Shown here: piece by piece, positions 1-64,000 of the stretch
Layout: each line of letters begins with the position of its first letter
Numbering within the stretch: the stretch's first letter is position 1
Origin: Streptomyces sp. CB01201
GTDB lineage: Bacteria; Actinomycetota; Actinomycetes; Streptomycetales; Streptomycetaceae
NCBI RefSeq assembly: GCF_002803085.1
Contig: NZ_NNBJ01000011.1
Location: forward strand, 275,161 to 339,160
Length of the DNA stretch: 64,000 nucleotides
Direction of reading: 5' to 3'
The notes under the pieces: generated by a model
What the model was told of the DNA's origin: nothing
The model's input: the letters and a program-made list of their open reading frames with translations, nothing else
Databases searched by the model: none
Program-made: the position numbers and the translations under genes

Positions 1-1865
1 TGGATGATCGACCAGACGGCCGACGCGACCGTCTTGATCCCGTTCCAGACCGAGCCGAAGAACGCACTGATCGCGTTCCAGACGGAGATCGCTGTCCCGA
101 TGATCTGCGTGTGGAAGTGATTCCAGATCGCGACGATCGCGGCGACGAACGGCATGAAGATCACGAACAGGAGCGGCCACCACTTGCGGAAGAACCCGGC
201 AATGGCATTCCACACGGTTTGCGTGATGCCCCACAGGAAGTTCCAGCCGGCGACCAGTGGATCGACCACCGTGTGCCACGCGGCCGAGAGAAACCCGGCA
301 ATGGCATTCCAGACGCCCATCACCGTGCCGGAAATGCTGTGCCACACCGACGTTGCGACGCTCGCGATCGACTGCCACACCGACGCCAGGAAGTGCCCGA
401 CACTTTCCGCGACACTCTTGATCGCACCCCACACCGTGGACCAGTGCGTGGCCAGGGCGACGATGGCCGCGACCAGCGCGACCACGCCCAGAATGATCCA
501 GGTCACAGGATTCACAGCGGCGGCGGCAGCCATGCTGTAGAGCGATGCCGTTAGGGCGGCGATCGAGAACACAAGGACGCCGCCGATGATCCCGGCCGCG
601 ACCTTCGCCGCCATCGAGTGCTTGGCGATCCACGACGCGCTGGTGGCCAGGACCCCGATGATCTGCTGCACGTAGGGCATGAGGACTTGGCCGATCTGAA
701 TGCCCAGTGCCTCCATGGAGGCCTTGCCCTCGGCCACCTTCTGGTTGAAGTTCTTCTGAACGTCCGCCCAGCCCTCAATGCTCTTGCCGCCTGCCTTGAC
801 GTGCTCGTCTACGCCCGCGATGTTGGCCTTGAAGGTCTCCATGTGGGAGCCGGTCAGCTGAAGGGCGCCCATCATCGACTTCGTGCCGCCAACCATCGTG
901 GCCAAGGCGCCGATGTAGGTCTTCTGGCTGCCAGAGAGCTTGTTGAGCTGGCCCTGGAAATCCTTGGAGTTCGCCGAGGCTTTTTGCAGGGTGTCGATCA
1001 AAACGGTGCCGCTCGGGCCCATCTTGTTCTTGATCGCGTCCGTCAGCGTCGTCAACGTTGCGGCGAGGCCCTGGCTCCCCAGTTCCTTCTCGACGTCGAT
1101 GGCGTTGAGGCCCAGCCCCTTCATCGTTGTCGCGGCCTTGGGCAAGACATTAGAGAGCTGGCCGATCGTCTGCCGCAGGTACGTCGCGGCGACCGCCGCC
1201 GGCGTGCCCTGGGCGGTCATGGTGGCCATCGCGCCCATGACCTCGTTCAGACGCACCCCGGCCGCCGCGGCCACCGGCAGGATGCTGCTCATCGACCCGG
1301 CGAGGGCTTCGAGGTTGGTCTTGCCCTCAGCCTCCGTCGCGATCAGCGCGTTCATCGCGGTCGTGGCGTCACCGCTGGACATCTTGTACGCGTTCATCGC
1401 GGTCGTGACCGCATCCGTGGTGGTGTGCAAATCGGCGGCGCCGACCTTGGCACCCTCGGCCGACACCTTCAGCACCTTCAGGGCGTCCGCGCCGTGGTAG
1501 CCCGCCGACTCCACCATGTAGAGACCGGCCGTGAGCTGGGACGTGGACTGGCCGACCTCGCCCGCCATCGCGAGGATGCCGTCGCCAACCATCTTCATGT
1601 TGGAGGCGGCTTCGCCCGCGCCGGTGCGGACGCGGGTCATCTGGACCTGGAAGTCGCCCGCCATCTTGACGGTGGCCACGGCCGCGGCGCCCGCCGCGAC
1701 ACCGAGGCCCAGGAGGGCGGCCTTGCCCATCATTCCGGTGCGGGCGAAAGCTCCGGCTCCTGCCGCGTCGACCTCGGCGAGCTGCGTCTTGACGCCGGTC
1801 GCCGCTGCCCTGACCCCGGCGAAGGAGCCGATGAACTCGATGAATACCGGAGGAAGTGCGCCCAT
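1..1865 (-). CDS. Phage tail tape measure protein (C-terminus outside window)
   Basis: Sets tail length and is ejected with the DNA in siphoviruses. About 621 codons are visible from an ATG at 1865; the gene continues past position 1. The N-terminal 300 residues resemble the TP901/PhageMin_Tail tape-measure domain (Ala/Gly/Met-rich helices). Around residues 420-480 is a hydrophobic stretch, and after it tryptophan-containing repeats of the W-x-x-I type recur every 11 to 30 residues, as is usual for these proteins. It follows the tail tube and chaperone genes in the normal tail order, with one extra gene between. Translated by hand on the minus strand. Confidence 0.93.
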   Translation of the reverse strand, partial: MGALPPVFIEFIGSFAGVRAAATGVKTQLAEVDAAGAGAFARTGMMGKAALLGLGVAAGAAAVATVKMAGDFQVQMTRVRTGAGEAASNMKMVGDGILAMAGEVGQSTSQLTAGLYMVESAGYHGADALKVLKVSAEGAKVGAADLHTTTDAVTTAMNAYKMSSGDATTAMNALIATEAEGKTNLEALAGSMSSILPVAAAAGVRLNEVMGAMATMTAQGTPAAVAATYLRQTIGQLSNVLPKAATTMKGLGLNAIDVEKELGSQGLAATLTTLTDAIKNKMGPSGTVLIDTLQKASANSKDFQGQLNKLSGSQKTYIGALATMVGGTKSMMGALQLTGSHMETFKANIAGVDEHVKAGGKSIEGWADVQKNFNQKVAEGKASMEALGIQIGQVLMPYVQQIIGVLATSASWIAKHSMAAKVAAGIIGGVLVFSIAALTASLYSMAAAAAVNPVTWIILGVVALVAAIVALATHWSTVWGAIKSVAESVGHFLASVWQSIASVATSVWHSISGTVMGVWNAIAGFLSAAWHTVVDPLVAGWNFLWGITQTVWNAIAGFFRKWWPLLFVIFMPFVAAIVAIWNHFHTQIIGTAISVWNAISAFFGSVWNGIKTVASAVWSII

Positions 1866-1905
1866 GCCGGATCACCCCCGTCCGGCTGGTGCTGCTATCG
1901 AGTTG

Positions 1906-2379
1906 TCAGGCGCGGATCGCTTTCGCCCACGCCAGTTCCCAGGCGGCGGCCATCTTCGGCTCGGCCGCCCTCACACCAGGCTTGATGTATGGGTACTTGT
2001 CCTCGACCTGCCGCTTGTACAGGTTCTGGAGCTTTCCGCCCGCACCGACGCCGCCCTGGAAGCCACCCTCGGGTAGCGGCTTGGGCCGTCGGACGCCACC
2101 AATGCCGCCTGAGAGACGGCCGGTCAGCCGGCCGGGGCCCCCGGACTTGGAGACGTGGTGCGGCGAGAGGTGGAGTTTCACCGAGTCGCCGGTTCGGGCC
2201 GACTTGCCGCGATGGTCCCAGCGGGGACGGCCGCGCATTTTGGCTTTGATCGACGACTTGGCCGCACTCTGCGACGCCTTCAGCGCCTTGAGAGAAGCGA
2301 GCTCGATCCGCTTGTCCATCGCGGTGATGGCGGCGATGCCTTCCTTGGTGCCTCGTACAACTGCGCCCAGTTCACCCAC
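1906..2379 (-). CDS. HK97 gp10-like / minor tail protein
   Basis: 157 residues, basic, with a Lys/Arg-rich middle and a C-terminal P-Y-I-K-P-G-V motif followed by an Ala-rich helix. This resembles HK97 gp10-type neck or tail-completion proteins, which end in a similar H/Y-P-F/Y-x-x-P block. Start GTG at 2379 overlaps the end of the preceding chaperone reading frame. The position, between chaperone and tape measure rather than between connector and tube, is unusual for gp10, so the assignment is tentative and it may be another minor tail protein. Confidence 0.55.
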   Translation of the reverse strand: MGELGAVVRGTKEGIAAITAMDKRIELASLKALKASQSAAKSSIKAKMRGRPRWDHRGKSARTGDSVKLHLSPHHVSKSGGPGRLTGRLSGGIGGVRRPKPLPEGGFQGGVGAGGKLQNLYKRQVEDKYPYIKPGVRAAEPKMAAAWELAWAKAIRA

Positions 2380-2577
2380 GGGCCGCCCGCCTTTCCTGCT
2401 CGGCGCGCACCTTGGCGACGGTGTTGTCGATGGCGAGCAGCCAGTCGAGGTCGACGGCCGACTGCTGCTCCAGGTCGGAGGGCAGGCAGTGCAGCATCGT
2501 GCACAGCCGCCACGTCCGGTACTCCTCGTCAGGAATCTCGTGTGACCTGTACTCGAACGACCCCTCCAGAACCCCCC
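2372..2577 (-). CDS. Tail assembly chaperone, C-terminal extension in the -1 frame
   Basis: Directly after the stop of the first chaperone the -1 frame stays open for about 70 codons and gives a normal-looking acidic/basic sequence (contains E-Y-R-T-W-R-L and D-L-D-W-L-L) ending at 2372. The frame is also open upstream inside the first chaperone gene. No credible start codon with an RBS exists for it; the first ATG would give only about 45 residues. This is the layout of lambda G/GT-type tail chaperones, where a programmed -1 frameshift makes a longer protein. The expected fusion would be roughly 219 residues. I see no canonical slippery heptamer. Confidence 0.6.
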
Positions 2578-3030
2578 TCAGGCGCTGGAGGGCCCGGTAG
2601 GGGACGCCGGGTCCGGGTCCGGCTGAAAGTTCGGATTCAGCGCGTGCTGGTACGGCGCGACCGCCTGGTGCAGTTCGTCGAGAGCAGCTGTGGGCAGATC
2701 GAGGACGTTCTCCGCCGTGACAGCGAAGTCCCAGCTCCAGCCGCGCACGGCAGCCATCACGAGCTGATCCTGAAGCTCCTGAAGCACGTCGAACGCGTCA
2801 CCGATCGATGCGGCGATCTTCAGCTGGTCATCGGCCGACAGGTGCTCGGTGCCGCCCCGCGCTTGGGCCTCCTGGATCGCTTCGAGGAATGCGGGGTAGC
2901 TCGTGAGGCGCGCGGTGAGGCGCTTGATCGGGCGCCGCATCCGCTCGGTGATGTCACAGACGGGCCGCAGGTCGGCCCACCCGCCAGGCAGCGGGACGCG
3001 GTTGGCCTGCGTAATGTCGAGGTCTGTCAC
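2578..3030 (-). CDS. Tail assembly chaperone (G-like)
   Basis: 150 residues; GTG start at 3030 overlaps the tail tube stop (GTGA). Position between tail tube and tape measure, an acidic helical sequence and a Pro/Asp-rich C-terminus fit the first of the two tail assembly chaperones that bind the tape measure during tail assembly. The second chaperone frame follows in -1. Function is inferred from gene order, since chaperone sequences are poorly conserved. Confidence 0.65.
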   Translation of the reverse strand: MTDLDITQANRVPLPGGWADLRPVCDITERMRRPIKRLTARLTSYPAFLEAIQEAQARGGTEHLSADDQLKIAASIGDAFDVLQELQDQLVMAAVRGWSWDFAVTAENVLDLPTAALDELHQAVAPYQHALNPNFQPDPDPASPTGPSSA

Positions 3031-3995
3031 TTGTACGTCCCCGTGGCGAGTGCGTTCTGGAGGGTGACCTTGATCGGCGAGTAGCCGCCGCTGCCGCCGA
3101 CGTCGGTGGTGTTGGCGACCGCCTCGTAGTCCACCGACAAGGCGATGTAGTCCTTGCTGCGTTCGATGTCGGCGGCGGTGAACGCGCACTTCGTCATGTG
3201 CAGCTTGACCTGCACGGCGGAAGCGCCGGCGCCCTGGGCATAGTTGATGTCCAGAGCGGGCTGGGAGTTGTTCAGGTAGTTCAGGAGCTGGGTGTCGTCC
3301 TCCATGACCAGCGTCAGCTTGCCGCTGACCGACACCGGCCCAGACCATAGGGCGTAGGGCGCCTGGGTGCTGTCGACCGTATTGATCGCGTCGACGGAGC
3401 GCTTGATGGTGCACTCGCCATCGATCAAGGTGAGGTTCGACGAGCCACCGATGGTGACCGCGCCGACCCAGCCCGCCAACGGCGTGACCGCTGTGTACGA
3501 CGGGGTCGGAGCCGACGCCGTAGCGGAGCCAAGTGCGACCGCCTTCGCCGAGTACGTCAGCAGGCCGTCGCCGGAGAACTTCAGCCCGACCTCGCTGATC
3601 TTGGCGCCCGCATACTGGCGGGTGGTGATCGCGTAGTAGTCCGACAACGTGTAGGACGGCGGCTGGCCCGTACCGGTGTTCAGGACGGCCATGGCGTGCG
3701 TGTACGGGGCGGAGGCCCCGGTCGTCGTCACGTCGCCGAGGACACCCGCGAGCGGGAAGCCGATGGTGTCGGGGAAGACGTCGCCGTCGAAGTCATACTC
3801 GGACATCAAGGTCCCGGCGATCTTGTTGTAGGAGTCGACCATCGAGCCGCGCTGGCCCGCGTCCTCAAGGAAGTCCTGCTTGTCCTTCGGCTTCATGCTC
3901 TTGACGGGGATGAAGGCCGTCGCGGCCACGGGCGTGCCGAACACCGACTCCTTCGCGATCCCCAGGAATGACCGGAACGTGGGCTGCGGCATCAC
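3027..3995 (-). CDS. Major tail (tube) protein
   Basis: 322 residues, rich in Thr, Ser, Gly and Val with a beta-strand pattern. The N-terminus (F-R-S-F-L-G-I-A-K-E-S-V-F-G-T-P) is typical of siphovirus tail tube proteins, which begin with a short segment followed by G-T-P and V-K. It forms the stacked rings of the tail. GTG start at 3995 overlaps the stop of a 54-residue gene by 4 bases, so the two are translationally coupled. The size fits the family. Confidence 0.85.
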   Translation of the reverse strand: MMPQPTFRSFLGIAKESVFGTPVAATAFIPVKSMKPKDKQDFLEDAGQRGSMVDSYNKIAGTLMSEYDFDGDVFPDTIGFPLAGVLGDVTTTGASAPYTHAMAVLNTGTGQPPSYTLSDYYAITTRQYAGAKISEVGLKFSGDGLLTYSAKAVALGSATASAPTPSYTAVTPLAGWVGAVTIGGSSNLTLIDGECTIKRSVDAINTVDSTQAPYALWSGPVSVSGKLTLVMEDDTQLLNYLNNSQPALDINYAQGAGASAVQVKLHMTKCAFTAADIERSKDYIALSVDYEAVANTTDVGGSGGYSPIKVTLQNALATGTYK

Positions 3996-4156
3996 TCACC
4001 ATCCTTCGGTGCGGCCTTGGCGGCCTTGGAGCGGGTCGGCTGCCAGCGGCCGTCTCCCGGGTCTTCGTCGAGGTCGGCCGACAGGCCGGGAACGGCCTCG
4101 ATGCCGAGGCTGGGGTAGTAGCGGGCGTCATCGCCCCGGTACGTGAATGCGGGCAT
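3992..4156 (-). CDS. Small conserved phage protein, 54 aa
   Basis: ATG at 4156 is preceded by an AGGAGG-like RBS. The 54-residue protein has a Tyr-rich start (T-Y-R-G-D-D-A-R-Y-Y-P) and a Lys/Ala-rich end. It lies between the tail-terminator-like gene and the tail tube and overlaps the latter by 4 bases. Small genes of this kind are common ahead of tail tube genes in actinophages. No function assigned. Confidence 0.6.
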   Translation of the reverse strand: MPAFTYRGDDARYYPSLGIEAVPGLSADLDEDPGDGRWQPTRSKAAKAAPKDGE

Positions 4157-4165
4157 GCCGCCCTC

Positions 4166-4633
4166 CTAGACGCGCTGGTAGCAGGAGATCTGCATAGGGG
4201 TAATGCAGTGGCGGCCCTTATGCTCGTCGTCCCACGCCACTTCGTGGGAGCTGGCCGTGGGCCGCGCCGACAGCACGGCGCCGCCGAGCGTCGGATCGGA
4301 CCGCACCACGGCACAGACCGCATCGAACAAGGCGACACTGCGGGCGAACACGCGCTGCGGATAGTCGCCGCCGCGGTAGACGTCGATCGTGATGTCGACG
4401 TCGTAGGACTCTTCCAGCCAGCCCGGTCCGCCGGAGCCGACCATGCTGGACACGGCGTCCTGCCTGCTGACCTTGCCGATGGCCACGATGTCGGCGGGCT
4501 GGAAGGGGCCCGGCTCGTCGAAGCACACCAGCAGCTGCTCGCCGGGAAAGTCCGGATCCGGGGTGAGCATCGCGGTGAGCTGGTCGAAGAGGTACTGGCG
4601 TGCGGCGGGCGCCGACGAGGTGGGAATGGTCAT
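4166..4633 (-). CDS. Tail terminator / neck protein
   Basis: 155 residues from ATG 4633, which overlaps the upstream connector stop (ATGA). The sequence has an N-terminal helix (Y-L-F-D-Q-L-T-A-M-L), a beta-strand pair (Q-L-L-V-C-F-D) and a Y-D-V-D-I-T-I-D-V strand, the pattern of tail terminator proteins of the lambda gpU/HK97 gp11 type. Position between the head-tail connector and the tail tube supports this. The longer in-frame upstream extension is shadow coding inside the connector gene. Confidence 0.65.
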   Translation of the reverse strand: MTIPTSSAPAARQYLFDQLTAMLTPDPDFPGEQLLVCFDEPGPFQPADIVAIGKVSRQDAVSSMVGSGGPGWLEESYDVDITIDVYRGGDYPQRVFARSVALFDAVCAVVRSDPTLGGAVLSARPTASSHEVAWDDEHKGRHCITPMQISCYQRV

Positions 4634-5238
4634 CAGGCGATCCCCGGGGGGCGTCGGAAGGGCTGCCACAGTTCCAGCACTCGGGCCGGCAGGGCGAACC
4701 CGGTTGGCACGGCGGACACTTCGCCGTCCAGACCGGCGCCCCCGAACTGGGGGCGTCCGCCCTGCTGGGTGAGCTGCCACAGGTGCCGGATCAGTTCCAA
4801 GGCGCCGAGGCGGACCGCCGGAGAGACCATGCCGAGGCGGCCGGCCACGTACTGGACGACGATGTTCTTCGACCCGAAGGCGAAGATTGTCGCGTCGCCA
4901 CCCAGGGCCCGGCGGGTGAGCTGCCCGGTGTCGTAGTCGACGGTGAAGCCGAAAGCGTTGGACTGTCCGCCCAGGGGCTGTTCGGTCAGGGTGTAGCTGG
5001 ACAGGCCGTAGTACTCGGTGACCGAGGTGACGGAGGCGAGCGGCAGCCAGTCCACGGTGATGCTGGTGGTGCCGCCGTCGAACGCCTGCATATACGACTC
5101 GGGGAAAACCGGGCCGATCACGTCCCTGGCAAGGTCCCCGGCAGCGTCGATGAACCCCTGCAATTCGGCGTCCTGGCTCGTGTCGGAGACCGGCATGTTG
5201 AGGTGGAGCTTCACCGACGACAGGTCGACGATCGACAC
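4633..5238 (-). CDS. Head-tail connector protein (gp6-like)
   Basis: 201 residues from GTG 5238. Features: an N-terminal helix region with D-A-E-L-Q-G-F-I-D-A-A-G, a strand-rich middle (V-D-W-L-P-L-A-S-V-T-S-V-T-E-Y-Y-G) and a C-terminal L-I-R-H-L-W-Q helix. This matches HK97 gp6-type connector proteins that attach under the portal. A start upstream of 5238 would only add shadow sequence from the neighbouring gene. Overlaps the next gene by ATGA. Confidence 0.8.
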   Translation of the reverse strand: MSIVDLSSVKLHLNMPVSDTSQDAELQGFIDAAGDLARDVIGPVFPESYMQAFDGGTTSITVDWLPLASVTSVTEYYGLSSYTLTEQPLGGQSNAFGFTVDYDTGQLTRRALGGDATIFAFGSKNIVVQYVAGRLGMVSPAVRLGALELIRHLWQLTQQGGRPQFGGAGLDGEVSAVPTGFALPARVLELWQPFRRPPGIA

Positions 5239-5251
5239 CGAAACCCCCTGG

Positions 5252-5554
5252 CTAGTCGGCCTTGTTGGGGGCCTTGGCGGCAGCGGTGTTGCGCCTGGGG
5301 CCGCTGGAGCCGGTGACCTCTTCCAGGCGGCGTCCGGTCTCGCGGATCTCCACCGCGATCGGCGTCGCAACGTGCTGCCCGTCGATCTCGACGGTGGCCG
5401 GGTCGACCAGTCCGCGCATCTCCGCGACGGCCTGGAGCACGTCGTCCTTCATGGCGGTGAGGTCGCGCTTGATGCTGTCGGCGAGCTCGTGGTCGATGTC
5501 CTTGACCTGGTCCCACTTGTCGAGGAGACCCTTGGCGATGTTGATGGGGTTCAT
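5252..5554 (-). CDS. Small structural-region protein, 100 aa
   Basis: 100 residues, charged and helical (contains K-G-L-L-D-K-W and H-E-L-A-D-S-I-K), lying between the major capsid and connector genes. ATG 5554 follows a GGAGGG RBS. No recognised domain. The position is where some HK97-like phages keep a small head or accessory protein. Confidence 0.65.
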   Translation of the reverse strand: MNPINIAKGLLDKWDQVKDIDHELADSIKRDLTAMKDDVLQAVAEMRGLVDPATVEIDGQHVATPIAVEIRETGRRLEEVTGSSGPRRNTAAAKAPNKAD

Positions 5555-5621
5555 GGGGTGCCCTCCAGGGCGTGAACCGGCGGCGGGCAGCCCTCACTGC
5601 CCGCCGCCGGGATCGGGGGGA

Positions 5622-6992
5622 TCAGAACGTCGGAGTGACCGAGCCGGTGCCGGTGATCGTCGCGATCGATGCCGGGTAGCGGCCCGCCTGGAAGCTGACG
5701 TAGTTGTAGAGCCGCACGAACAGCGACAGCTGGTTCGCATACGTCTGCTCGAAGGCTTCAGCGCGGACCGAGCCCTCCCACAGGTAGATGTCGGGCATGC
5801 GAGCCACCAGGATCACGTCCTGGTTGGTTCCGGCGCCCAGGTTCGTCGCCAGGTTGGCGTCCGTGTACACGGGCAGGCCGAGCATCTCCCCGACGTGGCC
5901 CTGAGCGGCCAGCGCCCCGGGCACGCCCGTCGCGTTCATCGGGCCGTTGGCCGTGGGCACCACCAGCGGGCGGTTCGAGGAGTCGGACTGCGCCATCGCC
6001 CACGCCCAGCGGCGCGGGTGCATGATGATGTGCGTCGGCGGCAGGAAGCGGGCACCGTGGATCGCGGAGACGGCCGCGCCGATCGACGAGTACATGCCGC
6101 CCGCGCCACCAAGCGCCGGCGTCGCCTGAGTCCAGGCCACGCTGTTCGTGCCCGCCAGGGTCGTGATGCCGGTGACCTGGCCGCTGGAGCCAGACCCGGC
6201 CAGCACCTGGAGGTCGGCCTTCTTCGCGTAGTCCGCCGCCAGGTCGCCGAGGACCAGGTCGTCGACGTTCAGCGGGGACTGCTCGACCAACTGCATCGAC
6301 ATCGTCTGGCCGCCGGCGATCGTGATGACCGGCGAGGACACCGACGTGGTCGTCATATCGGTGTTCTGGACAGCCGAGTTCTGTGTGGCCTGCACGGCCG
6401 CGGCGGTACCGGTGAGCACCTTGGGGATGTTGATGCTGTTGGTGCCCGGCGGGACGTCGCCCTGCACGCACAGGTCCGCAGTCACGCGGCCGGCGCGCGC
6501 CAGCGCTACGAATTGGTCTTCCAGCCACAGGGGCGGCACGAACTCGCCGCCCGCGCCCGCGGTGGTGGAGATCGCGCGGGCCTCGGCGACCATGCGGTCG
6601 TTACGGCGCAGCCGCTCGATCGCCGCGCTGTCGCCGGTGCGCCGCGCCTGGTACAGGTCACGGAAGTAGGACTGGCCGCCAGTGCCGGAGCGGTAGACCT
6701 GCGGCTCGGTGACCGAGGTACCGGCCGCGGCGCGCCGGGTCTCGGGCTCGGGGGCCGCGTACCGCTTGGCGACCTCGGCGGCAGCCTCGTCGGCACGGAT
6801 CTGCTCATCGAGCTCGCCGATCCGGGCGTCGATGGCACGGATCTCGCCCTCGCCGGTGTCGAACTTGGCCTTCTCGTCGTCGGTGAGCGCGGTGCGCTCC
6901 TCGGTGGCTACGGTCTCCAGGATCGCGTCGAGGGCAGCACGCTGCTCGGCACGCTTCTCCTGGAGAGCCTTGATCATGTCCCGCTTGTTCAC
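5622..6992 (-). CDS. Major capsid protein, HK97 fold
   Basis: 456 residues from GTG 6992 (RBS AGAGGAG). Residues 1 to about 110 are charged coiled coil (A-L-Q-E-K-R-A-E-Q-R), the scaffolding delta domain normally removed by the prohead protease encoded next door. The rest carries HK97-fold blocks: an E-F-V-P-P-L-W-L-E segment near the maturation site, I-N-I-P-K, the A-D-Y-A-K-K-A-D spine helix region and a C-terminal A-F-E-Q-T-Y-A-N-Q-L-S-L-F-V-R. Protease and portal genes follow in standard order. Confidence 0.93.
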   Translation of the reverse strand: MNKRDMIKALQEKRAEQRAALDAILETVATEERTALTDDEKAKFDTGEGEIRAIDARIGELDEQIRADEAAAEVAKRYAAPEPETRRAAAGTSVTEPQVYRSGTGGQSYFRDLYQARRTGDSAAIERLRRNDRMVAEARAISTTAGAGGEFVPPLWLEDQFVALARAGRVTADLCVQGDVPPGTNSINIPKVLTGTAAAVQATQNSAVQNTDMTTTSVSSPVITIAGGQTMSMQLVEQSPLNVDDLVLGDLAADYAKKADLQVLAGSGSSGQVTGITTLAGTNSVAWTQATPALGGAGGMYSSIGAAVSAIHGARFLPPTHIIMHPRRWAWAMAQSDSSNRPLVVPTANGPMNATGVPGALAAQGHVGEMLGLPVYTDANLATNLGAGTNQDVILVARMPDIYLWEGSVRAEAFEQTYANQLSLFVRLYNYVSFQAGRYPASIATITGTGSVTPTF

Positions 6993-7149
6993 GGGGGCTC
7001 CTCTGGTCGAGATGGGCGTGCCTGCCGTCGAAACGGGTGGTGGTCCGGGTGGTGCCCCAACTGGCGGGGTCCGGCGCGGACTCCGGCGCGTGGCCGGGCA
7101 GGCGGAAAACCCGGCAGCCGAACGGCTCCGGGTGGTCTGTGGGGTGCGG

Positions 7150-7872
7150 CTACAGGGCCAGGGCGCGGGCCCGGCGCCGGTACAGGTCCAGGTCGGCCGG
7201 ATGCGGCAGCGGCTCGTCCTCGACGGCCGGCGCCTCGCGCTCGGCGAACTCGCCGGCGAGCCGATCGAAGACCTCGCGGCGCTCGTCCGGACCGAGACGC
7301 TGGAGATGCCCAGCAAGATCACGGGCGTTGAGCTGTGCGCCCGCCGTGTGCGGGTTCGCGCCGTAGTTGACGACGCTGACGTCGCCCTTGTTCAAGTTCA
7401 CTTCGAGGATGTCGCGCTGCTCGAAGTCCGGGGACCACTGCTGGCGGGTCACCCAGAACGCGAACGACATCTCGTCGAGGTCGCCGCGCTCCATCGCCGA
7501 ACGCAGCGACTGCACGGCCGGGTTCGACGGGTCCAGGCGGGCCTCGGTGTGCAGACCACTGGAATCCTCCGCCAGCTGGAGCGTGCCGCTCTTGGTGCGG
7601 GCCAGCGTCATCCCGGAGTGATTGACCAGGAACGGCACGTCGGCGGACTCGCTAAGGGTCTTCTTGAAGGCGCCAGACCGCACGACCTCCGTGTACGGGC
7701 CAAGCCAGTCCTGCATCTCGTAGGACGCCTCCGTCACGCAGGCGTACCCGGTGAACGTCAGGACGTCGCCGCCCGTCCCGTCGGGCGCCGAGCGCAGCTC
7801 GATCCCCTTGAAGGGCATGCCGCGGCGCTCGACGGCGGCGGGCTTCACATCGCGTGCGCTGAGGTCCATCAC
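7150..7872 (-). CDS. Prohead maturation protease (U35, HK97 type)
   Basis: Cleaves the capsid delta domain during head maturation. Up to 240 residues. Conserved catalytic positions of the HK97 protease family are visible: His85 in F-L-V-N-H and Ser136 in D-E-M-S-F-A-F, plus the following V-S-V-V-N-Y-G block. GTG 7872 and ATG 7869 both overlap the portal stop; ATG has slightly better spacing from AGGAG. Located between portal and capsid as expected. Confidence 0.92.
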   Translation of the reverse strand: MMDLSARDVKPAAVERRGMPFKGIELRSAPDGTGGDVLTFTGYACVTEASYEMQDWLGPYTEVVRSGAFKKTLSESADVPFLVNHSGMTLARTKSGTLQLAEDSSGLHTEARLDPSNPAVQSLRSAMERGDLDEMSFAFWVTRQQWSPDFEQRDILEVNLNKGDVSVVNYGANPHTAGAQLNARDLAGHLQRLGPDERREVFDRLAGEFAEREAPAVEDEPLPHPADLDLYRRRARALAL

Positions 7873-9137
7873 TTCTCCTGTCCGGACTCGGCCGCCGACT
7901 TGGGTGTCTGCGCCCCTGCGTCGCCCTGCGGGGCGTCGGTGTGCGCCGAGTTGAGCGGCGCGAACGGGTCGGTGCCCTTGCCGTCAGGCAGCGGGGCGAG
8001 GTTCTCCAGGGCCCGGATCTCGTCCGGCGTCATGAGCGCCGCGTTGCGGGCCATCGAATAGACCGCATACCGGCCCGCGGTGTCGGTCCTCAGTAGCGCG
8101 TCCACGTTGAAGCGGGCCGCCTGCGGCTTGGGCAGCATCGCCGACCAGCCATCCTCGAAAGTCCCGATCCAGCTGGCCAGCGTGTAGCGCAGAAAGCCGA
8201 GCGACTGCTGCTCGATGCCGGTGCCCCACGACGTGGTGCGGTCGACCTGGCCGAGCATGTGCGGCGGCAGCCCGAACAGCATCGCGATGTCGATGTTCTG
8301 CGCTGCCCGCGTCCCCAAGAACTGGGCGTCCTCCGGACTGACGGAAATCGGCGTCCACTTGGCGCCGCCGGACAGCACACCGACCGCATGCGAGTTCTGC
8401 AACCCCGAGTGCGAGGCGCTGAACGACTCCTTCAGCTGGCGGGCGCGCTCCTTGTCGAGGTCGCCGTCCAGGCTGATCACGCCGGACAGGTGGGCGCCCT
8501 GCCCGTAGAAGCGGGAGCCGAACTCCTCGGCGGCCAGACCGAGACCGATGGACTGGCGGGCGTAAGAGATCACGCTCATACCGGTCGGAGACTCCGGCAT
8601 GCCCATCCCCATGAGGTGGACCATGTCGGCTGCGTCCACCGGCTTGCGGGAGATCTTGTAGGTGCGCCGGCCCGCGTCGTCGAAACGGCACTGCACCCGG
8701 TCCGGATGCAGAACCCTCAGCCGGGTCGGACGCAGCAGTCCGTCCCGCGCGGTGATCGCCGCATAGGCGTTGCCGCGGAGCAGCAGCGACACCATCATCT
8801 GCGTGAACCCGGCCCGCCGGGTCGGCATCGACGTGTCGCTCGCCCCGCCGAACGGATCACTGACGATCCCCGGCGGAGGCTCCATCGTCTCCCGCAGCTC
8901 CCCGCGCATCCGCACCGCGTCGAACGGCAGCCCGGCCACCGTCGTGGACAGGATCCGCACGCAGGCCGCGACGGCCAGCAGCTGCATCGCCGTGTCCTCG
9001 GTCACCGGCACACCCGCGGCGGTCAGCGGGGCCAGGGAGGCGTTCGACGGCACCGACCACGGGTCGCCTGCGCCCGACTGGGGACCGCTGAAGCGCCGTT
9101 CGGGGCTGCGGGCGAGCGCTCTACGCATCAGGCTCAT
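7869..9137 (-). CDS. Portal protein, HK97 family
   Basis: 422 residues. Forms the dodecameric ring through which DNA is packaged. Family features: an early A-V-A-A-C-V-R-I-L-S-T-T-V-A-G-L-P block, L-L-L-R-G-N-A-Y-A, L-H-P-D-R-V, and the Q-N-I-D-I-A-M-L-F-G-L-P-P-H-M-L-G segment. The C-terminal 35 residues are low complexity (Asp/Ala/Pro). ATG 9137 lies inside the end of a small membrane protein gene; protease overlap is 4 bases. Confidence 0.93.
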   Translation of the reverse strand: MSLMRRALARSPERRFSGPQSGAGDPWSVPSNASLAPLTAAGVPVTEDTAMQLLAVAACVRILSTTVAGLPFDAVRMRGELRETMEPPPGIVSDPFGGASDTSMPTRRAGFTQMMVSLLLRGNAYAAITARDGLLRPTRLRVLHPDRVQCRFDDAGRRTYKISRKPVDAADMVHLMGMGMPESPTGMSVISYARQSIGLGLAAEEFGSRFYGQGAHLSGVISLDGDLDKERARQLKESFSASHSGLQNSHAVGVLSGGAKWTPISVSPEDAQFLGTRAAQNIDIAMLFGLPPHMLGQVDRTTSWGTGIEQQSLGFLRYTLASWIGTFEDGWSAMLPKPQAARFNVDALLRTDTAGRYAVYSMARNAALMTPDEIRALENLAPLPDGKGTDPFAPLNSAHTDAPQGDAGAQTPKSAAESGQEK

Positions 9138-9303
9138 TGCCCACCACCCACCCGATCAGCAGCAGGACCAGACCCGTCACAACCAGCCCGACCACCGGCA
9201 CCCACCACCACGCCGCACCCACCAGACAGCCCAGACCGGCCAGATCGACGACGTCGGACACCGAACTGCGGGGAATGCGGAAGGACAGCTTGGGGAGGCG
9301 CAC
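9121..9303 (-). CDS. Small membrane protein between terminase and portal
   Basis: 60 residues: a basic N-terminus, then about 35 strongly hydrophobic residues containing W-W-W-V-P-V-V and G-L-V-L-L-L-I-G-W, long enough for one or two membrane passes, and an acidic tail. It overlaps the portal start by 17 bases and sits 8 bases after the TerL stop. Single-pass proteins occur here in some actinophages; role unknown. Confidence 0.6.
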   Translation of the reverse strand: MRLPKLSFRIPRSSVSDVVDLAGLGCLVGAAWWWVPVVGLVVTGLVLLLIGWVVGNEPDA

Positions 9304-9311
9304 GGCACCTC

Positions 9312-10859
9312 CTACAGGTCGGCCCAGGAGAAGAACTGCGGCTCGGGCAGCCGTTCCGGCTCGGTACAGGCACGTTCCAGCGCCATCACGGCCGACACGG
9401 CGAGGTCAATCTTGCGGGGGCTGCCCTTGGCGTCCTTCGATAGCCGCGAGCCGCGCGAATCAGTCCGCACCACGCAGTTCGCGAGATGCCGGGCCAGCCG
9501 CGGATCCCCGGAATGCGTCAGAGACCGGTTCATGACCGCCTCGAAGAACCTGGTCGTCGCCGGGATCATCCGGGCGGGCGACTGAGGAAACTCGACGACC
9601 GGGAGCCCTTCGTCCTCCAGGACTTGGTAGGTGCGGCCCCACCGGTACGGGTCACACACGATCTCCCGGACATTCCAGCGCCGGCAGGCCGCCCGGATAG
9701 CCGCCTCGACGTCCACGATGGGCACCGTCCAGTCGTTCCCCGCCGTCGATGGGCGCTCCCACGCCTCCACCACGTCCACATGCGGCACCTCGCCGCCACC
9801 GGACGGGCAGGACACGACCACCAGGGCCGTGCTGTCGCCATTGAACGACCCGTCGAAGCCCAGGCAGACCTCGACGCCGTCCGGCACGCTCTCTACGCCC
9901 ATACAGGCGTCCCAGGCGCCCGCCGGAAGCCACGCCGCGGCCGTATTGACCCACTGGTTCAGGCGCTTCGTGCGGAACTCGGCCTCTGGTGTGCGGCGGA
10001 TCGAGGACTGGAAGTCCTCGACCGACACGATGTCGCCCAGCCCTGGGTTGGCCAGGTGCCAGGTCCGCTCGTCGCGGTGATCGGCGCCTTCCGGAGCGCC
10101 CCACCAGGCGAAGTAGAACGCCGGGTCCTCGAACTCGCCCTGGATGACCTGACATCCGTACTGGTACATCGAGTAGCAGAGACTGTCTCTGCCCGTCGTG
10201 TCCGACTTGACGCCGGCCGTGGTGATGCCGACCATCAGCGGCTCGACACGAGCCCCCGATGCCAGGGAGAGCGTGTCCCACAGTTCGCGGTTCGGCTGGG
10301 CATGGACCTCGTCGGCCACCGTCAGATGCGGGTTGAGGCCCTCCTTGGTGAACGCCTCGCTCGACAGGACCCGGTACACCGACCCCGTCGACGGCATCTC
10401 GATCGCGTCCCGGTAGGTCTTGAAGTAGTTCGCGAACTCCGGCTCCAGATCGATCATCTTCTTCGCCGTACCGAAGACGATCCGCGCCTGCTCCTTGTCC
10501 GCAGCGATCGAGTACACCTCGCCGCCCGCAGGACCGAAGGCTAGCCCGTACAGCGCGATACCCGCGCCCAACGCGGACTTGCCCTGCTTGCGGGGCATGC
10601 CGATGAGCGCCTGGCGGTGCTTGAGCCGCCCGTCCGCACGCCGGGCAAGCAGACCGCCCACCAGGTCGACCTGCCAGGGACGCAGTTTGAGTAGCGACCC
10701 GGACGGTCCGCCGATCGAATCCTTCGTGACTCGCAGCAGACGCTCGGCGAAGGTGACGAAGTCTGGGCCGTCACCCCGCTCGACGTCTTCGGGGGCAACT
10801 TGAGAAAGCCACAGCGGCGGGTGGGCTCCTACTCCTAGACTTTCAGCATGAGTAACCAC
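9312..10859 (-). CDS. Terminase large subunit
   Basis: 515 residues from GTG 10859. ATPase and nuclease that packages DNA into proheads. Walker [10 protein letters not shown] near residues 87-95; Walker B V-A-D-E around 181-184; nuclease acidic positions in G-F-D-G-S-F-N-G-D and near the C-terminal I-D-L-A-V-S. The start is set by a G-rich RBS (GGTGGGGG) and lies inside the first codons of a divergent HNH gene. Sequence upstream in frame is the antisense of that gene. Terminase small subunit lies beyond the inserted nuclease gene. Confidence 0.93.
10836..10841 (+). promoter_or_regulatory. Candidate leaderless promoter -10 for the HNH gene
   Basis: TAGACT lies 6 bases before the HNH ATG at 10848, and no RBS is seen in between. 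This spacing fits a leaderless transcript, common in Streptomyces. No good -35 is visible. The motif sits within terL codons. Confidence 0.35.
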
Positions 10860-11531
10860 AACACACCCCCACCATGCTCTGTAGTGGAGTGCGATCGACG
10901 ATCTCAGGCGCGGGGGTATTGCCAAACGCACTACGCGCGCTATCGCAAGACAGGGGATGCTGGCGGCCCCATCGAGGAGCGTCAGCCCCGGGCATCCGCA
11001 TGTACCGCCGAAGACTGCGACCGTCCAGTACTTGCCGTAGGGCTGTGCGGCGCTCACTACCGACGACGGCGTGTCGAGGGAGACATCCAGTCAGCGAGGC
11101 CAGTCCGAAGTTACCTACCCGGTAAAGCCTGCACGGCGGAGGACTGCTCCAACGCAGCCTCCGCACGAGGCCTCTGCGGAATGCATTACGCACGCTTCCG
11201 CCGGTGGGGTGACCCCAACGCCCGGTACCAACCCAAGGGGCACGTCACCAAGAGCGGCTACCGCATGGCCTACGCCCCCCAGCACCCGATGGCGCAACGC
11301 AACGGCCACGTTCTGGAGCACCGCCTAGTGATGGCCGAGCATCTGGGCCGCCCCCTGCTACCCGCCGAAGAGGTCCACCACCTCAACGGCGACAAACTGG
11401 ACAACCGGATCGAAAATCTGGAGCTATGGGTGAGGAGTCAGCCGGCTGGTCAACGAGCCCGCGACTTGATCACTTGGGCGCGCAGTATCGAAGCCCGATA
11501 TGGAGCGGCTCACGACGAGGGCCTTCTCTAG
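10848..11531 (+). CDS. HNH homing-type endonuclease with three Cys/His modules
   Basis: 227 residues. Three repeated modules of the form C-x4-C-x8-9-C-x2-H (for example C-T-A-E-D-C ... [10 protein letters not shown]) occupy residues 10 to about 115 and probably bind zinc and DNA. A C-terminal HNH_3-type domain follows (E-H-R-L-V-M-A-E and [16 protein letters not shown]). Encoded opposite to the late operon, exactly between terS and terL: its ATG overlaps the terL start region and its stop shares CTAG with the terS stop. This looks like a mobile nuclease gene, not a phage structural gene. Confidence 0.9.
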
Positions 11532-12001
11532 CCGACGCGCCCCGACTTTCGGGCCAGCATCTCCTCGAAGGCTGTCTTCGCCTTCACCTCGGCCACCCCG
11601 AGCCGGGAGCGGTCCGTCGGCGTCATCCCGAGTGCCGACAGCAGCTTCGAGATCTCCGTCTCCAGCGTGGACAGCATCCCGACCAGCGGATTCGGATACG
11701 CATAGCCCTTGTCCGTGAACAGGACCGGCTCCGTCGACTCCAGCCGAGCGAGGAAGTCCTGTCGGCGGTCGAACTTCTCGCAGACCAGCACCAGCGCGGG
11801 CCGGTCGGTCTCGGCCAGCCACTTGCACTCGTCGATGACGAGCCGCCACACCGCGCCGCCGGCCGGGCCGAGATGCTTTGGGGTGTCGTCAGCAACCGGA
11901 GGCAACGCGACGACCTTTGAGACGTCGGCGATAGGCCGCTTGCCGGGATTACCGAGCTTTCGCTTACGTTCCGTGGGTGTAGGCGGTCTCCCTGCCGTCA
12001 T
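11528..12001 (-). CDS. Terminase small subunit (P27 family)
   Basis: 157 residues from ATG 12001 (AAGGGG 8 bases upstream; GTG at 12010 is an alternative). The N-terminus [19 protein letters not shown] is characteristic of P27-type small terminases, which recognise the packaging site. The rest is helical with an acidic middle. Separated from terL by the HNH gene on the other strand, so terL must be reached by read-through or its own promoter. Confidence 0.88.
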
Positions 12002-12269
12002 GATCACCACCCCTTGCCGAGACCCCCCGGGTCAAAATTCCGCGGCCGTGTTTGGGGGCTGGGGGCCGGGTCCCTTAACGATCTTCGCTTTCGAGATTTT
12101 CCCCGCCCCCCTCGCGTGCACGCACAGCAACCCGACTCACGCAGCGTGACGAACGCGCCTCTGTGTGAGGCACCTTGCCCCGAAGCGCCTCCCCGGCTCA
12201 CGCCGTGCCGCTACGGTGCTGAGCTCTGCTGCTGCGACAGGACGGCAGCCAGTGGCTGGAGGTGGGGCC

Positions 12270-12524
12270 GTGGGGTTCATCAAGGGTGCCAAGTCCGACG
12301 CGATCGGACAGCAGGCAGCGCGTGCGATAGCCGAGGGCCGGCGTGTGTTCGCGTGCCGCGTGAACGAGGGCGGCTGGAACGACAACTGGGGCGGCTCCCT
12401 GTCCGGGGTGGCCGAGCAGATCGAAGCAGTGGAAACACAGGGCTGGCGTCTGGACAAGGCATCATTCCTGCCCGGCAAGGGCCAGAACGTCAGCGCATTC
12501 CTGATCTTCAGACGGGGGGTATGA
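12270..12524 (+). CDS. Conserved small actinobacterial protein, 84 aa
   Basis: GTG at 12270 follows a strong GGAGGTG RBS. The protein contains A-R-A-I-A-E-G-R-R-V-F-A-C-R-V and G-W-R-L-D-K-A-S-F, a pattern I associate with a small Streptomyces family often seen near mobile elements. Encoded on the plus strand against the late genes, in an otherwise non-coding gap of almost 600 bases, so it probably has its own promoter (moron-like). Function unknown. Confidence 0.65.
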   Translation: MGFIKGAKSDAIGQQAARAIAEGRRVFACRVNEGGWNDNWGGSLSGVAEQIEAVETQGWRLDKASFLPGKGQNVSAFLIFRRGV

Positions 12525-12594
12525 CCCGACCCCCTTCCGGAAACTGAGCCCACCCCTCGAATCCTCGCCGCCTGAAAACCTGGACCAGGGGGGT

Positions 12595-12924
12595 CTATGC
12601 GCTGTTGTGCTTGCGGGAGTTGCACCCCCGGCACAGCACCTGCACGTTGGCCAGGTCGTCCGTGCCGCCCTTGCTCTTGGGCGTGATGTGGTCGCCGGTC
12701 AGATCGCTGGCCGGGTGAGCGGGGACGTTCCAGCCGGGGCACCACTCGCCATACACCTGCCGGTGTGCAACGACGGCCTGCGACCGCACCTGTCGCCACC
12801 TGGCCCCGTAGCCGCGCTGGGTAGATGATCCGCGCCGCGCCTCGAAGCTGGCGGTGCAGTCGTCGCAGCGTGACGGGTTGCGGGTGAGGCGCTGGCATTC
12901 GAGGCAGGGCCTCGGCCTAGGCAT
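12595..12924 (-). CDS. Small HNH endonuclease of the packaging region
   Basis: 109 residues from ATG 12924. Zinc pairs C-L-E-C and C-D-D-C at the N-terminus; HNH core G-D-H-I-T-P-K-S-K-G-G with C-R-G-C-N-S-R-K at the C-terminus. HNH proteins next to terminase genes assist cos cleavage in HK97-like phages (gp74 type), so this is probably a packaging cofactor, unlike the plus-strand nuclease. Overlaps the preceding gene by 8 bases. Confidence 0.9.
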   Translation of the reverse strand: MPRPRPCLECQRLTRNPSRCDDCTASFEARRGSSTQRGYGARWRQVRSQAVVAHRQVYGEWCPGWNVPAHPASDLTGDHITPKSKGGTDDLANVQVLCRGCNSRKHNSA

Positions 12925-13285
12925 CGGACCAGCCGGGCGGCAACTCGACCGGATCCGGCGCGGGTTCTGGCTGCGGCGCCGGCTCGGGCGTGCAATTGCA
13001 GGGCGGCGCCGTGCAGGTCTTCGCGTGGACCAGAGCCGCGGCATCGAGGCTGATCGAGTGGTCGATGCAGGCGTAGACGCTGCGCGCGTTGTCGGACTCG
13101 ACGGGAAGCGGCCCGAAATCGGGCGGAGGCCCCTGTGGATCGGCAAGCGCCGTAGCCAGGTCGCGCCGGGCCTGCTCCAGAGCCACGAACGCCGCGAACT
13201 CATCGTCGGTGAGCCTGCGAGTCCAGTGGACGACGGGAGGCGCGCCGCAACGGATGCAGGCAAGGCCGCTGGCCGGGGTGGTCAT
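12917..13285 (-). CDS. Hypothetical phage protein with Cys pairs
   Basis: About 122 residues. ATG 13285 is preferred because TGAGGAG lies 8-9 bases upstream; GTG codons slightly upstream are alternatives. Contains C-I-R-C-G near the N-terminus and C-T-A-P-P-C-N-C later, then a Pro/Glu-rich tail. Possibly a small zinc-binding protein. Overlaps the HNH start. Confidence 0.6.
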   Translation of the reverse strand: MTTPASGLACIRCGAPPVVHWTRRLTDDEFAAFVALEQARRDLATALADPQGPPPDFGPLPVESDNARSVYACIDHSISLDAAALVHAKTCTAPPCNCTPEPAPQPEPAPDPVELPPGWSDA

Positions 13286-13297
13286 CACGATCACTCC

Positions 13298-13615
13298 TCA
13301 GAAGCCGAAGCTATCGAAGCGGTTGAACTCGGACTTGAAGCGCGGGTCGCTCAGGAGATGCGGGCGAAGGATCTCGAACGCTGTGCGTCCTGGGTCCTTT
13401 CGCGGACGCAGGGTGTCGGGGATGCCGATCATTTCGCCGGTTCCGTTCCCGGTGACCAGTAGGCGCTCCATCTCTGCCTGGTAGTCCACACACATGCCGC
13501 TCAGGAGCTCACGGAGCAGATCCCGTTCCGCCGGAGTGCTTTCGTCGCGGCTCACCATGTCGTCGATGGCGAGTCTTTCCGGACGCCGTTGCTCACCGGC
13601 GAGTTGGTTGGCCAT
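13298..13615 (-). CDS. Hypothetical phage protein, 105 aa
   Basis: 105 residues, highly charged, helical, ending in an Phe-rich segment (F-N-R-F-D-S-F-G-F). Its stop lies 12 bases before the next start and shares the Shine-Dalgarno region (TGAGGAG). It follows the fibre-like gene. No family recognised. Confidence 0.6.
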   Translation of the reverse strand: MANQLAGEQRRPERLAIDDMVSRDESTPAERDLLRELLSGMCVDYQAEMERLLVTGNGTGEMIGIPDTLRPRKDPGRTAFEILRPHLLSDPRFKSEFNRFDSFGF

Positions 13616-13622
13616 GAGATTC

Positions 13623-14465
13623 CTAGCTGGTGGTCTGGTCGTCGATGAGGCCGAGATTCTTGAGGGCGGCGATCAGCGAGACGAGGGCGGCGCCCGATGC
13701 GCGACTGCCGGTGACGGTCGGCCGGGTGGTCGGCGTCTTTCCCCAGAAACCGATGGTCGCGGTGCCGGGGGCGCCGGTGTGGCTGATGTTCCCGCTTGCG
13801 GCGATCGGGCCGACGACGTTGAGTCCGGCGAGGAAGGCAGTGCCCTGTTCGACGGCGGTGACCCGGTTGAGGAGATCATCGAGGTAGCCGTTCAGGGTGA
13901 CGACGGTGCCGTTCAGCCCGGACAGGGCGCCGGTGGTGGCGAAGGTGGCGTTCCCGTAGGCCCGATCACCGTGGGGGTCGCTGGCGCCGGTATGGGCGGA
14001 CACGGCGCTCGTGGCGGCACCCGAGGCGTCGGCGCCGACATCCGCAGCGGCCAGGACGACCGCGCCGGTCTTCGCGTTGACGGACTGCACGAGGTTGACG
14101 ACCAGATAGGTCCCGCTCGCGGGACTTGCGGCCGGAGTCGCCGCGGGCAGCGACACGGTGGGCGTCGCCTTGGGCAGGCTCAGCGGGAAGGAGTCGCCAG
14201 GCGCATCGGTGAAGGCGATCCGCACGTCGTAGGTGAAGCCGGTCGGGCTGATGCCGGCCGAGTCGGTGGCAACGACCGTCATCGTGAACGACCCCGCAGC
14301 GTCGAGGTTTTGGGCCGCGGGGCCTTGCACGACGAGCCCGGACGTCGCCGCAACGATCTTTCCCGGGTGCGGGCAGAGACTGACGGTGCCGCGCATCGGC
14401 GTGCCGTCGGGGTGCGTGTAGGTGCCGGACACCGTGACGGTGCTGATTCCGACGGGAAGCGTCAC
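13623..14465 (-). CDS. Tail fibre / minor structural protein
   Basis: 280 residues from GTG 14465, chosen because GGAGGTG lies just upstream. Beta-rich N-terminal domain (I-S-T-V-T-V-S-G-T-Y-T), then a linker with S-V-N-A-K-T-G-A-V-V-L-A-A-A-D-V-G-A and S-D-P-H-G-D-R-A-Y, both typical of phage fibre and head-decoration tails, then a heptad-like trimeric segment and a short C-terminal head. It lies upstream of terS instead of downstream of the tape measure, an uncommon place for a host-binding protein. Confidence 0.7.
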   Translation of the reverse strand: MTLPVGISTVTVSGTYTHPDGTPMRGTVSLCPHPGKIVAATSGLVVQGPAAQNLDAAGSFTMTVVATDSAGISPTGFTYDVRIAFTDAPGDSFPLSLPKATPTVSLPAATPAASPASGTYLVVNLVQSVNAKTGAVVLAAADVGADASGAATSAVSAHTGASDPHGDRAYGNATFATTGALSGLNGTVVTLNGYLDDLLNRVTAVEQGTAFLAGLNVVGPIAASGNISHTGAPGTATIGFWGKTPTTRPTVTGSRASGAALVSLIAALKNLGLIDDQTTS

Positions 14466-14603
14466 GGGCACCTCCAGACGGCGAGTTGGGCCCGCTCCGG
14501 CCCTCGGTGAGTGAGGCCGGAGCGGGTGTCCCGCCGTGAGCCCAGGGAGGCGGCGGGACGTCGGGGCACCGCTGGGGGGATTCCGGCGCCCCGAGACAGG
14601 GGG

Positions 14604-14858
14604 TCAGGCGGCTTTGGGGGCGCGCTGCGGGGCGGGCCGGTAGCGGGCGGCGAGGGGCAGGATCTCGGGGAGGGCGTACATGGTCCGGTACTCGTGACCT
14701 TGGCCGGAGTAGCCGTCGCCCGGGTATCGGCGGATCTTGCCCCGCGAGGCCCACTTGCGGATGACCGGGCCGGGGACGCCGGTCGCTTCGGTCGCTTCAT
14801 GCTCGAAGACGAGATCGTCGGGGTACAGCTCGGCAGGACGCATCTCGCCCCCTGACAT
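14604..14858 (-). CDS. Small MerR-like DNA-binding protein
   Basis: About 84 residues. Contains V-P-G-P-V-I-R-K-W-A-S-R-G-K-I-R-R-Y, a winged-helix MerR/excisionase-type recognition element, followed by Y-A-L-P-E-I-L-P-L-A. ATG 14858 or ATG 14843 (AGGGGG RBS) can serve as start. Could be a small regulator or directionality factor. A hairpin covers its upstream region. Confidence 0.65.
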   Translation of the reverse strand: MSGGEMRPAELYPDDLVFEHEATEATGVPGPVIRKWASRGKIRRYPGDGYSGQGHEYRTMYALPEILPLAARYRPAPQRAPKAA

Positions 14859-14864
14859 GCAGAA

Positions 14865-14888
14865 AGCCCCCGGCGGAAGCAGGGGGCT
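14865..14888. terminator. Hairpin with GC stem
   Basis: AGCCCCC (14865-14871) pairs with GGGGGCT (14882-14888), loop of 10. Short A/T tracts flank it, so it could terminate transcription weakly. It lies just upstream of the MerR-like gene. Confidence 0.4.
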
Positions 14889-14898
14889 CAAGGTGCTG

Positions 14899-14955
14899 CG
14901 GACACAGTTGTGTTCCGACGAACGCACTGTGACATATGGGTGATCCAACGGTCAA
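14899..14955 (-). promoter_or_regulatory. Possible leftward promoter and operator
   Basis: ACACA-GT-TGTGT palindrome at 14902-14913 with CGG/CCG flanks, and a TTGACC hexamer at 14950-14955 on the minus strand. The hexamer 17 bases downstream is poor. Might drive the late operon leftwards. Confidence 0.25.
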
Positions 14956-14971
14956 GCAGTTCTGGGGGCAA

Positions 14972-15202
14972 TCAGCTCCACTCAACGCTGCCCTTGCCGT
15001 TGAGTCGTTCGTAGTCGTCCCAGAAGCGGGCCGATCGCTCCTTGCTGGCCCGCTCTGCGTTCTGCCATCCCTGCTTCAGTGCGGCGTCAATGCGCTCGGA
15101 GGTCTCGCGCTGCTTACGGTCCGCCCGGGATTCTCGGCGCAGCGGCTGCGGGTCAGTGCCCGGGGTGTCGGACTTCGGATACTTGGGCGTGAACAGACCC
15201 AT
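14972..15202 (-). CDS. Small AICE-type protein (MGLF family)
   Basis: 76 residues from ATG 15202 (GGGAG RBS; GTG 15208 alternative). Starts M-G-L-F-T-P-K-Y-P-K and is followed by a charged helical segment (K-Q-R-E-T-S-E-R-I-D-A-A-L-K). Similar short proteins occur beside tra genes in Streptomyces integrative elements, and a second protein with the same start is encoded at 15910-16101. Role unknown. Confidence 0.65.
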   Translation of the reverse strand: MGLFTPKYPKSDTPGTDPQPLRRESRADRKQRETSERIDAALKQGWQNAERASKERSARFWDDYERLNGKGSVEWS

Positions 15203-15204
15203 GG

Positions 15205-15369
15205 TCACTTCTCCCTTTTGCCGTTGATGAGGTGGAGCGCCGCCTCGGTGAGCCCGGTTGCGGCGGCGTCGTTGCCTTTGTCGTGGGCGCGGGCCGCGGC
15301 CTGCGAGAAGCTCTTGATGAGGTCGTCGCGCTTCTGCTCGTCGCTGTCTTGCTGGCGAGGTTCGGGCAT
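15205..15369 (-). CDS. Small hypothetical protein, 54 aa
   Basis: ATG 15369. Charged helical protein (D-D-L-I-K-S-F-S-Q-A-A-A-R-A) with a basic C-terminus. Ends next to the start of the MGLF-family gene, so likely in the same transcript. Typical filler gene of AICE transfer regions. Confidence 0.55.
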   Translation of the reverse strand: MPEPRQQDSDEQKRDDLIKSFSQAAARAHDKGNDAAATGLTEAALHLINGKREK

Positions 15370-15383
15370 GGCTCGGGTCTCCT

Positions 15384-15905
15384 TCACTGCCGATTGTGGG
15401 TCTTGGCCCACAGGCCGCTGGTGCGGGTGTGGACGTTGCGCTGGTCCTGGTGGACGGGCCCGCTGTAGTGCTGGTGGATCTCAGCGGGCGCCGCGGCGAC
15501 GACTTCCTTGGCGCCGCGCAGCAGTCGGGCGACGGCGAGGATCGGGGCGGCGAGCGCGGCGGGTGCGGCGCAGATGCAGCCGATGACGGTCGGGTTGGCC
15601 TGCCCCGAGGCGAGCAGCAGCCCGATCGCGATAAGCCCCGGCGGGACCGTGGCCACCCCGCAGTACAGAGCCGTGCGGCCGATGTCCGTGGAGCGCTGCG
15701 ACATCGGCGGAACCCCCGGCTGGGGTACGGCCGGTGCGGTGCCGATCTTCGGTCCGTCCGCCCACGACGGGACCGTGGGGTCGGTGCTGCGGTACGAGGT
15801 GGGCGCCTGGAGGGCGTCCTCGACGGCGGCGAGGAGCTGCTGGGCTTGATGGCTGAGGTCGGGCTGCCCGGCCGTGACGGTCGGGCGCTGGCCGGGCAGC
15901 GGCAT
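15384..15905 (-). CDS. Membrane-associated transfer protein (Spd-like)
   Basis: 173 residues from ATG 15905. Two hydrophobic stretches (C-G-V-A-T-V-P-P-G-L-I-A-I-G-L-L-L and C-I-C-A-A-P-A-A-L-A-A-P-I) follow a soluble N-terminal half. The C-terminus H-Q-H-Y-S-G-P-V-H-Q-D-Q-R with H-T-R-T is one I recognise from mobile-element transfer proteins in Streptomyces. Probably helps plasmid-like spread between mycelial compartments. Confidence 0.65.
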   Translation of the reverse strand: MPLPGQRPTVTAGQPDLSHQAQQLLAAVEDALQAPTSYRSTDPTVPSWADGPKIGTAPAVPQPGVPPMSQRSTDIGRTALYCGVATVPPGLIAIGLLLASGQANPTVIGCICAAPAALAAPILAVARLLRGAKEVVAAAPAEIHQHYSGPVHQDQRNVHTRTSGLWAKTHNRQ

Positions 15906-15909
15906 GGGG

Positions 15910-16101
15910 TCAGTCCTCCTGCGGCGTGTAGTCGACGCTGCGGGCGAGGATCGCCATGGCGACGCGCTGCGAGTCGGCGCCGGCGCGGTCACACAGCCGG
16001 TCGGCGGGTCCGCTGTCGTTGTTGGCGATGGCGCGGGCTGCGGCGTCGATCTCCGCCCCTGTGACGATGATTTCGGGCTGCTTGCGGCTGAACAGGCCCA
16101 T
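15910..16101 (-). CDS. Small AICE-type protein (second MGLF protein)
   Basis: 63 residues, GGGAGG RBS, starts M-G-L-F-S-R-K-Q-P-E like the protein at 14972-15202. Remaining sequence is acidic and helical (A-E-I-D-A-A-A-R-A-I-A). Four bases separate it from the Spd-like gene. Unknown function. Confidence 0.6.
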   Translation of the reverse strand: MGLFSRKQPEIIVTGAEIDAAARAIANNDSGPADRLCDRAGADSQRVAMAILARSVDYTPQED

Positions 16102-16134
16102 GGCGGGCCTCCCTTCGGTCGAGTTCGTTGGTTG

Positions 16135-16320
16135 TCAGTGCTTCCGGCCGAGGCGGGTCGTCATCGTGGCCTCCAGCAGCTCGGCGGCCTCAGTGCCGTC
16201 TGTGGTGCGGGTCTCGAATCGCTCGCCGACCTCGCGGACGATCCGGGAGGTGGTCTCGGTGTCGCCGGCGTGCTTCGCGGCGATGTAGTCGCGGGTGCTC
16301 TGGTACTTCGGCTCACTCAT
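16135..16320 (-). CDS. Small hypothetical protein, 61 aa
   Basis: 61 residues, helical, polar (D-Y-I-A-A-K-H-A-G-D and R-I-V-R-E-V-G-E-R-F), basic C-terminus. A GAGGAA RBS precedes ATG 16320. Part of the small-gene run downstream of the translocase gene. Confidence 0.6.
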   Translation of the reverse strand: MSEPKYQSTRDYIAAKHAGDTETTSRIVREVGERFETRTTDGTEAAELLEATMTTRLGRKH

Positions 16321-16332
16321 GCGGAGTTCCTC

Positions 16333-16485
16333 TCACTTGGCAATGAGGTGGTCGGGATGGCCGTTGATCATGTGGTCGACGCATTCGGGGCAGTCCTCGC
16401 GCGGGGCCAGGTGCGCGTGGACGCGGCGGCTGTCGTAGGCATGCAGCCAGCACTGGCGGCATTCGCCTCGCGGGGCCGGGCGCAT
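16333..16485 (-). CDS. Zinc-ribbon-like small protein, 50 aa
   Basis: Two Cys pairs, C-R-Q-C-W and C-P-E-C, about 24 residues apart, suggest a zinc-binding fold. Found by hand; ATG 16485 overlaps the previous stop (TGATG). I recall similar short proteins in Streptomyces integrative elements. Function unknown. Confidence 0.6.
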   Translation of the reverse strand: MRPAPRGECRQCWLHAYDSRRVHAHLAPREDCPECVDHMINGHPDHLIAK

Positions 16486-16754
16486 CAGAGCCAGCTGAAG
16501 CCGGACCGCTTCGTCGCCCGGTCGATGGCCTTCTGCTTCTTCGCTTCGAACCGGGCCCGGTCGCGGGCCTCGACGGCGGCCTGGCGGATCTCGCGCTTCT
16601 CCGTCTCGCGGATCTCGGCGCGCTCGATCGTCCGGTCGATGCGCCGCTCCTCGGCGTCCGTGAGGTAGCCGCGGCGGAGGGCCGCCAACAGGCTCGTGCC
16701 GAGGATCTTGGCGGCCTCGCGGTGGTTGACGCTGTCGCGGTCGTTGATCGGCAT
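16485..16754 (-). CDS. Coiled-coil small protein, 89 aa
   Basis: ATG 16754 with AAAGGAG RBS. Residues 30-85 are almost entirely charged helix (R-R-I-D-R-T-I-E-R-A-E-I-R-E-T-E-K-R), predicting a coiled coil. Immediately downstream of the 150-base spacer that follows tra. Unknown role. Confidence 0.6.
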   Translation of the reverse strand: MPINDRDSVNHREAAKILGTSLLAALRRGYLTDAEERRIDRTIERAEIRETEKREIRQAAVEARDRARFEAKKQKAIDRATKRSGFSWL

Positions 16755-16787
16755 GGCGGTGCTCCTTTTCGTGGTGGGTGGGGTGCG

Positions 16788-16856
16788 AAAACGCTGTTTC
16801 TGGGGGTCGTGGAGGTGTGGGGCGGGGCGCCTCACCTCCTCACCAAAACGCCGTTT
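16788..16856. promoter_or_regulatory. Two palindromic AAAACGCnGTTT motifs in the spacer after tra
   Basis: AAAACGCTGTTT (16788-16799) and AAAACGCCGTTT (16845-16856) lie 57 bases apart in a 151-base non-coding gap rich in GGTGGGG runs. Could be operators for the downstream small genes or a cis-acting transfer locus. No -10/-35 pair stands out. Confidence 0.4.
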
Positions 16857-16905
16857 GTGCAGGTCGCGGCCGGTGGGGTGGCTTGGTGGGGCGGTTGGTG
16901 GAAAG

Positions 16906-19059
16906 TCACCGCCCCACCTGAGCCTCACCAAGGTCGTTTACGTCGTCCTCGCGGCCGTCGAGGGCCTTCTGGACGTGGCTCAAGTGGATGACGGGGTAGC
17001 CCTGATAGGTCCCCGTGTCCTCGCCGTGATCGGTCATCAGGCGCCGCAGCCGGACGCCGTCCCAGTCGGTGTAGACGGCCGGGTTGAGGTTCTTCAGCCG
17101 GTGGATGATCTCCGGGGTGCGGACACGCTTCTCACCCGCGAGCACCCGCTCCAGATCGGCGAGATGGTCGACGTCCTCAACGGATTCCAGCGTGGGCAGC
17201 GCGGCGACGCGCAGACGGAGGGCCCTGGCACGGTCGGCGACGTCTTGAGCATCGGGCTCGGTGTCCACAAAGTGCGTGCGCACGGTCAGCGACGCCTCGC
17301 CGGGAGGGAGCGTGACCCCATCTCCGGCCACGACCAGGGTGCCCTTGTCCAGGCCCTGCCGCAGGAGATGCGGCGCCGCACCACCGTCGACGGCCTTGTC
17401 GCCAAGCGCCATCCGTGCCTGCGACTCTGTGCCCACGACCAGAGACGCCCGGATATGGGCGCCCTCGCGCACCAGCTTCGGCAGGTTCTGGTCGGTCGGG
17501 TCCTGGGTGCCCTCCCACAGCAGAACATCGACCGCCCTGCCCTGGTTGTGGATCCTGCGGGCAGCCATGAAGTACCTGCTCGTGGACTTGGAACCGCCAT
17601 ACGGGGCGCCGTCCTTGACTCGCCCGTCATCCATGACGATCTGAGTCTTGGCGGGGTTCATGAAGGCGACCTGCGCCTCGTCCACGATGACGATCAGCGG
17701 GTCCCATTTCGTGCCCGCCGGAGCCAGGAGGCGGCGGTTCATCTCCTCGACGGCATCCTCGACCATCTCCGTCACATCAACGGCGTGCTCGTCCGTCGGC
17801 CCTTCGATCAGGCGGTTCGCCATGCCGGAGAACATGCGCCAGTCGCCGATGCCCTTCAGGTCGCCGATCCAGAACTCGACCGACCGGTCGAAGGCCAACC
17901 AGAGAGCCAAGGACCGCAGCGCTGCCGTTTTGCCCTGGTTGGACAGGCCGGTGATCAGGACGTGCCGCTGGTAGAGGCTCAGCGTGACCGGCTCGCCGCG
18001 CAGATTCTGCCCCCAAGGGGCGCATCCGCTCTTGTAGTTGGCGGTCGGCTCAGGGTCGGTGACCAGCGGAGACGGCCCGATCGGCTCGTCGAGGGCGCCT
18101 GAGTCGGCGATCCACAGCTTCACGGTGCGCGGCTGCGGCGACTTGAGGATGAACACCTCGTGTTCGTGCCGGCCGAGGTTCTCGGCGAGCTTGCGGCGCT
18201 TGGGCTGGACCTCATCGGTGGAGACGCTGGAGGGCAGCGTGACGTCGACCTCGACGCCGCACCCGGCCATCGCGATCGGGGACAGCATCGACGCGCCGCC
18301 ATCCTCCATCGCCAGGATGGCCTTCTTCAGCTCGGAAATCCGCAGGTCACGGAAGGCCTTCACCACGATCGACGGGGTGATCAGCTCCCCTCCGGCGCTG
18401 CGCTGCTTCACCGGGAGCGCCCACTGCGGGGCCGTCTCGCGCTGCCGCCCAACTCCCCACAGGGACAGCAGGACCAGCCACGGCGCGGTGACGATGAACG
18501 GACCCCACACGACGGACGCGACAACAACCGCCCAATGCACCAAGTCGATGGCCGTGGCGATCGGCACCAGCACCTGAGCTGGGTCTTTCTCCGATATGGC
18601 CATGAGGACGCCGAGCCCGATCAGGCTGCCCGCACCGATTCCGGTGGCGACGGCAACACCTTTGGCCGCGTCAACCGGGGACTTGAGGAGGTCCATGCGG
18701 CGGGCGTGACGGGCGGCCCGGTACTGGCGCCCCTTCTCCTCCCACTCCTTGATCTCCTCATACTTCCCGGCCGCCTCACAGGACCGAATCATCCGCTCGT
18801 AGCGTGCGGCAGTGCGCCCGTCCCAGGCGCGGCGCCCGACGATGCGGGTCCCGCCGACGACGTACATGCCGTGCCGGACCGCGAGACGCCCCAGCGTGCG
18901 GGTGCGCTCATCGGTGATGACGTCCCTGGCGTTGCGGGCGGCCCGCCGGTACAGGGCTTCGCGGCGCTCGACCGGCGACGCGGCAGGAGCCGGCACCAGC
19001 TTCAGCGCCGGCCGCTCGTTGTCCTTGCTCAGGTTCACGGGTTCGGCGGTCGTGGTCAT
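16906..19059 (-). CDS. FtsK/SpoIIIE-type DNA translocase (TraB-like transfer protein)
   Basis: 717 residues from ATG 19059 (TGATG overlap with the spd-like gene). Hydrophobic segments at about 135-155 and 165-205 anchor it in the membrane. Walker A G-L-S-N-Q-G-K-T at 371-378 and Walker B L-I-V-I-V-D-E-A-Q ending at 462 belong to the FtsK/HerA motor class. In Streptomyces elements such proteins move double-stranded DNA between hyphae in conjugation. A role in packaging is unlikely because a normal TerL is present. Neighbouring Spd-like genes support the transfer role. Confidence 0.85.
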   Translation of the reverse strand: MTTTAEPVNLSKDNERPALKLVPAPAASPVERREALYRRAARNARDVITDERTRTLGRLAVRHGMYVVGGTRIVGRRAWDGRTAARYERMIRSCEAAGKYEEIKEWEEKGRQYRAARHARRMDLLKSPVDAAKGVAVATGIGAGSLIGLGVLMAISEKDPAQVLVPIATAIDLVHWAVVVASVVWGPFIVTAPWLVLLSLWGVGRQRETAPQWALPVKQRSAGGELITPSIVVKAFRDLRISELKKAILAMEDGGASMLSPIAMAGCGVEVDVTLPSSVSTDEVQPKRRKLAENLGRHEHEVFILKSPQPRTVKLWIADSGALDEPIGPSPLVTDPEPTANYKSGCAPWGQNLRGEPVTLSLYQRHVLITGLSNQGKTAALRSLALWLAFDRSVEFWIGDLKGIGDWRMFSGMANRLIEGPTDEHAVDVTEMVEDAVEEMNRRLLAPAGTKWDPLIVIVDEAQVAFMNPAKTQIVMDDGRVKDGAPYGGSKSTSRYFMAARRIHNQGRAVDVLLWEGTQDPTDQNLPKLVREGAHIRASLVVGTESQARMALGDKAVDGGAAPHLLRQGLDKGTLVVAGDGVTLPPGEASLTVRTHFVDTEPDAQDVADRARALRLRVAALPTLESVEDVDHLADLERVLAGEKRVRTPEIIHRLKNLNPAVYTDWDGVRLRRLMTDHGEDTGTYQGYPVIHLSHVQKALDGREDDVNDLGEAQVGR

Positions 19060-19832
19060 CAGTTGTATCCCCCTCCGCCTTGGCCGACGGCGGTAGGTCC
19101 GGCCGGGCGCTCGGGGCCAGGCGTCGTGTCGAGGGCGGCGCGGCGGACGCGCCGGCCGTAGGAGTCGCCGGTACCGAGCCGGTTGCCGATGGCGGTACCG
19201 GACAGGTCCGGGTCGGCTTGCAGCCACCCGGTGGCGGTGCGGACGTGCTCCTCGAAGCTGGCGGTACTCGTCTTCGCGGTACCGGTCTTCTTGGCGGTCT
19301 TGCGGGCCGGTACTCGGCTGGAGCGCCGTACCGGTACCGGGGTCGCGGTCATCTCCGGTACGGCGGTGAGTTCCGGGCGTGCCGGTACCGCCTCCGGTAC
19401 CGGTACTCGCTCAATGTCTGCGGCCGGTACCGCCCCGGCACCGGTACCGGGCTTGGCCTGCTTCTTTGTGGCCGGTACCGCCAGTGCGTGGACCCGCCAG
19501 ATCGACAGCGGTACCAGCAGCGAAACGGCCGCCACGAGCGGTACCGACACGGCGACAACATGGGCGGCGAGCATGTGCGCGGCGACCTGCGCGGTACCCA
19601 TCAGCACGAGGGAGAGAGCGATGTCCCGGCCGCGCGCCCGACGGATCGCGGCCACCACATAGACGTCGAGGGCGAGGGGCAGCAGTACCGCCACCGGTAC
19701 CGCCGCGCCGATCGTGCGGGCGAGATCGTATTCGGCGGTCGCGGTGAACCCGACGCCCGCCACCAGAGAGACAGCGACGAGGGGGTCCCAGCCGGTACCG
19801 GTACGAGTACCGGTCTCCTGGGTCGTGCTCAT
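19059..19832 (-). CDS. SpdB2-like integral membrane transfer protein
   Basis: 257 residues from ATG 19832 (ATGA overlap upstream). Four hydrophobic helices within residues 15-115, then a Pro/Val/Ala-rich linker with A-R-K-T-A-K-K-T-G-T-A-K-T and a C-terminal W-L-Q-A-D-P-D-L-S-G-T-A-I-G helix-turn-helix-like end. Layout matches Spd proteins that work with the TraB motor in intramycelial spread. Codon use is odd: valine before proline is almost always GTA-CCG, giving a dense array of GGTACC. Confidence 0.75.
   Translation of the reverse strand: MSTTQETGTRTGTGWDPLVAVSLVAGVGFTATAEYDLARTIGAAVPVAVLLPLALDVYVVAAIRRARGRDIALSLVLMGTAQVAAHMLAAHVVAVSVPLVAAVSLLVPLSIWRVHALAVPATKKQAKPGTGAGAVPAADIERVPVPEAVPARPELTAVPEMTATPVPVRRSSRVPARKTAKKTGTAKTSTASFEEHVRTATGWLQADPDLSGTAIGNRLGTGDSYGRRVRRAALDTTPGPERPAGPTAVGQGGGGYN
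19170..19799. repeat. Cluster of 14 GGTACC palindromes within the spd-like gene
   Basis: I count 14 GGTACC hexamers, usually as CGGTACCG, plus several near matches (GGTACT, AGTACC). They occur in several reading contexts: Val-Pro as GTA-CCG and Gly-Thr as GGT-ACC. At about 70 percent GC fewer than one is expected in this length. Confidence 0.85.
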
Positions 19833-19999
19833 GTCGCCCTCCGGACGCGGTCGATGAGGATGCCTCCGGCCAGCGCGGCGAGCGCCCACGGCTGCTCGGC
19901 CAAGACATGGATCGCGGTGAACACGGCGGCCAGCAGCCACGGTTCGTGGCCCAGCAGCAGGGTCAGGACGGCCAGCAGGAGCCAGGTGGAGGGGCGCAC
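19829..19999 (-). CDS. Small Spd-like membrane protein, 56 aa
   Basis: Found by hand: GTG 19999 to stop 19829, overlapping the SpdB2-like start by 4 bases. Two hydrophobic stretches (L-L-L-A-V-L-T-L-L-L and A-V-F-T-A-I-H-V-L-A) and a basic C-terminus. Small two-helix proteins precede spdB in AICEs. Probably coupled to it. Confidence 0.6.
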   Translation of the reverse strand: MRPSTWLLLAVLTLLLGHEPWLLAAVFTAIHVLAEQPWALAALAGGILIDRVRRAT

Positions 20000-20001
20000 G
20001 G

Positions 20002-20157
20002 TCAGCTCCCCTTCACGCCGGGCCGGCGCCGGATCTTGGCGGGCTCGGGCTGAGTGTCGGGACGGTCGCCGGAAGCGCCGCTGGTCGTGACGCCACTGGA
20101 GTGGCCGTAGGGACGCCGGGTCTCCCAGCCGCGCTCACCACGCTGACGGAACGCCAT
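20002..20157 (-). CDS. Small basic hypothetical protein, 51 aa
   Basis: Found by hand. ATG 20157 to stop 20002. Very basic, Arg/Gly/Ser-rich, no predicted helix. ATG overlaps the previous stop (TGATG-type). Coupled in the small-gene run ahead of the spd genes. Confidence 0.5.
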   Translation of the reverse strand: MAFRQRGERGWETRRPYGHSSGVTTSGASGDRPDTQPEPAKIRRRPGVKGS

Positions 20158-20306
20158 CACGCCTCACCACCTGCGGCCTCGTCGTGCGAGCCGGCCGGGC
20201 ACTGGTCGGTCCAGCAGCGGTGCAGACGGCAGGCTTCGGGGTGCTCGATCGTCAGGGAGTGCCACAGGTCGTCCGACATCGTGATCGGCTCCAGCACGGT
20301 CGCCAT
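20157..20306 (-). CDS. Small Cys-containing protein, 49 aa
   Basis: ATG 20306 overlaps the preceding stop. Contains C-R-L-H-R-C-W-T-D-Q-C, a short Cys/His cluster that may bind zinc. In-frame sequence further upstream is antisense-like and excluded. Unknown function. Confidence 0.55.
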   Translation of the reverse strand: MATVLEPITMSDDLWHSLTIEHPEACRLHRCWTDQCPAGSHDEAAGGEA

Positions 20307-20584
20307 CACGCCACCGCCGGAGTCTGGATCCCGCGGATCTCGTCCATCAGCCGCGGCCCGCCACGGTGGGCAGCGTCCAACTCGGCCGCGTCGAGGATCA
20401 CCTCGGTCATGCGGGACTCGTCGCCCCGAGCCCAAGCGGCGCGGAACTCGGTCAGCAGCTGAAGCGCGAGACGGTCCGGGTCGTGCGGGGCGGGCACCAG
20501 CGTCAACGCACGGGCCTGAGCAACCAGCGGGCTGCGCCGGGCGAGGTCGGCGTCGGAGAGGGAACGCAGGGTCTGAGTGTTCAT
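20306..20584 (-). CDS. Hypothetical AICE protein, 92 aa
   Basis: 92 residues, helical and acidic; M-N-T-Q-T-L-R-S-L-S-D-A-D-L-A-R-R at the start and F-R-A-A-W-A-R-G in the middle. Two bases after the HTH gene stop. No known domain. Confidence 0.6.
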   Translation of the reverse strand: MNTQTLRSLSDADLARRSPLVAQARALTLVPAPHDPDRLALQLLTEFRAAWARGDESRMTEVILDAAELDAAHRGGPRLMDEIRGIQTPAVA

Positions 20585-20586
20585 GA

Positions 20587-20784
20587 TCAGGCCACCTCGG
20601 TCTCGGTAGGGGGCTCCGTCGAATTCAGGACGGAAGCCGGGATGCGGAGCGCGCCAGCAGCACGATCTCCAGGCTTGTAGGGCTGGCCGTTCCTGTAGGC
20701 AGGAAGAAAGCCCTGGTGGATCCAGCGGTAGACGGTCGCGGGGTGCACTCGGAAGTGCGTCGCGACGTCTCGAACTCGCAGCAT
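20587..20784 (-). CDS. Excisionase / MerR-type helix-turn-helix protein
   Basis: 65 residues. V-R-D-V-A-T-H-F-R-V-H-P-A-T-V-Y-R-W-I is the canonical HTH_17/Xis pattern, followed by a wing with L-R-I-P-A-S-V-L. In AICEs Xis lies next to int; here it heads the leftward transfer operon, so it could be the directionality factor or an operon regulator. Start is ATG 20784, divergent from the GntR genes. Confidence 0.75.
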   Translation of the reverse strand: MLRVRDVATHFRVHPATVYRWIHQGFLPAYRNGQPYKPGDRAAGALRIPASVLNSTEPPTETEVA

Positions 20785-20955
20785 TGCGCCTCCGGTTGCG
20801 GGGTTCGCATCTGCCTACAGGTATACAAGCTTGCCGAATAATGTAGCAAGGTGCGTGGCATGAAATTGGCCAGGAGCAACGGCATCGCTCGATACCCAGG
20901 GGCTTAAGGTAGGGAGGTCAAGGCACGCTCAACTCATTGAGAGGAGGCGCAGAGG
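20785..20955. promoter_or_regulatory. Divergent promoter region of the transfer block
   Basis: 171 bases, AT-richer than the surroundings. On the minus strand TTGCTA and TATACC are 18 bases apart (about 20820-20850), a plausible promoter for the transfer operon. The palindrome GTATAC lies on its -10. A GAGAGGAGG RBS precedes 20956 on the plus strand. The GntR proteins encoded here are likely to bind in this gap. Confidence 0.45.
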
Positions 20956-21486
20956 ATGGCCGAGAAGCAGCGCCGGAACGACTCAATCGCCTACGCAACG
21001 GCCCGAGACCCAGGGCAGCCCGATGCCTGGACGGCGGAGTCGCAGGGACGCGGCAGCCAACGCCTCACAGAGGTCAGCGAGGTTGCACCCCCGCAGGAAG
21101 TCGCCACAGCCCTTGCCATGACCCCCGACGAGAAGGCAGTCGTCCGCCGACGAGCCGTCCTACTCAACGACGACGTCATCGAGCTCGCCGACTCGTACTA
21201 CCCGCTCTCGGTCGCTCGTGGCACGGCACTCGCCGAGAAGCGCAAGATCAAGGGTGGAGCCCCGACCCTGCTCGCCAGCCTCGGCTATCGCGCTACGCGC
21301 CTGGTCGAAGACGTGGAACTGCGCGAGGCGCACGAAGCCGAATGTGCTGCGCTCGCCCTACCCGCCGGCTCCAACGTCCTCACGCTGCTACGCGCTACGG
21401 CAGGCGAGGACGGCACTCCATACGAGGTTCAGTTCATGGTCATGAAGGCGCCTCGCCGCCTCCACTACGAGATCGAGGTCGACTGA
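20956..21486 (+). CDS. Stand-alone UTRA-domain protein
   Basis: 176 residues. After a polar N-terminus, residues 35-176 match the effector-binding UTRA domain of GntR/HutC regulators (V-S-E-V-A-P-P, A-D-S-Y-Y-P-L, G-T-A-L-A-E-K-R). The N-terminal winged helix is missing. It resembles the UTRA half of the next gene, 2 bases downstream (D-S-Y-Y-P in both). Could form mixed dimers with it or be a degenerate duplicate. Confidence 0.75.
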   Translation: MAEKQRRNDSIAYATARDPGQPDAWTAESQGRGSQRLTEVSEVAPPQEVATALAMTPDEKAVVRRRAVLLNDDVIELADSYYPLSVARGTALAEKRKIKGGAPTLLASLGYRATRLVEDVELREAHEAECAALALPAGSNVLTLLRATAGEDGTPYEVQFMVMKAPRRLHYEIEVD

Positions 21487-21487
21487 C

Positions 21488-22252
21488 ATGCCCGAACCGC
21501 ATGCGGACAACCGCCCCCTCGCCGAACGGATTGCCGCAGAGATCCGCAAGCAGATCATGTCGGGGGACTGGGAGCCGGGCCGGAGAGTGCCCAAGAACAA
21601 GGATCTGCGGGAGCAGTTCAACACTTCCAACGTGACCGTGCAGCGCGCGCTTCAGATCTTGAAGGACGAGCAGTTCCTGGACGGGCAGCCGGGGGTCGGC
21701 GTCTTCGTGCGCAGCAAGCCTGCACAGACGATCATCCCCGCTTCCTATATGCCGCCCTCGCAGCCTGGGCAGCCGTATCGCTGGCTCACGGAAGCGGCCA
21801 AGCGGGAGCAGGTCGGCAAGTACCGGATGCTAGAGGTCGGCGAGGTCGCGCCTCCGGTCGAGGTCGCTCGCGCGCTCGGCCTGCCGGACGGCGGCACAGC
21901 AATGCGTCGCTACCGCATTGGCTTCTTGGACGGCCAGCCTGCCGAGCTCGTGGACTCGTACTACCCGATGGATTTGGCGCAAGGCACGCGCCTTGCGGAT
22001 AGGCGCCTGATTCCCGGCGGGTCACCGGCGGTACTGGACGAGTTGGGTTACCCGACCCGCTCGCAGGATGACGCGGTCGGTACGCGTCCCGCGACGACCG
22101 ACGAGTACGTACACCTGGAAGTCCCGCGCGATGTGCCCGTTCTTGAGATCTTTCGCATCGTCTACAGCGACGATCAGCGACCGATCGAGGTCTCGATCCT
22201 CGTGAAGCCGGGCCACCGTTTCAAGATGGGCTATCACGTCGACGCCCCCTGA
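21488..22252 (+). CDS. GntR/HutC-family regulator (KorSA-like)
   Basis: 254 residues. Winged helix at residues 10-75 (R-I-A-A-E-I-R-K-Q-I, R-V-P-K-N-K-D-L, T-S-N-V-T-V-Q-R-A-L) followed by a UTRA domain with V-D-S-Y-Y-P-M. KorSA of pSAM2 and related AICE regulators have this architecture and repress transfer genes by binding near their promoters. The divergent operon start at 20784 is the obvious target. A strong terminator follows. Confidence 0.85.
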   Translation: MPEPHADNRPLAERIAAEIRKQIMSGDWEPGRRVPKNKDLREQFNTSNVTVQRALQILKDEQFLDGQPGVGVFVRSKPAQTIIPASYMPPSQPGQPYRWLTEAAKREQVGKYRMLEVGEVAPPVEVARALGLPDGGTAMRRYRIGFLDGQPAELVDSYYPMDLAQGTRLADRRLIPGGSPAVLDELGYPTRSQDDAVGTRPATTDEYVHLEVPRDVPVLEIFRIVYSDDQRPIEVSILVKPGHRFKMGYHVDAP

Positions 22253-22269
22253 CCTGCGCGTCAACCGCC

Positions 22270-22296
22270 GCCCCCAACAACGATGTTGGGGGCTTT
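22270..22296 (+). terminator. Rho-independent terminator after the GntR gene
   Basis: GCCCCCAACA (22270-22279) pairs with TGTTGGGGGC (22284-22293), 4-base loop, then TTT. A 10-bp perfect stem. Ends the GntR transcript. Confidence 0.85.
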
Positions 22297-22396
22297 CGCG
22301 TATCCACAACCGGGCCCTTGATACATCTCCTTTTACGGGATACGGTCGTTGGCGTGAGGGTGGCCCCGGTCACACCGCGCAATGACGAGGAGTGCC

Positions 22397-22873
22397 ATGA
22401 GTGCACCTCCGGAGCGCACCGCGCTCCACGACCTCTACAGCACGCAGGAACACGAGGGTCTCCACCCCTTCCTGGACGAGTTGTACCCGCAGTTCCTCCT
22501 GTCCCTCCATTACATGGGCACCGCGGATAGCTGCCCTAACGGAGGGCCTGGAGTCCGCTACGGCTTGTGGGACTTCGAGGAGGTCACGTTGGTGCGCGTC
22601 ATCAAGTGGGGCCGCCCACAAACTCCTGTTCCGACGGCCCTCTACCGGCTTCGAGGCCAGGACAACTCGCTCCTGTATGTCGGCATCTCCGATGCCCCCA
22701 AGCGTCGATTGAAGGATCACGCGGGAGACAAGCCGTGGTGGCCTCTGGTCGCGAGCCATTCCATCGAGTGGTTCCCCACTCGGGCCCACGCCCTCGCTGC
22801 TGAGGCGAAGGCCATTCGCGCCGAGCAGCCCGTCCACAACATCCACTTCAACGGACGGAAGCGGGCATCGTGA
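22397..22873 (+). CDS. GIY-YIG nuclease-domain protein
   Basis: 158 residues from ATG 22397, with GAGGAG 4 bases upstream. The C-terminal half holds the GIY-YIG motifs: A-L-Y-R-L and L-L-Y-V-G-I-S, then R-R-L-K-D-H and a terminal E-A-K-A-I with P-V-H-N. The N-terminal 70 residues are unrelated to known partners. Such small proteins are single-strand nickases, homing nucleases or defence effectors; which applies here is not clear. Confidence 0.8.
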   Translation: MSAPPERTALHDLYSTQEHEGLHPFLDELYPQFLLSLHYMGTADSCPNGGPGVRYGLWDFEEVTLVRVIKWGRPQTPVPTALYRLRGQDNSLLYVGISDAPKRRLKDHAGDKPWWPLVASHSIEWFPTRAHALAAEAKAIRAEQPVHNIHFNGRKRAS

Positions 22874-23230
22874 TCTTCTGGGCACCTGTCGCATTTCAGC
22901 CACTTCAAATCGCGCGATCGAAGTTCGGTGAATCGGGGCGAAGTGCGCATTGTCGAAACTTGGCCCAGGTCGCCTCATGTGACGTGTACACGAAAGTGAG
23001 AATATGTCACCGCAGGTCAGGCCGCTTCTAGTTCTGGCACCGGCCCCGCGCGGCTAAATAGACTTGAGCCATCGCCATGGGCTGCCAGCTCTCGGCATAC
23101 AAAACTTCGCGACGCCTAGCGTCTGAAACAGAAAAGGCCGGGCGGTCATCACCCGCCCGGCCGGTTCAACCAGCGGGTCATCACCCCGCTGATCAGTAGA
23201 GATCCAACCGCGTAGAAGGAGAGCTCTGTC
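22874..23230. other. 357-base non-coding stretch with a promoter and hairpins
   Basis: No open frame with an RBS is seen. Contains TTCTGG and TAAATA spaced 17 bases (near 23033-23061), a candidate plus-strand promoter, followed by two hairpins and the GAAGGAG RBS of the next gene. The transcript would have a leader of roughly 165 nt. Confidence 0.5.
23132..23191. promoter_or_regulatory. Tandem hairpins sharing the loop TCATCAC
   Basis: Hairpin 1: GGCCGGGCGG (23136-23145) with CCGCCCGGCC (23153-23162). Hairpin 2: CAGCGGG (23171-23177) with CCCGCTG (23185-23191). Both enclose TCATCAC. AAAA at 23132-23135 makes hairpin 1 a good terminator for leftward transcription (TTTT after the stem). On the plus strand they form the leader of the next gene. 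Confidence 0.65.
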
Positions 23231-23527
23231 ATGAGTTTACCGCGCACGCCCATTGTCGACTTCACTCCGTGGGGTTTTCTGTCCGCCCCCCTCGACGACC
23301 TGCTGACTCACCTCGACGTCCGCGTGACGGACCTCGCCACCGCCGAGCCTGATTTCTACGGCGGGCTGCGTCGCCGGGACTGGGGGCTGCAAGTGGTGGT
23401 GGCGGCCGGTCTCGTCGGCATCGAGCGGGATCTGGCGGTGCGCGGCCTGTTGGCGTACTGGTTCGACGTCGACACTGCGGACTGGCCGATGGGGCTGCGG
23501 TTCGTGGAGTTCGACGAGGCCGCGTGA
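23231..23527 (+). CDS. Hypothetical protein, 98 aa
   Basis: 98 residues from ATG 23231 with GAAGGAGAG RBS. Acidic, with T-P-W-G-F-L and G-G-L-R-R-R-D-W-G-L; no domain recognised. First gene of a plus-strand islet inside leftward-transcribed phage genes, so likely accessory (moron). Confidence 0.65.
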   Translation: MSLPRTPIVDFTPWGFLSAPLDDLLTHLDVRVTDLATAEPDFYGGLRRRDWGLQVVVAAGLVGIERDLAVRGLLAYWFDVDTADWPMGLRFVEFDEAA

Positions 23528-23648
23528 GGCGGGCGCTGGGTGCGACGCGGGGGGTCACTGGTGTTGGTGAATCCTTCGGTTACTGGTCCTCGTCGCGCAG
23601 ATGGTCCCCGTACCGTAGGGCGCCCCCCATGGTGAACAGGAGTATCTC

Positions 23649-24119
23649 GTGGAGTTTGCTGACGAGGCGCGTCCGCGGCGGGCTCACCTGCTGCGCATGG
23701 CCCAGTCGCGTGACGACCGGTTCCGTGACTACTTGCTGGCGTATGCGGATGGGACGCCCGATCCGCCGCCGATGGGGCATCACGGGATTGAGACGCGGGG
23801 TTGCCCGGAGTGCCGGGGCACGATGTGGCGGCAGCGCAAGGATTTCGTCTGCGCCGGCTGCGGTCACGTCCGGGGAGCCGTCATGGAATGCCCGCACTGC
23901 CACATCGACATGAAGCCGCCGGCGCCCGGCTGGGTTGACCGGCACTGGTGTCCTCAGTGTCGCCGTACTGCGGCGTCCACGGATACGGCGGAAGACATTG
24001 AGGCCCGGGAGCGGCAGAAGCAGGAGGCGATCGCCCTGCTGGATGCGGTCATCGAGGAACGGCGCCGCGAGGACAAGGTCATCAGTGACCTGGAACAGGA
24101 CATCTCAGACGCTGAATGA
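23649..24119 (+). CDS. Zinc-ribbon protein, 156 aa
   Basis: GTG 23649 with AGGAG 6 bases upstream. Cys pairs C-P-E-C, C-A-G-C-G, C-P-H-C and C-P-Q-C-R between residues 50 and 110 form probably two zinc ribbons, followed by an acidic coiled-coil tail. DNA/RNA-binding or protein-binding adaptor are both possible. The upstream 121 bases (23528-23648) hold no convincing gene. Confidence 0.7.
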   Translation: MEFADEARPRRAHLLRMAQSRDDRFRDYLLAYADGTPDPPPMGHHGIETRGCPECRGTMWRQRKDFVCAGCGHVRGAVMECPHCHIDMKPPAPGWVDRHWCPQCRRTAASTDTAEDIEARERQKQEAIALLDAVIEERRREDKVISDLEQDISDAE

Positions 24120-24131
24120 GGGAAGGTCACC

Positions 24132-24263
24132 ATGGGCGGAATACAGACCAAGGGCTGCGGCAAGTGCGGCGGCACCATGTACAAGACCTACGAGACCGAC
24201 CAGAACGGCAACACCACTAGTGAGAGTCAGTGGATCTGCCAGGGTTGCGGGAACATGGAGTAG
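24132..24263 (+). CDS. Tiny zinc-ribbon protein, 43 aa
   Basis: Found by hand: ATG 24132 to TAG 24261-24263, GGAAGG RBS. Two Cys pairs, C-G-K-C-G and C-Q-G-C-G, 24 residues apart. Last gene of the plus-strand islet, followed by a strong hairpin. Confidence 0.65.
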   Translation: MGGIQTKGCGKCGGTMYKTYETDQNGNTTSESQWICQGCGNME

Positions 24264-24281
24264 CCCCCCCAAACGCACGTC

Positions 24282-24315
24282 AGCGCCCCCGGCCGTGATG
24301 GTCGGGGGCGCTTCG
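24282..24315. terminator. Bidirectional terminator between convergent genes
   Basis: AGCGCCCCCGGCC (24282-24294) pairs with GGTCGGGGGCGCT (24300-24312) with one mismatch; TTCGT follows. It lies between the end of the plus islet and the end of the minus early operon. Confidence 0.75.
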
Positions 24316-24936
24316 TCATGCCGCGTTCCGCTCGGCCAGCGGCAGCTCGAAGAGGTCGCCGTGCCCGTATTGGATGCCGCAGCCGCTGCATTGCCGTCCT
24401 GGGGTGTCGAGGGTGACGCGGAGGACGGTGCCGCAGGGGCAGGCGACGGGGATGCGGCGGGGCCGGGGTTCGCCGCCGAGGATGGCGTCGCATTCGGAGC
24501 GGAGCCGGCGTATGTCCTGCGCGTATTCGTAGACGGCGGGGTGCTGGTCGCAGAACCATCCGGTGTTGGCGAGCAGGAAGGCGACGGCGCCGTCGATGGT
24601 CTGCTCGATGCTGCCGCGGAACGGTGGGGGCGACCAGCCGAGGAGTTCGCGGGCGTCTCGTTCCCAGCTGGTGACGACGCCTTCGATGCCGCCGCGGGCC
24701 CGCAGGTCGAGGACGCGCTCGTTGACGGGCAGGGGTGCGGTGCGGGAGCCGGTGCGGCCGTCGCTGCCGCGCCGTGCCGGTGCGAGGGCGCCGGCCAGGG
24801 CCCGGTACAGGCTGGGGAGTTGGGCCAGGTTGTCGTCGAGGCGTTCCTGGCATCCGGCGTGGACGCGGGGCGCGGACGGGCGGCGGCAGATCTCGCAGGG
24901 CCAGGAAGCGGGGGTCTCGTTCACGGCGGGCTCCAT
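24316..24936 (-). CDS. Hypothetical zinc-binding phage protein
   Basis: About 206 residues from ATG 24936 (GTG 24924 with GGAG upstream is an alternative). N-terminal C-E-I-C-R-R-P and C-terminal C-P-C-G ... C-S-G-C-G-I-Q-Y-G-H ribbons flank a helical middle. Similar two-ribbon proteins are common in actinophage early regions. Last gene of the leftward early operon. Confidence 0.65.
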   Translation of the reverse strand: MEPAVNETPASWPCEICRRPSAPRVHAGCQERLDDNLAQLPSLYRALAGALAPARRGSDGRTGSRTAPLPVNERVLDLRARGGIEGVVTSWERDARELLGWSPPPFRGSIEQTIDGAVAFLLANTGWFCDQHPAVYEYAQDIRRLRSECDAILGGEPRPRRIPVACPCGTVLRVTLDTPGRQCSGCGIQYGHGDLFELPLAERNAA

Positions 24937-24947
24937 GGTGCGGTGGG

Positions 24948-25148
24948 TCAGGGGCTGAGCGGCTCGGGCAGGTTCAGGTCGGTGGTCGTGTCGGGCCTGT
25001 CGCGGTAGGCGGGCTGGCGGGTGGCGGGCCAGGGTGCGCCGTGTGCGCCGAGCCCGGAGAGGTAGCCGGGGCAGTCGACGTGGGCCTCCTCGGCCGGGGC
25101 GTGGAGGTCGAGGAAGGCTTGTTCGTCGGGGTCGAGGGGCTGGGTCAC
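24948..25148 (-). CDS. Small hypothetical protein, 66 aa
   Basis: GTG 25148 overlaps the stop of the zinc-ribbon gene (GTGA). Acidic N-terminus (L-D-P-D-E-Q-A-F-L-D-L-H), one Cys, Pro-rich end. Coupling supports it being real; no family recognised. Confidence 0.5.
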   Translation of the reverse strand: MTQPLDPDEQAFLDLHAPAEEAHVDCPGYLSGLGAHGAPWPATRQPAYRDRPDTTTDLNLPEPLSP

Positions 25149-25438
25149 GCCGCGGCCTGGTCGGCATCGCGGCTCTTGGCCCAGACGGAACTGTCGCCGG
25201 GGTTCTGCCACATCTGGCCCCACGGTTTGGTGACGGCGACGAGGCCGATGGTGGCGGGGTCGACGCATTGCCGGTCGATGCCGAAGCGGCCTTGCCTGTG
25301 GCGGTCGGCGGCGCTGTCGCAAGAGAAGGTCCGGCAGCAGGCCGGGCAGTGGGAGCGGCTGGGGCCGGTCCACCACTGGCCGCACTGGGGGTGCCGTATG
25401 GCCGTGTACGGGAGTTGGGGTTCTTGGGTGTCGCTCAT
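25145..25438 (-). CDS. FDXHR-type zinc-ribbon protein
   Basis: 97 residues. H-P-Q-C-G-Q-W-W-T-G and H-C-P-A-C-C-R-T-F-S with D-R-H-R match the zinc-ribbon family with an F-D-x-H-R signature found in Streptomyces mobile elements. Remainder describes a W-G-Q-M-W loop. Role unknown. Confidence 0.65.
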   Translation of the reverse strand: MSDTQEPQLPYTAIRHPQCGQWWTGPSRSHCPACCRTFSCDSAADRHRQGRFGIDRQCVDPATIGLVAVTKPWGQMWQNPGDSSVWAKSRDADQAAA

Positions 25439-25526
25439 TTCTGCCTCGATTCGCTTGCCGGTGCCGTGTCAGACGGCTCGGTGGGGGTGGGTTGGGGTGA
25501 TGTGCCGGAGATGGGGGTTGAAGCGC

Positions 25527-25880
25527 TCAGGGAGTTAACTCGCGGGTAACTGGCGGCGGTTGAGTCGCAGCCCGCCGCTCGGCCTGCCGCCTGGCATTCG
25601 CGGCCTTGCACGCCGGACAGGCGATCTCGCCCCGCCGCCAGTGCCTCAGGTAGGCGGCCCGATCACCACAGTCCGCGTACCGGCCGATCAACCCCTCGGC
25701 CGTCGCCAGGTGCACGGCGTTGGTGATGTTGGCCGCGTCCAGGGCGTGGACGATGCACCGTTCCCGGTAGTCGATCGTCGACACGGCCAGCGATAGGTGG
25801 CGGGCGATCTGCGGCCCCGACAGGCCCTGCGCGCGCAGCCACAGCACCTCCCGCTGCTGCGCCGTGAGTTGCCGCCTCAC
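25527..25880 (-). CDS. LuxR-type HTH protein with C-terminal Cys motif
   Basis: 117 residues. Residues 4-60 are a LuxR/GerE helix-turn-helix (L-T-A-Q-Q-R-E-V-L-W-L-R-A-Q-G-L-S). The C-terminus C-G-D-R-A-A-Y-L-R-H-W-R-R-G-E with C-P-A-C-K is a short basic motif widespread in actinophage proteins. Probable early transcription regulator. GTG 25880 overlaps the previous stop. Confidence 0.7.
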   Translation of the reverse strand: MRRQLTAQQREVLWLRAQGLSGPQIARHLSLAVSTIDYRERCIVHALDAANITNAVHLATAEGLIGRYADCGDRAAYLRHWRRGEIACPACKAANARRQAERRAATQPPPVTRELTP

Positions 25881-26068
25881 GTCCGCCTCCCGGTGCGTGG
25901 CCCGGTGATGATCCGTCCGGCCGGGTCGAGGTGCCCGTCGGCGGTCGCGAGGAGCCGCACCGCGCGGGCCAGGACGTCGGCCGGGGACTCGTAGCGGTAG
26001 CAGCGGCGCAGGATCTCCGCCGTCGACCCGTGCAGCGTCGGGTGCAGCGGGCGCGGGGCGGCGCTCAC
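25877..26068 (-). CDS. Small hypothetical protein, 63 aa
   Basis: GTG 26068 to stop 25877, GTGA overlaps on both sides. Sequence has I-L-R-R-C-Y-R-Y-E-S-P-A-D-V-L-A-R-A-V helices. Translationally coupled in the early operon. Confidence 0.5.
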   Translation of the reverse strand: MSAAPRPLHPTLHGSTAEILRRCYRYESPADVLARAVRLLATADGHLDPAGRIITGPRTGRRT

Positions 26069-26568
26069 CGCCCGGCCTCCTCGGGCTGCTGTGCCTCGTC
26101 GGCCATGCGGCTCATGTCGTTGGCGACTGCGGCGTAGGCGGCGCTGAAGACGGGGTGAATGGAGTCTTGGGCGTATCGCCGGTACCGGGCCTCCAGTTCC
26201 CGCAGCACGGCGGCCCGGTCGACGGGCGCGAGGTGCAACTCCCCGGCCCGTTCCTGGATGGCGTCCCACGGTGCCCCGGTGCCGAGGCCGAGCGCCTGCG
26301 ACAGGGCCAGGCGGCGGGCCTCGGCCTCGGCGACGGCGGCAGGCCACTTCGTCGCGCACCACGGGTGGTGGTAGATCCCGGCGCCCATGTGCACCTCCGC
26401 CTCGCAGTCGCAGGCGGCCCGGTCGACGGGCGCGGGCAGGACGGCCATCACGGCGTCGGCGTGGTCGCCGTATTCGTCGGGCTCCATCCCGTCGTCGTCG
26501 AACTCGAAGCCATTGGCCTCGCAGATCGCGCGGCGGATCCGGTCGCGCAGGGTGGGCTGGTCGGTCAT
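26065..26568 (-). CDS. Hypothetical phage protein, 167 aa
   Basis: N-terminus L-R-D-R-I-R-R-A-I-C-E-A-N-G-F is a pattern seen in several Streptomyces phage and mobile-element proteins. A C-D-C-E ... H-H-P-W-C cluster around residue 55-75 could bind zinc. Two repeated L-A-P-V-D-R-A-A blocks (residues about 45 and 115). Function unknown. Confidence 0.65.
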   Translation of the reverse strand: MTDQPTLRDRIRRAICEANGFEFDDDGMEPDEYGDHADAVMAVLPAPVDRAACDCEAEVHMGAGIYHHPWCATKWPAAVAEAEARRLALSQALGLGTGAPWDAIQERAGELHLAPVDRAAVLRELEARYRRYAQDSIHPVFSAAYAAVANDMSRMADEAQQPEEAGR

Positions 26569-26723
26569 CGGGCCCGCTCCTCGTCGTCGGCGTCGCCGGG
26601 GGTGACGCAGTGGGCGAGGTCGCCGCGCTGGACGTGGCCAACGGGCTTGATGCAGCCGGAGCCTGGAGCTTCGTCTTCACCGAACGGGCAGACGCCGTCC
26701 GCGTAGGGGTCGAAGTCGGTCAT
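26565..26723 (-). CDS. Small Cys-containing protein, 52 aa
   Basis: ATG 26723 with GGAGGAA RBS; overlaps next start by 4 bases. Acidic; three Cys residues and one His (C-P-F-G, C-I-K-P, H-C-V). Possibly zinc binding. Unknown. Confidence 0.5.
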   Translation of the reverse strand: MTDFDPYADGVCPFGEDEAPGSGCIKPVGHVQRGDLAHCVTPGDADDEERAR

Positions 26724-26754
26724 GGGGTTCCTCCGGGTCGGGTGGTCGGGACGG

Positions 26755-26922
26755 TCAGGCGGGGCGGTGGGTGCGGTGTTCGGGGCAGATGGTGCCGCCG
26801 TTCGGGTCGTCCCAGCCGAGCTCCACGCGGGCGCTGTCGGCGGCCTCGCGGGTCTCGTAGCGGCCGTCCATGACGCCGAAGCAGACGTCGCACTGGACTT
26901 CGTAGGTGGCTGTGATCGGCAT
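26755..26922 (-). CDS. Small zinc-ribbon-like protein, 55 aa
   Basis: Found by hand: ATG 26922 to stop 26755, GAGGAGAAA RBS. V-Q-C-D-V-C-F-G-V and I-C-P-E-H-R-T-H give a Cys-Cys/Cys-His pair. Similar short proteins are frequent in actinophages. Confidence 0.55.
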   Translation of the reverse strand: MPITATYEVQCDVCFGVMDGRYETREAADSARVELGWDDPNGGTICPEHRTHRPA

Positions 26923-26949
26923 CGGGTTTCTCCTCGGTGTGGTGGCAGG

Positions 26950-27135
26950 TCAGGGGGCTGGCGGGCGGCCACGGCGGTCTCGCATGCGGCCTTTGATCTG
27001 GTTGTCGGTCGGCGGTGTCCACGGATGCCAGCCAGCGGCTTCGGTCCACTGGCGGCCGTGTCCGCGCTGGGCAATGCCGCACCAGTGGCAGCCGTGCGGC
27101 TCCCGGGCGGACCGGCCCTCGCGGCGGCCGGTCAC
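26950..27135 (-). CDS. Conserved actinophage protein, 61 aa
   Basis: GTG 27135 overlaps the preceding stop (GTGA). H-G-C-H-W-C-G-I-A-Q-R-G-H and W-T-E-A-A-G-W-H-P-W-T-P-P with I-K-G-R-M form a pattern I recognise from short Streptomyces phage proteins. Function unknown. Confidence 0.6.
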   Translation of the reverse strand: MTGRREGRSAREPHGCHWCGIAQRGHGRQWTEAAGWHPWTPPTDNQIKGRMRDRRGRPPAP

Positions 27136-27398
27136 GGCTCGACACTTCCGTCGATCGCGATCTGCCCGGACATCTGCGGCTCGGCGGGAAGTAGTTCGTC
27201 GAGCAGGGCCTGGTGGGCGGCGTCGCGTTCCCGGCAGACGAAGCGGGCGTCGGACAGCACGTACCAGTCCATGCCGCGTGCTACGGCCATGGCTTCGGGC
27301 AGGTCGGCGAGGTGCATCACGCAGTCGTCCTCGTTGGTCAGCGTGTCGCCGCAGGCGTCGCAGGTGACGGACAGGCAGGCGTGGGACTTGATCGGCAC
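27132..27398 (-). CDS. Conserved hypothetical protein, 88 aa
   Basis: C-D-A-C-G-D pair near residue 13 and a single Cys later; M-D-W-Y-V-L-S-D-A-R-F-V-C resembles short proteins in several Streptomyces mobile elements. RBS GAAGGAG before ATG 27398. Confidence 0.6.
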   Translation of the reverse strand: MPIKSHACLSVTCDACGDTLTNEDDCVMHLADLPEAMAVARGMDWYVLSDARFVCRERDAAHQALLDELLPAEPQMSGQIAIDGSVEP

Positions 27399-27450
27399 AG
27401 TGGGTCTCCTTCAGGGGCGGCCACGGCGGTCGTCGTGGCACGGCAGGCGG

Positions 27451-28155
27451 TCAGGCGGCGGTGTCGCGGGTCCAGTTGCCGAATCGTTCGGGCACTGTGA
27501 GGCCCAGGGCCTGGTACTCCTCGGCGCAGTAGCGGTTGAACTCGTCGCGGTGGGCTTCGATGAGTCGGCCAACGGCGATCTCCCCGGCGTGGACGCGTAG
27601 TTCCTTCGGGGTTGCGCCGGCCGCTGCGGCGATCTCTGCGTCGCGTCGTCGCCAGTCCTGTTTGCGCACTGATTCGGCGTGGGCTTCGGCCCTCAGTCGG
27701 CGGCATTCCTCAACCCGAATCTTGATCATGTTGCGGTAGCCGGTGGTGCGCTTGCGCCAGTCGTGGGCTTCCAGGCTGCTGTCGCCCTTGCGTGCCGACA
27801 TGCGGGTCTCGATGTCGGCGGCGAGTTCGCCGAGCTGCCGCTTCCAACGGCGCTGGTTGAGTGGATGCCTCAGGGCCCCGCGCTCGGCACGGTCGCCGTC
27901 GCTGCGGACGTCGTTGGCGACGATCTCTCGGAAGTCGATGTCTGGCAGGGAGGCCAGGCGCTCGACGGTGGCGCGGTCGGCTTCTGCCGCCGTGATGGGT
28001 TCTTCCATGGCGCTCTTGGTGAGGTGCCACCAGGTGCAGACGCACTCGTAGGGCGTGAGCTGGAGGTTGGCGCGAAGGTCGACGCGCCGGCTGGAGTTGA
28101 CGGCGGCGGCTCGGGTGGCGAAGCGGGACTTGGTCGGGGTTGGGCAGGCGGTCAT
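27451..28155 (-). CDS. Hypothetical phage protein, 234 aa
   Basis: 234 residues, strongly basic and helical with many Arg/Ala/Glu stretches (R-K-R-T-T-G-Y-R-N-M-I-K-I-R and W-R-R-R-D-A-E-I-A-A-A). C-terminus contains Y-C-A-E-E-Y. GAAAGGAG RBS. Could be a DNA-binding accessory protein; no domain recognised. Confidence 0.6.
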   Translation of the reverse strand: MTACPTPTKSRFATRAAAVNSSRRVDLRANLQLTPYECVCTWWHLTKSAMEEPITAAEADRATVERLASLPDIDFREIVANDVRSDGDRAERGALRHPLNQRRWKRQLGELAADIETRMSARKGDSSLEAHDWRKRTTGYRNMIKIRVEECRRLRAEAHAESVRKQDWRRRDAEIAAAAGATPKELRVHAGEIAVGRLIEAHRDEFNRYCAEEYQALGLTVPERFGNWTRDTAA

Positions 28156-28182
28156 CGGCAGTGCTCCTTTCGGCGGGTGGGG

Positions 28183-28371
28183 TCAGGCGGCGTCGGCGAG
28201 GCGGAGGTGGGGTTCGCCGAGGGCGGCGGCCAGCTCGGCGTAGTGGGCGGCTTGTTCGGCCGCCGTCCAGCGGGGCGGCTGAAGGGCCTTGCGCCGGGGC
28301 TGTGCGGGCCGTGAGGCGCCGAACGTGCCGTCGGGGACCCCTTCGGCCATGAGGCGCTCCAGCGGCGTCAC
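28183..28371 (-). CDS. Small hypothetical protein, 62 aa
   Basis: GTG 28371 overlaps the stop of the next gene (GTGA). V-T-P-L-E-R-L-M-A-E-G-V-P-D-G-T-F start is common in actinophage proteins, followed by a basic linker and A-H-Y-A-E-L helix. Confidence 0.55.
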   Translation of the reverse strand: MTPLERLMAEGVPDGTFGASRPAQPRRKALQPPRWTAAEQAAHYAELAAALGEPHLRLADAA

Positions 28372-28598
28372 GAGGCGCCTCCTGCGGCCTGGACGCTCCA
28401 ACGGCCCTTCCGGTGCCGGGTGATGGAGTCGCCGAACCGGGCCACCAGACGGTTCTCGCCGGTTCCGATCCGGAGACCGGTAACGACCGTCTTGCCGCCG
28501 ACGTACTCCCAGTAGCCCTTGGCGTAGACCCCGTCGCAGTCGATGGCGTCATCGATCTCGTTGAGGTTGTCGCGGGTGAGCTGCCAGGTCTGGCTCAT
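28368..28598 (-). CDS. Small hypothetical protein, 76 aa
   Basis: ATG 28598 to stop 28368. Beta-rich (G-G-K-T-V-V-T-G-L-R-I-G and A-R-F-G-D-S-I), one Cys. ATGA overlap with the upstream Cys-rich gene. Confidence 0.55.
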   Translation of the reverse strand: MSQTWQLTRDNLNEIDDAIDCDGVYAKGYWEYVGGKTVVTGLRIGTGENRLVARFGDSITRHRKGRWSVQAAGGAS

Positions 28599-28900
28599 GC
28601 CGCCACCTGCTCGGCTTCGGTGTACCGGCGAGCGTGGACCGTGGCCCGCTCGCGGCCGTCCTCGTGGCACGGAACGGTCGGCTCGACCTGGCAGGCCGGG
28701 CAGCACGCGGTCAGCTGGGCCCAGGCTGAGCGGCGGGCGGGGTGGACGTCGGCGGTCAGGCGGCGGCCGGTACCGCGGACGATGCACGGCGTGTGCGGGG
28801 CGGCCTGGCAGTGCGGGCAGGCCACGGACCGGGCGGGCGCCTGGGCGGCGCGCAGAATGTGGCGGATCGAATCGGGCATCGGGGCTTGGGAGTGCTTCAC
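28595..28900 (-). CDS. Cysteine-rich double zinc-finger protein
   Basis: 101 residues. Two similar modules, C-P-H-C-Q-A-A-P-H-T-P-C and C-P-A-C-Q-V-E-P-T-V-P-C, each followed by a H-x3-R helix. This doublet is known from mycobacteriophage and Streptomyces phage early proteins. Single-strand DNA or RNA binding is possible. Confidence 0.65.
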   Translation of the reverse strand: MKHSQAPMPDSIRHILRAAQAPARSVACPHCQAAPHTPCIVRGTGRRLTADVHPARRSAWAQLTACCPACQVEPTVPCHEDGRERATVHARRYTEAEQVAA

Positions 28901-29229
28901 GGGTTCCTCCTCAGGTCGGTGCAGGGCTTGCAGGGGCAGGTCTGGCCGGGGTCGGCGTCGAGCCGGTCGCGGTGCTCGGTGGCGACCACGTGTGCGCGGT
29001 ACGCCTCCAGGGCCCGGGTCCAGGCGCCGGGTGGCTGCGGGGGCGGCGGGTCCGGTGGCCGGGAGCCGGTGGGCCAGGCGCCGGCCCGGTAGCCGGGTGG
29101 CTGCGGCGGAGGCACGGTCGGGGGCTTCTCGCGGCGGGCCCGGCCATCGGCGATCTGCTGGCGTAGGAACGCCGTCAGGTCGCCCTGGGCGCGCATCTCC
29201 CGGATGTCGTCGCGTTCGATGTCACTCAC
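28897..29229 (-). CDS. Proline-rich hypothetical protein, 110 aa
   Basis: GTG 29229. Acidic N-terminal helix, Pro-rich middle (P-P-Q-P-P-G repeated), and a C-terminal C-P-C-K-P-C-T-D-L cluster that may bind zinc. Overlaps neighbours by 4-8 bases. Confidence 0.6.
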   Translation of the reverse strand: MSDIERDDIREMRAQGDLTAFLRQQIADGRARREKPPTVPPPQPPGYRAGAWPTGSRPPDPPPPQPPGAWTRALEAYRAHVVATEHRDRLDADPGQTCPCKPCTDLRRNP

Positions 29230-29935
29230 CGGACGTCTCCCGCTCCTGGAGCTCTTGGAGCTTGACCATCGACGCGGCGCGGCGGCGCTCGATCTCCGCC
29301 GGAGACTCCAGCTGCGCGGGACCGCCGTTGGCGACCCGGGTGCGGGCTGCGTGTGGGGTGCGAAGTTGGCGCGGAGGCCGCTTCTCGTCGAAGCCCCCGA
29401 TCTTGCAGGGGCGTCCGATCGCAGCCTGGCAGGTCGGGCAGCACACCCCGAGGGGGCCGGCTCGGCGCACCTCGGTGACGGGGTTCTCGCTTGATACGTC
29501 CGGTGTTGAACGGCCCACCTGCGCCAGGGCTTTGACGACGTCCGGGTGTGGTCCACCTTCAAGCGCGGGGCATTCGGTGAGCGCGGGGCTGGTGCCGTCG
29601 GCGGTACTGGCGATCTGGCCACGCAGGCGAGCCAGATAGTCGGGGTCTTCGTCGCCGGGCGGTGGGTCGTACACGAAGTTTGCGAGCCGCTCGGCACGGA
29701 TCTTGCGGGCGATGCTGATGACGTCGGGGGTGGTGACGCGGCGGCGCGCTTCGGGTTCGAGGCCAGCCATTTCGACGGCGTAGAACCGGGTGAGGGCTGC
29801 GTCGGCGTCCTTGAAGGCGATGACCGCCGCATTGAGGTCGGAGTGCCAGGCGAGGATGTCGGCGTCGCCAACGATTCGTTGGTCTCGGGCTGCGGCCAGA
29901 CCGAGAAGTCGGCCCGCTTCTTCGTAACTGATCAC
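29222..29935 (-). CDS. Hypothetical protein with zinc motif, 237 aa
   Basis: N-terminus S-Y-E-E-A-G-R-L-L-G-L-A-A is an HTH-like helix pair; residues 25-130 helical (replisome-associated type); C-terminal C-C-P-T-C-Q-A-A-I-G-R-P-C-K module like that of the 28595-28900 protein, then a charged coil. Directly downstream of the replication initiator and coupled to it, so a role in replication is plausible but unproven. Confidence 0.6.
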   Translation of the reverse strand: MISYEEAGRLLGLAAARDQRIVGDADILAWHSDLNAAVIAFKDADAALTRFYAVEMAGLEPEARRRVTTPDVISIARKIRAERLANFVYDPPPGDEDPDYLARLRGQIASTADGTSPALTECPALEGGPHPDVVKALAQVGRSTPDVSSENPVTEVRRAGPLGVCCPTCQAAIGRPCKIGGFDEKRPPRQLRTPHAARTRVANGGPAQLESPAEIERRRAASMVKLQELQERETSGE

Positions 29936-30930
29936 TTGATCTCCTGGTTCTGGGCGTCGGCGAGGGCTTGGAGGCGGCGGCCGGCGTCGACGGCTTGCTG
30001 TACGCGGAGGTCGGAGGTAGCGGGGCGCTGGCCGCCGGGCTGGAGGCGCACGACGTTGTCGGCTACAGCAGCGGGGAGTTGGCCAGGTCCGGCTTGCGGT
30101 GTGGGGATGTCGGGTTCGAGGGATTCCCAGTCGGCCAGCCAGGCGCTGGCGCTGCCGGGCGCCCCGCGGTAGCTGGCGTTGCTGTACGCCATGGCGACCA
30201 TGGGCTCGACGCCGACGCGTTCGACGACTTGGCGGGCTCGTTCGATCTGCGAGGGCTGGAGGTTCCAGCTGACGCCGGTGATGCCGGCCTTGGCGACGGC
30301 GCGCTTGAGGTCACCGAGCGTGTCGTAGGAGCGGATGTCCGGCTCGGGCTCGCGCGCTGCTGCAGCCCTAGTACTTCCGAAGGAAGTACTAGGTACAGGC
30401 GTGGCAGTGGCTTGGGCAGGCGTGACGCCGTCAGCAGGCGTGCGGTGTGACGAGCCCCCCTGACCTGCGGCACTTGGCAAAAAGTGGGGGTCTTTTCGAA
30501 CTCGATTCGTCTTCGGTTCGTCCTCGAAACGAATCGTTTTCGAGGACGAATCCTCTTCGATTCCGGAAGCTTTTCGTGTTGCGCGGCTCTTGGCGGCCCG
30601 GTCGGCAGCAGCGTTCTTGTTGGCCTCGTACTGCGCTTTGGTTACGTTGCGTCCACCTTCGAAGAAGTCGTGGATCACGTAGTCGCCCGGGGTCGGCTGC
30701 GGGCAGCGCGCGCAGTCATGCCCGTGCTCATGCCACAGGCCGGTCTTGACGAGCTTGGCTGCCTGCGGGGCGGTGCCGTACAGCTGGGCGATGACGCCGG
30801 ACACGATGCCCTCGGTGAGGTGCTGCGCGGAGTACGAGCCGCAGCGCAGCCAAAGGCCGAGCGCCGCGTTCCCGGCCCGCATGAACTTCGGGTGGGAGTG
30901 CGCCTTGTCGTCGACCTTGAACCAGGGCAT
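29932..30930 (-). CDS. Replication initiator (phage O/DnaD-like)
   Basis: 332 residues. The N-terminus P-W-F-K-V-D-D-K-A-H-S-H-P-K with G-L-W-L-R-C-G-S matches actinophage replication initiators (winged helix). The middle is a low-complexity linker (about residues 115-190), and a C-terminal helical domain (G-I-T-G-V-S-W-N, A-M-A-Y-S-N-A-S) may contact the host helicase loader. The linker DNA contains large palindromes, as in lambda O where the origin lies inside the initiator gene. Confidence 0.75.
   Translation of the reverse strand: MPWFKVDDKAHSHPKFMRAGNAALGLWLRCGSYSAQHLTEGIVSGVIAQLYGTAPQAAKLVKTGLWHEHGHDCARCPQPTPGDYVIHDFFEGGRNVTKAQYEANKNAAADRAAKSRATRKASGIEEDSSSKTIRFEDEPKTNRVRKDPHFLPSAAGQGGSSHRTPADGVTPAQATATPVPSTSFGSTRAAAAREPEPDIRSYDTLGDLKRAVAKAGITGVSWNLQPSQIERARQVVERVGVEPMVAMAYSNASYRGAPGSASAWLADWESLEPDIPTPQAGPGQLPAAVADNVVRLQPGGQRPATSDLRVQQAVDAGRRLQALADAQNQEIK
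30367..30393. repeat. Perfect inverted repeat in the initiator gene
   Basis: CCTAGTACTTCC (30367-30378), loop GAA, GGAAGTACTAGG (30382-30393): 12-bp perfect arms. Encodes Thr/Ser residues of the linker. Candidate origin element. Confidence 0.8.
30517..30550. repeat. Near-perfect 34-bp palindrome in the initiator gene
   Basis: TTCGTCCTCGAAACGA (30517-30532) faces TCGTTTTCGAGGACGAA (30534-30550), differing by one extra base. The surroundings (30490-30580) are rich in TTCG/ATTCG motifs and AT-richer than neighbouring DNA. Confidence 0.8.
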
Positions 30931-31691
30931 CAGCTCTCCTGTGAGGCTGGGGCAGCCAGGTACCGCAGGAGCTGGGTGTCCATCTGTCCGCCCGAACGTC
31001 CTGCGGCGTACATGACGGTGCTCCGCTGGTTGTCAGCGTCGACAAGGACGATCAAGGCGTGGAGGATCGTGCAGAACTCGGCCAGTTCGTCCATGGAGGG
31101 GCCCGGCCCTCCGCTAGCTGCCTCCCATCGCTCTGACCAGAGGGTCACGGCGTCTGCGCCAAGGGAAAACTGTCCTTCGCTCAGCTGAGGATTCACGAAC
31201 CGCGCTATGTCGGTAGAGCGAGCTGAGCCAGCGCGGAAGGCAACCTCGGTGAGGTAGTCCGAAGGCAGGTCGGAGCCGTCCGCGAACAGCGTCAAGCCCT
31301 CAAATGCGGCCTGCTCCTGCTCCTCGGTCGGCTCGGTGTGGGCCCACTTGTCCCACGCCCATCGCCATACGGCGATGAGATGTGCATGGAAGGCAACCCG
31401 TACCGTGGCCGTTCTCGGCTCGGCCCGCACCAGCTTCAGCTCAGACACCCGCCGAAAGGCCTCCTGGTCGACGTCTTCGACGGGCATCGCGTTCGGCATG
31501 CTGCTGGTCTTGCCGGAGTTGCATTGGGCGCACGAGGTAACGAGGTTGGTCGGCTTGTCGCTGCCGCCGAGCGCCTGCGGGATGACGTGGTCGACGTTGA
31601 GCTTCACGCCGGGCGCCGTCGCTCCGCAGTACCGGCAAGCGTGGTTGTCCCTGCGGAGGATCTCGTAGCGGAGGCGCTTGGAGACGGCCAT
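30930..31691 (-). CDS. HNH endonuclease, 253 aa
   Basis: HNH domain at residues 15-60: C-R-Y-C-G-A-T-A-P-G, D-H-V-I-P-Q-A-L-G-G, N-L-V-T-S-C-A-Q-C-N-S-G-K. The long C-terminal part is helical without recognised domain. It ends next to the initiator start. HNH proteins like this occur by replication genes of several actinophages; a restriction-type or homing role is possible. Confidence 0.85.
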   Translation of the reverse strand: MAVSKRLRYEILRRDNHACRYCGATAPGVKLNVDHVIPQALGGSDKPTNLVTSCAQCNSGKTSSMPNAMPVEDVDQEAFRRVSELKLVRAEPRTATVRVAFHAHLIAVWRWAWDKWAHTEPTEEQEQAAFEGLTLFADGSDLPSDYLTEVAFRAGSARSTDIARFVNPQLSEGQFSLGADAVTLWSERWEAASGGPGPSMDELAEFCTILHALIVLVDADNQRSTVMYAAGRSGGQMDTQLLRYLAAPASQES

Positions 31692-31771
31692 CTCGGTCTT
31701 CTTCCTGGCGGTACGGGTAAGGGGTGCGGGTGCCGGTTAGCGGGGTCCGGCGCGGGCCGGGCGGGAGGCGG

Positions 31772-32617
31772 TCACGCGGCGGCCTTGCGGGCTTCGCGGC
31801 ACAGGTCGTGCGTGTACTGGAGGTCGAGGCCGAGCTTTTTGGCGATGAAGTGCTCGGACTCGCCGGCTTCGACGAGGCGGCGGATTTCGTCGCGGCGCAT
31901 CGAGTCGCGGCCGTTCGCCGCGATCGGCTCATAGCGGGGCGTCTTCTCCGGCCGGCAGGAGGGGTCGTCGATGTCCTCCCAGGCGAGGGGGCCGTGCCAG
32001 CCTTCGCGCGCGGCCAGGTTGCGGGCCATGGTGCGGGCTGCCAGGGGGACGCCGTGCTGTGCGGGATCCCAGGTCTGGACGGTGCGGTAGGCGTCGGCAA
32101 TCCGGCGGGCCGTGGAGGCCAGGACGCGTTCTCCTCGGGCGAGTTCGGTGAGGCGCCGCGGGTGGAATCCGAGGTGGGGGCCGAGGAGCGTGTACGGCCA
32201 CCCAATGGTGACGAGGGCCTGGATGCGCCGGCGGGTACCGGTGGCGTCGATGACCGTCGTCGGGGTGATGGGGGCCGGCTCGATGGGGAGGGCGAGGATC
32301 CGCTGTGCGACTTCGGTGCGGATGCGCTGGGCTCGCGGGTTGCGTGGCGGGCTGTCGTAGAGGATTCGGGCGATGGTTGCGGCCGAGACCTGCGCGGTCT
32401 TCTGGATCCTGGGGAGGCTGTGGCCGGCAGCGCGCAGGGCGGCGATGTGCTGGCGGACGGGTTCCGCGTCGACGAGGGGCTTCCAGGTGCCGTATCCGAT
32501 CTTCCGGTAGCGGCGCAGATCGTATGCGTTGCTCACGTCCCGGCATTTCCGGCACTTGCACTGGTGGTGCTTGGCCATGGTCAAGGTGCCGTGTCGAGGC
32601 GGGGTCGCGGTCGTCAT
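31772..32617 (-). CDS. HTH DNA-binding phage protein, 281 aa
   Basis: ATG 32617 (ATGA overlap). N-terminal C-K-C-R-K-C ribbon, then at least three helix-turn-helix segments (H-S-L-P-R-I-Q-K-T-A-Q-V-S-A-A-T-I-A-R; I-G-W-P-Y-T-L-L-G-P-H-L-G; R-D-E-I-R-R-L-V-E-A-G-E-S). Family is common in mycobacteriophages and Streptomyces phages with unknown target. Sits upstream of the HNH and replication genes. Confidence 0.75.
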   Translation of the reverse strand: MTTATPPRHGTLTMAKHHQCKCRKCRDVSNAYDLRRYRKIGYGTWKPLVDAEPVRQHIAALRAAGHSLPRIQKTAQVSAATIARILYDSPPRNPRAQRIRTEVAQRILALPIEPAPITPTTVIDATGTRRRIQALVTIGWPYTLLGPHLGFHPRRLTELARGERVLASTARRIADAYRTVQTWDPAQHGVPLAARTMARNLAAREGWHGPLAWEDIDDPSCRPEKTPRYEPIAANGRDSMRRDEIRRLVEAGESEHFIAKKLGLDLQYTHDLCREARKAAA

Positions 32618-32904
32618 TGCTGCTGCTCTCCCGTCGGGTAGAGGGGGCGGATGCTGGCGGCGTACTGGTCGAGGTGGCGGTCGAGTTCGCCGTCGATGGC
32701 GTCGCGGGGGTGGGCATGGAGGCGGTCGCCGAGGTGGCGGATGGCCGCGGTTTCGAGGCGGGTGCGGCGGTCCGCGGTGCGGCGGTCCTGGGTCCGGGCC
32801 GCCCGGCGGGTCCGCCAGGCGTCGCCGGTGAGCAGCACGCCGTATGCGGCTCCAGTGAGGAGGCCGAGGGCCGCGATGGTCGGGGCGTAGTCGAGGGGGT
32901 TCAT
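32614..32904 (-). CDS. Membrane-anchored small protein, 96 aa
   Basis: ATG 32904. Residues 8-28 hydrophobic (I-A-A-L-G-L-L-T-G-A-A-Y-G-V-L-L), followed by a long Arg-rich cytoplasmic helix. One membrane pass. Overlaps by ATGA on both sides. Confidence 0.6.
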   Translation of the reverse strand: MNPLDYAPTIAALGLLTGAAYGVLLTGDAWRTRRAARTQDRRTADRRTRLETAAIRHLGDRLHAHPRDAIDGELDRHLDQYAASIRPLYPTGEQQQ

Positions 32905-33251
32905 GCGGCTGCCCTCCCAGCCCTGGCCGCGGTCGTGCCACGCCACGTCCTTACGCCGCTGTGGTGGGCGGTGGGGCGGTCGGAGCAGGTCCAGCCGGCG
33001 GTGCGGACGTAGCCCTCGTCTTTGAGGAGGGTCATGAGCCGTCCCCAGTGGTGGGCGGGGTCGGGCGGGTCCGCGAGGTCACGGTTTTTGGCGACCTCGT
33101 AGCAGGTGAACGTCCGTCCGGTTGAGGCGACTTCGAGAAAGATGGGCCAGACTTCGGCGAGCCACGTCTCGTAGTCCTCGGCGCGACGCCGGGCCGCGGT
33201 GGTCTTGGGGGCGGGGATGCTGCCGTCGAGGGCAGGCTGGATGAGGGTCAT
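32901..33251 (-). CDS. Winged-helix-like hypothetical protein, 116 aa
   Basis: ATG 33251. F-T-C-Y-E-V-A-K-N-R-D-L-A-D and H-H-W-G-R-L-M-T-L-L-K-D-E-G-Y-V form a helix-turn-helix plus wing, as in Streptomyces phage proteins ending in W-T-C-S-D-R-P-T. A DNA-binding role is likely. Confidence 0.6.
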   Translation of the reverse strand: MTLIQPALDGSIPAPKTTAARRRAEDYETWLAEVWPIFLEVASTGRTFTCYEVAKNRDLADPPDPAHHWGRLMTLLKDEGYVRTAGWTCSDRPTAHHSGVRTWRGTTAARAGRAAA

Positions 33252-33511
33252 GACGCCGCTCCGTAGCTGACACGGACGGTTGTCGTGCGCAGAACGCGGT
33301 TGACGGTGTCGTCTACGGCCTTGGCGAGTTCGGCGATCAGCTCGCTGCGGTTCTCGTCGGTGAGCTGGTCGCCTGTAGCGATGTGCACGGCGGCGTTCCA
33401 CTCGCCCGTGACCGCACGGAATCCGAGCGAGGGTCCGACCAGCAAGTCGGCGGCGGTGACGGCGGCCTCCCATTCGGCGATGGTCATCGGCCGCATGCTC
33501 TGCGGGTTCAT
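33248..33511 (-). CDS. Hypothetical protein, 87 aa
   Basis: ATG 33511, overlaps both neighbours by 4 bases. Alpha/beta pattern (G-P-S-L-G-F-R-A-V-T-G, A-V-H-I-A-T-G). Unknown. Confidence 0.55.
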   Translation of the reverse strand: MNPQSMRPMTIAEWEAAVTAADLLVGPSLGFRAVTGEWNAAVHIATGDQLTDENRSELIAELAKAVDDTVNRVLRTTTVRVSYGAAS

Positions 33512-33786
33512 GACGTGCTCCCCTCGGTTCCGGCGCGCTCCGCGACGGCCCAGCCGTGCTCGCAGGATTGGTTCCGCAGGAGGTAGCCGCCGGGCTTGCG
33601 GACGCCACCGCCGTGAATGACGTCGCCGGCGTCGATGGTGTGGACCGGTGTGGCGTGGAGCTGTTCGCAGAGACCGGCGATCGGGTCGAGGCCGTACTCC
33701 TCGATGCGATTGAGGGCGTCGGCTAGATCGGCCCAGAGGGAGTACTCGATGGCGTCGTAGAGGCGGTCCTCGATGGGATCGGTCAT
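33508..33786 (-). CDS. Hypothetical protein, 92 aa
   Basis: ATG 33786 (AAGGAGAA RBS). Acidic N-terminal half, C-terminal H-G-G-G-V-R-K-P-G-G-Y-L-L-R-N-Q-S-C-E-H-G. Unknown function; upstream 65-base spacer carries a hairpin. Confidence 0.55.
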   Translation of the reverse strand: MTDPIEDRLYDAIEYSLWADLADALNRIEEYGLDPIAGLCEQLHATPVHTIDAGDVIHGGGVRKPGGYLLRNQSCEHGWAVAERAGTEGSTS

Positions 33787-33808
33787 GGCGTGTTCTCCTT
33801 GGATGGCC

Positions 33809-33843
33809 GGGGCCCCTGCCTGTTTGCGGCGGGCAGGAGCCCC
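33809..33843. terminator. GC-rich hairpin between the ATPase gene and the next gene
   Basis: GGGGCCCCTGCC pairs imperfectly with GGGCAGGAGCCCC (about 33809-33843). No U-run; may be an attenuator or processing site within the early operon. Confidence 0.4.
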
Positions 33844-33851
33844 GAAGGCGG

Positions 33852-34664
33852 TCAGGCGGTGGGGGCGGGCGGCTGCGCCGCCTCTTGCTCGGCGGACTTG
33901 GGCTCGGCGCTCAGCCAGGCGAGGAGCGGGCTGGCAATGTCGCGGGCTCCGTTCGGCCGCTCGATGACCTTGCGGCTGAGGCCGGGACACCGGGACTTGA
34001 GGACTTCGAGCCGGTTGTCGAGGTCCATGGAGACGGCGATGTCGAACTCGTACTCGATGCCCTTGCGCTGCTCGGGGCGGGTGCCAACGCGGGTCGGTTC
34101 TTTCCGGCCGCGTTCGTTCTCCTGGAGCACCCACTCGGTGTATGAGCGCATCGAGGCGACGACGTGGCCGGGGTAGGCGAGGATCGCGGCGATCATCTCG
34201 TTCTGGAGCGGAGTGCCGTCCTTCCAGCCCGCGAACTTGTTGCCGCCGTACTTACTGCTGGCCTTGTCGACTTGGTCGAGGGTGCCGTCTGTGCCGGTCC
34301 AGAAGTGGCTCAGGCTGTCGACGAACACGGTCGGGTATCCGGCTTGCGCCGCGGCATCCAGTACGCGGATCAGGTCGCGGGGGTTGTAGGTGTCCATCGG
34401 GCAGCTGTCGAACTGGATGCCGCCGATGCCCGCGTAGAGGCTGGCCGCGCCCTTTTCGGTGTCGATGACCGCGAAGGGCTTGCCCTCGGACAGGCCGTGG
34501 GCGATGCCGAGGCCGGTCCAGGTCTTGCCGGAGCCGGACACGCCCTGAATGGACAGGCGGGCCTTGCGTCCGGCCTTGGTGGCGGGCCGGAAAGCGAAGC
34601 CGTTGTCGGCCGCGGGAGCCTGGCTCTGGCGGCCGGTACGGACCGGCGGGGGAAGCTGGTTCAC
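33852..34664 (-). CDS. RecA/Sak4-like recombination ATPase
   Basis: 270 residues from GTG 34664 (AGGAG RBS). Walker A G-V-S-G-S-G-K-T at 41-48; Walker B P-T-V-F-V-D-S with Asp116; downstream E-F-D-I-A-V-S-M-D-L. Sak4-type single-strand-annealing ATPases have a compact RecA core like this and pair with a 5'-3' exonuclease, which is the next gene upstream. Likely phage recombination/replication repair. Confidence 0.75.
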   Translation of the reverse strand: MNQLPPPVRTGRQSQAPAADNGFAFRPATKAGRKARLSIQGVSGSGKTWTGLGIAHGLSEGKPFAVIDTEKGAASLYAGIGGIQFDSCPMDTYNPRDLIRVLDAAAQAGYPTVFVDSLSHFWTGTDGTLDQVDKASSKYGGNKFAGWKDGTPLQNEMIAAILAYPGHVVASMRSYTEWVLQENERGRKEPTRVGTRPEQRKGIEYEFDIAVSMDLDNRLEVLKSRCPGLSRKVIERPNGARDIASPLLAWLSAEPKSAEQEAAQPPAPTA

Positions 34665-34673
34665 GGACTGCTC

Positions 34674-35504
34674 CTAGCTGTACTGGCGCTCGACCCAGGC
34701 GGGGAGCGGGATGAGAGCGGTGGTCGGGAAGTAGCCGGGCCAGTTGCCCGTGGCCATGCCGTGGGCGTAGTGGTAGAGGGCCTTCTCGTTGAGGCGCCGG
34801 CCGATGTCCATGGCGGTCACGTCGAGTTCGGCGACAGTCACCAGGTAGGGCGGCTGCTTCTCCTGGAAGATGAAGACGAACCTGGCCTCAGGGCCGACCA
34901 GTTCGAGCTCCCAGGCGCCCGCGCGGTACCAGTCCGCCTGTTGGTGATAGCCCCACTTGTGGACGGTCTTGGAGATCTCTTCGGGGTCGACGCTGGTGGT
35001 GGTCTTGTAGTCGACGATCTCGTTGTCACGGAGCCAGTCGGGGCGGGCCCGCCGCCAGATCCCGTCGGCCTCCCAGAACATCGACTGTTCGGCGACACCG
35101 GAGCCGGGCTCCAGCAGGTCCGCGGCCTCCTGATGCTGGCGCAACGCTGCGGCCATGGCCTTGACCTGGTCGAGTTCGGCCTGCTTCAGCGGTACAGCCC
35201 CGGCGGCGCGGATCGCGGACACCTCGGCCTTGATGGCGGTCGTGTTCCACTTCTCCGCATCGACGACGACGAGCTCCGGACCGTCTCCGAGGACGAGCTT
35301 GTGCGCGGCGGTGCCAACGTCGAAGGCCTTCTTCGGCGGCTGCGGGTTGTCGAGAGCCCACTTGAACCGGGCCGGGCAGTCCGCGAGTTGCCGCGCTCCG
35401 GTCGACGAGAGGCTGCCGCCAGGGACCGGATCGGAGTGGTAGACCTCGGCCGGGATGTCGTACAGGCCGGGGATGATCTCGGCCGTCGCTGTCGGGGCGG
35501 TCAT
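34674..35504 (-). CDS. PD-(D/E)XK exonuclease (RecE/Cas4-like)
   Basis: 276 residues. Motifs: S-S-T-G-A-R-Q-L near residue 33, His68 in A-A-H-K, Asp156 in R-P-D-W-L, and D165-x-K167 in V-D-Y-K-T. This is the PD-(D/E)XK nuclease core of phage exonuclease VIII/RecE-type enzymes that make 3' tails. Partner is the adjacent ATPase. Start overlaps the previous stop (ATGA). Confidence 0.8.
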   Translation of the reverse strand: MTAPTATAEIIPGLYDIPAEVYHSDPVPGGSLSSTGARQLADCPARFKWALDNPQPPKKAFDVGTAAHKLVLGDGPELVVVDAEKWNTTAIKAEVSAIRAAGAVPLKQAELDQVKAMAAALRQHQEAADLLEPGSGVAEQSMFWEADGIWRRARPDWLRDNEIVDYKTTTSVDPEEISKTVHKWGYHQQADWYRAGAWELELVGPEARFVFIFQEKQPPYLVTVAELDVTAMDIGRRLNEKALYHYAHGMATGNWPGYFPTTALIPLPAWVERQYS

Positions 35505-35761
35505 GAGGCGTACCTCCGAGCGATGCCGGCCACGGCTCGCGCCGCCGTTTCGCAGTCAGGGGCTTGGCGGATGGCCATTGCGGCGGCACTGAGGATGGTG
35601 GCGGCGTAAGCGTTCATGAGGCGGGAGGCGTTGTCGTCCAGCCAGCCGCCGTCCTCCAAGGCGCTGCGCAAGGCGGTGGCGGGTTCGCAGCCCTCGCATG
35701 TCCCGTCGGTAGTGAAGGGTCCGTCGGTGTCACCGCAGTGGCGGCAGGCGAGCGGGGTCAT
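35501..35761 (-). CDS. Zinc-ribbon protein, 86 aa
   Basis: ATG 35761. C-R-H-C-G-D ... C-E-G-C-E ribbon in the first 30 residues, then helices (L-M-N-A-Y-A-A-T-I-L). Overlaps the exonuclease start. Unknown role. Confidence 0.6.
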   Translation of the reverse strand: MTPLACRHCGDTDGPFTTDGTCEGCEPATALRSALEDGGWLDDNASRLMNAYAATILSAAAMAIRQAPDCETAARAVAGIARRYAS

Positions 35762-35991
35762 CAGAACGGCTCCGTCTCGGTGTGACGGGCGCGGGGCCAC
35801 AACGGAAGCCGGAAGGTGCGGAGTTGGTCGAGGCAGGCGCATTCGTCCCAGCCCGCGTCGGAGCCGTAGGCGATCCAACCCCCGCGACTGCCGGAACAGT
35901 CGGGACAGTTGGGGTCGGGCTCTCGGGTGACGTTCACGGCCCGCTGGTACAGCCCTACTGTCCAGCGGCCGATGCGAAGAGTGGTGCTCAT
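35761..35991 (-). CDS. Small Cys-rich protein, 76 aa
   Basis: ATG 35991. C-P-D-C-S-G-S-R-G-G resembles one DnaJ-type zinc repeat, with C-A-C later. Overlaps the next gene (ATGA). Unknown. Confidence 0.55.
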   Translation of the reverse strand: MSTTLRIGRWTVGLYQRAVNVTREPDPNCPDCSGSRGGWIAYGSDAGWDECACLDQLRTFRLPLWPRARHTETEPF

Positions 35992-36016
35992 GTGCTTGGC
36001 CTTTCGGGTGTTGGTG

Positions 36017-36146
36017 GCCAGGCCGCCCCGGTTAGAGGGGGCGAGGCGGCCTGGCGTGCCGCGGAGCCCGGGGGCGGCTCTACGCGGCGTCTATGGGTGG
36101 TGGTGGGGTCCGCGCCACTGGCCGGTGGCATCCGGAGGCGCGGACC
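36017..36146. other. Structured 158-base gap with two long hairpins
   Basis: In an otherwise overlapping operon, 35992-36149 is non-coding. Hairpin A: GCCAGGCCGCC (36017-36027) with GGCGGCCTGGC (36045-36055). Hairpin B: GGTCCGCGCC (36107-36116) with GGCGCGGACC (36137-36146). May be a terminator pair, an RNA processing site or a small RNA. Confidence 0.55.
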
Positions 36147-36149
36147 GGT

Positions 36150-36620
36150 CTAGGCGGCGCCCTGCACGAGCCGGTCGGCGAGGACCGGGAGTTCGACGGT
36201 GTCGGTGTCCGGCACCCAGCCCGGCACGTGCGTGGGGCTGACGACCGGCCCCGATGCGAAGCGTTCGGTGAGGCTGCGGACGTCGATCTCCTGCGTCCGC
36301 GAGCCGGCCGCATCCGCCTTGACCGCGACGGTCAGTCGCTGCTCCAGTTCGCGGAGCTGTCGTTCCAGGTCGCGGATGGTGGCCTGTTGGCAGACGACGA
36401 CTTTCTCGGCGCTGGCCGACTTGTCTTCGGCGTACTGCCACAGGGCGTGTACGTCGGCGTTGTCGGCCATGATCCGCTCGAAGAAGTCGTCGGCCGCGGC
36501 CCGCCATTCCAGCAGGGCGGCGATGTCGGCACGCGCTGCGGCGAGTTCCTGCTTGGCGCGGTGCAGGCGGCCTTCAGGCGTGTGCCGGCCCGGGGTCCGC
36601 CACGGCAAGGTGATGGTCAT
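36150..36620 (-). CDS. Coiled-coil hypothetical protein, 156 aa
   Basis: Residues 15-110 predict continuous coiled coil (A-K-Q-E-L-A-A-A-R-A-D-I-A and R-D-L-E-R-Q-L-R-E-L-E-Q-R-L). C-terminal 40 residues are polar. Start overlaps the next gene by ATGA. Unknown role. Confidence 0.6.
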   Translation of the reverse strand: MTITLPWRTPGRHTPEGRLHRAKQELAAARADIAALLEWRAAADDFFERIMADNADVHALWQYAEDKSASAEKVVVCQQATIRDLERQLRELEQRLTVAVKADAAGSRTQEIDVRSLTERFASGPVVSPTHVPGWVPDTDTVELPVLADRLVQGAA

Positions 36621-36982
36621 CCCTCGTCACCGTCCTCGGGGCCGCACACGCAGTCATCGGGGTCCGCGCCCTGGCCGATAGCGCAAGCGCAGTAGATGTC
36701 GCCGAACGGGCTGCTCACGGTCTGGCCGAAGCAGTGGTCGCACTCGCCCGGCCGCCACTCCGCCTCGTCGTCGGCCATTTGGGCGACACAGCCGTCGCAG
36801 CCGTCGCCGTACCAGGTCCCGTCGATGAACTCGCCCTCGCACTCACGCGGGCTCTCGGCCTGGGCTTCCTCGGCCGCGTGGCGCTCCTCGTCGGCGATGT
36901 CGAGGGCGATCTCCGCGGCCTTCTCCTCGGCCGCCGTCGGGTACTCGCGCTCCTCGTCGGCGTGCTGTTCGTAGTCGTTCAC
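36617..36982 (-). CDS. Acidic cysteine-rich protein, 121 aa
   Basis: GTG 36982 (GTGA overlap). Very acidic N-terminal half; then C-D-G-C-V, C-D-H-C-F-G, C-A-C and C-V-C-G, at least eight cysteines, suggesting two zinc ribbons. Acidic character might suggest a DNA mimic, but this is speculation. Confidence 0.6.
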   Translation of the reverse strand: MNDYEQHADEEREYPTAAEEKAAEIALDIADEERHAAEEAQAESPRECEGEFIDGTWYGDGCDGCVAQMADDEAEWRPGECDHCFGQTVSSPFGDIYCACAIGQGADPDDCVCGPEDGDEG

Positions 36983-37140
36983 GGTCGGTCCCCCTGGCGC
37001 TGGTGCGGAATGCGGGTGCGGGCGGCTTCGCGGCGCTCTGCGCGCTGGTTGCTGAGGTGCTGGCCCCAGACCGCGAGGAAACCGATGAGGCCGATTAGGC
37101 CTGCGGTCCATGCGATGGACGGCCACGGGTTGTCGGTCAT
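36979..37140 (-). CDS. Small single-pass membrane protein, 53 aa
   Basis: ATG 37140. One hydrophobic segment (I-A-W-T-A-G-L-I-G-L-I-G-F-L-A-V-W) followed by a basic tail. Overlaps both neighbours by 4 bases. Could be a superinfection-exclusion type protein. Confidence 0.6.
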   Translation of the reverse strand: MTDNPWPSIAWTAGLIGLIGFLAVWGQHLSNQRAERREAARTRIPHQRQGDRP

Positions 37141-37484
37141 GAGGTCACCGGCTCTCGCGGGATGCCGAGTCCGACGCTCAGGTCGTCGTTCTCCTGTCGG
37201 AGCCGGGCGTTCTCCTGGAGGAGATCGTCGACCACGGCCATGGGCGTGATCAGCGCGATTGCGTTGCGCCACGGCTGGTTGTCGGGCGTGTGCTCGCCGA
37301 GAAGGTCGGCCGGGGCGACAGCGGCGGCGAACTCGTCCAGGAGCTGGCCGAGGTGGCGCCGGTCGCGCTTGACCTCGTCCAACTCGCTGCGAAGGCGGGT
37401 GATCTCCTGGACGGCGACGCGGTACGCCTCGGTCATGGCGATCTCGGCGGCGTTGGTGTCGGCGGCGGTGAGGTCAGTCGTCAT
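37137..37484 (-). CDS. Hypothetical protein, 115 aa
   Basis: ATG 37484 preferred over GTG 37493. Helical with a coiled-coil segment (R-L-R-S-E-L-D-E-V-K-R-D-R-R) and D-N-Q-P-W-R-N-A-I. Unknown, coupled to neighbours. Confidence 0.6.
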   Translation of the reverse strand: MTTDLTAADTNAAEIAMTEAYRVAVQEITRLRSELDEVKRDRRHLGQLLDEFAAAVAPADLLGEHTPDNQPWRNAIALITPMAVVDDLLQENARLRQENDDLSVGLGIPREPVTS

Positions 37485-37872
37485 CGCGCTCACCGGCCTC
37501 GGTGGCGACGCCGAACGGTTCCCAGATGGCGGCCATGGTCTTCGCCCGGTCGGCCAGCCACGCCTTCACGGCGGGCTCGTCGGCCTCGGTGACGGTGCAC
37601 TCGGTGGACCGGATGATGGCCTTGCGCTGGAGGACCCAGAAGACCTTGAGCACGTCCGGGCCCGGCGTCTCGCCCTCCTCCAGGAACTCGCCGCTGTCGC
37701 GCTGCCAGTCCCAGCGGAACACGAGGTTCATGTCGTGGTCCGCGTCGCCCCAGTCGGCGTGGAACTGGTCCCACGAGTCGTAGACGTCGTGCAACCCACG
37801 CTCGTAGTAGTTGCCTTCGGTGCAGTAGTACGGGTGGTCGATCTCCCACAGGTGCGGGGTCGGTTCAGACAT
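37474..37872 (-). CDS. Conserved hypothetical protein, 132 aa
   Basis: Rich in Trp, Tyr and acidic residues (H-P-Y-Y-C-T-E-G-N-Y-Y, F-R-W-D-W-Q-R-D-S-G-E). No domain recognised. Starts where a tiny upstream gene ends. Confidence 0.65.
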   Translation of the reverse strand: MSEPTPHLWEIDHPYYCTEGNYYERGLHDVYDSWDQFHADWGDADHDMNLVFRWDWQRDSGEFLEEGETPGPDVLKVFWVLQRKAIIRSTECTVTEADEPAVKAWLADRAKTMAAIWEPFGVATEAGERDDD

Positions 37873-37972
37873 TGTTCCCCCAGGTGCGTCGGCATGCCCA
37901 GATCAGGGCGGCGGTGGATGCGGCGAGGTCGAGGGCCGCGAGGACGGCCACGATGCGAAGGCTCGGGCTCAC
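37865..37972 (-). CDS. Possible tiny membrane protein, 35 aa
   Basis: Found by hand: GTG 37972 overlaps the HTH gene stop (GTGA) and the frame ends at 37865. One hydrophobic helix (L-R-I-V-A-V-L-A-A-L-D-L-A). Overlaps at both ends support it, but it is very short. Confidence 0.45.
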   Translation of the reverse strand: MSPSLRIVAVLAALDLAASTAALIWACRRTWGNNV

Positions 37973-38277
37973 GAGGCGGCTCCGCACGAGTTGCAGGTGA
38001 AGCCTCCGGGCGGGCTGCCCTTGCAGGCCGGGCAGGCCACGAGCTGGCAGCGCACGAGCACGGTGAGGAGATCGGTGTTCAACGCCTCGGCGGCCGCGAC
38101 CAAGTAGTCGACGGAGATCTCCTTACGGCGGCCTGACTCCACGTTGGCGAGCGCCGACCGCTTCGTCGGGTAGCCCAGTTCGGTCATGCGGTCCGCCAAG
38201 AGCTGAGCGGAGACGCCTTGCTCGTGGCGCATCGCGCGCAATACAGAGACCACTGCGGAGGACACGAGCAGCGTCAT
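37969..38277 (-). CDS. XRE-type HTH protein with C-terminal zinc ribbon
   Basis: 102 residues. Residues 10-75 are an XRE/Cro-type helix-turn-helix (V-S-A-Q-L-L-A-D-R-M-T-E-L-G and A-L-A-N-V-E-S-G). C-terminal C-P-A-C-K ... C-N-S-C-G ribbon. Likely early transcription regulator. Confidence 0.75.
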   Translation of the reverse strand: MTLLVSSAVVSVLRAMRHEQGVSAQLLADRMTELGYPTKRSALANVESGRRKEISVDYLVAAAEALNTDLLTVLVRCQLVACPACKGSPPGGFTCNSCGAAS

Positions 38278-38513
38278 GAGGTCACCGCCCGACGCTTGCT
38301 GGCGTGGCCCATGTAGTCGCGGGGCTTCGCGGTCTGTGCCCGCCACGAAGCGAGACCCTCGATCAGCCCGGCGATCTGCGCGGCGGTCTTGCCGTCCAGT
38401 CGCGGCTCGTCGCCGGCCTCTGCGCAGGCGCGGCCCTTGATGAAGTTCGCCATGAACGCGGCCGGGTTCTGCGACTTCCGGGACCGGGCTTCGGCGATGG
38501 TGAAGGCGCTCAT
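38274..38513 (-). CDS. Hypothetical protein, 79 aa
   Basis: ATG 38513. Basic N-terminal helix, K-G-R-A-C-A-E-A-G-D and A-A-Q-I-A-G-L-I-E-G-L-A-S-W. Unknown; ATGA overlaps. Confidence 0.55.
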   Translation of the reverse strand: MSAFTIAEARSRKSQNPAAFMANFIKGRACAEAGDEPRLDGKTAAQIAGLIEGLASWRAQTAKPRDYMGHASKRRAVTS

Positions 38514-38686
38514 GCTGCCACCTGCCCGGCGTACTGCTCGTGGACCTTCTGGATCGCGTCCAGGTACGTCTCGCGCATCCACGGCTGCCAGAACCGCTCG
38601 GGCCCGTAGTAGTCGTGGAACTCCTCGTCGACGGCGGCCAGTTCGGCCTCTTCGACGTCCTCGGCGCGGACCATGCGGATGTCCAT
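38510..38686 (-). CDS. Small acidic protein, 58 aa
   Basis: ATG 38686. D-V-E-E-A-E-L-A-A-V-D-E-E-F-H-D-Y-Y-G-P acidic stretch. Overlaps next stop (TGATG). Unknown. Confidence 0.5.
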   Translation of the reverse strand: MDIRMVRAEDVEEAELAAVDEEFHDYYGPERFWQPWMRETYLDAIQKVHEQYAGQVAA

Positions 38687-38907
38687 CACGCCACCGCCTT
38701 CAGCGACTGGCACTCCTGCATGTCGGCGGCGACGGCGAGGAGTTCAGCGGCGCGCCGCAGCGTGTCGGGGCGAGTCTCGGTGAGGTGCAGCGTGGCGGCG
38801 CCACTGAGACGGAGGACGAGGTCGCTCTCAATAGCGCCGTCGAGCCTCAGGTCCTCGGGGAGGCCATCGAGAAAGATCGTCGTGTGGATGACGCGGGTCT
38901 GCTTCAT
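38686..38907 (-). CDS. Small hypothetical protein, 73 aa
   Basis: ATG 38907. N-terminal strand (V-I-H-T-T-I-F-L-D-G-L), then amphipathic helix L-R-R-A-A-E-L-L-A-V-A-A. Resembles short Streptomyces mobile-element proteins. Unknown. Confidence 0.5.
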   Translation of the reverse strand: MKQTRVIHTTIFLDGLPEDLRLDGAIESDLVLRLSGAATLHLTETRPDTLRRAAELLAVAADMQECQSLKAVA

Positions 38908-39116
38908 GACGCCCCTCCACGGGTGCGCTCGGTGCGGGTGTAGTCGCGGCCCCGCAGGTCGGGGTCGATGTCGAGGAACTGGTGCCACTGCTCGGCCAGT
39001 CGGCCGTCCGGCACGGGCACGGCGGCGTGAGCGTGTGCGGAGATCTCCGCGATCTGGCGCTCGACGTCCGCCAGCGGCACGTCCAGGCGCTCGATCGGGT
39101 TCGTGGGAGTGGTCAT
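38904..39116 (-). CDS. Small hypothetical protein, 70 aa
   Basis: ATG 39116 to stop 38904. Helical (L-A-D-V-E-R-Q-I-A-E-I-S-A-H-A), no Cys. ATGA overlap on both sides. Confidence 0.5.
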   Translation of the reverse strand: MTTPTNPIERLDVPLADVERQIAEISAHAHAAVPVPDGRLAEQWHQFLDIDPDLRGRDYTRTERTRGGAS

Positions 39117-39700
39117 GACGCCACCGCCTGGCGGGCCGCGTTGAAGACGGGCGTCTCCTGGTACTTGCGGCGCCAACGCCACGCTGGGAGAGATGCCTGC
39201 GTCTCGCGCCACTCGATAGGGCCGTGGCACTTCCGCATCGGGTCGTGAGACCACGCGCGCCTGAAGGCGAGCCGACGGCAGTCGGGGCAGGCGATCTGCG
39301 GGCCGATCTTGCTGCCGTGCCCCCGGGAGGCGAAGGCCTCCTTGCGCTCCCAGTTCTCCGGGCGCCGCAGTTCGAGGTCGGACACGAGGGTCTCGGCGTC
39401 CCTGAGAGGGATGTCCGACCAGTCGTCGGCGTAGCGACCGAGCGCTTGGTCTTCGTCCTCGGCGTCGACCCAGATCACCCGCGTGACCGTCTCGGTGACG
39501 ACGATCGGGAAGCTGCGCTCGGTGTAGTCCCAGCAGTTGCGCGGGACCGTCGAGTCCAGCAGTTCATTCACGTCCCAGTCCGGCCGGGCCGGGACCGGGC
39601 GCGGCCAGGACTGGTTCAGGTACCGGTGATCCCCGGAGTGGCGGAGATCCTTGTCGCACGTCGCGTAGCTGCTGCCGGGCTGCGGCTCACCGCACTTCAC
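39113..39700 (-). CDS. Hypothetical protein with Cys pairs, 195 aa
   Basis: GTG 39700 overlaps the previous stop. N-terminal C-G-E-P-Q-P-G-S-S-Y-A-T-C-D and H-S-G-D-H (a zinc motif seen in phage proteins); C-terminal C-P-D-C-R-R-L ribbon. Middle is acidic. Unknown function. Confidence 0.6.
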   Translation of the reverse strand: MKCGEPQPGSSYATCDKDLRHSGDHRYLNQSWPRPVPARPDWDVNELLDSTVPRNCWDYTERSFPIVVTETVTRVIWVDAEDEDQALGRYADDWSDIPLRDAETLVSDLELRRPENWERKEAFASRGHGSKIGPQIACPDCRRLAFRRAWSHDPMRKCHGPIEWRETQASLPAWRWRRKYQETPVFNAARQAVAS

Positions 39701-40056
39701 GACATGCCTCCCGTCGTGGAGGCGGTCATCGACGGCTCGGCTTCGCGGATCTCCAGACCCTGCCGCGCGGCCCACCGGCGAGCCGAACGCTCGTCCAGAG
39801 CGTCACAGCTGGCGGCGAAGTCGACGTAGCCATAGGCGTGGTGCTGGAGCGGACCGAACTCGCGCGTCGTGGACGCATTGCCCTCGTCGTCGTAGTCGAC
39901 GGTCTGACCGAGCTTGGCGGCGAACTCCTCGACTGCACCGTTCGTGGTCAAGGGGAGCAGGACCCGGAGACCAACCGGGGCCTCGACGTCCGGGTTCTCC
40001 TCCAGCCACGCGGCCAGCTCACGCAGGCCGTCGATGTATCGGGTGCGGTCGTCCAT
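39697..40056 (-). CDS. Hypothetical protein, 119 aa
   Basis: ATG 40056. L-R-E-L-A-A-W-L-E-E-N-P-D-V-E is a common start motif in Streptomyces phage proteins of unknown role; a strand-rich core follows. About 140 non-coding bases precede it. Confidence 0.65.
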   Translation of the reverse strand: MDDRTRYIDGLRELAAWLEENPDVEAPVGLRVLLPLTTNGAVEEFAAKLGQTVDYDDEGNASTTREFGPLQHHAYGYVDFAASCDALDERSARRWAARQGLEIREAEPSMTASTTGGMS

Positions 40057-40196
40057 AGGAGTTAGGGCTGTTGTGGGAGATGATGGGTTCACGAGCTTCT
40101 CGCTCTCTCTCGCAGTGCATTGCGGTGGAGGGGTGGATCTCGAAGGGCCGTCTGCCGGTGGCCTGGCAGTTACCGGCGGCCGGCCCGCATGGCCGC

Positions 40197-40460
40197 CTAG
40201 GCGGCGTTGGGGGTGGAGGCCTCTACGGGGAGGCCGGCCGCGAGGGGCATGCGCGTCGATGGCTTGTCGTTGGCGAGGCGCTCGGCCTCGAACTTCTCGA
40301 CCAGAGCCAGCGGAAACAGCACGTTCCGGCCGCTCTTGAAGCCCCTGGGGGCCTTGCCGCGGTGGCGGAGCAGGTAGATGGCCTGGCTGGTCGTGTGCCA
40401 CCGCTTCGCGAGCTGCGGGACGGTGAGGTGGGGGGACTCATCCACCGGGTGAATCGTCAT
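40197..40460 (-). CDS. Excisionase-like helix-turn-helix protein
   Basis: 87 residues from ATG 40460 (GAGGGA RBS; upstream ATG 40478 possible). L-T-V-P-Q-L-A-K-R-W-H-T-T-S-Q-A-I-Y-L-L-R is a MerR/Xis-type HTH with wing R-N-V-L-F-P. Located close to the integrase and switch, so a candidate directionality factor, competing with the similar gene at 20587-20784. Confidence 0.7.
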   Translation of the reverse strand: MTIHPVDESPHLTVPQLAKRWHTTSQAIYLLRHRGKAPRGFKSGRNVLFPLALVEKFEAERLANDKPSTRMPLAAGLPVEASTPNAA

Positions 40461-40689
40461 CACTTCCCTCTGTTTCATGTCGGGCGATCTTGGCGATCGC
40501 GTCCCTGACGTCTGGTGCGCTTTGCAGGGCCAGCGCTATGCGTTTGAGCACGTCAGGGCCGGGTCTGGACTTCTCGTTTTCGATCCGGGAGAGGTACGAG
40601 GGGGAGATCCCAACCAGGTGGGCAAAGGCCGTCAGGTTGAATCCGCACTCTTCGCGCCTGCGCCGGATGGTTCTGCCTCGCGCTTGCAC
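40438..40689 (-). CDS. XRE-family regulator (Cro-like)
   Basis: 83 residues. F-N-L-T-A-F-A-H-L-V-G-I-S-P-S-Y-L-S-R-I-E-N-E-K-S is a clear Cro/CI-type HTH. First gene of the leftward early operon; GTG 40689 has no RBS but lies just after a good promoter, suggesting leaderless translation. Faces the plus-strand regulator at 40867, so the pair probably forms the lysogeny switch. Confidence 0.85.
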   Translation of the reverse strand: MQARGRTIRRRREECGFNLTAFAHLVGISPSYLSRIENEKSRPGPDVLKRIALALQSAPDVRDAIAKIARHETEGSDDDSPGG

Positions 40690-40725
40690 AGTGGAAAGAT
40701 TAGGAAAGTAAGTGCAAGATCACAA
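40683..40725 (-). promoter_or_regulatory. Early leftward promoter with overlapping operator
   Basis: Minus strand -35 TTGTGA (40720-40725), 17-base spacer, -10 TAATCT (40697-40702), then 7 bases to GTG 40689. Inverted repeat CTTGCAC (40683-40689) / GTGCAAG (40712-40718) spans it, a likely repressor site. Confidence 0.65.
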
Positions 40726-40812
40726 GGTCTTCGACAGAAAGGAGTGGAAAAAATGAGAAAGAGCAGGTCCGAGGCCTGATCCTGTCTGTGCCGCCTAGCG
40801 ACTGGTTGGTAG

Positions 40813-40836
40813 GTTGTTTCCTGACGTTGCTTCCTG
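40813..40836. promoter_or_regulatory. Tandem direct repeats upstream of the plus-strand repressor
   Basis: GTTGTTTCCTG (40813-40823) and GTTGCTTCCTG (40826-40836), 13-base period, followed by TTGCAT. They lie 30 bases before the ATG at 40867 and could be regulator-binding sites. Confidence 0.5.
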
Positions 40837-40866
40837 TTGCATGCGGAGACTGGGCGGAGACAGGCC

Positions 40867-41430
40867 ATGAACCACGACCCCACGGCGTGGGAGACCCTCG
40901 GCAAGGCCCTCAGGAGTGACCGCGAACGACAAGGGCTGACCAGGGGAGAACTCGCTCAACGCGTCATCGACCGGGGCGGGAAGATCACGACCCGCAGCAT
41001 CGGCAGCCTGGAGACGGGAGTCGTCCCCCGTCGCGGCACCAAGCCCCCTTCTCTTGAACCTGCCGCCGCAGCTCTCGACTGGCGGCCGGGCTGGGTCGAC
41101 CGGATCCTCGCGGGCGAAGACCCGCACCAGGTGCTCGGATCACACAATCCTGGAGCCGGTGCGGCGCCAGGGCCTCGGGAGATGGCGCTCGAACTCCTGC
41201 CGTCCGTCTACGAGTTCAGCCGCGCCGCCGTGTCCGGCGGCGGCGACCCCGTCCTGCGGGACGAGTTCGATGAGATGGCGCAGAGGCTGTTGCAGTCCAT
41301 TCCGGCAGGGGCTGGCGTGGCTCCGGGTTCCGCCTACGGGCTGGCCGCGTACCGACCGCATGCGGTCGGCGAGGGCGTCCCCGCCGATGATGCCGACCGG
41401 ATCGCCCGCGCGATGGATCGCAGCCGGTAG
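40867..41430 (+). CDS. HTH regulator, probable prophage repressor
   Basis: 187 residues from ATG 40867 (GGAG RBS). N-terminal HTH (A-L-R-S-D-R-E-R-Q-G-L-T-R-G-E-L-A-Q-R-V and I-G-S-L-E-T-G-V), with the rest helical and unlike LexA-type repressors. Next to it is an ImmA-type metallopeptidase, suggesting an ImmR/ImmA system in which the protease removes the repressor on induction. A terminator follows. Confidence 0.75.
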   Translation: MNHDPTAWETLGKALRSDRERQGLTRGELAQRVIDRGGKITTRSIGSLETGVVPRRGTKPPSLEPAAAALDWRPGWVDRILAGEDPHQVLGSHNPGAGAAPGPREMALELLPSVYEFSRAAVSGGGDPVLRDEFDEMAQRLLQSIPAGAGVAPGSAYGLAAYRPHAVGEGVPADDADRIARAMDRSR

Positions 41431-41477
41431 TAGGGGAAGCGCAACCTTCTGCGCCCCCTGCCTGTCCAACAAGAAGC

Positions 41478-41506
41478 CGCGGCGACGCCAGCAAGGCGTC
41501 GCCGCG
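41478..41506 (+). terminator. Strong terminator after the repressor gene
   Basis: CGCGGCGACGCC (41478-41489) pairs perfectly with GGCGTCGCCGCG (41495-41506), loop AGCAA, followed by CTTGT. Confidence 0.8.
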
Positions 41507-41647
41507 CTTGTCGCTGCCCCGATACGGCGCGACACGAAGGAAGTTGAAAGATTTCTTATCGTTTCCTTCCTCTACCCCCCGTTGCTCGGGTAGACATAGA
41601 GCCCACACGGCGCGCTTCCCACACGTACCGACTCCCATGGGGGGCGC
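41507..41647. promoter_or_regulatory. Promoter/operator region of the ImmA-integrase transcript
   Basis: Contains GGAAG ... CTTCC around a TTGAAA hexamer (41540-41570) and an inverted repeat CTACCC (41572-41577) / GGGTAG (41588-41593). A clean -10 is not evident. These are candidate sites for the repressor. Confidence 0.4.
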
Positions 41648-42100
41648 ATGACTATGTCGCCGGTGCTGCGAATCGCTGAGATGGGGACGCGCTACGCGCC
41701 CGCCGAAATCCTGGAAGGCCTGGGGATCCCCGTACAGAGGGCCTGGTTGCGCGACACGTGGGGGGCGTGGTCCGAAGAGAAGCGCTGCGTCGTCGTAGCT
41801 GCCGGCCTCAGCCGCGTGCAGGAACGCTGTGTGCTCGCCCACGAGTTGGAGCACGTCCTCGCCCACGATGCTGGCTGCGACGGCACGTTGAGAACTGTGC
41901 GCCAAGAGCGCCGCGCCGACATCGAAGCCGCCCGTAAACTCGTAGCCATCTCGGACCTGGCGCAGGTGGCGCAGTGGGCGCCGGACCTCTTCGCGGCAGC
42001 GGCCGAACTCGACGTGACGGAGCGCCTCTTGCAGGTGCGATTGAGCGACCTCAAGGGGGAGGGCTGGCCATGGCGGGCTACATTGAAGATCGCTGGCTGA
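41648..42100 (+). CDS. ImmA/IrrE-family metallopeptidase
   Basis: 150 residues. Zinc motif H-E-L-E-H at residues 65-69 with the following A-H-D and an R-R-A-D-I-E-A helix typical of the family. In ICEBs1-type systems ImmA cleaves the repressor on DNA damage or cell signalling. Here the repressor gene lies directly upstream. The gene overlaps the integrase start by 31 bases, so the two are co-translated. Confidence 0.85.
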   Translation: MTMSPVLRIAEMGTRYAPAEILEGLGIPVQRAWLRDTWGAWSEEKRCVVVAAGLSRVQERCVLAHELEHVLAHDAGCDGTLRTVRQERRADIEAARKLVAISDLAQVAQWAPDLFAAAAELDVTERLLQVRLSDLKGEGWPWRATLKIAG

Positions 42101-43317
42101 ACAAGCGCAAGGACCCCGTCACGGGGAAGCGGGAGCGCACCGCGCTGTGGGGTAAGTGCAAGCGCTACAAGGTATCCGGTATCCCTGGGGTGCGCTCCAG
42201 GTCGTTCGACGTGCTCGAAGAGGCGAAGATCTGGAAAGCCAAGGCGATCATCGACAGCAAGCGCAAGGAGTTTGTCGACGACCGCGACGGGGCCATCCTG
42301 CTCGGCGACTACATCGAGAACGAGTGGTGGCCGACACGCAGTGACCCCGCCGGAACGGCCATCACGATGAAATCGAAGATCTGGCGGCACGTCATCGGTA
42401 CCGCTCTTGGGCGCCAGCCGATGAATGTCATCGGGGACAGGCAGCTGGTCAATTGGCAGAAGGAGCTGCGCGCGCGTGGGTTGGAGGCCTACACGATCGA
42501 GGTGATCTGGAATCACCTCAGCTCCATCTTCAAGTCGGCCACCGGATCGCGGATCGCGAAGAATCCGTGCAGGGAGGCCGGCTCCGAGACTAGGCCGCCG
42601 AAGGCCGGAGAAACCAAGGCGCGCGCCTGGTTGCCAGAGGAGGTGCTGGCGATCCGCAACGGCCTGGCCGACCGGTACCAGGTCGTCGCCGACCTTGGCA
42701 TGGGCGCAGGCCTGAGGCAGGCTGAGGTGATCGGGTTCAGTTTGGACGACATCGACGAGAGCCGGATGCTGATCACGCTGCGGCGCCAGCTGCTGTGGGA
42801 GAACTCCTCCCGCCCCTATTTCAAGCTGCCTAAGGGCAAGAAGGAGCGGAACATCCCTCTCTCCGCCGGGCTGCTCAAGGCGATCAAGGCCCACGCGGAG
42901 AAGTACCCGCCGGTCACCGTCACCCTGCCGTGGCAGGGGCCTGGGAACGACGGGCGAAAAGAAGCATCGGTCGGCCTGTTGGTCACGACGGCCTATGGGA
43001 ATCGGATCAACCCGAGCGTCTACAACAACAAGAACATGAAGCCTGCCCTCGTGTCCGCCGGCCTTCTGGCGCCGCGGAGCGAGGATGGCAAGGAGGGCTG
43101 GGGCTGGGAGCCGTCGCGGGAGAGGATGCATCACCGCTTCCGCCACACCTACGCGAGTGTTCAGTTGCAGGCTGGTGAGGATCCGGTGTCGCTGTCACAC
43201 TGGATGGGTCACGCCTCGCCAGAGACGACCTTCCGGATTTACGCGCACTTCATGCCTGACCGGGGGCAGCGGGGGCGGACCGCGATTGACGCCTGGTTGC
43301 AGGCGAGCACCCGCTGA
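42070..43317 (+). CDS. int: Tyrosine site-specific integrase
   Basis: 415 residues from ATG 42070 (GGGGGAGGG RBS). Catalytic positions: Arg216 in G-A-G-L-R-Q-A-E, His355 and Arg358 in H-H-R-F-R-H-T, His381 in W-M-G-H, Tyr391 in R-I-Y-A-H-F. N-terminal part resembles the arm-binding and core-binding domains of phage integrases. Last prophage gene; about 130 bases separate its end from the chromosomal dehydrogenase gene, so it presumably recombines there. Confidence 0.95.
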   Translation: MAGYIEDRWLNKRKDPVTGKRERTALWGKCKRYKVSGIPGVRSRSFDVLEEAKIWKAKAIIDSKRKEFVDDRDGAILLGDYIENEWWPTRSDPAGTAITMKSKIWRHVIGTALGRQPMNVIGDRQLVNWQKELRARGLEAYTIEVIWNHLSSIFKSATGSRIAKNPCREAGSETRPPKAGETKARAWLPEEVLAIRNGLADRYQVVADLGMGAGLRQAEVIGFSLDDIDESRMLITLRRQLLWENSSRPYFKLPKGKKERNIPLSAGLLKAIKAHAEKYPPVTVTLPWQGPGNDGRKEASVGLLVTTAYGNRINPSVYNNKNMKPALVSAGLLAPRSEDGKEGWGWEPSRERMHHRFRHTYASVQLQAGEDPVSLSHWMGHASPETTFRIYAHFMPDRGQRGRTAIDAWLQASTR

Positions 43318-43445
43318 AACTCCCTGAGAACTCCCTGGGCTTGTTCTGGATCTTGTTTGGGCCGCCAGTCAACTCGTGACTGGCGGCCCTTTGTTGTGCC
43401 TGCGGGAGAGTCGGCGAGACCCGGGAATCTTGCGTTTCAGCAGGT
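43318..43445. other. Right attachment region (attR)
   Basis: Between the integrase stop and the stop of the chromosomal dehydrogenase gene. Contains direct repeats AACTCCCTG (43318-43326 and 43329-43337, 11-base period), which may be arm-type integrase sites. The core is probably within or next to the dehydrogenase 3' end; it cannot be defined without attL. Confidence 0.5.
43359..43393 (+). terminator. Integrase terminator
   Basis: GGGCCGCCAGTCA (43359-43371) pairs perfectly with TGACTGGCGGCCC (43377-43389), loop ACTCG, then TTTGTTG. A 13-bp stem. Confidence 0.9.
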
Positions 43446-44305
43446 CAGGCGTAGGAGTAGAAACCGGACCCGGTCTTGCGGCCGAGGCGCCCGGCGTCGA
43501 CCATCCGCTGGAGCAGCGGGGGAGCGGCGTACAGGGGCTCCTTGAACTCGTCGTACATCGAGTCCGCGACGGAGGCCACGGTGTCCAGGCCGATGAGGTC
43601 GGACAGCTTCAGCGGGCCCATCGGGTGGGCGCAGCCCAGCTCCATGCCGTTGTCGATGTCCTCACGGCTGGCGATGCCCGACTCGAACATCCGGATCGCC
43701 GAGAGCAGATACGGGATGAGCAGCGCGTTGACCACGAACCCCGAGCGGTCCTGGGCGCGGATCGCGTGCTTGCCGAGGACCTTCTCGACCAGGACCTGGG
43801 CGCGGCTGATGGTGCCCTCGGACGTGGTGAGCGCGGGGATCAGCTCGACCAGCTTCTGCACCGGGGCCGGGTTGAAGAAGTGGATGCCGATGACCTGGTC
43901 GGGCCGCGAGGTGGCGACCGCGAGCTTGACCAGCGGGATCGAGGAGGTGTTGGACGCCAAGATCGCGTCCGGGCGGGTCACCACCTGGTCGAGCACCTGG
44001 AAGATCTCGGTCTTGACCTGCTCGTTCTCCACGACGGCCTCGATCACGAGGTCGCGGTCGGCGAACTCGCCCAGGTCGGTGGTGAAGCTGAGCCGGCCGA
44101 GCGTCGCGTCGCGCTCCTCCTCGGTGATCTTGCCGCGCTCCGCGGCCTTCGAGAGGGAGTTGTGCAGCCGGGTCCGGCCGATCTCCAGGGCCTCGCCGGT
44201 GGTCTCGGCGACCATGACGTCCAGGCCGCTGCGGGCGCACACCTCCGCGATGCCCGCGCCCATCTGGCCACAGCCCACAATTCCGACGCGTTCGATGTCG
44301 GTCAC
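43445..44305 (-). CDS. 3-hydroxybutyryl-CoA dehydrogenase
   Basis: 286 residues from GTG 44305. Oxidises 3-hydroxyacyl-CoA (butyrate/fatty acid metabolism). NAD-binding G-C-G-Q-M-G-A-G at residues 11-18; catalytic His142 in G-I-H-F-F-N-P; conserved C-terminal L-G-R-K-T-G-S-G-F-Y. The C-terminus is intact. Chromosomal; its 3' end adjoins the prophage. Confidence 0.93.
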   Translation of the reverse strand: MTDIERVGIVGCGQMGAGIAEVCARSGLDVMVAETTGEALEIGRTRLHNSLSKAAERGKITEEERDATLGRLSFTTDLGEFADRDLVIEAVVENEQVKTEIFQVLDQVVTRPDAILASNTSSIPLVKLAVATSRPDQVIGIHFFNPAPVQKLVELIPALTTSEGTISRAQVLVEKVLGKHAIRAQDRSGFVVNALLIPYLLSAIRMFESGIASREDIDNGMELGCAHPMGPLKLSDLIGLDTVASVADSMYDEFKEPLYAAPPLLQRMVDAGRLGRKTGSGFYSYA

Positions 44306-44474
44306 ATCGTGCCTTTCGCTTCGCTCTACTGCCGTCCCCGGCGGGTCCCCCGTGTGATTCCGGCGCCCGCCTTCGGCCCCTGACGTTACTCCGGACGCGC
44401 GTGTGCCAGTGGGGCCGGGGCGGGCATGCTGTCCGGTACACCTGGGCCGATGGGATCCGAGCGAGGGGTGTGAC

Positions 44475-45734
44475 GTGGGGCGAATCACGCGCAGGAGCTT
44501 TGTGGCGGGCACGGCGGGGGCCGTCAGCGGCCTGATCACGGCGGGCGGCGCGGCGGCCGCCGACCGGGACGGGACGCTGGAGCGGGCGGTGCGGGAGGTG
44601 GCGGGCAGGCGGCCCCGGCGCGAGTTCCGCGGAGTGTGGCTGGCCACCGTCGCCAACCGGGACTGGCCCTCGCGGCCGGGCCTGACCGCCGACGCCCAGC
44701 GCACCGAGCTGCTGGCCCATCTCGACAAGGCCGTCGAGCGGCGGCTGAACGCGGTGGTCCTCCAGGTCCGCCCGACCGCCGACGCGCTGTGGCCGTCCCC
44801 CTACGAGCCCTGGTCGCAGTGGCTCACCGGGACGCAGGGCCGGGATCCCGGCTGGGACCCACTGGGCACCGCCGTGCGCGAGGCGCACCGGCGCGGCCTG
44901 GAGCTGCACGCCTGGTTCAACCCGTACCGGGTCGCCAACGACACCGACCTGTCGCGTCTGGCGCCCACCCACCCGGCGCGGCTGCACCCCGACTGGGTCG
45001 TCCCCTACGGCGGGAAGCTCTACTACAACCCGGGGCTGCCCGAGGTCCGCCGGTTCGTCGAGGACGCGATGCTGGACGCGGTGCGCCGCTACGCCGTCGA
45101 CGGCGTGCACTGGGACGACTACTTCTACCCGTACCCGGTGGCGGGCCAGAGCTTCGACGACGACGCGGCGTACGTGCGGTACGGGTCCGGCTTCCCCGAC
45201 CGCGATGCCTGGCGGCGGCACAACATCGACCTTCTGGTGCGCGAGACCGGCGCCCGGATCAAGCGGATCCGGCCCCGACTCCGGTTCGGCATCAGCCCGT
45301 TCGGGGTGTGGCGCAACAGGTCGAGCGACCCGCGGGGCTCGGCGACCACGGCCGGCGTCCAGACCTATGACGACCTGCACGCCGACACGCGTGCCTGGGT
45401 CCGCGAGGGCATCCTCGACTACATCTGTCCGCAGCTGTACTGGAACATCGGCTTCGCCGCCGCCGACTACGCGGTCCTGGTGCCCTGGTGGGACGAGGTC
45501 GCCCGGGGCACCGGCGTGGACCTGTACATCGGCGAGGCCCTGTACAAGGCGGGGGATCCGGCGCAGCCCGCCGCCTGGCAGGACCCGGCCGAGCTGTCCC
45601 GCCATCTGACCCTGGCGGCGCGCCACCCCTCGGTGCGCGGGCACTGCTTCTTCGCCGCGAAGGAGGTGGCCGAGGACCGCATCGGGGCCATGGCCCGCGT
45701 CGTCGCCGACCACTACCCGGGCCGGGCCCGCTGA
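44475..45734 (+). CDS. Tat-exported GHL10-type glycosyl hydrolase
   Basis: 419 residues from GTG 44475 (GAGGGG RBS). Tat signal R-I-T-R-R-S-F-V-A-G with an Ala/Gly h-region. The rest is a GHL10/DUF187 TIM-barrel: E-F-R-G-V-W-L-A-T-V-A-N-R-D-W-P, L-Q-V-R-P-T-A-D-A, H-A-W-F-N-P-Y-R, V-H-W-D-D-Y-F-Y-P, Y-I-C-P-Q-L-Y-W. Extracytoplasmic glycosidase, substrate unknown. Probably monocistronic. Confidence 0.9.
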   Translation: MGRITRRSFVAGTAGAVSGLITAGGAAAADRDGTLERAVREVAGRRPRREFRGVWLATVANRDWPSRPGLTADAQRTELLAHLDKAVERRLNAVVLQVRPTADALWPSPYEPWSQWLTGTQGRDPGWDPLGTAVREAHRRGLELHAWFNPYRVANDTDLSRLAPTHPARLHPDWVVPYGGKLYYNPGLPEVRRFVEDAMLDAVRRYAVDGVHWDDYFYPYPVAGQSFDDDAAYVRYGSGFPDRDAWRRHNIDLLVRETGARIKRIRPRLRFGISPFGVWRNRSSDPRGSATTAGVQTYDDLHADTRAWVREGILDYICPQLYWNIGFAAADYAVLVPWWDEVARGTGVDLYIGEALYKAGDPAQPAAWQDPAELSRHLTLAARHPSVRGHCFFAAKEVAEDRIGAMARVVADHYPGRAR

Positions 45735-45820
45735 ATGGGCTCGGTCCCCTGAACGGGCTGCGTCCGCCGAACGGGCCGGAAGCGCCGAACGGCCCGGGCC
45801 CGCCGAACGGGCCGGAAGCG
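45731..45820. repeat. Five degenerate 18-bp tandem repeats
   Basis: Units starting CTGAATGGGC, CTGAACGGGC, CCGAACGGGC, CCGAACGGCC and CCGAACGGGC follow one another at 18-base intervals between two convergent genes. Units 3 and 5 are identical. The first includes the hydrolase stop codon. Confidence 0.85.
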
Positions 45821-45827
45821 CGGTCTC

Positions 45828-47021
45828 TCAGGACCGGGCCCGCTGGGTCACCGCGATGCACACCAGGACCCCGGCCGCGGCGAGCGGAGCGGCCGGCGAG
45901 AGGTGCTCGCCGAGCAGCAGCACCGACCAGAAGAGGGTGAGCAGCGGCTGGGCGAGCTGGAGCTGGCTGGCCCTCGGCACGCCGACCGCGGCGAGCCCCC
46001 GGTACCAGACGTACAGGCCGAAGCAGTTGGACCCGGCGGCCAGCCACAGCAGGCCGGCCACGCCGTGCCCGGTGAGCCGCCAGGGCTCGTGGACCAGCGC
46101 CACCGCGGCGCCGGCCAGGGCGAGCGGCAGGCACAGGACCAGCGACCAGGCGACCACCTGCCAGCCCGGCATCAGCGCGGCGAGCCGGCCGCCCTCGACA
46201 TACGCGGCGGCGCAGACGAGCAGCGCCGCGAACAGATAGACATCGCCCGAGGACAGCGCCCCGCCGCTCTGCTGCACGGTGAAGACGGCGACCACGGCGG
46301 CCCCGGCGAGCGAGGCCGCCCAGAACGCGGGGGAGGGGCGGCGCCCGGTGCGTACCGCGCCGAGGGCCGCCGTGGCCAGCGGAAGCAGCCCGATCACCAC
46401 GGCGGCGTGCGAGGTCGTCGAGGTCTCCAGGGCGAGCGTGGTGAGCAGCGGGAACCCGACGAGGGAACCACCCGCGACCACGGCGAGCCCGGCCCAGTGC
46501 GCCCGCGCGGGCAGCGGCACCCGCCGCCCGGCCAGCAGTGCACCCGCGATCAGCGCGGACAGCACGATCCGCAGGCACACGAGCGACCAGGGCCCGAAGC
46601 TCTCAAGTCCCCAGGCGGTGCCGGGGAAGGTGAGCGAGAAGGACACGACCCCGAGCGCGGCGAGCAGGGCTCCGCGGGGCAGGGGGGCGGGGGCGGCGGG
46701 GGTGGCGCCCGGCCCGGCGGCCCGGACCCCGACGGTGCCGGTCCCGGGCCTTGCGCCGACATCCCCGGCGGTGCCGTCCGTACCGGGCCCGGTACGGCCG
46801 AGGCCGGTGCCGGTGCGGCGGCCGATGCCGGTCGGGTCGGCGCCCGCAGTGGTCCGGCCGGGTCCGGCGGCTTTGGGCCGGCTGCGCCTGCCGCCCGCGG
46901 CGGTGCCGGTGGTGGGTCGGCCGGCCGGGTCGCCCCCGACCGCGGTGGATCCGGGTCCGGTGCCGTCGGCCGCGCCGACCGCTATCGGGCCGAGGGGAGT
47001 AGCGCTATCCTGTGCTGTCAT
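45828..47021 (-). CDS. EamA/DMT-family transporter
   Basis: Up to 397 residues. About ten hydrophobic helices after residue 115, in two EamA repeats (L-L-A-A-L-G-V-V-S-F-S-L-T and A-A-Y-V-E-G-G-R-L-A-A-L). Likely exporter of amino acids or metabolites. If ATG 47021 is used, the protein has an unusual 110-residue Gly/Thr/Pro low-complexity N-terminus; a later start cannot be ruled out. Divergent from a MocR-type gene, a common regulator/transporter pairing. Confidence 0.85.
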   Translation of the reverse strand: MTAQDSATPLGPIAVGAADGTGPGSTAVGGDPAGRPTTGTAAGGRRSRPKAAGPGRTTAGADPTGIGRRTGTGLGRTGPGTDGTAGDVGARPGTGTVGVRAAGPGATPAAPAPLPRGALLAALGVVSFSLTFPGTAWGLESFGPWSLVCLRIVLSALIAGALLAGRRVPLPARAHWAGLAVVAGGSLVGFPLLTTLALETSTTSHAAVVIGLLPLATAALGAVRTGRRPSPAFWAASLAGAAVVAVFTVQQSGGALSSGDVYLFAALLVCAAAYVEGGRLAALMPGWQVVAWSLVLCLPLALAGAAVALVHEPWRLTGHGVAGLLWLAAGSNCFGLYVWYRGLAAVGVPRASQLQLAQPLLTLFWSVLLLGEHLSPAAPLAAAGVLVCIAVTQRARS

Positions 47022-48459
47022 GCACGAGCGTAGCAGCGTGGTTGAACTGGCGGAATCCCTGCGGAGTGAGCTCAACCGCTACTCGGTGGGTGGGAAGTTG
47101 CCGTCGAGCCGGGTGCTCGTCGAGCGGTACCGGGTGTCCCCGGTGACGGTCTCGCGCGCGCTCGCCCAGCTCGTCGCCGAGGGGCTCGTGGTCACCCGGC
47201 CCGGTGCCGGTGCCTACCGGGCGGAGCCGCGCCCGGTCACCCCGCGCGCCGGCGACACCTCCTGGCAGGAGGTCGCACTCAGCGCCGACGGGGCCACCGA
47301 GCCCGCCCCGCGTGCCGTCGACGCGAGCGGAGTCCTGGCCACCCTCGGCATCCCGGCGACCGGCGTCATCGACCTCAGCGGCGGCTACCTCGACGCCGGC
47401 CTCCAGCCCGAGCGGGCCATGGCCGCCGCGCTCGGCCGGGCCGGCCGCCGCCCCGGCGTGTGGAGCCGGCCGCCCGTCGACGGGCTCACCGAACTGCGCG
47501 CCTGGTTCGCCCGCGAAGTGGGCGGCGCGGTCGCCGCCGCCGACGTCCTGATCACCGCGGGCGGCCAGACCGCCCTGACCACCGCCCTGCGCGCGCTCGC
47601 CGCGCCCGGGGCACCCGTGCTCGTCGAGTCACCCACCTACCCCGGCCTGCTCGCCATCGCCCGGGCCTCGGGCCTGCGGCCCGTCCCCGTCCCGGTCGAC
47701 CCCGACGGCATCCGCCCCGAGCTCCTCTCCCGCGCCTTCGCCGCCACCGGCGCCCGCGTCCTGATCTGCCAGCCGCTCTTCCAGAACCCGACCGGCGCCC
47801 TGCTGTCCCCGGACCGGGGCCGCGAAGTGGTCCGCATCGCGCACGCCCACGGCGCGTTCGTCGTCGAGGACGACTTCGCCCGCAGGCTCGCCCACCAGGA
47901 CGCGGGCCCCCTGCCCGCCCCGCTCGCCGCCGACGACCCCGACGGCGTCGTCGTGCACGTCTCGTCGCTCACCAAGGCGACCTCGCCGAGCCTGCGCGTC
48001 GGCGCGCTCGCCGCCCGCGGGCCGGTCCTGGAACGCCTGCGTGCCATCCAGGTCGTCGACTCGTTCTTCGTGCCGCGTCCGCTCCAGGAGACCGCCCTCG
48101 AACTCGTCGGCTCCCCGGCCTGGGGCCGTCATCTGCGCGCCGTTTCGGCCGAGTTGACCGCGCGCCGGCAGTCCCTCGCGGCCGCCGTGCTGCACGGGCT
48201 CCCCGAACTCGCCCTGCCGCACGTCCCGTCCGGCGGCTACCACCTCTGGCTCCGGCTGCCCGACGGCGCGTCGGAGACCGCCGTCGTGTCCGCCGCGCTG
48301 CGCGCGGGCGTCGCCGTCGCCCCGGGGCGCCCCTACTTCAGCGCCGAGCCCCCGGCCGGGCATCTGCGCCTCAGCTTCGCCGGCGTGACCGGCGGTGCGG
48401 AGATCTCCGAGGCGGTGCGCAGGCTGCGCACCGCCCTGGACAGTGTGCTGGGTTACTGA
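47020..48459 (+). CDS. MocR-type regulator (GntR HTH plus aminotransferase domain)
   Basis: 479 residues. Winged helix within 5-75 (L-A-E-S-L-R-S-E-L-N-R-Y, L-P-S-S-R-V-L, S-P-V-T-V-S-R-A-L-A-Q-L), then a class I aminotransferase-like domain with PLP lysine K319 in S-L-T-K. ATG 47020 shares CATG with the divergent transporter start; -10 TATCCT (47006-47011) is 8 bases upstream, so the mRNA may be leaderless. Probably controls the divergent transporter. Confidence 0.9.
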   Translation: MHERSSVVELAESLRSELNRYSVGGKLPSSRVLVERYRVSPVTVSRALAQLVAEGLVVTRPGAGAYRAEPRPVTPRAGDTSWQEVALSADGATEPAPRAVDASGVLATLGIPATGVIDLSGGYLDAGLQPERAMAAALGRAGRRPGVWSRPPVDGLTELRAWFAREVGGAVAAADVLITAGGQTALTTALRALAAPGAPVLVESPTYPGLLAIARASGLRPVPVPVDPDGIRPELLSRAFAATGARVLICQPLFQNPTGALLSPDRGREVVRIAHAHGAFVVEDDFARRLAHQDAGPLPAPLAADDPDGVVVHVSSLTKATSPSLRVGALAARGPVLERLRAIQVVDSFFVPRPLQETALELVGSPAWGRHLRAVSAELTARRQSLAAAVLHGLPELALPHVPSGGYHLWLRLPDGASETAVVSAALRAGVAVAPGRPYFSAEPPAGHLRLSFAGVTGGAEISEAVRRLRTALDSVLGY

Positions 48460-48490
48460 CAACCGGCCCGCCGCCTGCGAGGCTCCCGGC

Positions 48491-48922
48491 ATGAGTGAAG
48501 TGATCTTCCGCGACTACACGATTTCCAGCGATCCCGGCCGCCTCGACGCCGCCCGGGTCCACCACTGGCTCTCCACGGACACCTACTGGGCGCTCGGCCG
48601 CACCCGCGAGAAGCAGGACGCCGCCATCGCCGGCTCCCTCAACTTCGGTGCCTACGAAGCCGGTTCGGGCGAGCAGGTGGCGTATGCGCGGATCGTCACC
48701 GACCACGCCACCTTCGCCTGGCTCTGCGATGTGTACGTGGACCCCGCCGTGCGCGGCGAGGGTCTCGGCACGGCCCTCGTCACCGCCGTACGGGACCACT
48801 TGGCGCCGGCCGGGCTGCGCAGGATCCTGCTCGCCACCGCGGACGCCCACGGGGTCTACGAGAAGATCGGCTTCCGCACCCTGGAGACCGCGGACAAGTG
48901 GATGGCCCTCGGCGTGCAGTAG
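48491..48922 (+). CDS. GNAT-family acetyltransferase
   Basis: 143 residues from ATG 48491. GNAT core: V-A-Y-A-R-I-V-T-D, W-L-C-D-V-Y-V-D-P-A-V-R-G-E-G-L-G-T-A-L (acetyl-CoA loop), L-A-T-A-D-A-H-G-V-Y-E-K-I-G-F. Substrate unknown. A 20-bp duplication overlaps its end. Confidence 0.88.
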   Translation: MSEVIFRDYTISSDPGRLDAARVHHWLSTDTYWALGRTREKQDAAIAGSLNFGAYEAGSGEQVAYARIVTDHATFAWLCDVYVDPAVRGEGLGTALVTAVRDHLAPAGLRRILLATADAHGVYEKIGFRTLETADKWMALGVQ

Positions 48923-48953
48923 GCCCGCGCCGCGTGCAGTAGGCCCGCGCCGC
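48914..48953. repeat. 20-bp perfect tandem duplication across the GNAT stop
   Basis: Two adjacent copies (48914-48933, 48934-48953) beginning GTGCAGTAGG; the first contains the last codons and stop of the acetyltransferase. Confidence 0.9.
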
Positions 48954-48962
48954 GGCCCCGGC

Positions 48963-49520
48963 TCAGGTCAGCTCGCGGACGACCCGGGCCGGGTTGCCGA
49001 CCGCGAGCACGCCCGTGGGCAGGTCCCGGGTGACGACCGCACCCGCGCCCACCACCGTGTTCGCGCCGATGTCCACGCCCGGGCAGACGATCACCCCGCC
49101 GCCCAGCCACACATTGTCCCCGATGGTCACGGGGAGCGCCCTCTCCCACCCGGCCCGCCGCCGCTCGGCATCCAACTCGTGGCTGGGCGTGAGCAGTTGG
49201 ACGTTCGGACCGATCTGGACATCGGCTCCGACGGTGATGGCGCCGGTGTCGAGGAAGACCGCCCCGAAGTTCACGAACGTCCCCGGGCCGATGCTGATGT
49301 TGTAGCCGAAGTCGCACCGGAACGGTGCCCGCACGTGGACGGACGCGTCGACCTTGCCGAGCAGCTCGGCGAGGATCGCGTGCCGCTCGGCGGCCGGGGC
49401 CGTCACGGCCGCGTCGTAGGCCGCGCACAGCCGGACGCGGCGCTCGGTGTCGGCGCGCAGCTCCGGGTCGTCGGGCAGGTACCACTCGCCGGCCAGCATC
49501 AGACGCTTGTTCTCACCCAT
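48963..49520 (-). CDS. Sugar O-acetyltransferase (Maa/LacA type)
   Basis: 185 residues from ATG 49520. N-terminal Maa-type segment (M-L-A-G-E-W-Y), then left-handed beta-helix hexapeptide repeats ([35 protein letters not shown]). Acetyl-CoA dependent acetylation of sugars. Promoter side faces the YCII gene. Confidence 0.9.
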
Positions 49521-49700
49521 GGACGTCCTTCCGGCTCTGCCGCCCCACCGCACGGTCGCCCAGACCGTACGCCATCCGGCGCCGGGCGCGACGGAAAAAC
49601 GTCGGCGCGCGGCCGCGATCCGTGTCGATCCGGCCGGTTCCCGTTCGTATAGATGGTGAGGGCCGCCCCGCCGGGGCCGCCACCGTCCGAGGAGAACGCC

Positions 49701-50066
49701 ATGACGAACGCCCTGCACTACCTGCTCAGCGTAGTCACGCCGAGCGAGGGGACCCCGCCGAACGCCGACGAGATGGCCAGGATCACCGGAAACCTCCAGG
49801 CCTTCCACCAGGAGCTCAAGGACGCCGGGGCCTGGGTCTTCGCCGGGGGCCTCGCGGCACCGTCCACGGCCACGGTGCTGCGCGAGAAGAACGGCGATGT
49901 GCTCACCACCGACGGGCCGTACATCGAGAGCAAGGAGTACCTCGGCGGCCTGTGCATCGTGAAGGCGCCCGACCTGGACGCGGCCCTGGAATGGGGCCGC
50001 AGGGCGGTGCTCGCGACGACGCTGCCCATCGAGGTGCGGCCCTTCTACGGCGAAGTCCAGGAGTGA
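49701..50066 (+). CDS. YCII-related protein
   Basis: 121 residues from ATG 49701 (GAGGAGAA RBS). Dimeric alpha/beta YCII/DGPF fold: [25 protein letters not shown]. These proteins are typically encoded beside an ECF sigma factor, as here (GTGA overlap). Confidence 0.9.
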
Positions 50067-51310
50067 GCGGGACGGGGCCGGGCGCACCGGGGAACGACGA
50101 GGTCGAGCGGGTCTTTCGCGCCGAGTACGGCCGGGCGGTCGCCGTACTGGTCCGGGTGCTCGGGGACATCGACCTCGCCGAGGAGGCCGTGCAGGACGCG
50201 TTCGCGACCGCGCTGGTGCGCTGGCCCGCCGACGGGCCGCCGCCGAGCCCGGCCGGCTGGATCATCACCACCGCCCGCAACCGGGCCGTGGACCGGCTGC
50301 GTCGGGAGTCGACCCGCGCGGACCGGCAGGCCGAGGCCGCCCGGCGCGAGCGCCTGTACGCGAGCGACAAGCCCGCCGAGGAGGGCCCCGTGCACGACGA
50401 CCGGCTCCGCCTGGTCTTCACCTGCTGCCATCCCTCGCTCGCCCCCACCGCCCAAGTCGCCCTGACCCTGCGGCTGTTGGGCGGCCTGAGCACCGCCGAG
50501 ATCGCCCGGGCCTTCCTGGTGCCCGAACCGACGATGGCCCAGCGTCTGGTGCGGGCCAAGGGCAAGATCCGCGAGGCCCGCATCCCCTACCGGATCCCGC
50601 AGGAGGCGGAACTCCCGGACCGGCTCCGCGCGGTGCTCGCCGTCGTCTACCTGATCTTCAACGAGGGGTACGCGGCCCGTTCGGGTGACCGGCTCGTCCG
50701 CGACGACCTGTGCGCGGAGGCCCTGCGGCTCGGCGGGCTGCTGGTCGAGCTGATGCCGGACGAGCCGGAGCCGCTCGGGCTCCTCGCGCTGATGCTGCTC
50801 ACCGCGTCGCGCCGGGCCGCGAGGACCGGCCCGGCGGGCGAACTGGTCCTCCTCGCGGACCAGGACCGCACCCGCTGGGACCCCGAACTCATCGCACAGG
50901 GGCAGGAGTTGGTGCGTCGCTGTCTGCGCGGCGGCCGGCCGGGTCCGTACCAGATCCTGGCCGCGATCAACGCCGTGCACAGCGACGCCGCGACGGCGGG
51001 CGGGACGGACTGGCACCAGATCCGGCAGCTGTACGACCAGCTGCTCGCCCTCGCGCCGACACCGGTCGTGGCCCTCAACCGGGCGATCGCCGTGGCCGAG
51101 ACCGAGGGCCCGGCCACGGCCCTCGCCCTCGTCGACGCGCTCGACCTCCCGGCCTACCACCTCCTGCACGCCACCCGGGCGGACCTGCTGCGCAGGCTCG
51201 GCCGGTGCGAGGAGGCGGCGCGCGCCTACGAGGAGGCGCTGGCCCGGACGGACAACGCCGCGGAGCGGGCCTTCCTGGAGCGGAGGCTGGCGGAGCTGAG
51301 GGCCGCATAG
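50063..51310 (+). CDS. ECF RNA polymerase sigma factor with C-terminal extension
   Basis: 415 residues from GTG 50063. Sigma2 ([14 protein letters not shown]) and sigma4 ([20 protein letters not shown]) in the first 180 residues, then a long helical DUF6596-type domain ([22 protein letters not shown]). Member of the YCII-linked ECF group (ECF42-like); the extension may sense the signal. Translationally coupled to the YCII gene. Confidence 0.9.
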
Positions 51311-51330
51311 GGGGCCGGCTCCCGCCGCGC

Positions 51331-52566
51331 TCAGGCCGAGGCCTTGGCTGCCGCGCCCGCCGAGTCCGCCGTGCGGGCCGCCCCGGCCGTCCGCGCCACC
51401 ACATGGCGGCGCCGGGCCGGCATCCCCAGCAGCGGGTTGGCGACGGCCCAGGCCGCGCCCTTGCAGACCACCTCCTTGTACAGGGCGGCGAACCGCCCGG
51501 TCAGCACCCCGCGCACGGCCCGGTCGTCGGCGGTCACGTACTGGATCAGGCCCTCCCTGCGGCCCAGCGAGACGCACTGGTTGACGTAGCGCAACGGCAC
51601 GTCCGGGAGCTTTCCGCCGGTCAGCCGGGCCGCGATCGCGTCGGCGGCCTGCCAGGCCATGGGGGTGCCGGACGCGCACGACATCCGCAGCGGCTTGCCG
51701 CCGGCGCCCGTCGTCACCGCCGCGTCACCGACGGCGTACACATCGGGGTGCGAGAGCGAGCGCATGGTCGCGTCGACCGCGATCCGGCCGTCGGCGCCGG
51801 TCTCCAGGGCGGACGCCCCGGGGATGGCGTGGACGGCGAAGCCGGTCGTCCACACGGTGGCCGCGGACGGGATAGTGCTGCCGTCGGCGGTGGTGACGTG
51901 GTCGGCCGTGACGCCCGTGACGGCCGCGTGCTCGTGGACGGTGATGCCGAGGGTGGCGAAGACCTTGCGCAGATGGGCCCGGCCCCTGGGCGAGAGCCAG
52001 TCGCCGAGGCCGCCGCGGGCGACGAGGGCGACATCGAGGTCCGGGCGGGCCTCGGCGATCTCGGTGGCCGCCTCCAGGCCGGTGAGGCCGCCGCCGACCA
52101 CGACCACCGGCTGCCCGGCGCCGAGGCGCGCGAGCCGGTCGCGCAGCCGCAGCGCCCCGGCGCGCCCGGCGATCTCATGGGCGTGCTCGGCCGCGCCGGG
52201 GACGCCGTGGTCACTCCAGCCGCTGCCGAGGGCGTACACGAGGGTGTCGTACGGGAGGTCCTCGGCCGCGCCGTCGGTGTCGATGCCGTGCGCAGCCACG
52301 ACGCCGACGGTCTTCCGGTCGACGTCGACGCCAGTGACCTCGGCGAGCCGCACCTCGACGCCGGTGCCCGCGAACATCTCGCTCAGCGGGCGGGGCCTGA
52401 GGCCCTGACCGGTGGCGAGCTGATGCAGCCGGACGCGCTCGACGAAGTCGGGCTCGGCGTTGACGAGGGTGACGGCGACGTCGTCGCGGTACAAGCGCCT
52501 GGCGAGCCGTCCGGCGGCGATCGCTCCGGCGTATCCGGCTCCGAGGACGATGATGCGGTGCTGCAT
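51331..52566 (-). CDS. FAD-dependent NAD(P)H oxidoreductase (NDH-2/FSP1-like)
   Basis: 411 residues from ATG 52566. FAD motif G-A-G-Y-A-G-A-I-A-A; second dinucleotide motif V-V-V-G-G-G-L-T-G-L-E-A; C-terminal D-V-Y-A-V-G-D-A-A. Likely quinone or thiol-type reductase. Gene order with the ECF41 sigma factor upstream is the known ECF41/oxidoreductase pairing, so the sigma factor may transcribe it. Confidence 0.9.
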   Translation of the reverse strand: MQHRIIVLGAGYAGAIAAGRLARRLYRDDVAVTLVNAEPDFVERVRLHQLATGQGLRPRPLSEMFAGTGVEVRLAEVTGVDVDRKTVGVVAAHGIDTDGAAEDLPYDTLVYALGSGWSDHGVPGAAEHAHEIAGRAGALRLRDRLARLGAGQPVVVVGGGLTGLEAATEIAEARPDLDVALVARGGLGDWLSPRGRAHLRKVFATLGITVHEHAAVTGVTADHVTTADGSTIPSAATVWTTGFAVHAIPGASALETGADGRIAVDATMRSLSHPDVYAVGDAAVTTGAGGKPLRMSCASGTPMAWQAADAIAARLTGGKLPDVPLRYVNQCVSLGRREGLIQYVTADDRAVRGVLTGRFAALYKEVVCKGAAWAVANPLLGMPARRRHVVARTAGAARTADSAGAAAKASA

Positions 52567-52657
52567 ATCCCTGCTCCTGTCTCGCGCGGTGTCGCCCCTT
52601 GAACCGAGCGGCCCGCCGTTTCCTGACAGGCACGGGATGTGAAGCGGGTCACAGAAG

Positions 52658-53602
52658 TCAGAAGGCGTGGAGCAGCGGCTCTCCGTGCTCGATGGCCGCC
52701 CACTGCCGGGTCGCGCGTTCCAGCTTGTCGGGGTTGCCCTGGCTGCGGAACGCCACGATGCCGTCGGCGCCGATCTCCAGGGACATGACGCCGACGACCC
52801 GGCCGTCCACGACGGCCACGACGGCGGGCGCCCCGTTGGCGTTCGCGGCGTGGATCTCGGCCGAGCCGCCCACCAGGGCGCGCTTGGCCTTGCCGGGCTT
52901 GAACAGGCCCCGCATGAACGTAGCGACCGCGAGCGCCCCCTCGAAGGCACGGGTCCGCGCCGGGACCTTGCCGCCGCCGTCGCCGATCGCGGTGACGTCC
53001 GCGGTGAGCAGCCGCACCAGCGGCTCGGTCCGTCCGCTGGCCGCGGCGGCCAGGAACTCCTCGACCACCCGCCGCGCCGCGGCCGCGTCGATCTCGGTCC
53101 GGGCGGTGCCCGCGGACACGTGCTTCTTGGCCCGGTGGAGGATCTGCTGACTGGCGGCCTCGGTGAGGTCGAGCATCTCGGCGATCTCCCGGTGCGCGTA
53201 CCCGAACGCCTCGCGCAGGACGTACACCGCCCGCTCGTTGGGGGAGAGCCGCTCCAGCAGGGTGAGCACCGCGTACGACACCGATTCGCGCTGTTCGGCC
53301 GTGTCGGCGGGGCCGAGCATCGGATCCCCGTCGAGCAGCGGCTCGGGCAGCCACTGGCCCACGTAGGTCTCGCGGCGGGCCCGGGCCGAGGTCAGCTGGT
53401 TGAGGCAGAGCCGGGTCAGCACCTTGGTCAGCCAGGCCTCGGGCACCTCGATGCGTTCCACGTCGGACGCCTGCCAGCGCAGGAACGTCTCCTGCACCAT
53501 GTCCTCGGCCTCGCTCGCGGACCCGAGCATCCGGTAGCCGATGGCCTGGAGCCGGGGCCGGGCGGCCTCGAACCGGTCCACGTCGTTCACGGTCAGCGCC
53601 AT
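52658..53602 (-). CDS. ECF41-group sigma factor (SigJ-like, SnoaL-type C-terminus)
   Basis: 314 residues. Sigma2/sigma4 in residues 1-165 (R-L-Q-A-I-G-Y-R-M-L-G-S, E-A-F-G-Y-A-H-R-E-I-A-E-M-L), linker W-L-P-E-P, then a SnoaL-like domain with D-G-G-G-K and N-P-D-K-L, signature motifs of ECF41. The C-terminal domain controls its activity without an anti-sigma factor. TGTCAGG near 52621 might be its own promoter type. Confidence 0.92.
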   Translation of the reverse strand: MALTVNDVDRFEAARPRLQAIGYRMLGSASEAEDMVQETFLRWQASDVERIEVPEAWLTKVLTRLCLNQLTSARARRETYVGQWLPEPLLDGDPMLGPADTAEQRESVSYAVLTLLERLSPNERAVYVLREAFGYAHREIAEMLDLTEAASQQILHRAKKHVSAGTARTEIDAAAARRVVEEFLAAAASGRTEPLVRLLTADVTAIGDGGGKVPARTRAFEGALAVATFMRGLFKPGKAKRALVGGSAEIHAANANGAPAVVAVVDGRVVGVMSLEIGADGIVAFRSQGNPDKLERATRQWAAIEHGEPLLHAF

Positions 53603-53698
53603 GGCCCGGATATTAGCTCCCGGCCGCGGCCGGGAGCCCGGCGCGGGCCCCTCGGCGAAGCTCCGGGCCCGCGGCCGAGCCCTCGCGGCGGGGCGTCG

Positions 53699-54304
53699 TC
53701 ACGCAGGGGTGACGAGCGGCGGGTGGTCGAGCACGCGGGGCGTGTACTCGACCAGCTGGGTACGGCCGTCGAAGGTCCGGTGCCCGATCATCTGGAGGGC
53801 GACATCCGGATAGCCGTCGTAGATGCGTTCCTCACCCGTGGCCCCGGTGATCACCGGGAACATGACGACCCGGAAGCGGTCGACGAGTCCGGCTCGTAGC
53901 AGGGACCGGCAGAGGCTGAGGCTGCCGATCGTGGTGAGGAGCCCCGAGCCGCTCGCCTTCATCGCACGGACCGCCTCGACGGCGTCGTCGCGGACGAGCG
54001 TGGAGTTGGCCCAGGTCAGTGGCTCCGTGAGGGAGGAGGAGAACACCACCTTGGAAGCTCGCGTCAGCTCGTCGACGGACGCCTCCTCCTCGGGCCTGAA
54101 CTCGTCCTGGCCCTCGGGGACCTCGCCCGCGGCGAAGCCCGACATCAGGCGGTAGGTGTTCGCTCCCATCAGGTAGGTGGCCGGGGGCTGCTCGCCGAGC
54201 CATGCGAAGTACTCCGGGCCTTCGAGGCCCCAGAATCCGGGCCACCCCTCTCCTGAGGCGTAGCCGTCGAGGGAGGTGATGAAGTCGACGAGAAGCTCCG
54301 ACAT
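53699..54304 (-). CDS. RibD C-terminal / dihydrofolate reductase-like protein
   Basis: 201 residues. N-terminal L-L-V-D-F-I-T-S-L-D-G-Y-A, middle S-G-L-L-T-T-I-G-S-L-S-L-C-R-S-L-L, and L-V-D-R-F-R-V-V-M-F-P-V-I: the RibD_C/DHFR-like fold. True substrate unknown. Ends close to the ECF41 gene but on the same strand downstream, with separate transcription likely. Confidence 0.85.
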   Translation of the reverse strand: MSELLVDFITSLDGYASGEGWPGFWGLEGPEYFAWLGEQPPATYLMGANTYRLMSGFAAGEVPEGQDEFRPEEEASVDELTRASKVVFSSSLTEPLTWANSTLVRDDAVEAVRAMKASGSGLLTTIGSLSLCRSLLRAGLVDRFRVVMFPVITGATGEERIYDGYPDVALQMIGHRTFDGRTQLVEYTPRVLDHPPLVTPA

Positions 54305-54349
54305 GGTGGTGTCCCTTCCTTGGGTGTCACGAGCTTGGACCGGCCGGGA

Positions 54350-54393
54350 GCCGCGAACTCATCGGTCGGGTGCCGCGAACTCATCGGTCGGGC
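54350..54393. repeat. 22-bp tandem duplication upstream of argC
   Basis: GCCGCGAACTCATCGGTCGG recurs with a 22-base period (54350-54371, 54372-54393), one mismatch at the last base. It lies just upstream of the argC promoter. Confidence 0.8.
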
Positions 54394-54404
54394 CGGAGAA
54401 CTCT

Positions 54405-56638
<2,234 letters not shown>

Positions 56639-56642
<4 letters not shown>

Positions 56643-57559
56643 GCACGCGCAAGCACACCGCCCTGCCCAAGGCGCAGATCCTCATCGAGGCGCTGCCCTG
56701 GCTGACCCGGCACCACGGCAAGACCGTCGTCATCAAGTTCGGCGGCAACGCCATGGTCGACGAGGGTCTGAAGGCCGCGTTCGCCCAGGACGTGGTGTTC
56801 CTGCGGCAGTCCGGGCTCAAGCCCGTCGTCGTGCACGGCGGCGGACCGCAGATCAGCAAGCAGCTCGACAGGCACGGCCTGGTCAGCGAGTTCAAGGCGG
56901 GCCTTCGGGTGACCACCCCCGAGGCCATGGACGTCGTCCGCATGGTGCTCGCCGGGCAGGTGCAGCGCGAACTCGTCGGGCTGCTCAACCAGCACGGACC
57001 GCTCGCCGTCGGCATGACCGGCGAGGACGCGCACACCATCACCGCCACCCAGCACCGCCCGGAGATCGACGGCGAGCTGGTAGACATCGGCCGGGTCGGC
57101 CAGATCACCGCGATCGATCCGGGCGCCATCGAGGCACTCCTGGACGACGGCCGGATCCCGGTCATCTCCTCGATCGCCCGCTCCCAGGACGACGGACATG
57201 TCTACAACGTCAATGCTGATACGGCGGCTGCGGCACTTGCGGCTGCGCTGGGCGCCGAGACCCTGATGGTCCTGACCGACGTCGAGGGGCTGTACGAGGA
57301 CTGGCCCAACAGCGACGACGTGATCAGCCGACTGACGGCGAGTCAGCTGGAGACGCTGCTGCCCGAGCTCTCCAGCGGCATGGTCCCCAAGATGGAGGGC
57401 TGCCTGTTCGCCGTGCGCAACGGGGTCAACACCGCGCGCGTGATCGACGGACGGGTCCCGCACTCGATCCTGCTGGAAATCTTCACCGACGAAGGCATCG
57501 GCACCATGGTCGTGCCCGACGGACCGCACGTAAGCGATGGACAAGGGGGAGCGCGGTGA
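56639..57559 (+). CDS. argB: Acetylglutamate kinase
   Basis: 306 residues from ATG 56639. K-F-G-G-N-A-M phosphate loop, V-H-G-G-G-P-Q-I substrate site, Y-N-V-N-A-D-T and L-T-D-V-E-G-L-Y. Second arginine step. Overlaps argD start (GTGA). Confidence 0.96.
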
Positions 57560-58752
57560 CCAACCAGGAGCTCGCACAGCGCTGGCAGCAGGTCATGACG
57601 GACAACTACGGCACGCCCGGGCTGTCGTTGGTGCGCGGCGCGGGCGCGACCGTGTGGGACGCGGACGGCACCGCCTACACCGACTTCGTCGGCGGCATCG
57701 CGGTCAACGCGCTCGGCCACGCCCACCCGGCCGTCGTGCAGGCCGTGTCCCGGCAGATCGCCTCGCTCGGCCATGTCTCGAACCTGTTCGTGGCGGAGCC
57801 GCCGGTGGCGCTCGCCGAACGGCTGGTCCAGCTCTTCGGCCGGCCCGGCCGGGTGTTCTTCTGCAACTCCGGCGCCGAGGCCAACGAGGCCGCCTTCAAG
57901 ATCGGCCGCCTCACCGGGCGCACCCACATGGTCGCCACCGACGGCGGCTTCCACGGCCGGACGATGGGCGCGCTCGCCCTCACCGGCCAGGAGGGCAAGC
58001 GGACGCCGTTCCTGCCGCTGCCCGGCGAGGTCACCCACGTACCGTTCGGGGACGTCGAGGCGCTGCGGGCGGCCGTCACCGAGGAGACCGCCCTCGTCGT
58101 CATCGAGCCCATCCAGGGCGAGATCGGTGTCGTCGTCCCGCCGCCGGGATACCTGGAGGCGGCCCGCGAGATCACCCGCGCCACCGGCACGCTGCTCGTC
58201 CTGGACGAGGTGCAGACCGGCATCGGGCGGACCGGCAGCTGGTTCGAGTACCAGCAGCACGAGGGCGTCGAACCCGACATCGTCACGCTGGCGAAGGGCC
58301 TCGGCGGCGGTCTTCCGCTCGGCGCGACGGTCGCCTTCGGCGCGGCGGCCGAGCTGTTGAAGCCCGGGATGCACGGCACCACCTTCGGCGGGAACCCGGT
58401 CGCCTGCGCCGCCGGACTCGCCGTGCTCGCCGTGCTGGCCGCCGACGGCGCGCTCGACCGGGTCAAGTCGACGGGCGAGAAGCTGCGCGCCGGAATCGAG
58501 GCGCTCGGGCACCCGCTGGTCTCCCATGTCCGTGGTGCGGGGCTGCTGCTGGGTATCGTGCTCAACGAGCCCCTCGCACCCCAGGTGCAGCAGGCGGCTC
58601 AGGACGCCGGCTTCCTGGTCAACGCGCCCGCCCCCGATGTCGTACGGCTCATGCCGCCGCTCATCATCGGTGACGCGGAGGTGGACGCGTTCCTCCGGGC
58701 ACTGCCCGGCGTCCTCGGCACAGTCAACGGGGACGGACGATCCGGAGAATGA
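57556..58752 (+). CDS. argD: Acetylornithine aminotransferase
   Basis: 398 residues from GTG 57556. PLP enzyme; PLP Lys247 in [33 protein letters not shown]. Fourth arginine step. Confidence 0.95.
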
Positions 58753-58759
58753 GACGACG

Positions 58760-59302
58760 ATGACCGACGAGGCGCAGGACTTCGACCCGGGCGGCCCCGC
58801 CGTACCGCAGACCCGCACCGCCCGCCACCGCCGGATCGTGGACATCCTCAACCGGCAGCCGGTGCGGTCCCAGAGCCAGCTCGCCAAGCTCCTCGCGGAC
58901 GACGGGCTGAGCGTCACCCAGGCGACGCTCTCCCGCGACCTCGACGAGCTGGGCGCGGTGAAGATCCGCAACACCGGCGGCGAGCTGATCTACGCGGTAC
59001 CCAGCGAGGGCGGCTTCCGCACGCCGAAGGCGCCGCTCGGCGAGTCGGCGAAGGAGGAGCGGATGCGCAGGCTGTCCGCGGAACTCCTCATCTCCGCTGA
59101 GGCCTCCGCCAACCTGGTGGTCCTGCGCACGCCGCCCGGCGCCGCCCAGTTCCTCGCCTCGGCCATCGACCAGGCCGAACTGCACGACATCCTCGGCACG
59201 ATCGCGGGGGACGACACCTTGATGCTGATCAGCCGCGACCCGTCGGGCGGCCAGGCGCTGGCCGACCATCTGCTGCGGCTGGCCCAGAACGACCATCGCT
59301 GA
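58760..59302 (+). CDS. argR: Arginine repressor
   Basis: 180 residues from ATG 58760. N-terminal winged helix ([29 protein letters not shown]), C-terminal oligomerisation/arginine-binding domain (G-T-I-A-G-D-D-T-L). Binds ARG boxes such as those before argC and argH. Eight bases after argD. Confidence 0.95.
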
Positions 59303-59308
59303 CTGAGG

Positions 59309-59331
59309 AGTTGGGGGCCACGGCCCCAACT
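59309..59331. terminator. Convergent terminator between argR and the transpeptidase gene
   Basis: AGTTGGGG (59309-59316) pairs with CCCCAACT (59324-59331), with a partially paired GGCC loop. No U-run. Confidence 0.55.
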
Positions 59332-59351
59332 GTGCGGCGCTGTGGTCACGT

Positions 59352-60041
59352 TCAGTAGCGCGTGATCGCGGTCGCGCCCCCGTTCGTGCCGATCGCGATG
59401 TGCGGTCGGCGCGCCGGGTCCGCCCAGGCGAGGACCCGGTCCATCGCCTCGGCCGGTACCGACACACAACCCGCCGTCGCGCCGCGCCCGTTGACGTGCA
59501 GGAAGATCCCGGCCCCCCGACCGCGCACGGGCCGGGTGTAGTTGAAGCCGATGACGAGCGCCCGGGCGTACTGGCTCGCGTACGCCGTCAGATGCTCCGA
59601 CTCGCTCGCCCGGCAGTCCGGGGGCAGGTCCTCCACCCAGCGGTTGTAGGCGCGGGACTCGTTGTCCTCGCACCACCAGGACCGGTCCGTGGCGCGCCGG
59701 TACGGATAGCGGGTGCCGGGCGGCGCGGCCGCCACCCCGAAGGCGTACGGCAGCGAGTAGAGGCCGGTCGGCGTGGTGTCGGTGCCCTGGACCCGGGAAG
59801 CGCCCTCCACCAGTCCCTTCGCGCCGAACCTGGCCGGCGCCGAGCCCGCCTCCACCCAGCTTCCGTCGCGCCGGTCCCACCAGGTGAGCCGGCCCGTGGT
59901 GGCCCCCGTGTCGAGCGCCTGGGCGGTCAGGAGCTGACTGCCGCCCCCGGTGTCGGCCAGTCGCTCGGGCAGCGGCCCGGGGGCCGCGGGTGCGGCGAGC
60001 GGGAACAGCAGGGACGCCAGGAGCACGGCAACGATGCGCAT
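59352..60041 (-). CDS. Secreted L,D-transpeptidase (YkuD type)
   Basis: 229 residues. Signal peptide M-R-I-V-A-V-L-L-A-S-L-L-F-P-L-A-A-P-A. Catalytic YkuD block: His182 in F-L-H-V-N-G and Cys192 in T-A-G-C-V-S. Crosslinks or modifies peptidoglycan. Convergent with argR, divergent from argH. Confidence 0.85.
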   Translation of the reverse strand: MRIVAVLLASLLFPLAAPAAPGPLPERLADTGGGSQLLTAQALDTGATTGRLTWWDRRDGSWVEAGSAPARFGAKGLVEGASRVQGTDTTPTGLYSLPYAFGVAAAPPGTRYPYRRATDRSWWCEDNESRAYNRWVEDLPPDCRASESEHLTAYASQYARALVIGFNYTRPVRGRGAGIFLHVNGRGATAGCVSVPAEAMDRVLAWADPARRPHIAIGTNGGATAITRY

Positions 60042-60171
60042 GTTCCGGACCGTATGCGCCCGCGCGCCGCCCGGCCGCCCGAACCGGCGGGAGTTGCTCC
60101 GTACGTGCGGCCGGCCCGGACGCCGCGGGCTGTCCGCGGGGCGCGGGCGGGCGGCGACTCACCTCGACTCG

Positions 60172-60207
60172 TTGACAAAACATACAGAGGATTGCATAGT
60201 TATGCCT
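60172..60207 (+). promoter_or_regulatory. argH promoter with ARG-box-like sequence
   Basis: -35 TTGACA (60172-60177), 17-base spacer, -10 CATAGT (60195-60200). TTGCATAGTTATGCC (60192-60206... overlapping the -10) matches the ARG-box core seen before argC. Confidence 0.75.
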
Positions 60208-60243
60208 ATGGACGAGAAGGTCGCCCGGCGCGACTCCGGGTGA
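60208..60243 (+). CDS. Possible leader peptide before argH
   Basis: ATG 60208 lies 7 bases after the -10, so translation could be leaderless. Product of 11 residues ends V-A-R-R-D-S-G, with tandem Arg codons CGG-CGC. A GC-rich hairpin region (60260-60300) separates it from argH. Arginine attenuation is possible but unproven. Confidence 0.3.
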   Translation: MDEKVARRDSG

Positions 60244-60321
60244 GCCCGGCTCGTTATACGGCCGCCTCCCCGTTCCTCCGCGGCGGGGCGGCGGCCGCAC
60301 ATCCACTTCTGAGGAGCTTGA

Positions 60322-61752
<1,431 letters not shown>

Positions 61753-61777
61753 CACCCGGCGCAGACCGGTCCACTGG

Positions 61778-61814
61778 CCCTGATGAGACGTTCGTGTCTC
61801 ATCAGGGCTAGACT
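61778..61814 (+). promoter_or_regulatory. TetR operator and leaderless promoter
   Basis: CCCTGATGAGAC (61778-61789), spacer GTTCGT, GTCTCATCAGGG (61796-61807): 12-bp perfect arms. -10 TAGACT (61809-61814) lies 6 bases before ATG 61821. A further half site TGTCTCAT follows. Bound repressor would cover the promoter. Confidence 0.8.
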
Positions 61815-61820
61815 TGTCTC

Positions 61821-62372
61821 ATGACCGTGGACCGAGACCAGGTACTCCGCACCGCCGCCGCCCTCCTCACCCGCAAGGCCACCGCCACCATGGACGAGGT
61901 GGCCCGCGCCGCCGGAATAGGCCGGGCGACCCTCCATCGCCATTTCGCGGGACGCGAAGCGTTGGTCAGGGCCCTCGAAGAACTCGGCATCCGCGAACTG
62001 GAGGCCGCCCTCGACACGGCCCGGCTCGACGAGGACGGCGCCCCCGACGCGCTGCGCCGCCTGGTCACCGAGGTCGAGCCGGTGGCGGGTCTGCTCGCCT
62101 TCCTCGTCACCGAGAACCAGCTCTTCGAGACCGAGCAGATGAACGAGGGCTGGGCCCGCATCGACGCCCGCGTGTCCGCCCTCTTCCGGCGCGGCCAGGA
62201 GCAGGGCGAGTTCCGGATCGACCTCACCCCCGCCTGGCTGACCGAGGCCCTGTACGGGCTGATCGGCTCCGGCGCCTGGGCCGTGCAGGACGGCCGGGTC
62301 GCCGCCAAGGACTTCCAGTACATGATCGTCGAGTTGCTGCTCGGCGGTGCACGACGGAGCGTGGAGAAGTGA
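61821..62372 (+). CDS. TetR-family repressor
   Basis: 183 residues. N-terminal HTH (A-T-M-D-E-V-A-R-A-A-G-I-G-R-A-T-L-H-R-H-F) and a ligand domain. Probably controls itself and the overlapping MFS exporter through the operator just upstream. Confidence 0.92.
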   Translation: MTVDRDQVLRTAAALLTRKATATMDEVARAAGIGRATLHRHFAGREALVRALEELGIRELEAALDTARLDEDGAPDALRRLVTEVEPVAGLLAFLVTENQLFETEQMNEGWARIDARVSALFRRGQEQGEFRIDLTPAWLTEALYGLIGSGAWAVQDGRVAAKDFQYMIVELLLGGARRSVEK

Positions 62373-63907
62373 CCGCAACCGAACAGCGGGCGCCCCAGGC
62401 CATCGGCCCGATGGGCCGCTGGCTCGCGCTCGCGGTACTCGTACTGGCCGTGCTGCTCGTCGCCGTCGACGCGACCGTGCTCGGCCTCGCCACCCCCTTC
62501 CTCAGTGAGGACCTCAAGCCGACCGGCACCCAGCTGCTGTGGATCGGCGACGTCTACTCGTTCGTCATCGCCGGACTGCTGGTCTCGATGGGCAGCCTCG
62601 GCGACCGCATCGGCCGCAAGAAGCTGCTGCTCATGGGTGCCGTGGCGTTCGGCGCGGTGTCCGTGCTCAACGCGTACGCCTCCAGCCCCGAGATGATGAT
62701 CCTGGCCCGGGCGCTGCTCGGTGTCGCGGGCGCGACGCTGATGCCGTCCACGCTCGCCCTGATCCGCAACATCTTCCACGACCCGCGCGAGCGCAGCCTG
62801 GCCGTGGGCATCTGGGGCGCCGCCGCGTCCGCGGGTGCGGCGGTCGGGCCGGTGGTCGGCGGGTTCCTCCTGGAGAACTTCTGGTGGGGCTCGGTCTTCC
62901 TGATCAACCTGCCCGTGATGGCCGTCCTGGTCCTGGTCGGCATCAAGCTGCTCCCCGAGTCCCGCGACCCGAACCCGGGGCCCTGGGACCTCATCAGTGT
63001 CGGGCTCTCGCTCGTCGGCATGGTCGCCGTGGTGTACGCCGTCAAGGAGGCCGCGGTCAACGGGTTCCGCTGGGACATCCTGGTGGCGGGCGTGCTCGGC
63101 ATCGCGGCCCTCGTCTGGTTCGTACGCCGCCAGCGCACGCTGGCCTCGCCGCTCCTGGACATCCGGCTGTTCCACCACCGGGGCTTCTCGGGAGCCGTGC
63201 TCGCCGATCTGCTGACCATCCTCGGGCTTTCGGGCCTGGTGTTCTTCCTGTCCCAGTTCCTCCAACTCGTCCAGGGCCGCTCGCCGTTGCAGGCGGGGCT
63301 GATCGAACTGCCCGCCGCGGTCGGCGCGGTGGGGGCCGGGCTCGCGGCCGGCACGATCGCGCGGCGGGCCTCGGTGCGCAGCGCGGTCGCCGGGGGCCTC
63401 GCGGCGGTCGGCGTCTCGCTCGCCGCGTGCATGCTGCTCGGCGCCGAGACCAAGGTGTTCTCGCTCGGGCTCGCCCTGTTCGTGGGTGGCCTCGGGGCGG
63501 GGCTCGCCTTCACGGTGACGGCCGACGTGATCCTCTCCAGCGTGCCCAAGGAGCAGGCGGGGGCGGCGTCCGCGGTCTCCGAAACCGCGTACGAGCTGGG
63601 CGCGGCCCTCGGGATCGCGCTCCTGGGCTCGGTGGTGACCGGCATCTACCGGGGCTTCGTGGTCCCGGCGGGCGTCCCCGCGGACGTCGCGGCCGAGGCG
63701 CACGATTCGCTCGGCGGTGCGGTGGAGGCGTCCGCGAAGCTGCCCTCCGACCAGGCGGACGCGCTGCTGTCCGCGGCGCGGGACACGTTCACCCAGGGCT
63801 TCCAGACGGCGGCCGGGGTGGGGGCGGTGGTGCTGTTCGCCACGGCTACGGCGGCCTGGTTCCTCCTGCGCGGCCAGAAGCTGGCCGAGGGCCTGGAACA
63901 CCCCTGA
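62369..63907 (+). CDS. MFS drug exporter (DHA2, EmrB/QacA type)
   Basis: 512 residues from GTG 62369 (GTGA overlap with tetR). About 14 membrane helices; motif A G-D-R-I-G-R-K-K (loop 2-3), motif C region G-P-V-V-G-G-F. Exports drugs or metabolites by proton antiport. Coupled to the repressor. Confidence 0.92.
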   Translation: MTATEQRAPQAIGPMGRWLALAVLVLAVLLVAVDATVLGLATPFLSEDLKPTGTQLLWIGDVYSFVIAGLLVSMGSLGDRIGRKKLLLMGAVAFGAVSVLNAYASSPEMMILARALLGVAGATLMPSTLALIRNIFHDPRERSLAVGIWGAAASAGAAVGPVVGGFLLENFWWGSVFLINLPVMAVLVLVGIKLLPESRDPNPGPWDLISVGLSLVGMVAVVYAVKEAAVNGFRWDILVAGVLGIAALVWFVRRQRTLASPLLDIRLFHHRGFSGAVLADLLTILGLSGLVFFLSQFLQLVQGRSPLQAGLIELPAAVGAVGAGLAAGTIARRASVRSAVAGGLAAVGVSLAACMLLGAETKVFSLGLALFVGGLGAGLAFTVTADVILSSVPKEQAGAASAVSETAYELGAALGIALLGSVVTGIYRGFVVPAGVPADVAAEAHDSLGGAVEASAKLPSDQADALLSAARDTFTQGFQTAAGVGAVVLFATATAAWFLLRGQKLAEGLEHP

Positions 63908-63918
63908 CGCCCCGAGCG

Positions 63919-63947
63919 CCGCACCCCTGAGCGGGCTGGGGGTGCGG
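63919..63947 (+). terminator. GC-rich hairpin after the exporter
   Basis: CCGCACCCC (63919-63927) pairs with GGGGTGCGG (63939-63947), 9 bp. No U-run, as often in Streptomyces. Confidence 0.55.
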
Positions 63948-63975
63948 TCGGGGTTGCGTGGGCTGCGGCCCGGCT

Positions 63976-64000
63976 GTTCGGGGGCGCGGGGAACTGCGCG
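63976..64000. repeat. Dispersed Streptomyces intergenic repeat (start)
   Basis: GGGGCGCGGGGAACTGCGCG at the window edge is a sequence I recognise from many Streptomyces intergenic regions, where it continues toward ACCAGCC. Only the beginning is visible. Confidence 0.6.

Follow-up and report, generated by a model that had tools for sequence, protein, structure and literature searches.

The SpdB-like gene of a Streptomyces prophage holds, inside its own coding sequence, 22 sites with at least half of a short palindromic word. Sequence comparisons suggest that this GGTACC array consists of binding sites for the helix-turn-helix (HTH) domain of the SpdB protein itself and forms a candidate DNA-to-membrane tether at spdB (probability roughly 0.7). 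It is very probable that the sites are putative targets of the gene product's own HTH, and the odds that the array acts as a putative tether fall slightly short of even; the two estimates overlap, as a rival reading of the array as self-control shares the own-HTH part.

The host element and its SpdB-like protein

The window (the whole 64-kb stretch of DNA analysed) includes the following phage genes.

5622-12010, minus strand: phage head and packaging module (capsid, prohead protease, portal, TerL, TerS)
41974-43317, plus strand: phage-type (tyrosine) integrase

Genes for TerL, TerS, portal, prohead protease, capsid, and integrase are those of an HK97-type prophage, and their presence marks the element as a prophage and not a plain conjugative element. 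This prophage, at positions 1-43317, also bears a TraB-like motor and an SpdB-like protein, i.e., transfer genes of the conjugation type. An IMG/VR virus record (L195/L284) shares its HTH and its array spacing with the window; a tblastn search of TraB and SpdB against phage records gave no match.

19059-19832, minus strand: SpdB-like gene, 257 aa, with four predicted membrane helices, a linker, and a C-terminal HTH (open reading frame, AlphaFold2)
19479-19784, minus strand: four predicted membrane helices, residues 17-118 (AlphaFold2, moderate confidence)
19125-19256, minus strand: three-helix HTH, residues 193-236 (AlphaFold2, confident)
19125-19166, minus strand: third HTH helix, residues 223-236 (AlphaFold2 and class comparison)

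The AlphaFold2 model of SpdB, built on a 16-row alignment (mean pLDDT 69.5), places helices at residues 17-40, 45-64, 68-89, 97-118, 193-206, 212-219, and 223-236, with a low-confidence linker at residues 119-192; the HTH modelled alone reached a mean pLDDT of 83.3, with 37 of 58 residues at 90 or above. The four predicted helices agree with the multi-pass membrane character of Spd-type proteins. A Pfam search returned no family at E <= 0.001, so the protein is not assigned to DUF2637 (PF10935); a relative, L202, does match DUF2637 (25 bits, cut-off 22.8). Foldseek found no match of the HTH in the PDB at E <= 0.001, and a second structural comparison returned the HTH domains of FapR, Lrp-like, and DeoR proteins (Z 5.2-5.8), which would reflect a common arrangement only.

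The GGTACC array

19169-19812, strand not assigned: array of 22 CGGTACCG/CGGTAC sites, 14 of them exact GGTACC (counts and synonymous shuffles)

The packing of GGTACC is under DNA-level selection and is confined to the gene. Counting confirmed the 14 copies in about 630 bases (19170-19799) reported by an earlier reading of the letters alone (the sequence-only reading); all lie inside the minus-strand gene, and 12 extend to CGGTACCG, an 8-bp palindrome. The entire window has 30 GGTACC, against a mean of 8.89 and a maximum of 17 in 100 shuffles. GTAC occurs 22 times in the gene, always within 19171-19810. With a site defined as at least one CGGTAC half-site, the 22 sites fall in the parts of the gene coding for the membrane domain (8), the linker (12), and the HTH (2), and the density of CGGTAC is 43.9 per kb in the gene and drops to 0.8 per kb over the 3 kb flanking it on either side.

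Significance was assessed by swapping synonymous codons inside each gene, which keeps the protein and its codon counts fixed; the window gene entered this test as 882 bp, including 36 extra upstream codons. CGGTAC on both strands was found 34 times versus 6.7 in the shuffles, and GGTACC 14 times versus 3.0 (p = 0.005 for each, the minimum attainable with 200 shuffles). The sites are also split between two codon frames out of three (9 in one, 13 in the other), which bears out the earlier observation that the hexamer arises in differing codon contexts. The excess over synonymous shuffles and the use of two frames together indicate that GGTACC is kept at the DNA level, as the sequence-only reading had proposed. 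Its remarks on codon choice hold across the six genes with the TGDSYGRR tip (see below): valine before proline is GTA in 53 of 63 cases versus 19 of 140 valines elsewhere, and glycine before threonine is GGT in 39 of 40 cases versus 7 of 87 glycines elsewhere.

In the membrane-coding part, all six sites are common to the window and the related locus G295, and 30 of 93 codons for identical residues differ. The comparison of synonymous changes that had been suggested as a check gave a weak signal in the direction of conservation, in that 0.29 of site codons differ versus 0.38 (p = 0.044, from ten homolog pairs that are not independent). Pooled site spacings from 31 genes of the HTH class, which are related to one another, favor 10.75 bp over frame-keeping jitter; this preference was not found in the window's own array and is given no weight here. 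In the host genome CGGTACCG occurs ten times as pairs no more than 30 bp apart, five of them in the SpdB-like gene. Elsewhere in that genome, four CGGTACCG lie within 68 bp in a Gly-Thr-rich stretch (G000:C1:785350-785417; L315).

The word follows the SpdB HTH across relatives

A search with the HTH found matches in 11 of 392 genus genomes and at 25 viral loci, and plasmid L309 was found separately. The resulting set of 35 genes leaves out L274 (a second copy of the window) and L283 (a far HTH), and includes two near-identical pairs (L280/L300 and L306/L307). Residue 222, just before the third HTH helix, is glycine in the window and serine in the larger class of genes, named here for its word CGGAACCG. 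All six genes with the TGDSYGRR tip (L284, which is the window; L285; L286, which is G295; L287; L288; and L309) carry a CGGTACCG array, with 25-35 CGGTAC and 1-2 CGGAAC per gene, and 28 of the 29 S-tip genes carry a CGGAACCG-type array, with 12-22 CGGAAC and 0-3 CGGTAC per gene, although such gene counts overstate independence because the genes are related. The S-tip exception, L308, has 4 CGGAAC and 1 CGGTAC.

At p <= 0.01 in the shuffle test, 34 of the 35 genes pass with 6-mers and 30 with 8-mers, versus 1 and 3, respectively, of 30 canonical chromosomal DUF2637 genes; five other segments of the window gave none with either word length. L258 is the sole canonical DUF2637 gene that passes with 6-mers, its word being CTGTGAAC in 8 copies. 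Of a further 25 SpdB-like genes that have a different HTH, the 6-mer test gave a pass for 16 and the 8-mer test for 11, and their words differ: GTCTCA (L046, L052), CTCTCA (L061), CGTACA (L043, L044, L047, L055, L065), and GGATAC (L048, L053), for example. An array at p <= 0.01 (6-mers) was not found in the other 9 of the 25, which include L037-L039; the membrane parts of these three are the closest to that of the window, their HTH is different, and they lack the GGTACC hexamer. The sequence-only reading would have given up recognition if homologs lacked the hexamer and kept the protein; L037-L039 do keep the membrane domain without it, and homologs with the same HTH have it.

An order-wide search matched 11 of 391 genomes and added seven new loci. 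The new S-tip genes carry CGGAAC in three of three cases, as predicted beforehand, and L366 and L367, which have another HTH, carry GGCTCA (p = 0.005). The loci of this search include no new TGD-tip gene, and a second viral scan yielded no loci beyond those already found.

Exchanges of domains separate the two ends of the protein. L301 and L295 are 87% identical in the HTH and 23% in the membrane part, and CGGAAC is common to both; plasmid L309 and the window are 78% identical in the HTH and 37% in the membrane part, and share CGGTAC. L041 shows the reverse, with a membrane part 66-70% and an HTH 11-27% identical to those of 16 CGGAAC genes, and its word is a different one (motif cosine 0.01-0.03). 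L291 has no clear membrane part in the frame taken. In the clear swaps the word appears to stay with the HTH and not with the membrane domain; exceptions exist.

A Mantel test began from 60 genes, from which 10 without the TM anchor and 2 near-duplicates were removed; the 40 of the remaining 48 that have significant arrays were used. Motif similarity showed a partial rank correlation of 0.419 with HTH similarity (permutation p 0.0005) and of 0.316 with membrane-part similarity (p 0.0005); the latter is what relatedness would give. For pairs with HTH similarity of at least 0.5 and membrane similarity below 0.35, 13 of 14 cross the sister words (cosine 0.00-0.13), and the sole word-sharing pair is L286-L309 (cosine 0.82).

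Several genes depart from the pattern. L308 and its near copy L364 have the YGRR HTH, an S tip, and no clear array (p = 0.095 and 0.040). L365, with a VGD tip, has weak GGAACC (6 copies, p = 0.095), and L202, in which an HTH-like stretch picked by eye (SPTSGWGRQ) lies ahead of the DUF2637 part and the tip is not TGD, has a CGGTAC array (29 versus 6.8, p = 0.003); these two genes indicate that a single tip residue does not set the word. Within one HTH class the change of the tip from S to G accompanies a change from A to T at the center of the word, with exceptions outside the class. As far as the compared genes tell, a change of HTH goes with a change of word, also where the motors are dissimilar and, in the clear swaps, where the membrane domains differ.

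A proposed tether and its main rivals

In the proposed mechanism, the C-terminal HTH of SpdB would recognize the CGGTACCG palindrome, and the location of 22 sites inside the spdB coding sequence would allow gene and sites to move as one cassette. The four helices would anchor SpdB in the membrane, with the HTH carried on the flexible linker; a single stretch of the element would, through its many sites, collect a large number of SpdB molecules, and these would hold the DNA to the membrane at the spdB locus. The FtsK/TraB motor, for which the traB end carries a different candidate word, or some other process could then act at the tethered DNA; the array may serve in spread or in segregation, or may control spdB itself. 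Sites within the gene would hold protein and target together through recombination, including the mosaic exchange of phages and plasmids. If this is true, SpdB-like proteins own specific addresses, which would explain how they locate their own element. The regulator-binding array suggested by the sequence-only reading comes closest of its proposals; the likely binder is the gene's own product.

The main rival to tethering is a self-control operator array, in which SpdB binds its own gene and blocks transcription with no tethering; this account has the own-HTH core in common with the preferred one and is unlikely. It agrees with the confinement of the sites to the gene and with the binding of SpdA2 to palindromes inside its own gene, as described in PMC4170104. 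However, 12-22 sites distributed along the coding sequence are more than an operator would be expected to have, and this reading offers no role for the four predicted membrane helices. Tethering and self-control can coexist.

A replication origin or other nucleoprotein hub, at which an initiator would read the array and SpdB would be an accessory, is a quite improbable account. Some phage initiators that bind repeats in their own gene, such as lambda O, offer a parallel for it, but the word varies with SpdB's own HTH.

The TraB motor and its candidate clt

16906-19062, minus strand: TraB/FtsK-like motor gene, 718 aa, adjoining the SpdB-like gene (FtsK_SpoIIIE match)
16777-16929, strand order + + - - + + -: candidate TraB clt, seven GGTG[AG]GG (GGTGRGG)

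The window TraB matches FtsK_SpoIIIE at E 6.3e-5 (23 bits, just below the cut-off of 24), and 85 of 295 genus genomes, its own among them, contain a match to it at E <= 1e-30. The sequence-only reading had suggested that the GGTACC array is a clt, i.e., recognition repeats for the adjacent TraB motor. TraB is indeed encoded directly beside spdB, and short repeats are what TraB motors read (PMC4170104, PMC3583192), but this reading is very improbable and was rejected on several grounds. In none of the 29 closest TraB relatives retrieved does GGTACC exceed one copy per 700 bp over some 5 kb around traB; the GGTACC sites lie inside spdB (19169-19812) and not at the traB end, where a different word is found in the window and in all 69 relatives examined; and GGTACC arrays occur next to a dissimilar motor (G295) or with no homolog of the six motor queries in the covered flank (L285, L309). 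Nor did GGTACC track the TraB winged-helix region: C-terminal identity to the window TraB is 28% in L288, and 28-40% in the 22 relatives (of 29) lacking GGTACC that were compared. L288, whose TraB is 60% identical to that of the window, bears both arrays: CAGGGAGG lies around the end of traB and CGGTACCG within spdB.

The word at the traB 3' end is CRGGGAGG in 69 of the 69 relatives examined (29, L007-L035, and 40, L317-L356; more distant matches lie outside this sample), with at least three copies within 240 bp in 67 of them and a density of 19.6 per kb versus 0.21 per kb farther downstream. Many loci have a common layout of 0 (+), 23 (+), 51 (-), 64 (-), 97 (+), 105 (+), and 172 (-). Loci in which the C-terminal wing loop of TraB reads SHG have mostly CGGGGAGG (17 of 17), and those with S[DEN]G (SDG, SEG, or SNG) have mostly CAGGGAGG (52 of 52); the CRGGGAGG array is thus a candidate clt with a recognition code tied to the TraB wing loop, and such a candidate is now available for the 69 examined relatives of a TraB that is common in the genus. 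The wing loop of the window TraB differs (GEDTGTYQG). Its GGTG[AG]GG words, at -24 (+), -13 (+), 14 (-), 27 (-), 61 (+), 69 (+), and 122 (-) from the traB end, have the same strand order as the CRGGGAGG array of the relatives, and are a candidate clt of the window TraB; the seven copies in 240 bp compare with 0.21 expected, a figure that is not a fair test as the word was chosen after reading the sequence.

Motors beside SpdB arrays were surveyed with six motor queries at 25 loci (L285-L309), over flanks of about 3 kb (about 6 kb for L309). A motor homolog was found in the covered flank at 5 of the 25 loci and at none of the other 20; the loci may still have ATPases outside the six-query census, such as the Walker-A open reading frame of L292. 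At the motor end, G295 has the words GTCACA/GGTGTGA, and L287 has RGGGAGGC after the motor gene (both picked by eye); elements with GGTACC arrays thus seem to differ in their motor words. An HNH endonuclease gene lies downstream of L306, and several further loci have a terminase-like gene (by eye), as does the window. On this survey, motors appear not to be needed for SpdB arrays.

Other GGTACC-rich loci and a possible wider class

Pattern scans for GGTACC found at least 118 stretches in genome contigs and 31 in viral contigs; of these at least 149, 15 were inspected, and several proved to be plain low-complexity repeat genes. Such genes lend something to the suggestion, also made by the sequence-only reading, that Val-Pro and Gly-Thr repeats of a low-complexity linker yield the word by chance, as L104 and L083 hold GGTACC clusters and L114 has p = 0.49 with the protein fixed, but this protein-level drift is scarcely credible and was rejected, being contradicted by the synonymous-codon shuffles, by sites in two frames and in the membrane- and HTH-coding parts, and by the use of GGAACC in sister genes. 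L114 was dropped as evidence for GGTACC arrays. Two IMG/VR records have arrays without the YGRR HTH: a 1.7-kb open frame with 39 GGTACC (L207:3389-5071, in a 166-kb record; p = 0.003), and a gene with 9 GGTACC (L213:2-886, in a 35-kb record; p = 0.003) whose product is hydrophobic with a C-terminal IclR-type HTH. From these two arrays, other HTHs may share GGTACC.

A broader proposal, drawn from comparison of sequences, is tentative, its odds lying somewhat below even: the SpdB-like proteins of actinobacterial phages and plasmids may represent a large class of self-addressed genes, each with about 8-22 targets of its own HTH inside its coding sequence, whose words (CGGTACCG, CGGAACCG, GTCTCA, CGTACA, GGATAC, GGCTCA, and others) would diversify together with the HTH by domain shuffling. 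These proteins would act as mobile centromere-like membrane anchors, and TraB with its clt would be a second self-addressed pair, giving each element two private DNA addresses.

Comparison with known systems

No description of site arrays inside spdB or DUF2637 genes was found in the open-access literature, which leaves aside most subscription journals. ParB-parS and some phage initiators, such as lambda O with repeats inside its own gene, likewise have arrays of sites within or close to the gene that encodes the binder; neither ParB-parS nor these initiators are known to be membrane-anchored.

SpdB2 of pSVH1, an integral membrane spread protein that interacts with TraB, resembles the window SpdB by description as a membrane spread protein; its DNA binding is reported as non-specific (PMC4170104).

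SpdA2 of pIJ101 and other Streptomyces plasmids binds sps palindromes within the spdA2 coding region; sps is 12 bp long and present as a rule in 2-3 copies (PMC4170104). The window array is alike in that an element-encoded, putative DNA-binding protein has short palindromic sites in its own coding region. In contrast to SpdA2/sps, the palindrome of the window is 8 bp long, with 12 exact copies among 22 sites, its protein has predicted membrane helices, and words of its type vary with the HTH; the SRDD/E motif described at sps in the same source is absent, by eye, from the window translation.

TraB with clt/TRS shares with the SpdB array the copies of a short word, an HTH-type domain, a link to a membrane-associated transfer protein, and a word that changes with the domain; the candidate clt is found at the end of traB, whereas the GGTACC array is within spdB and varies with the HTH of SpdB. 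The nearest precedents are SpdA2/sps for sites within the protein's own gene and TraB/clt for a word that follows the protein, and the array appears to fit neither family.
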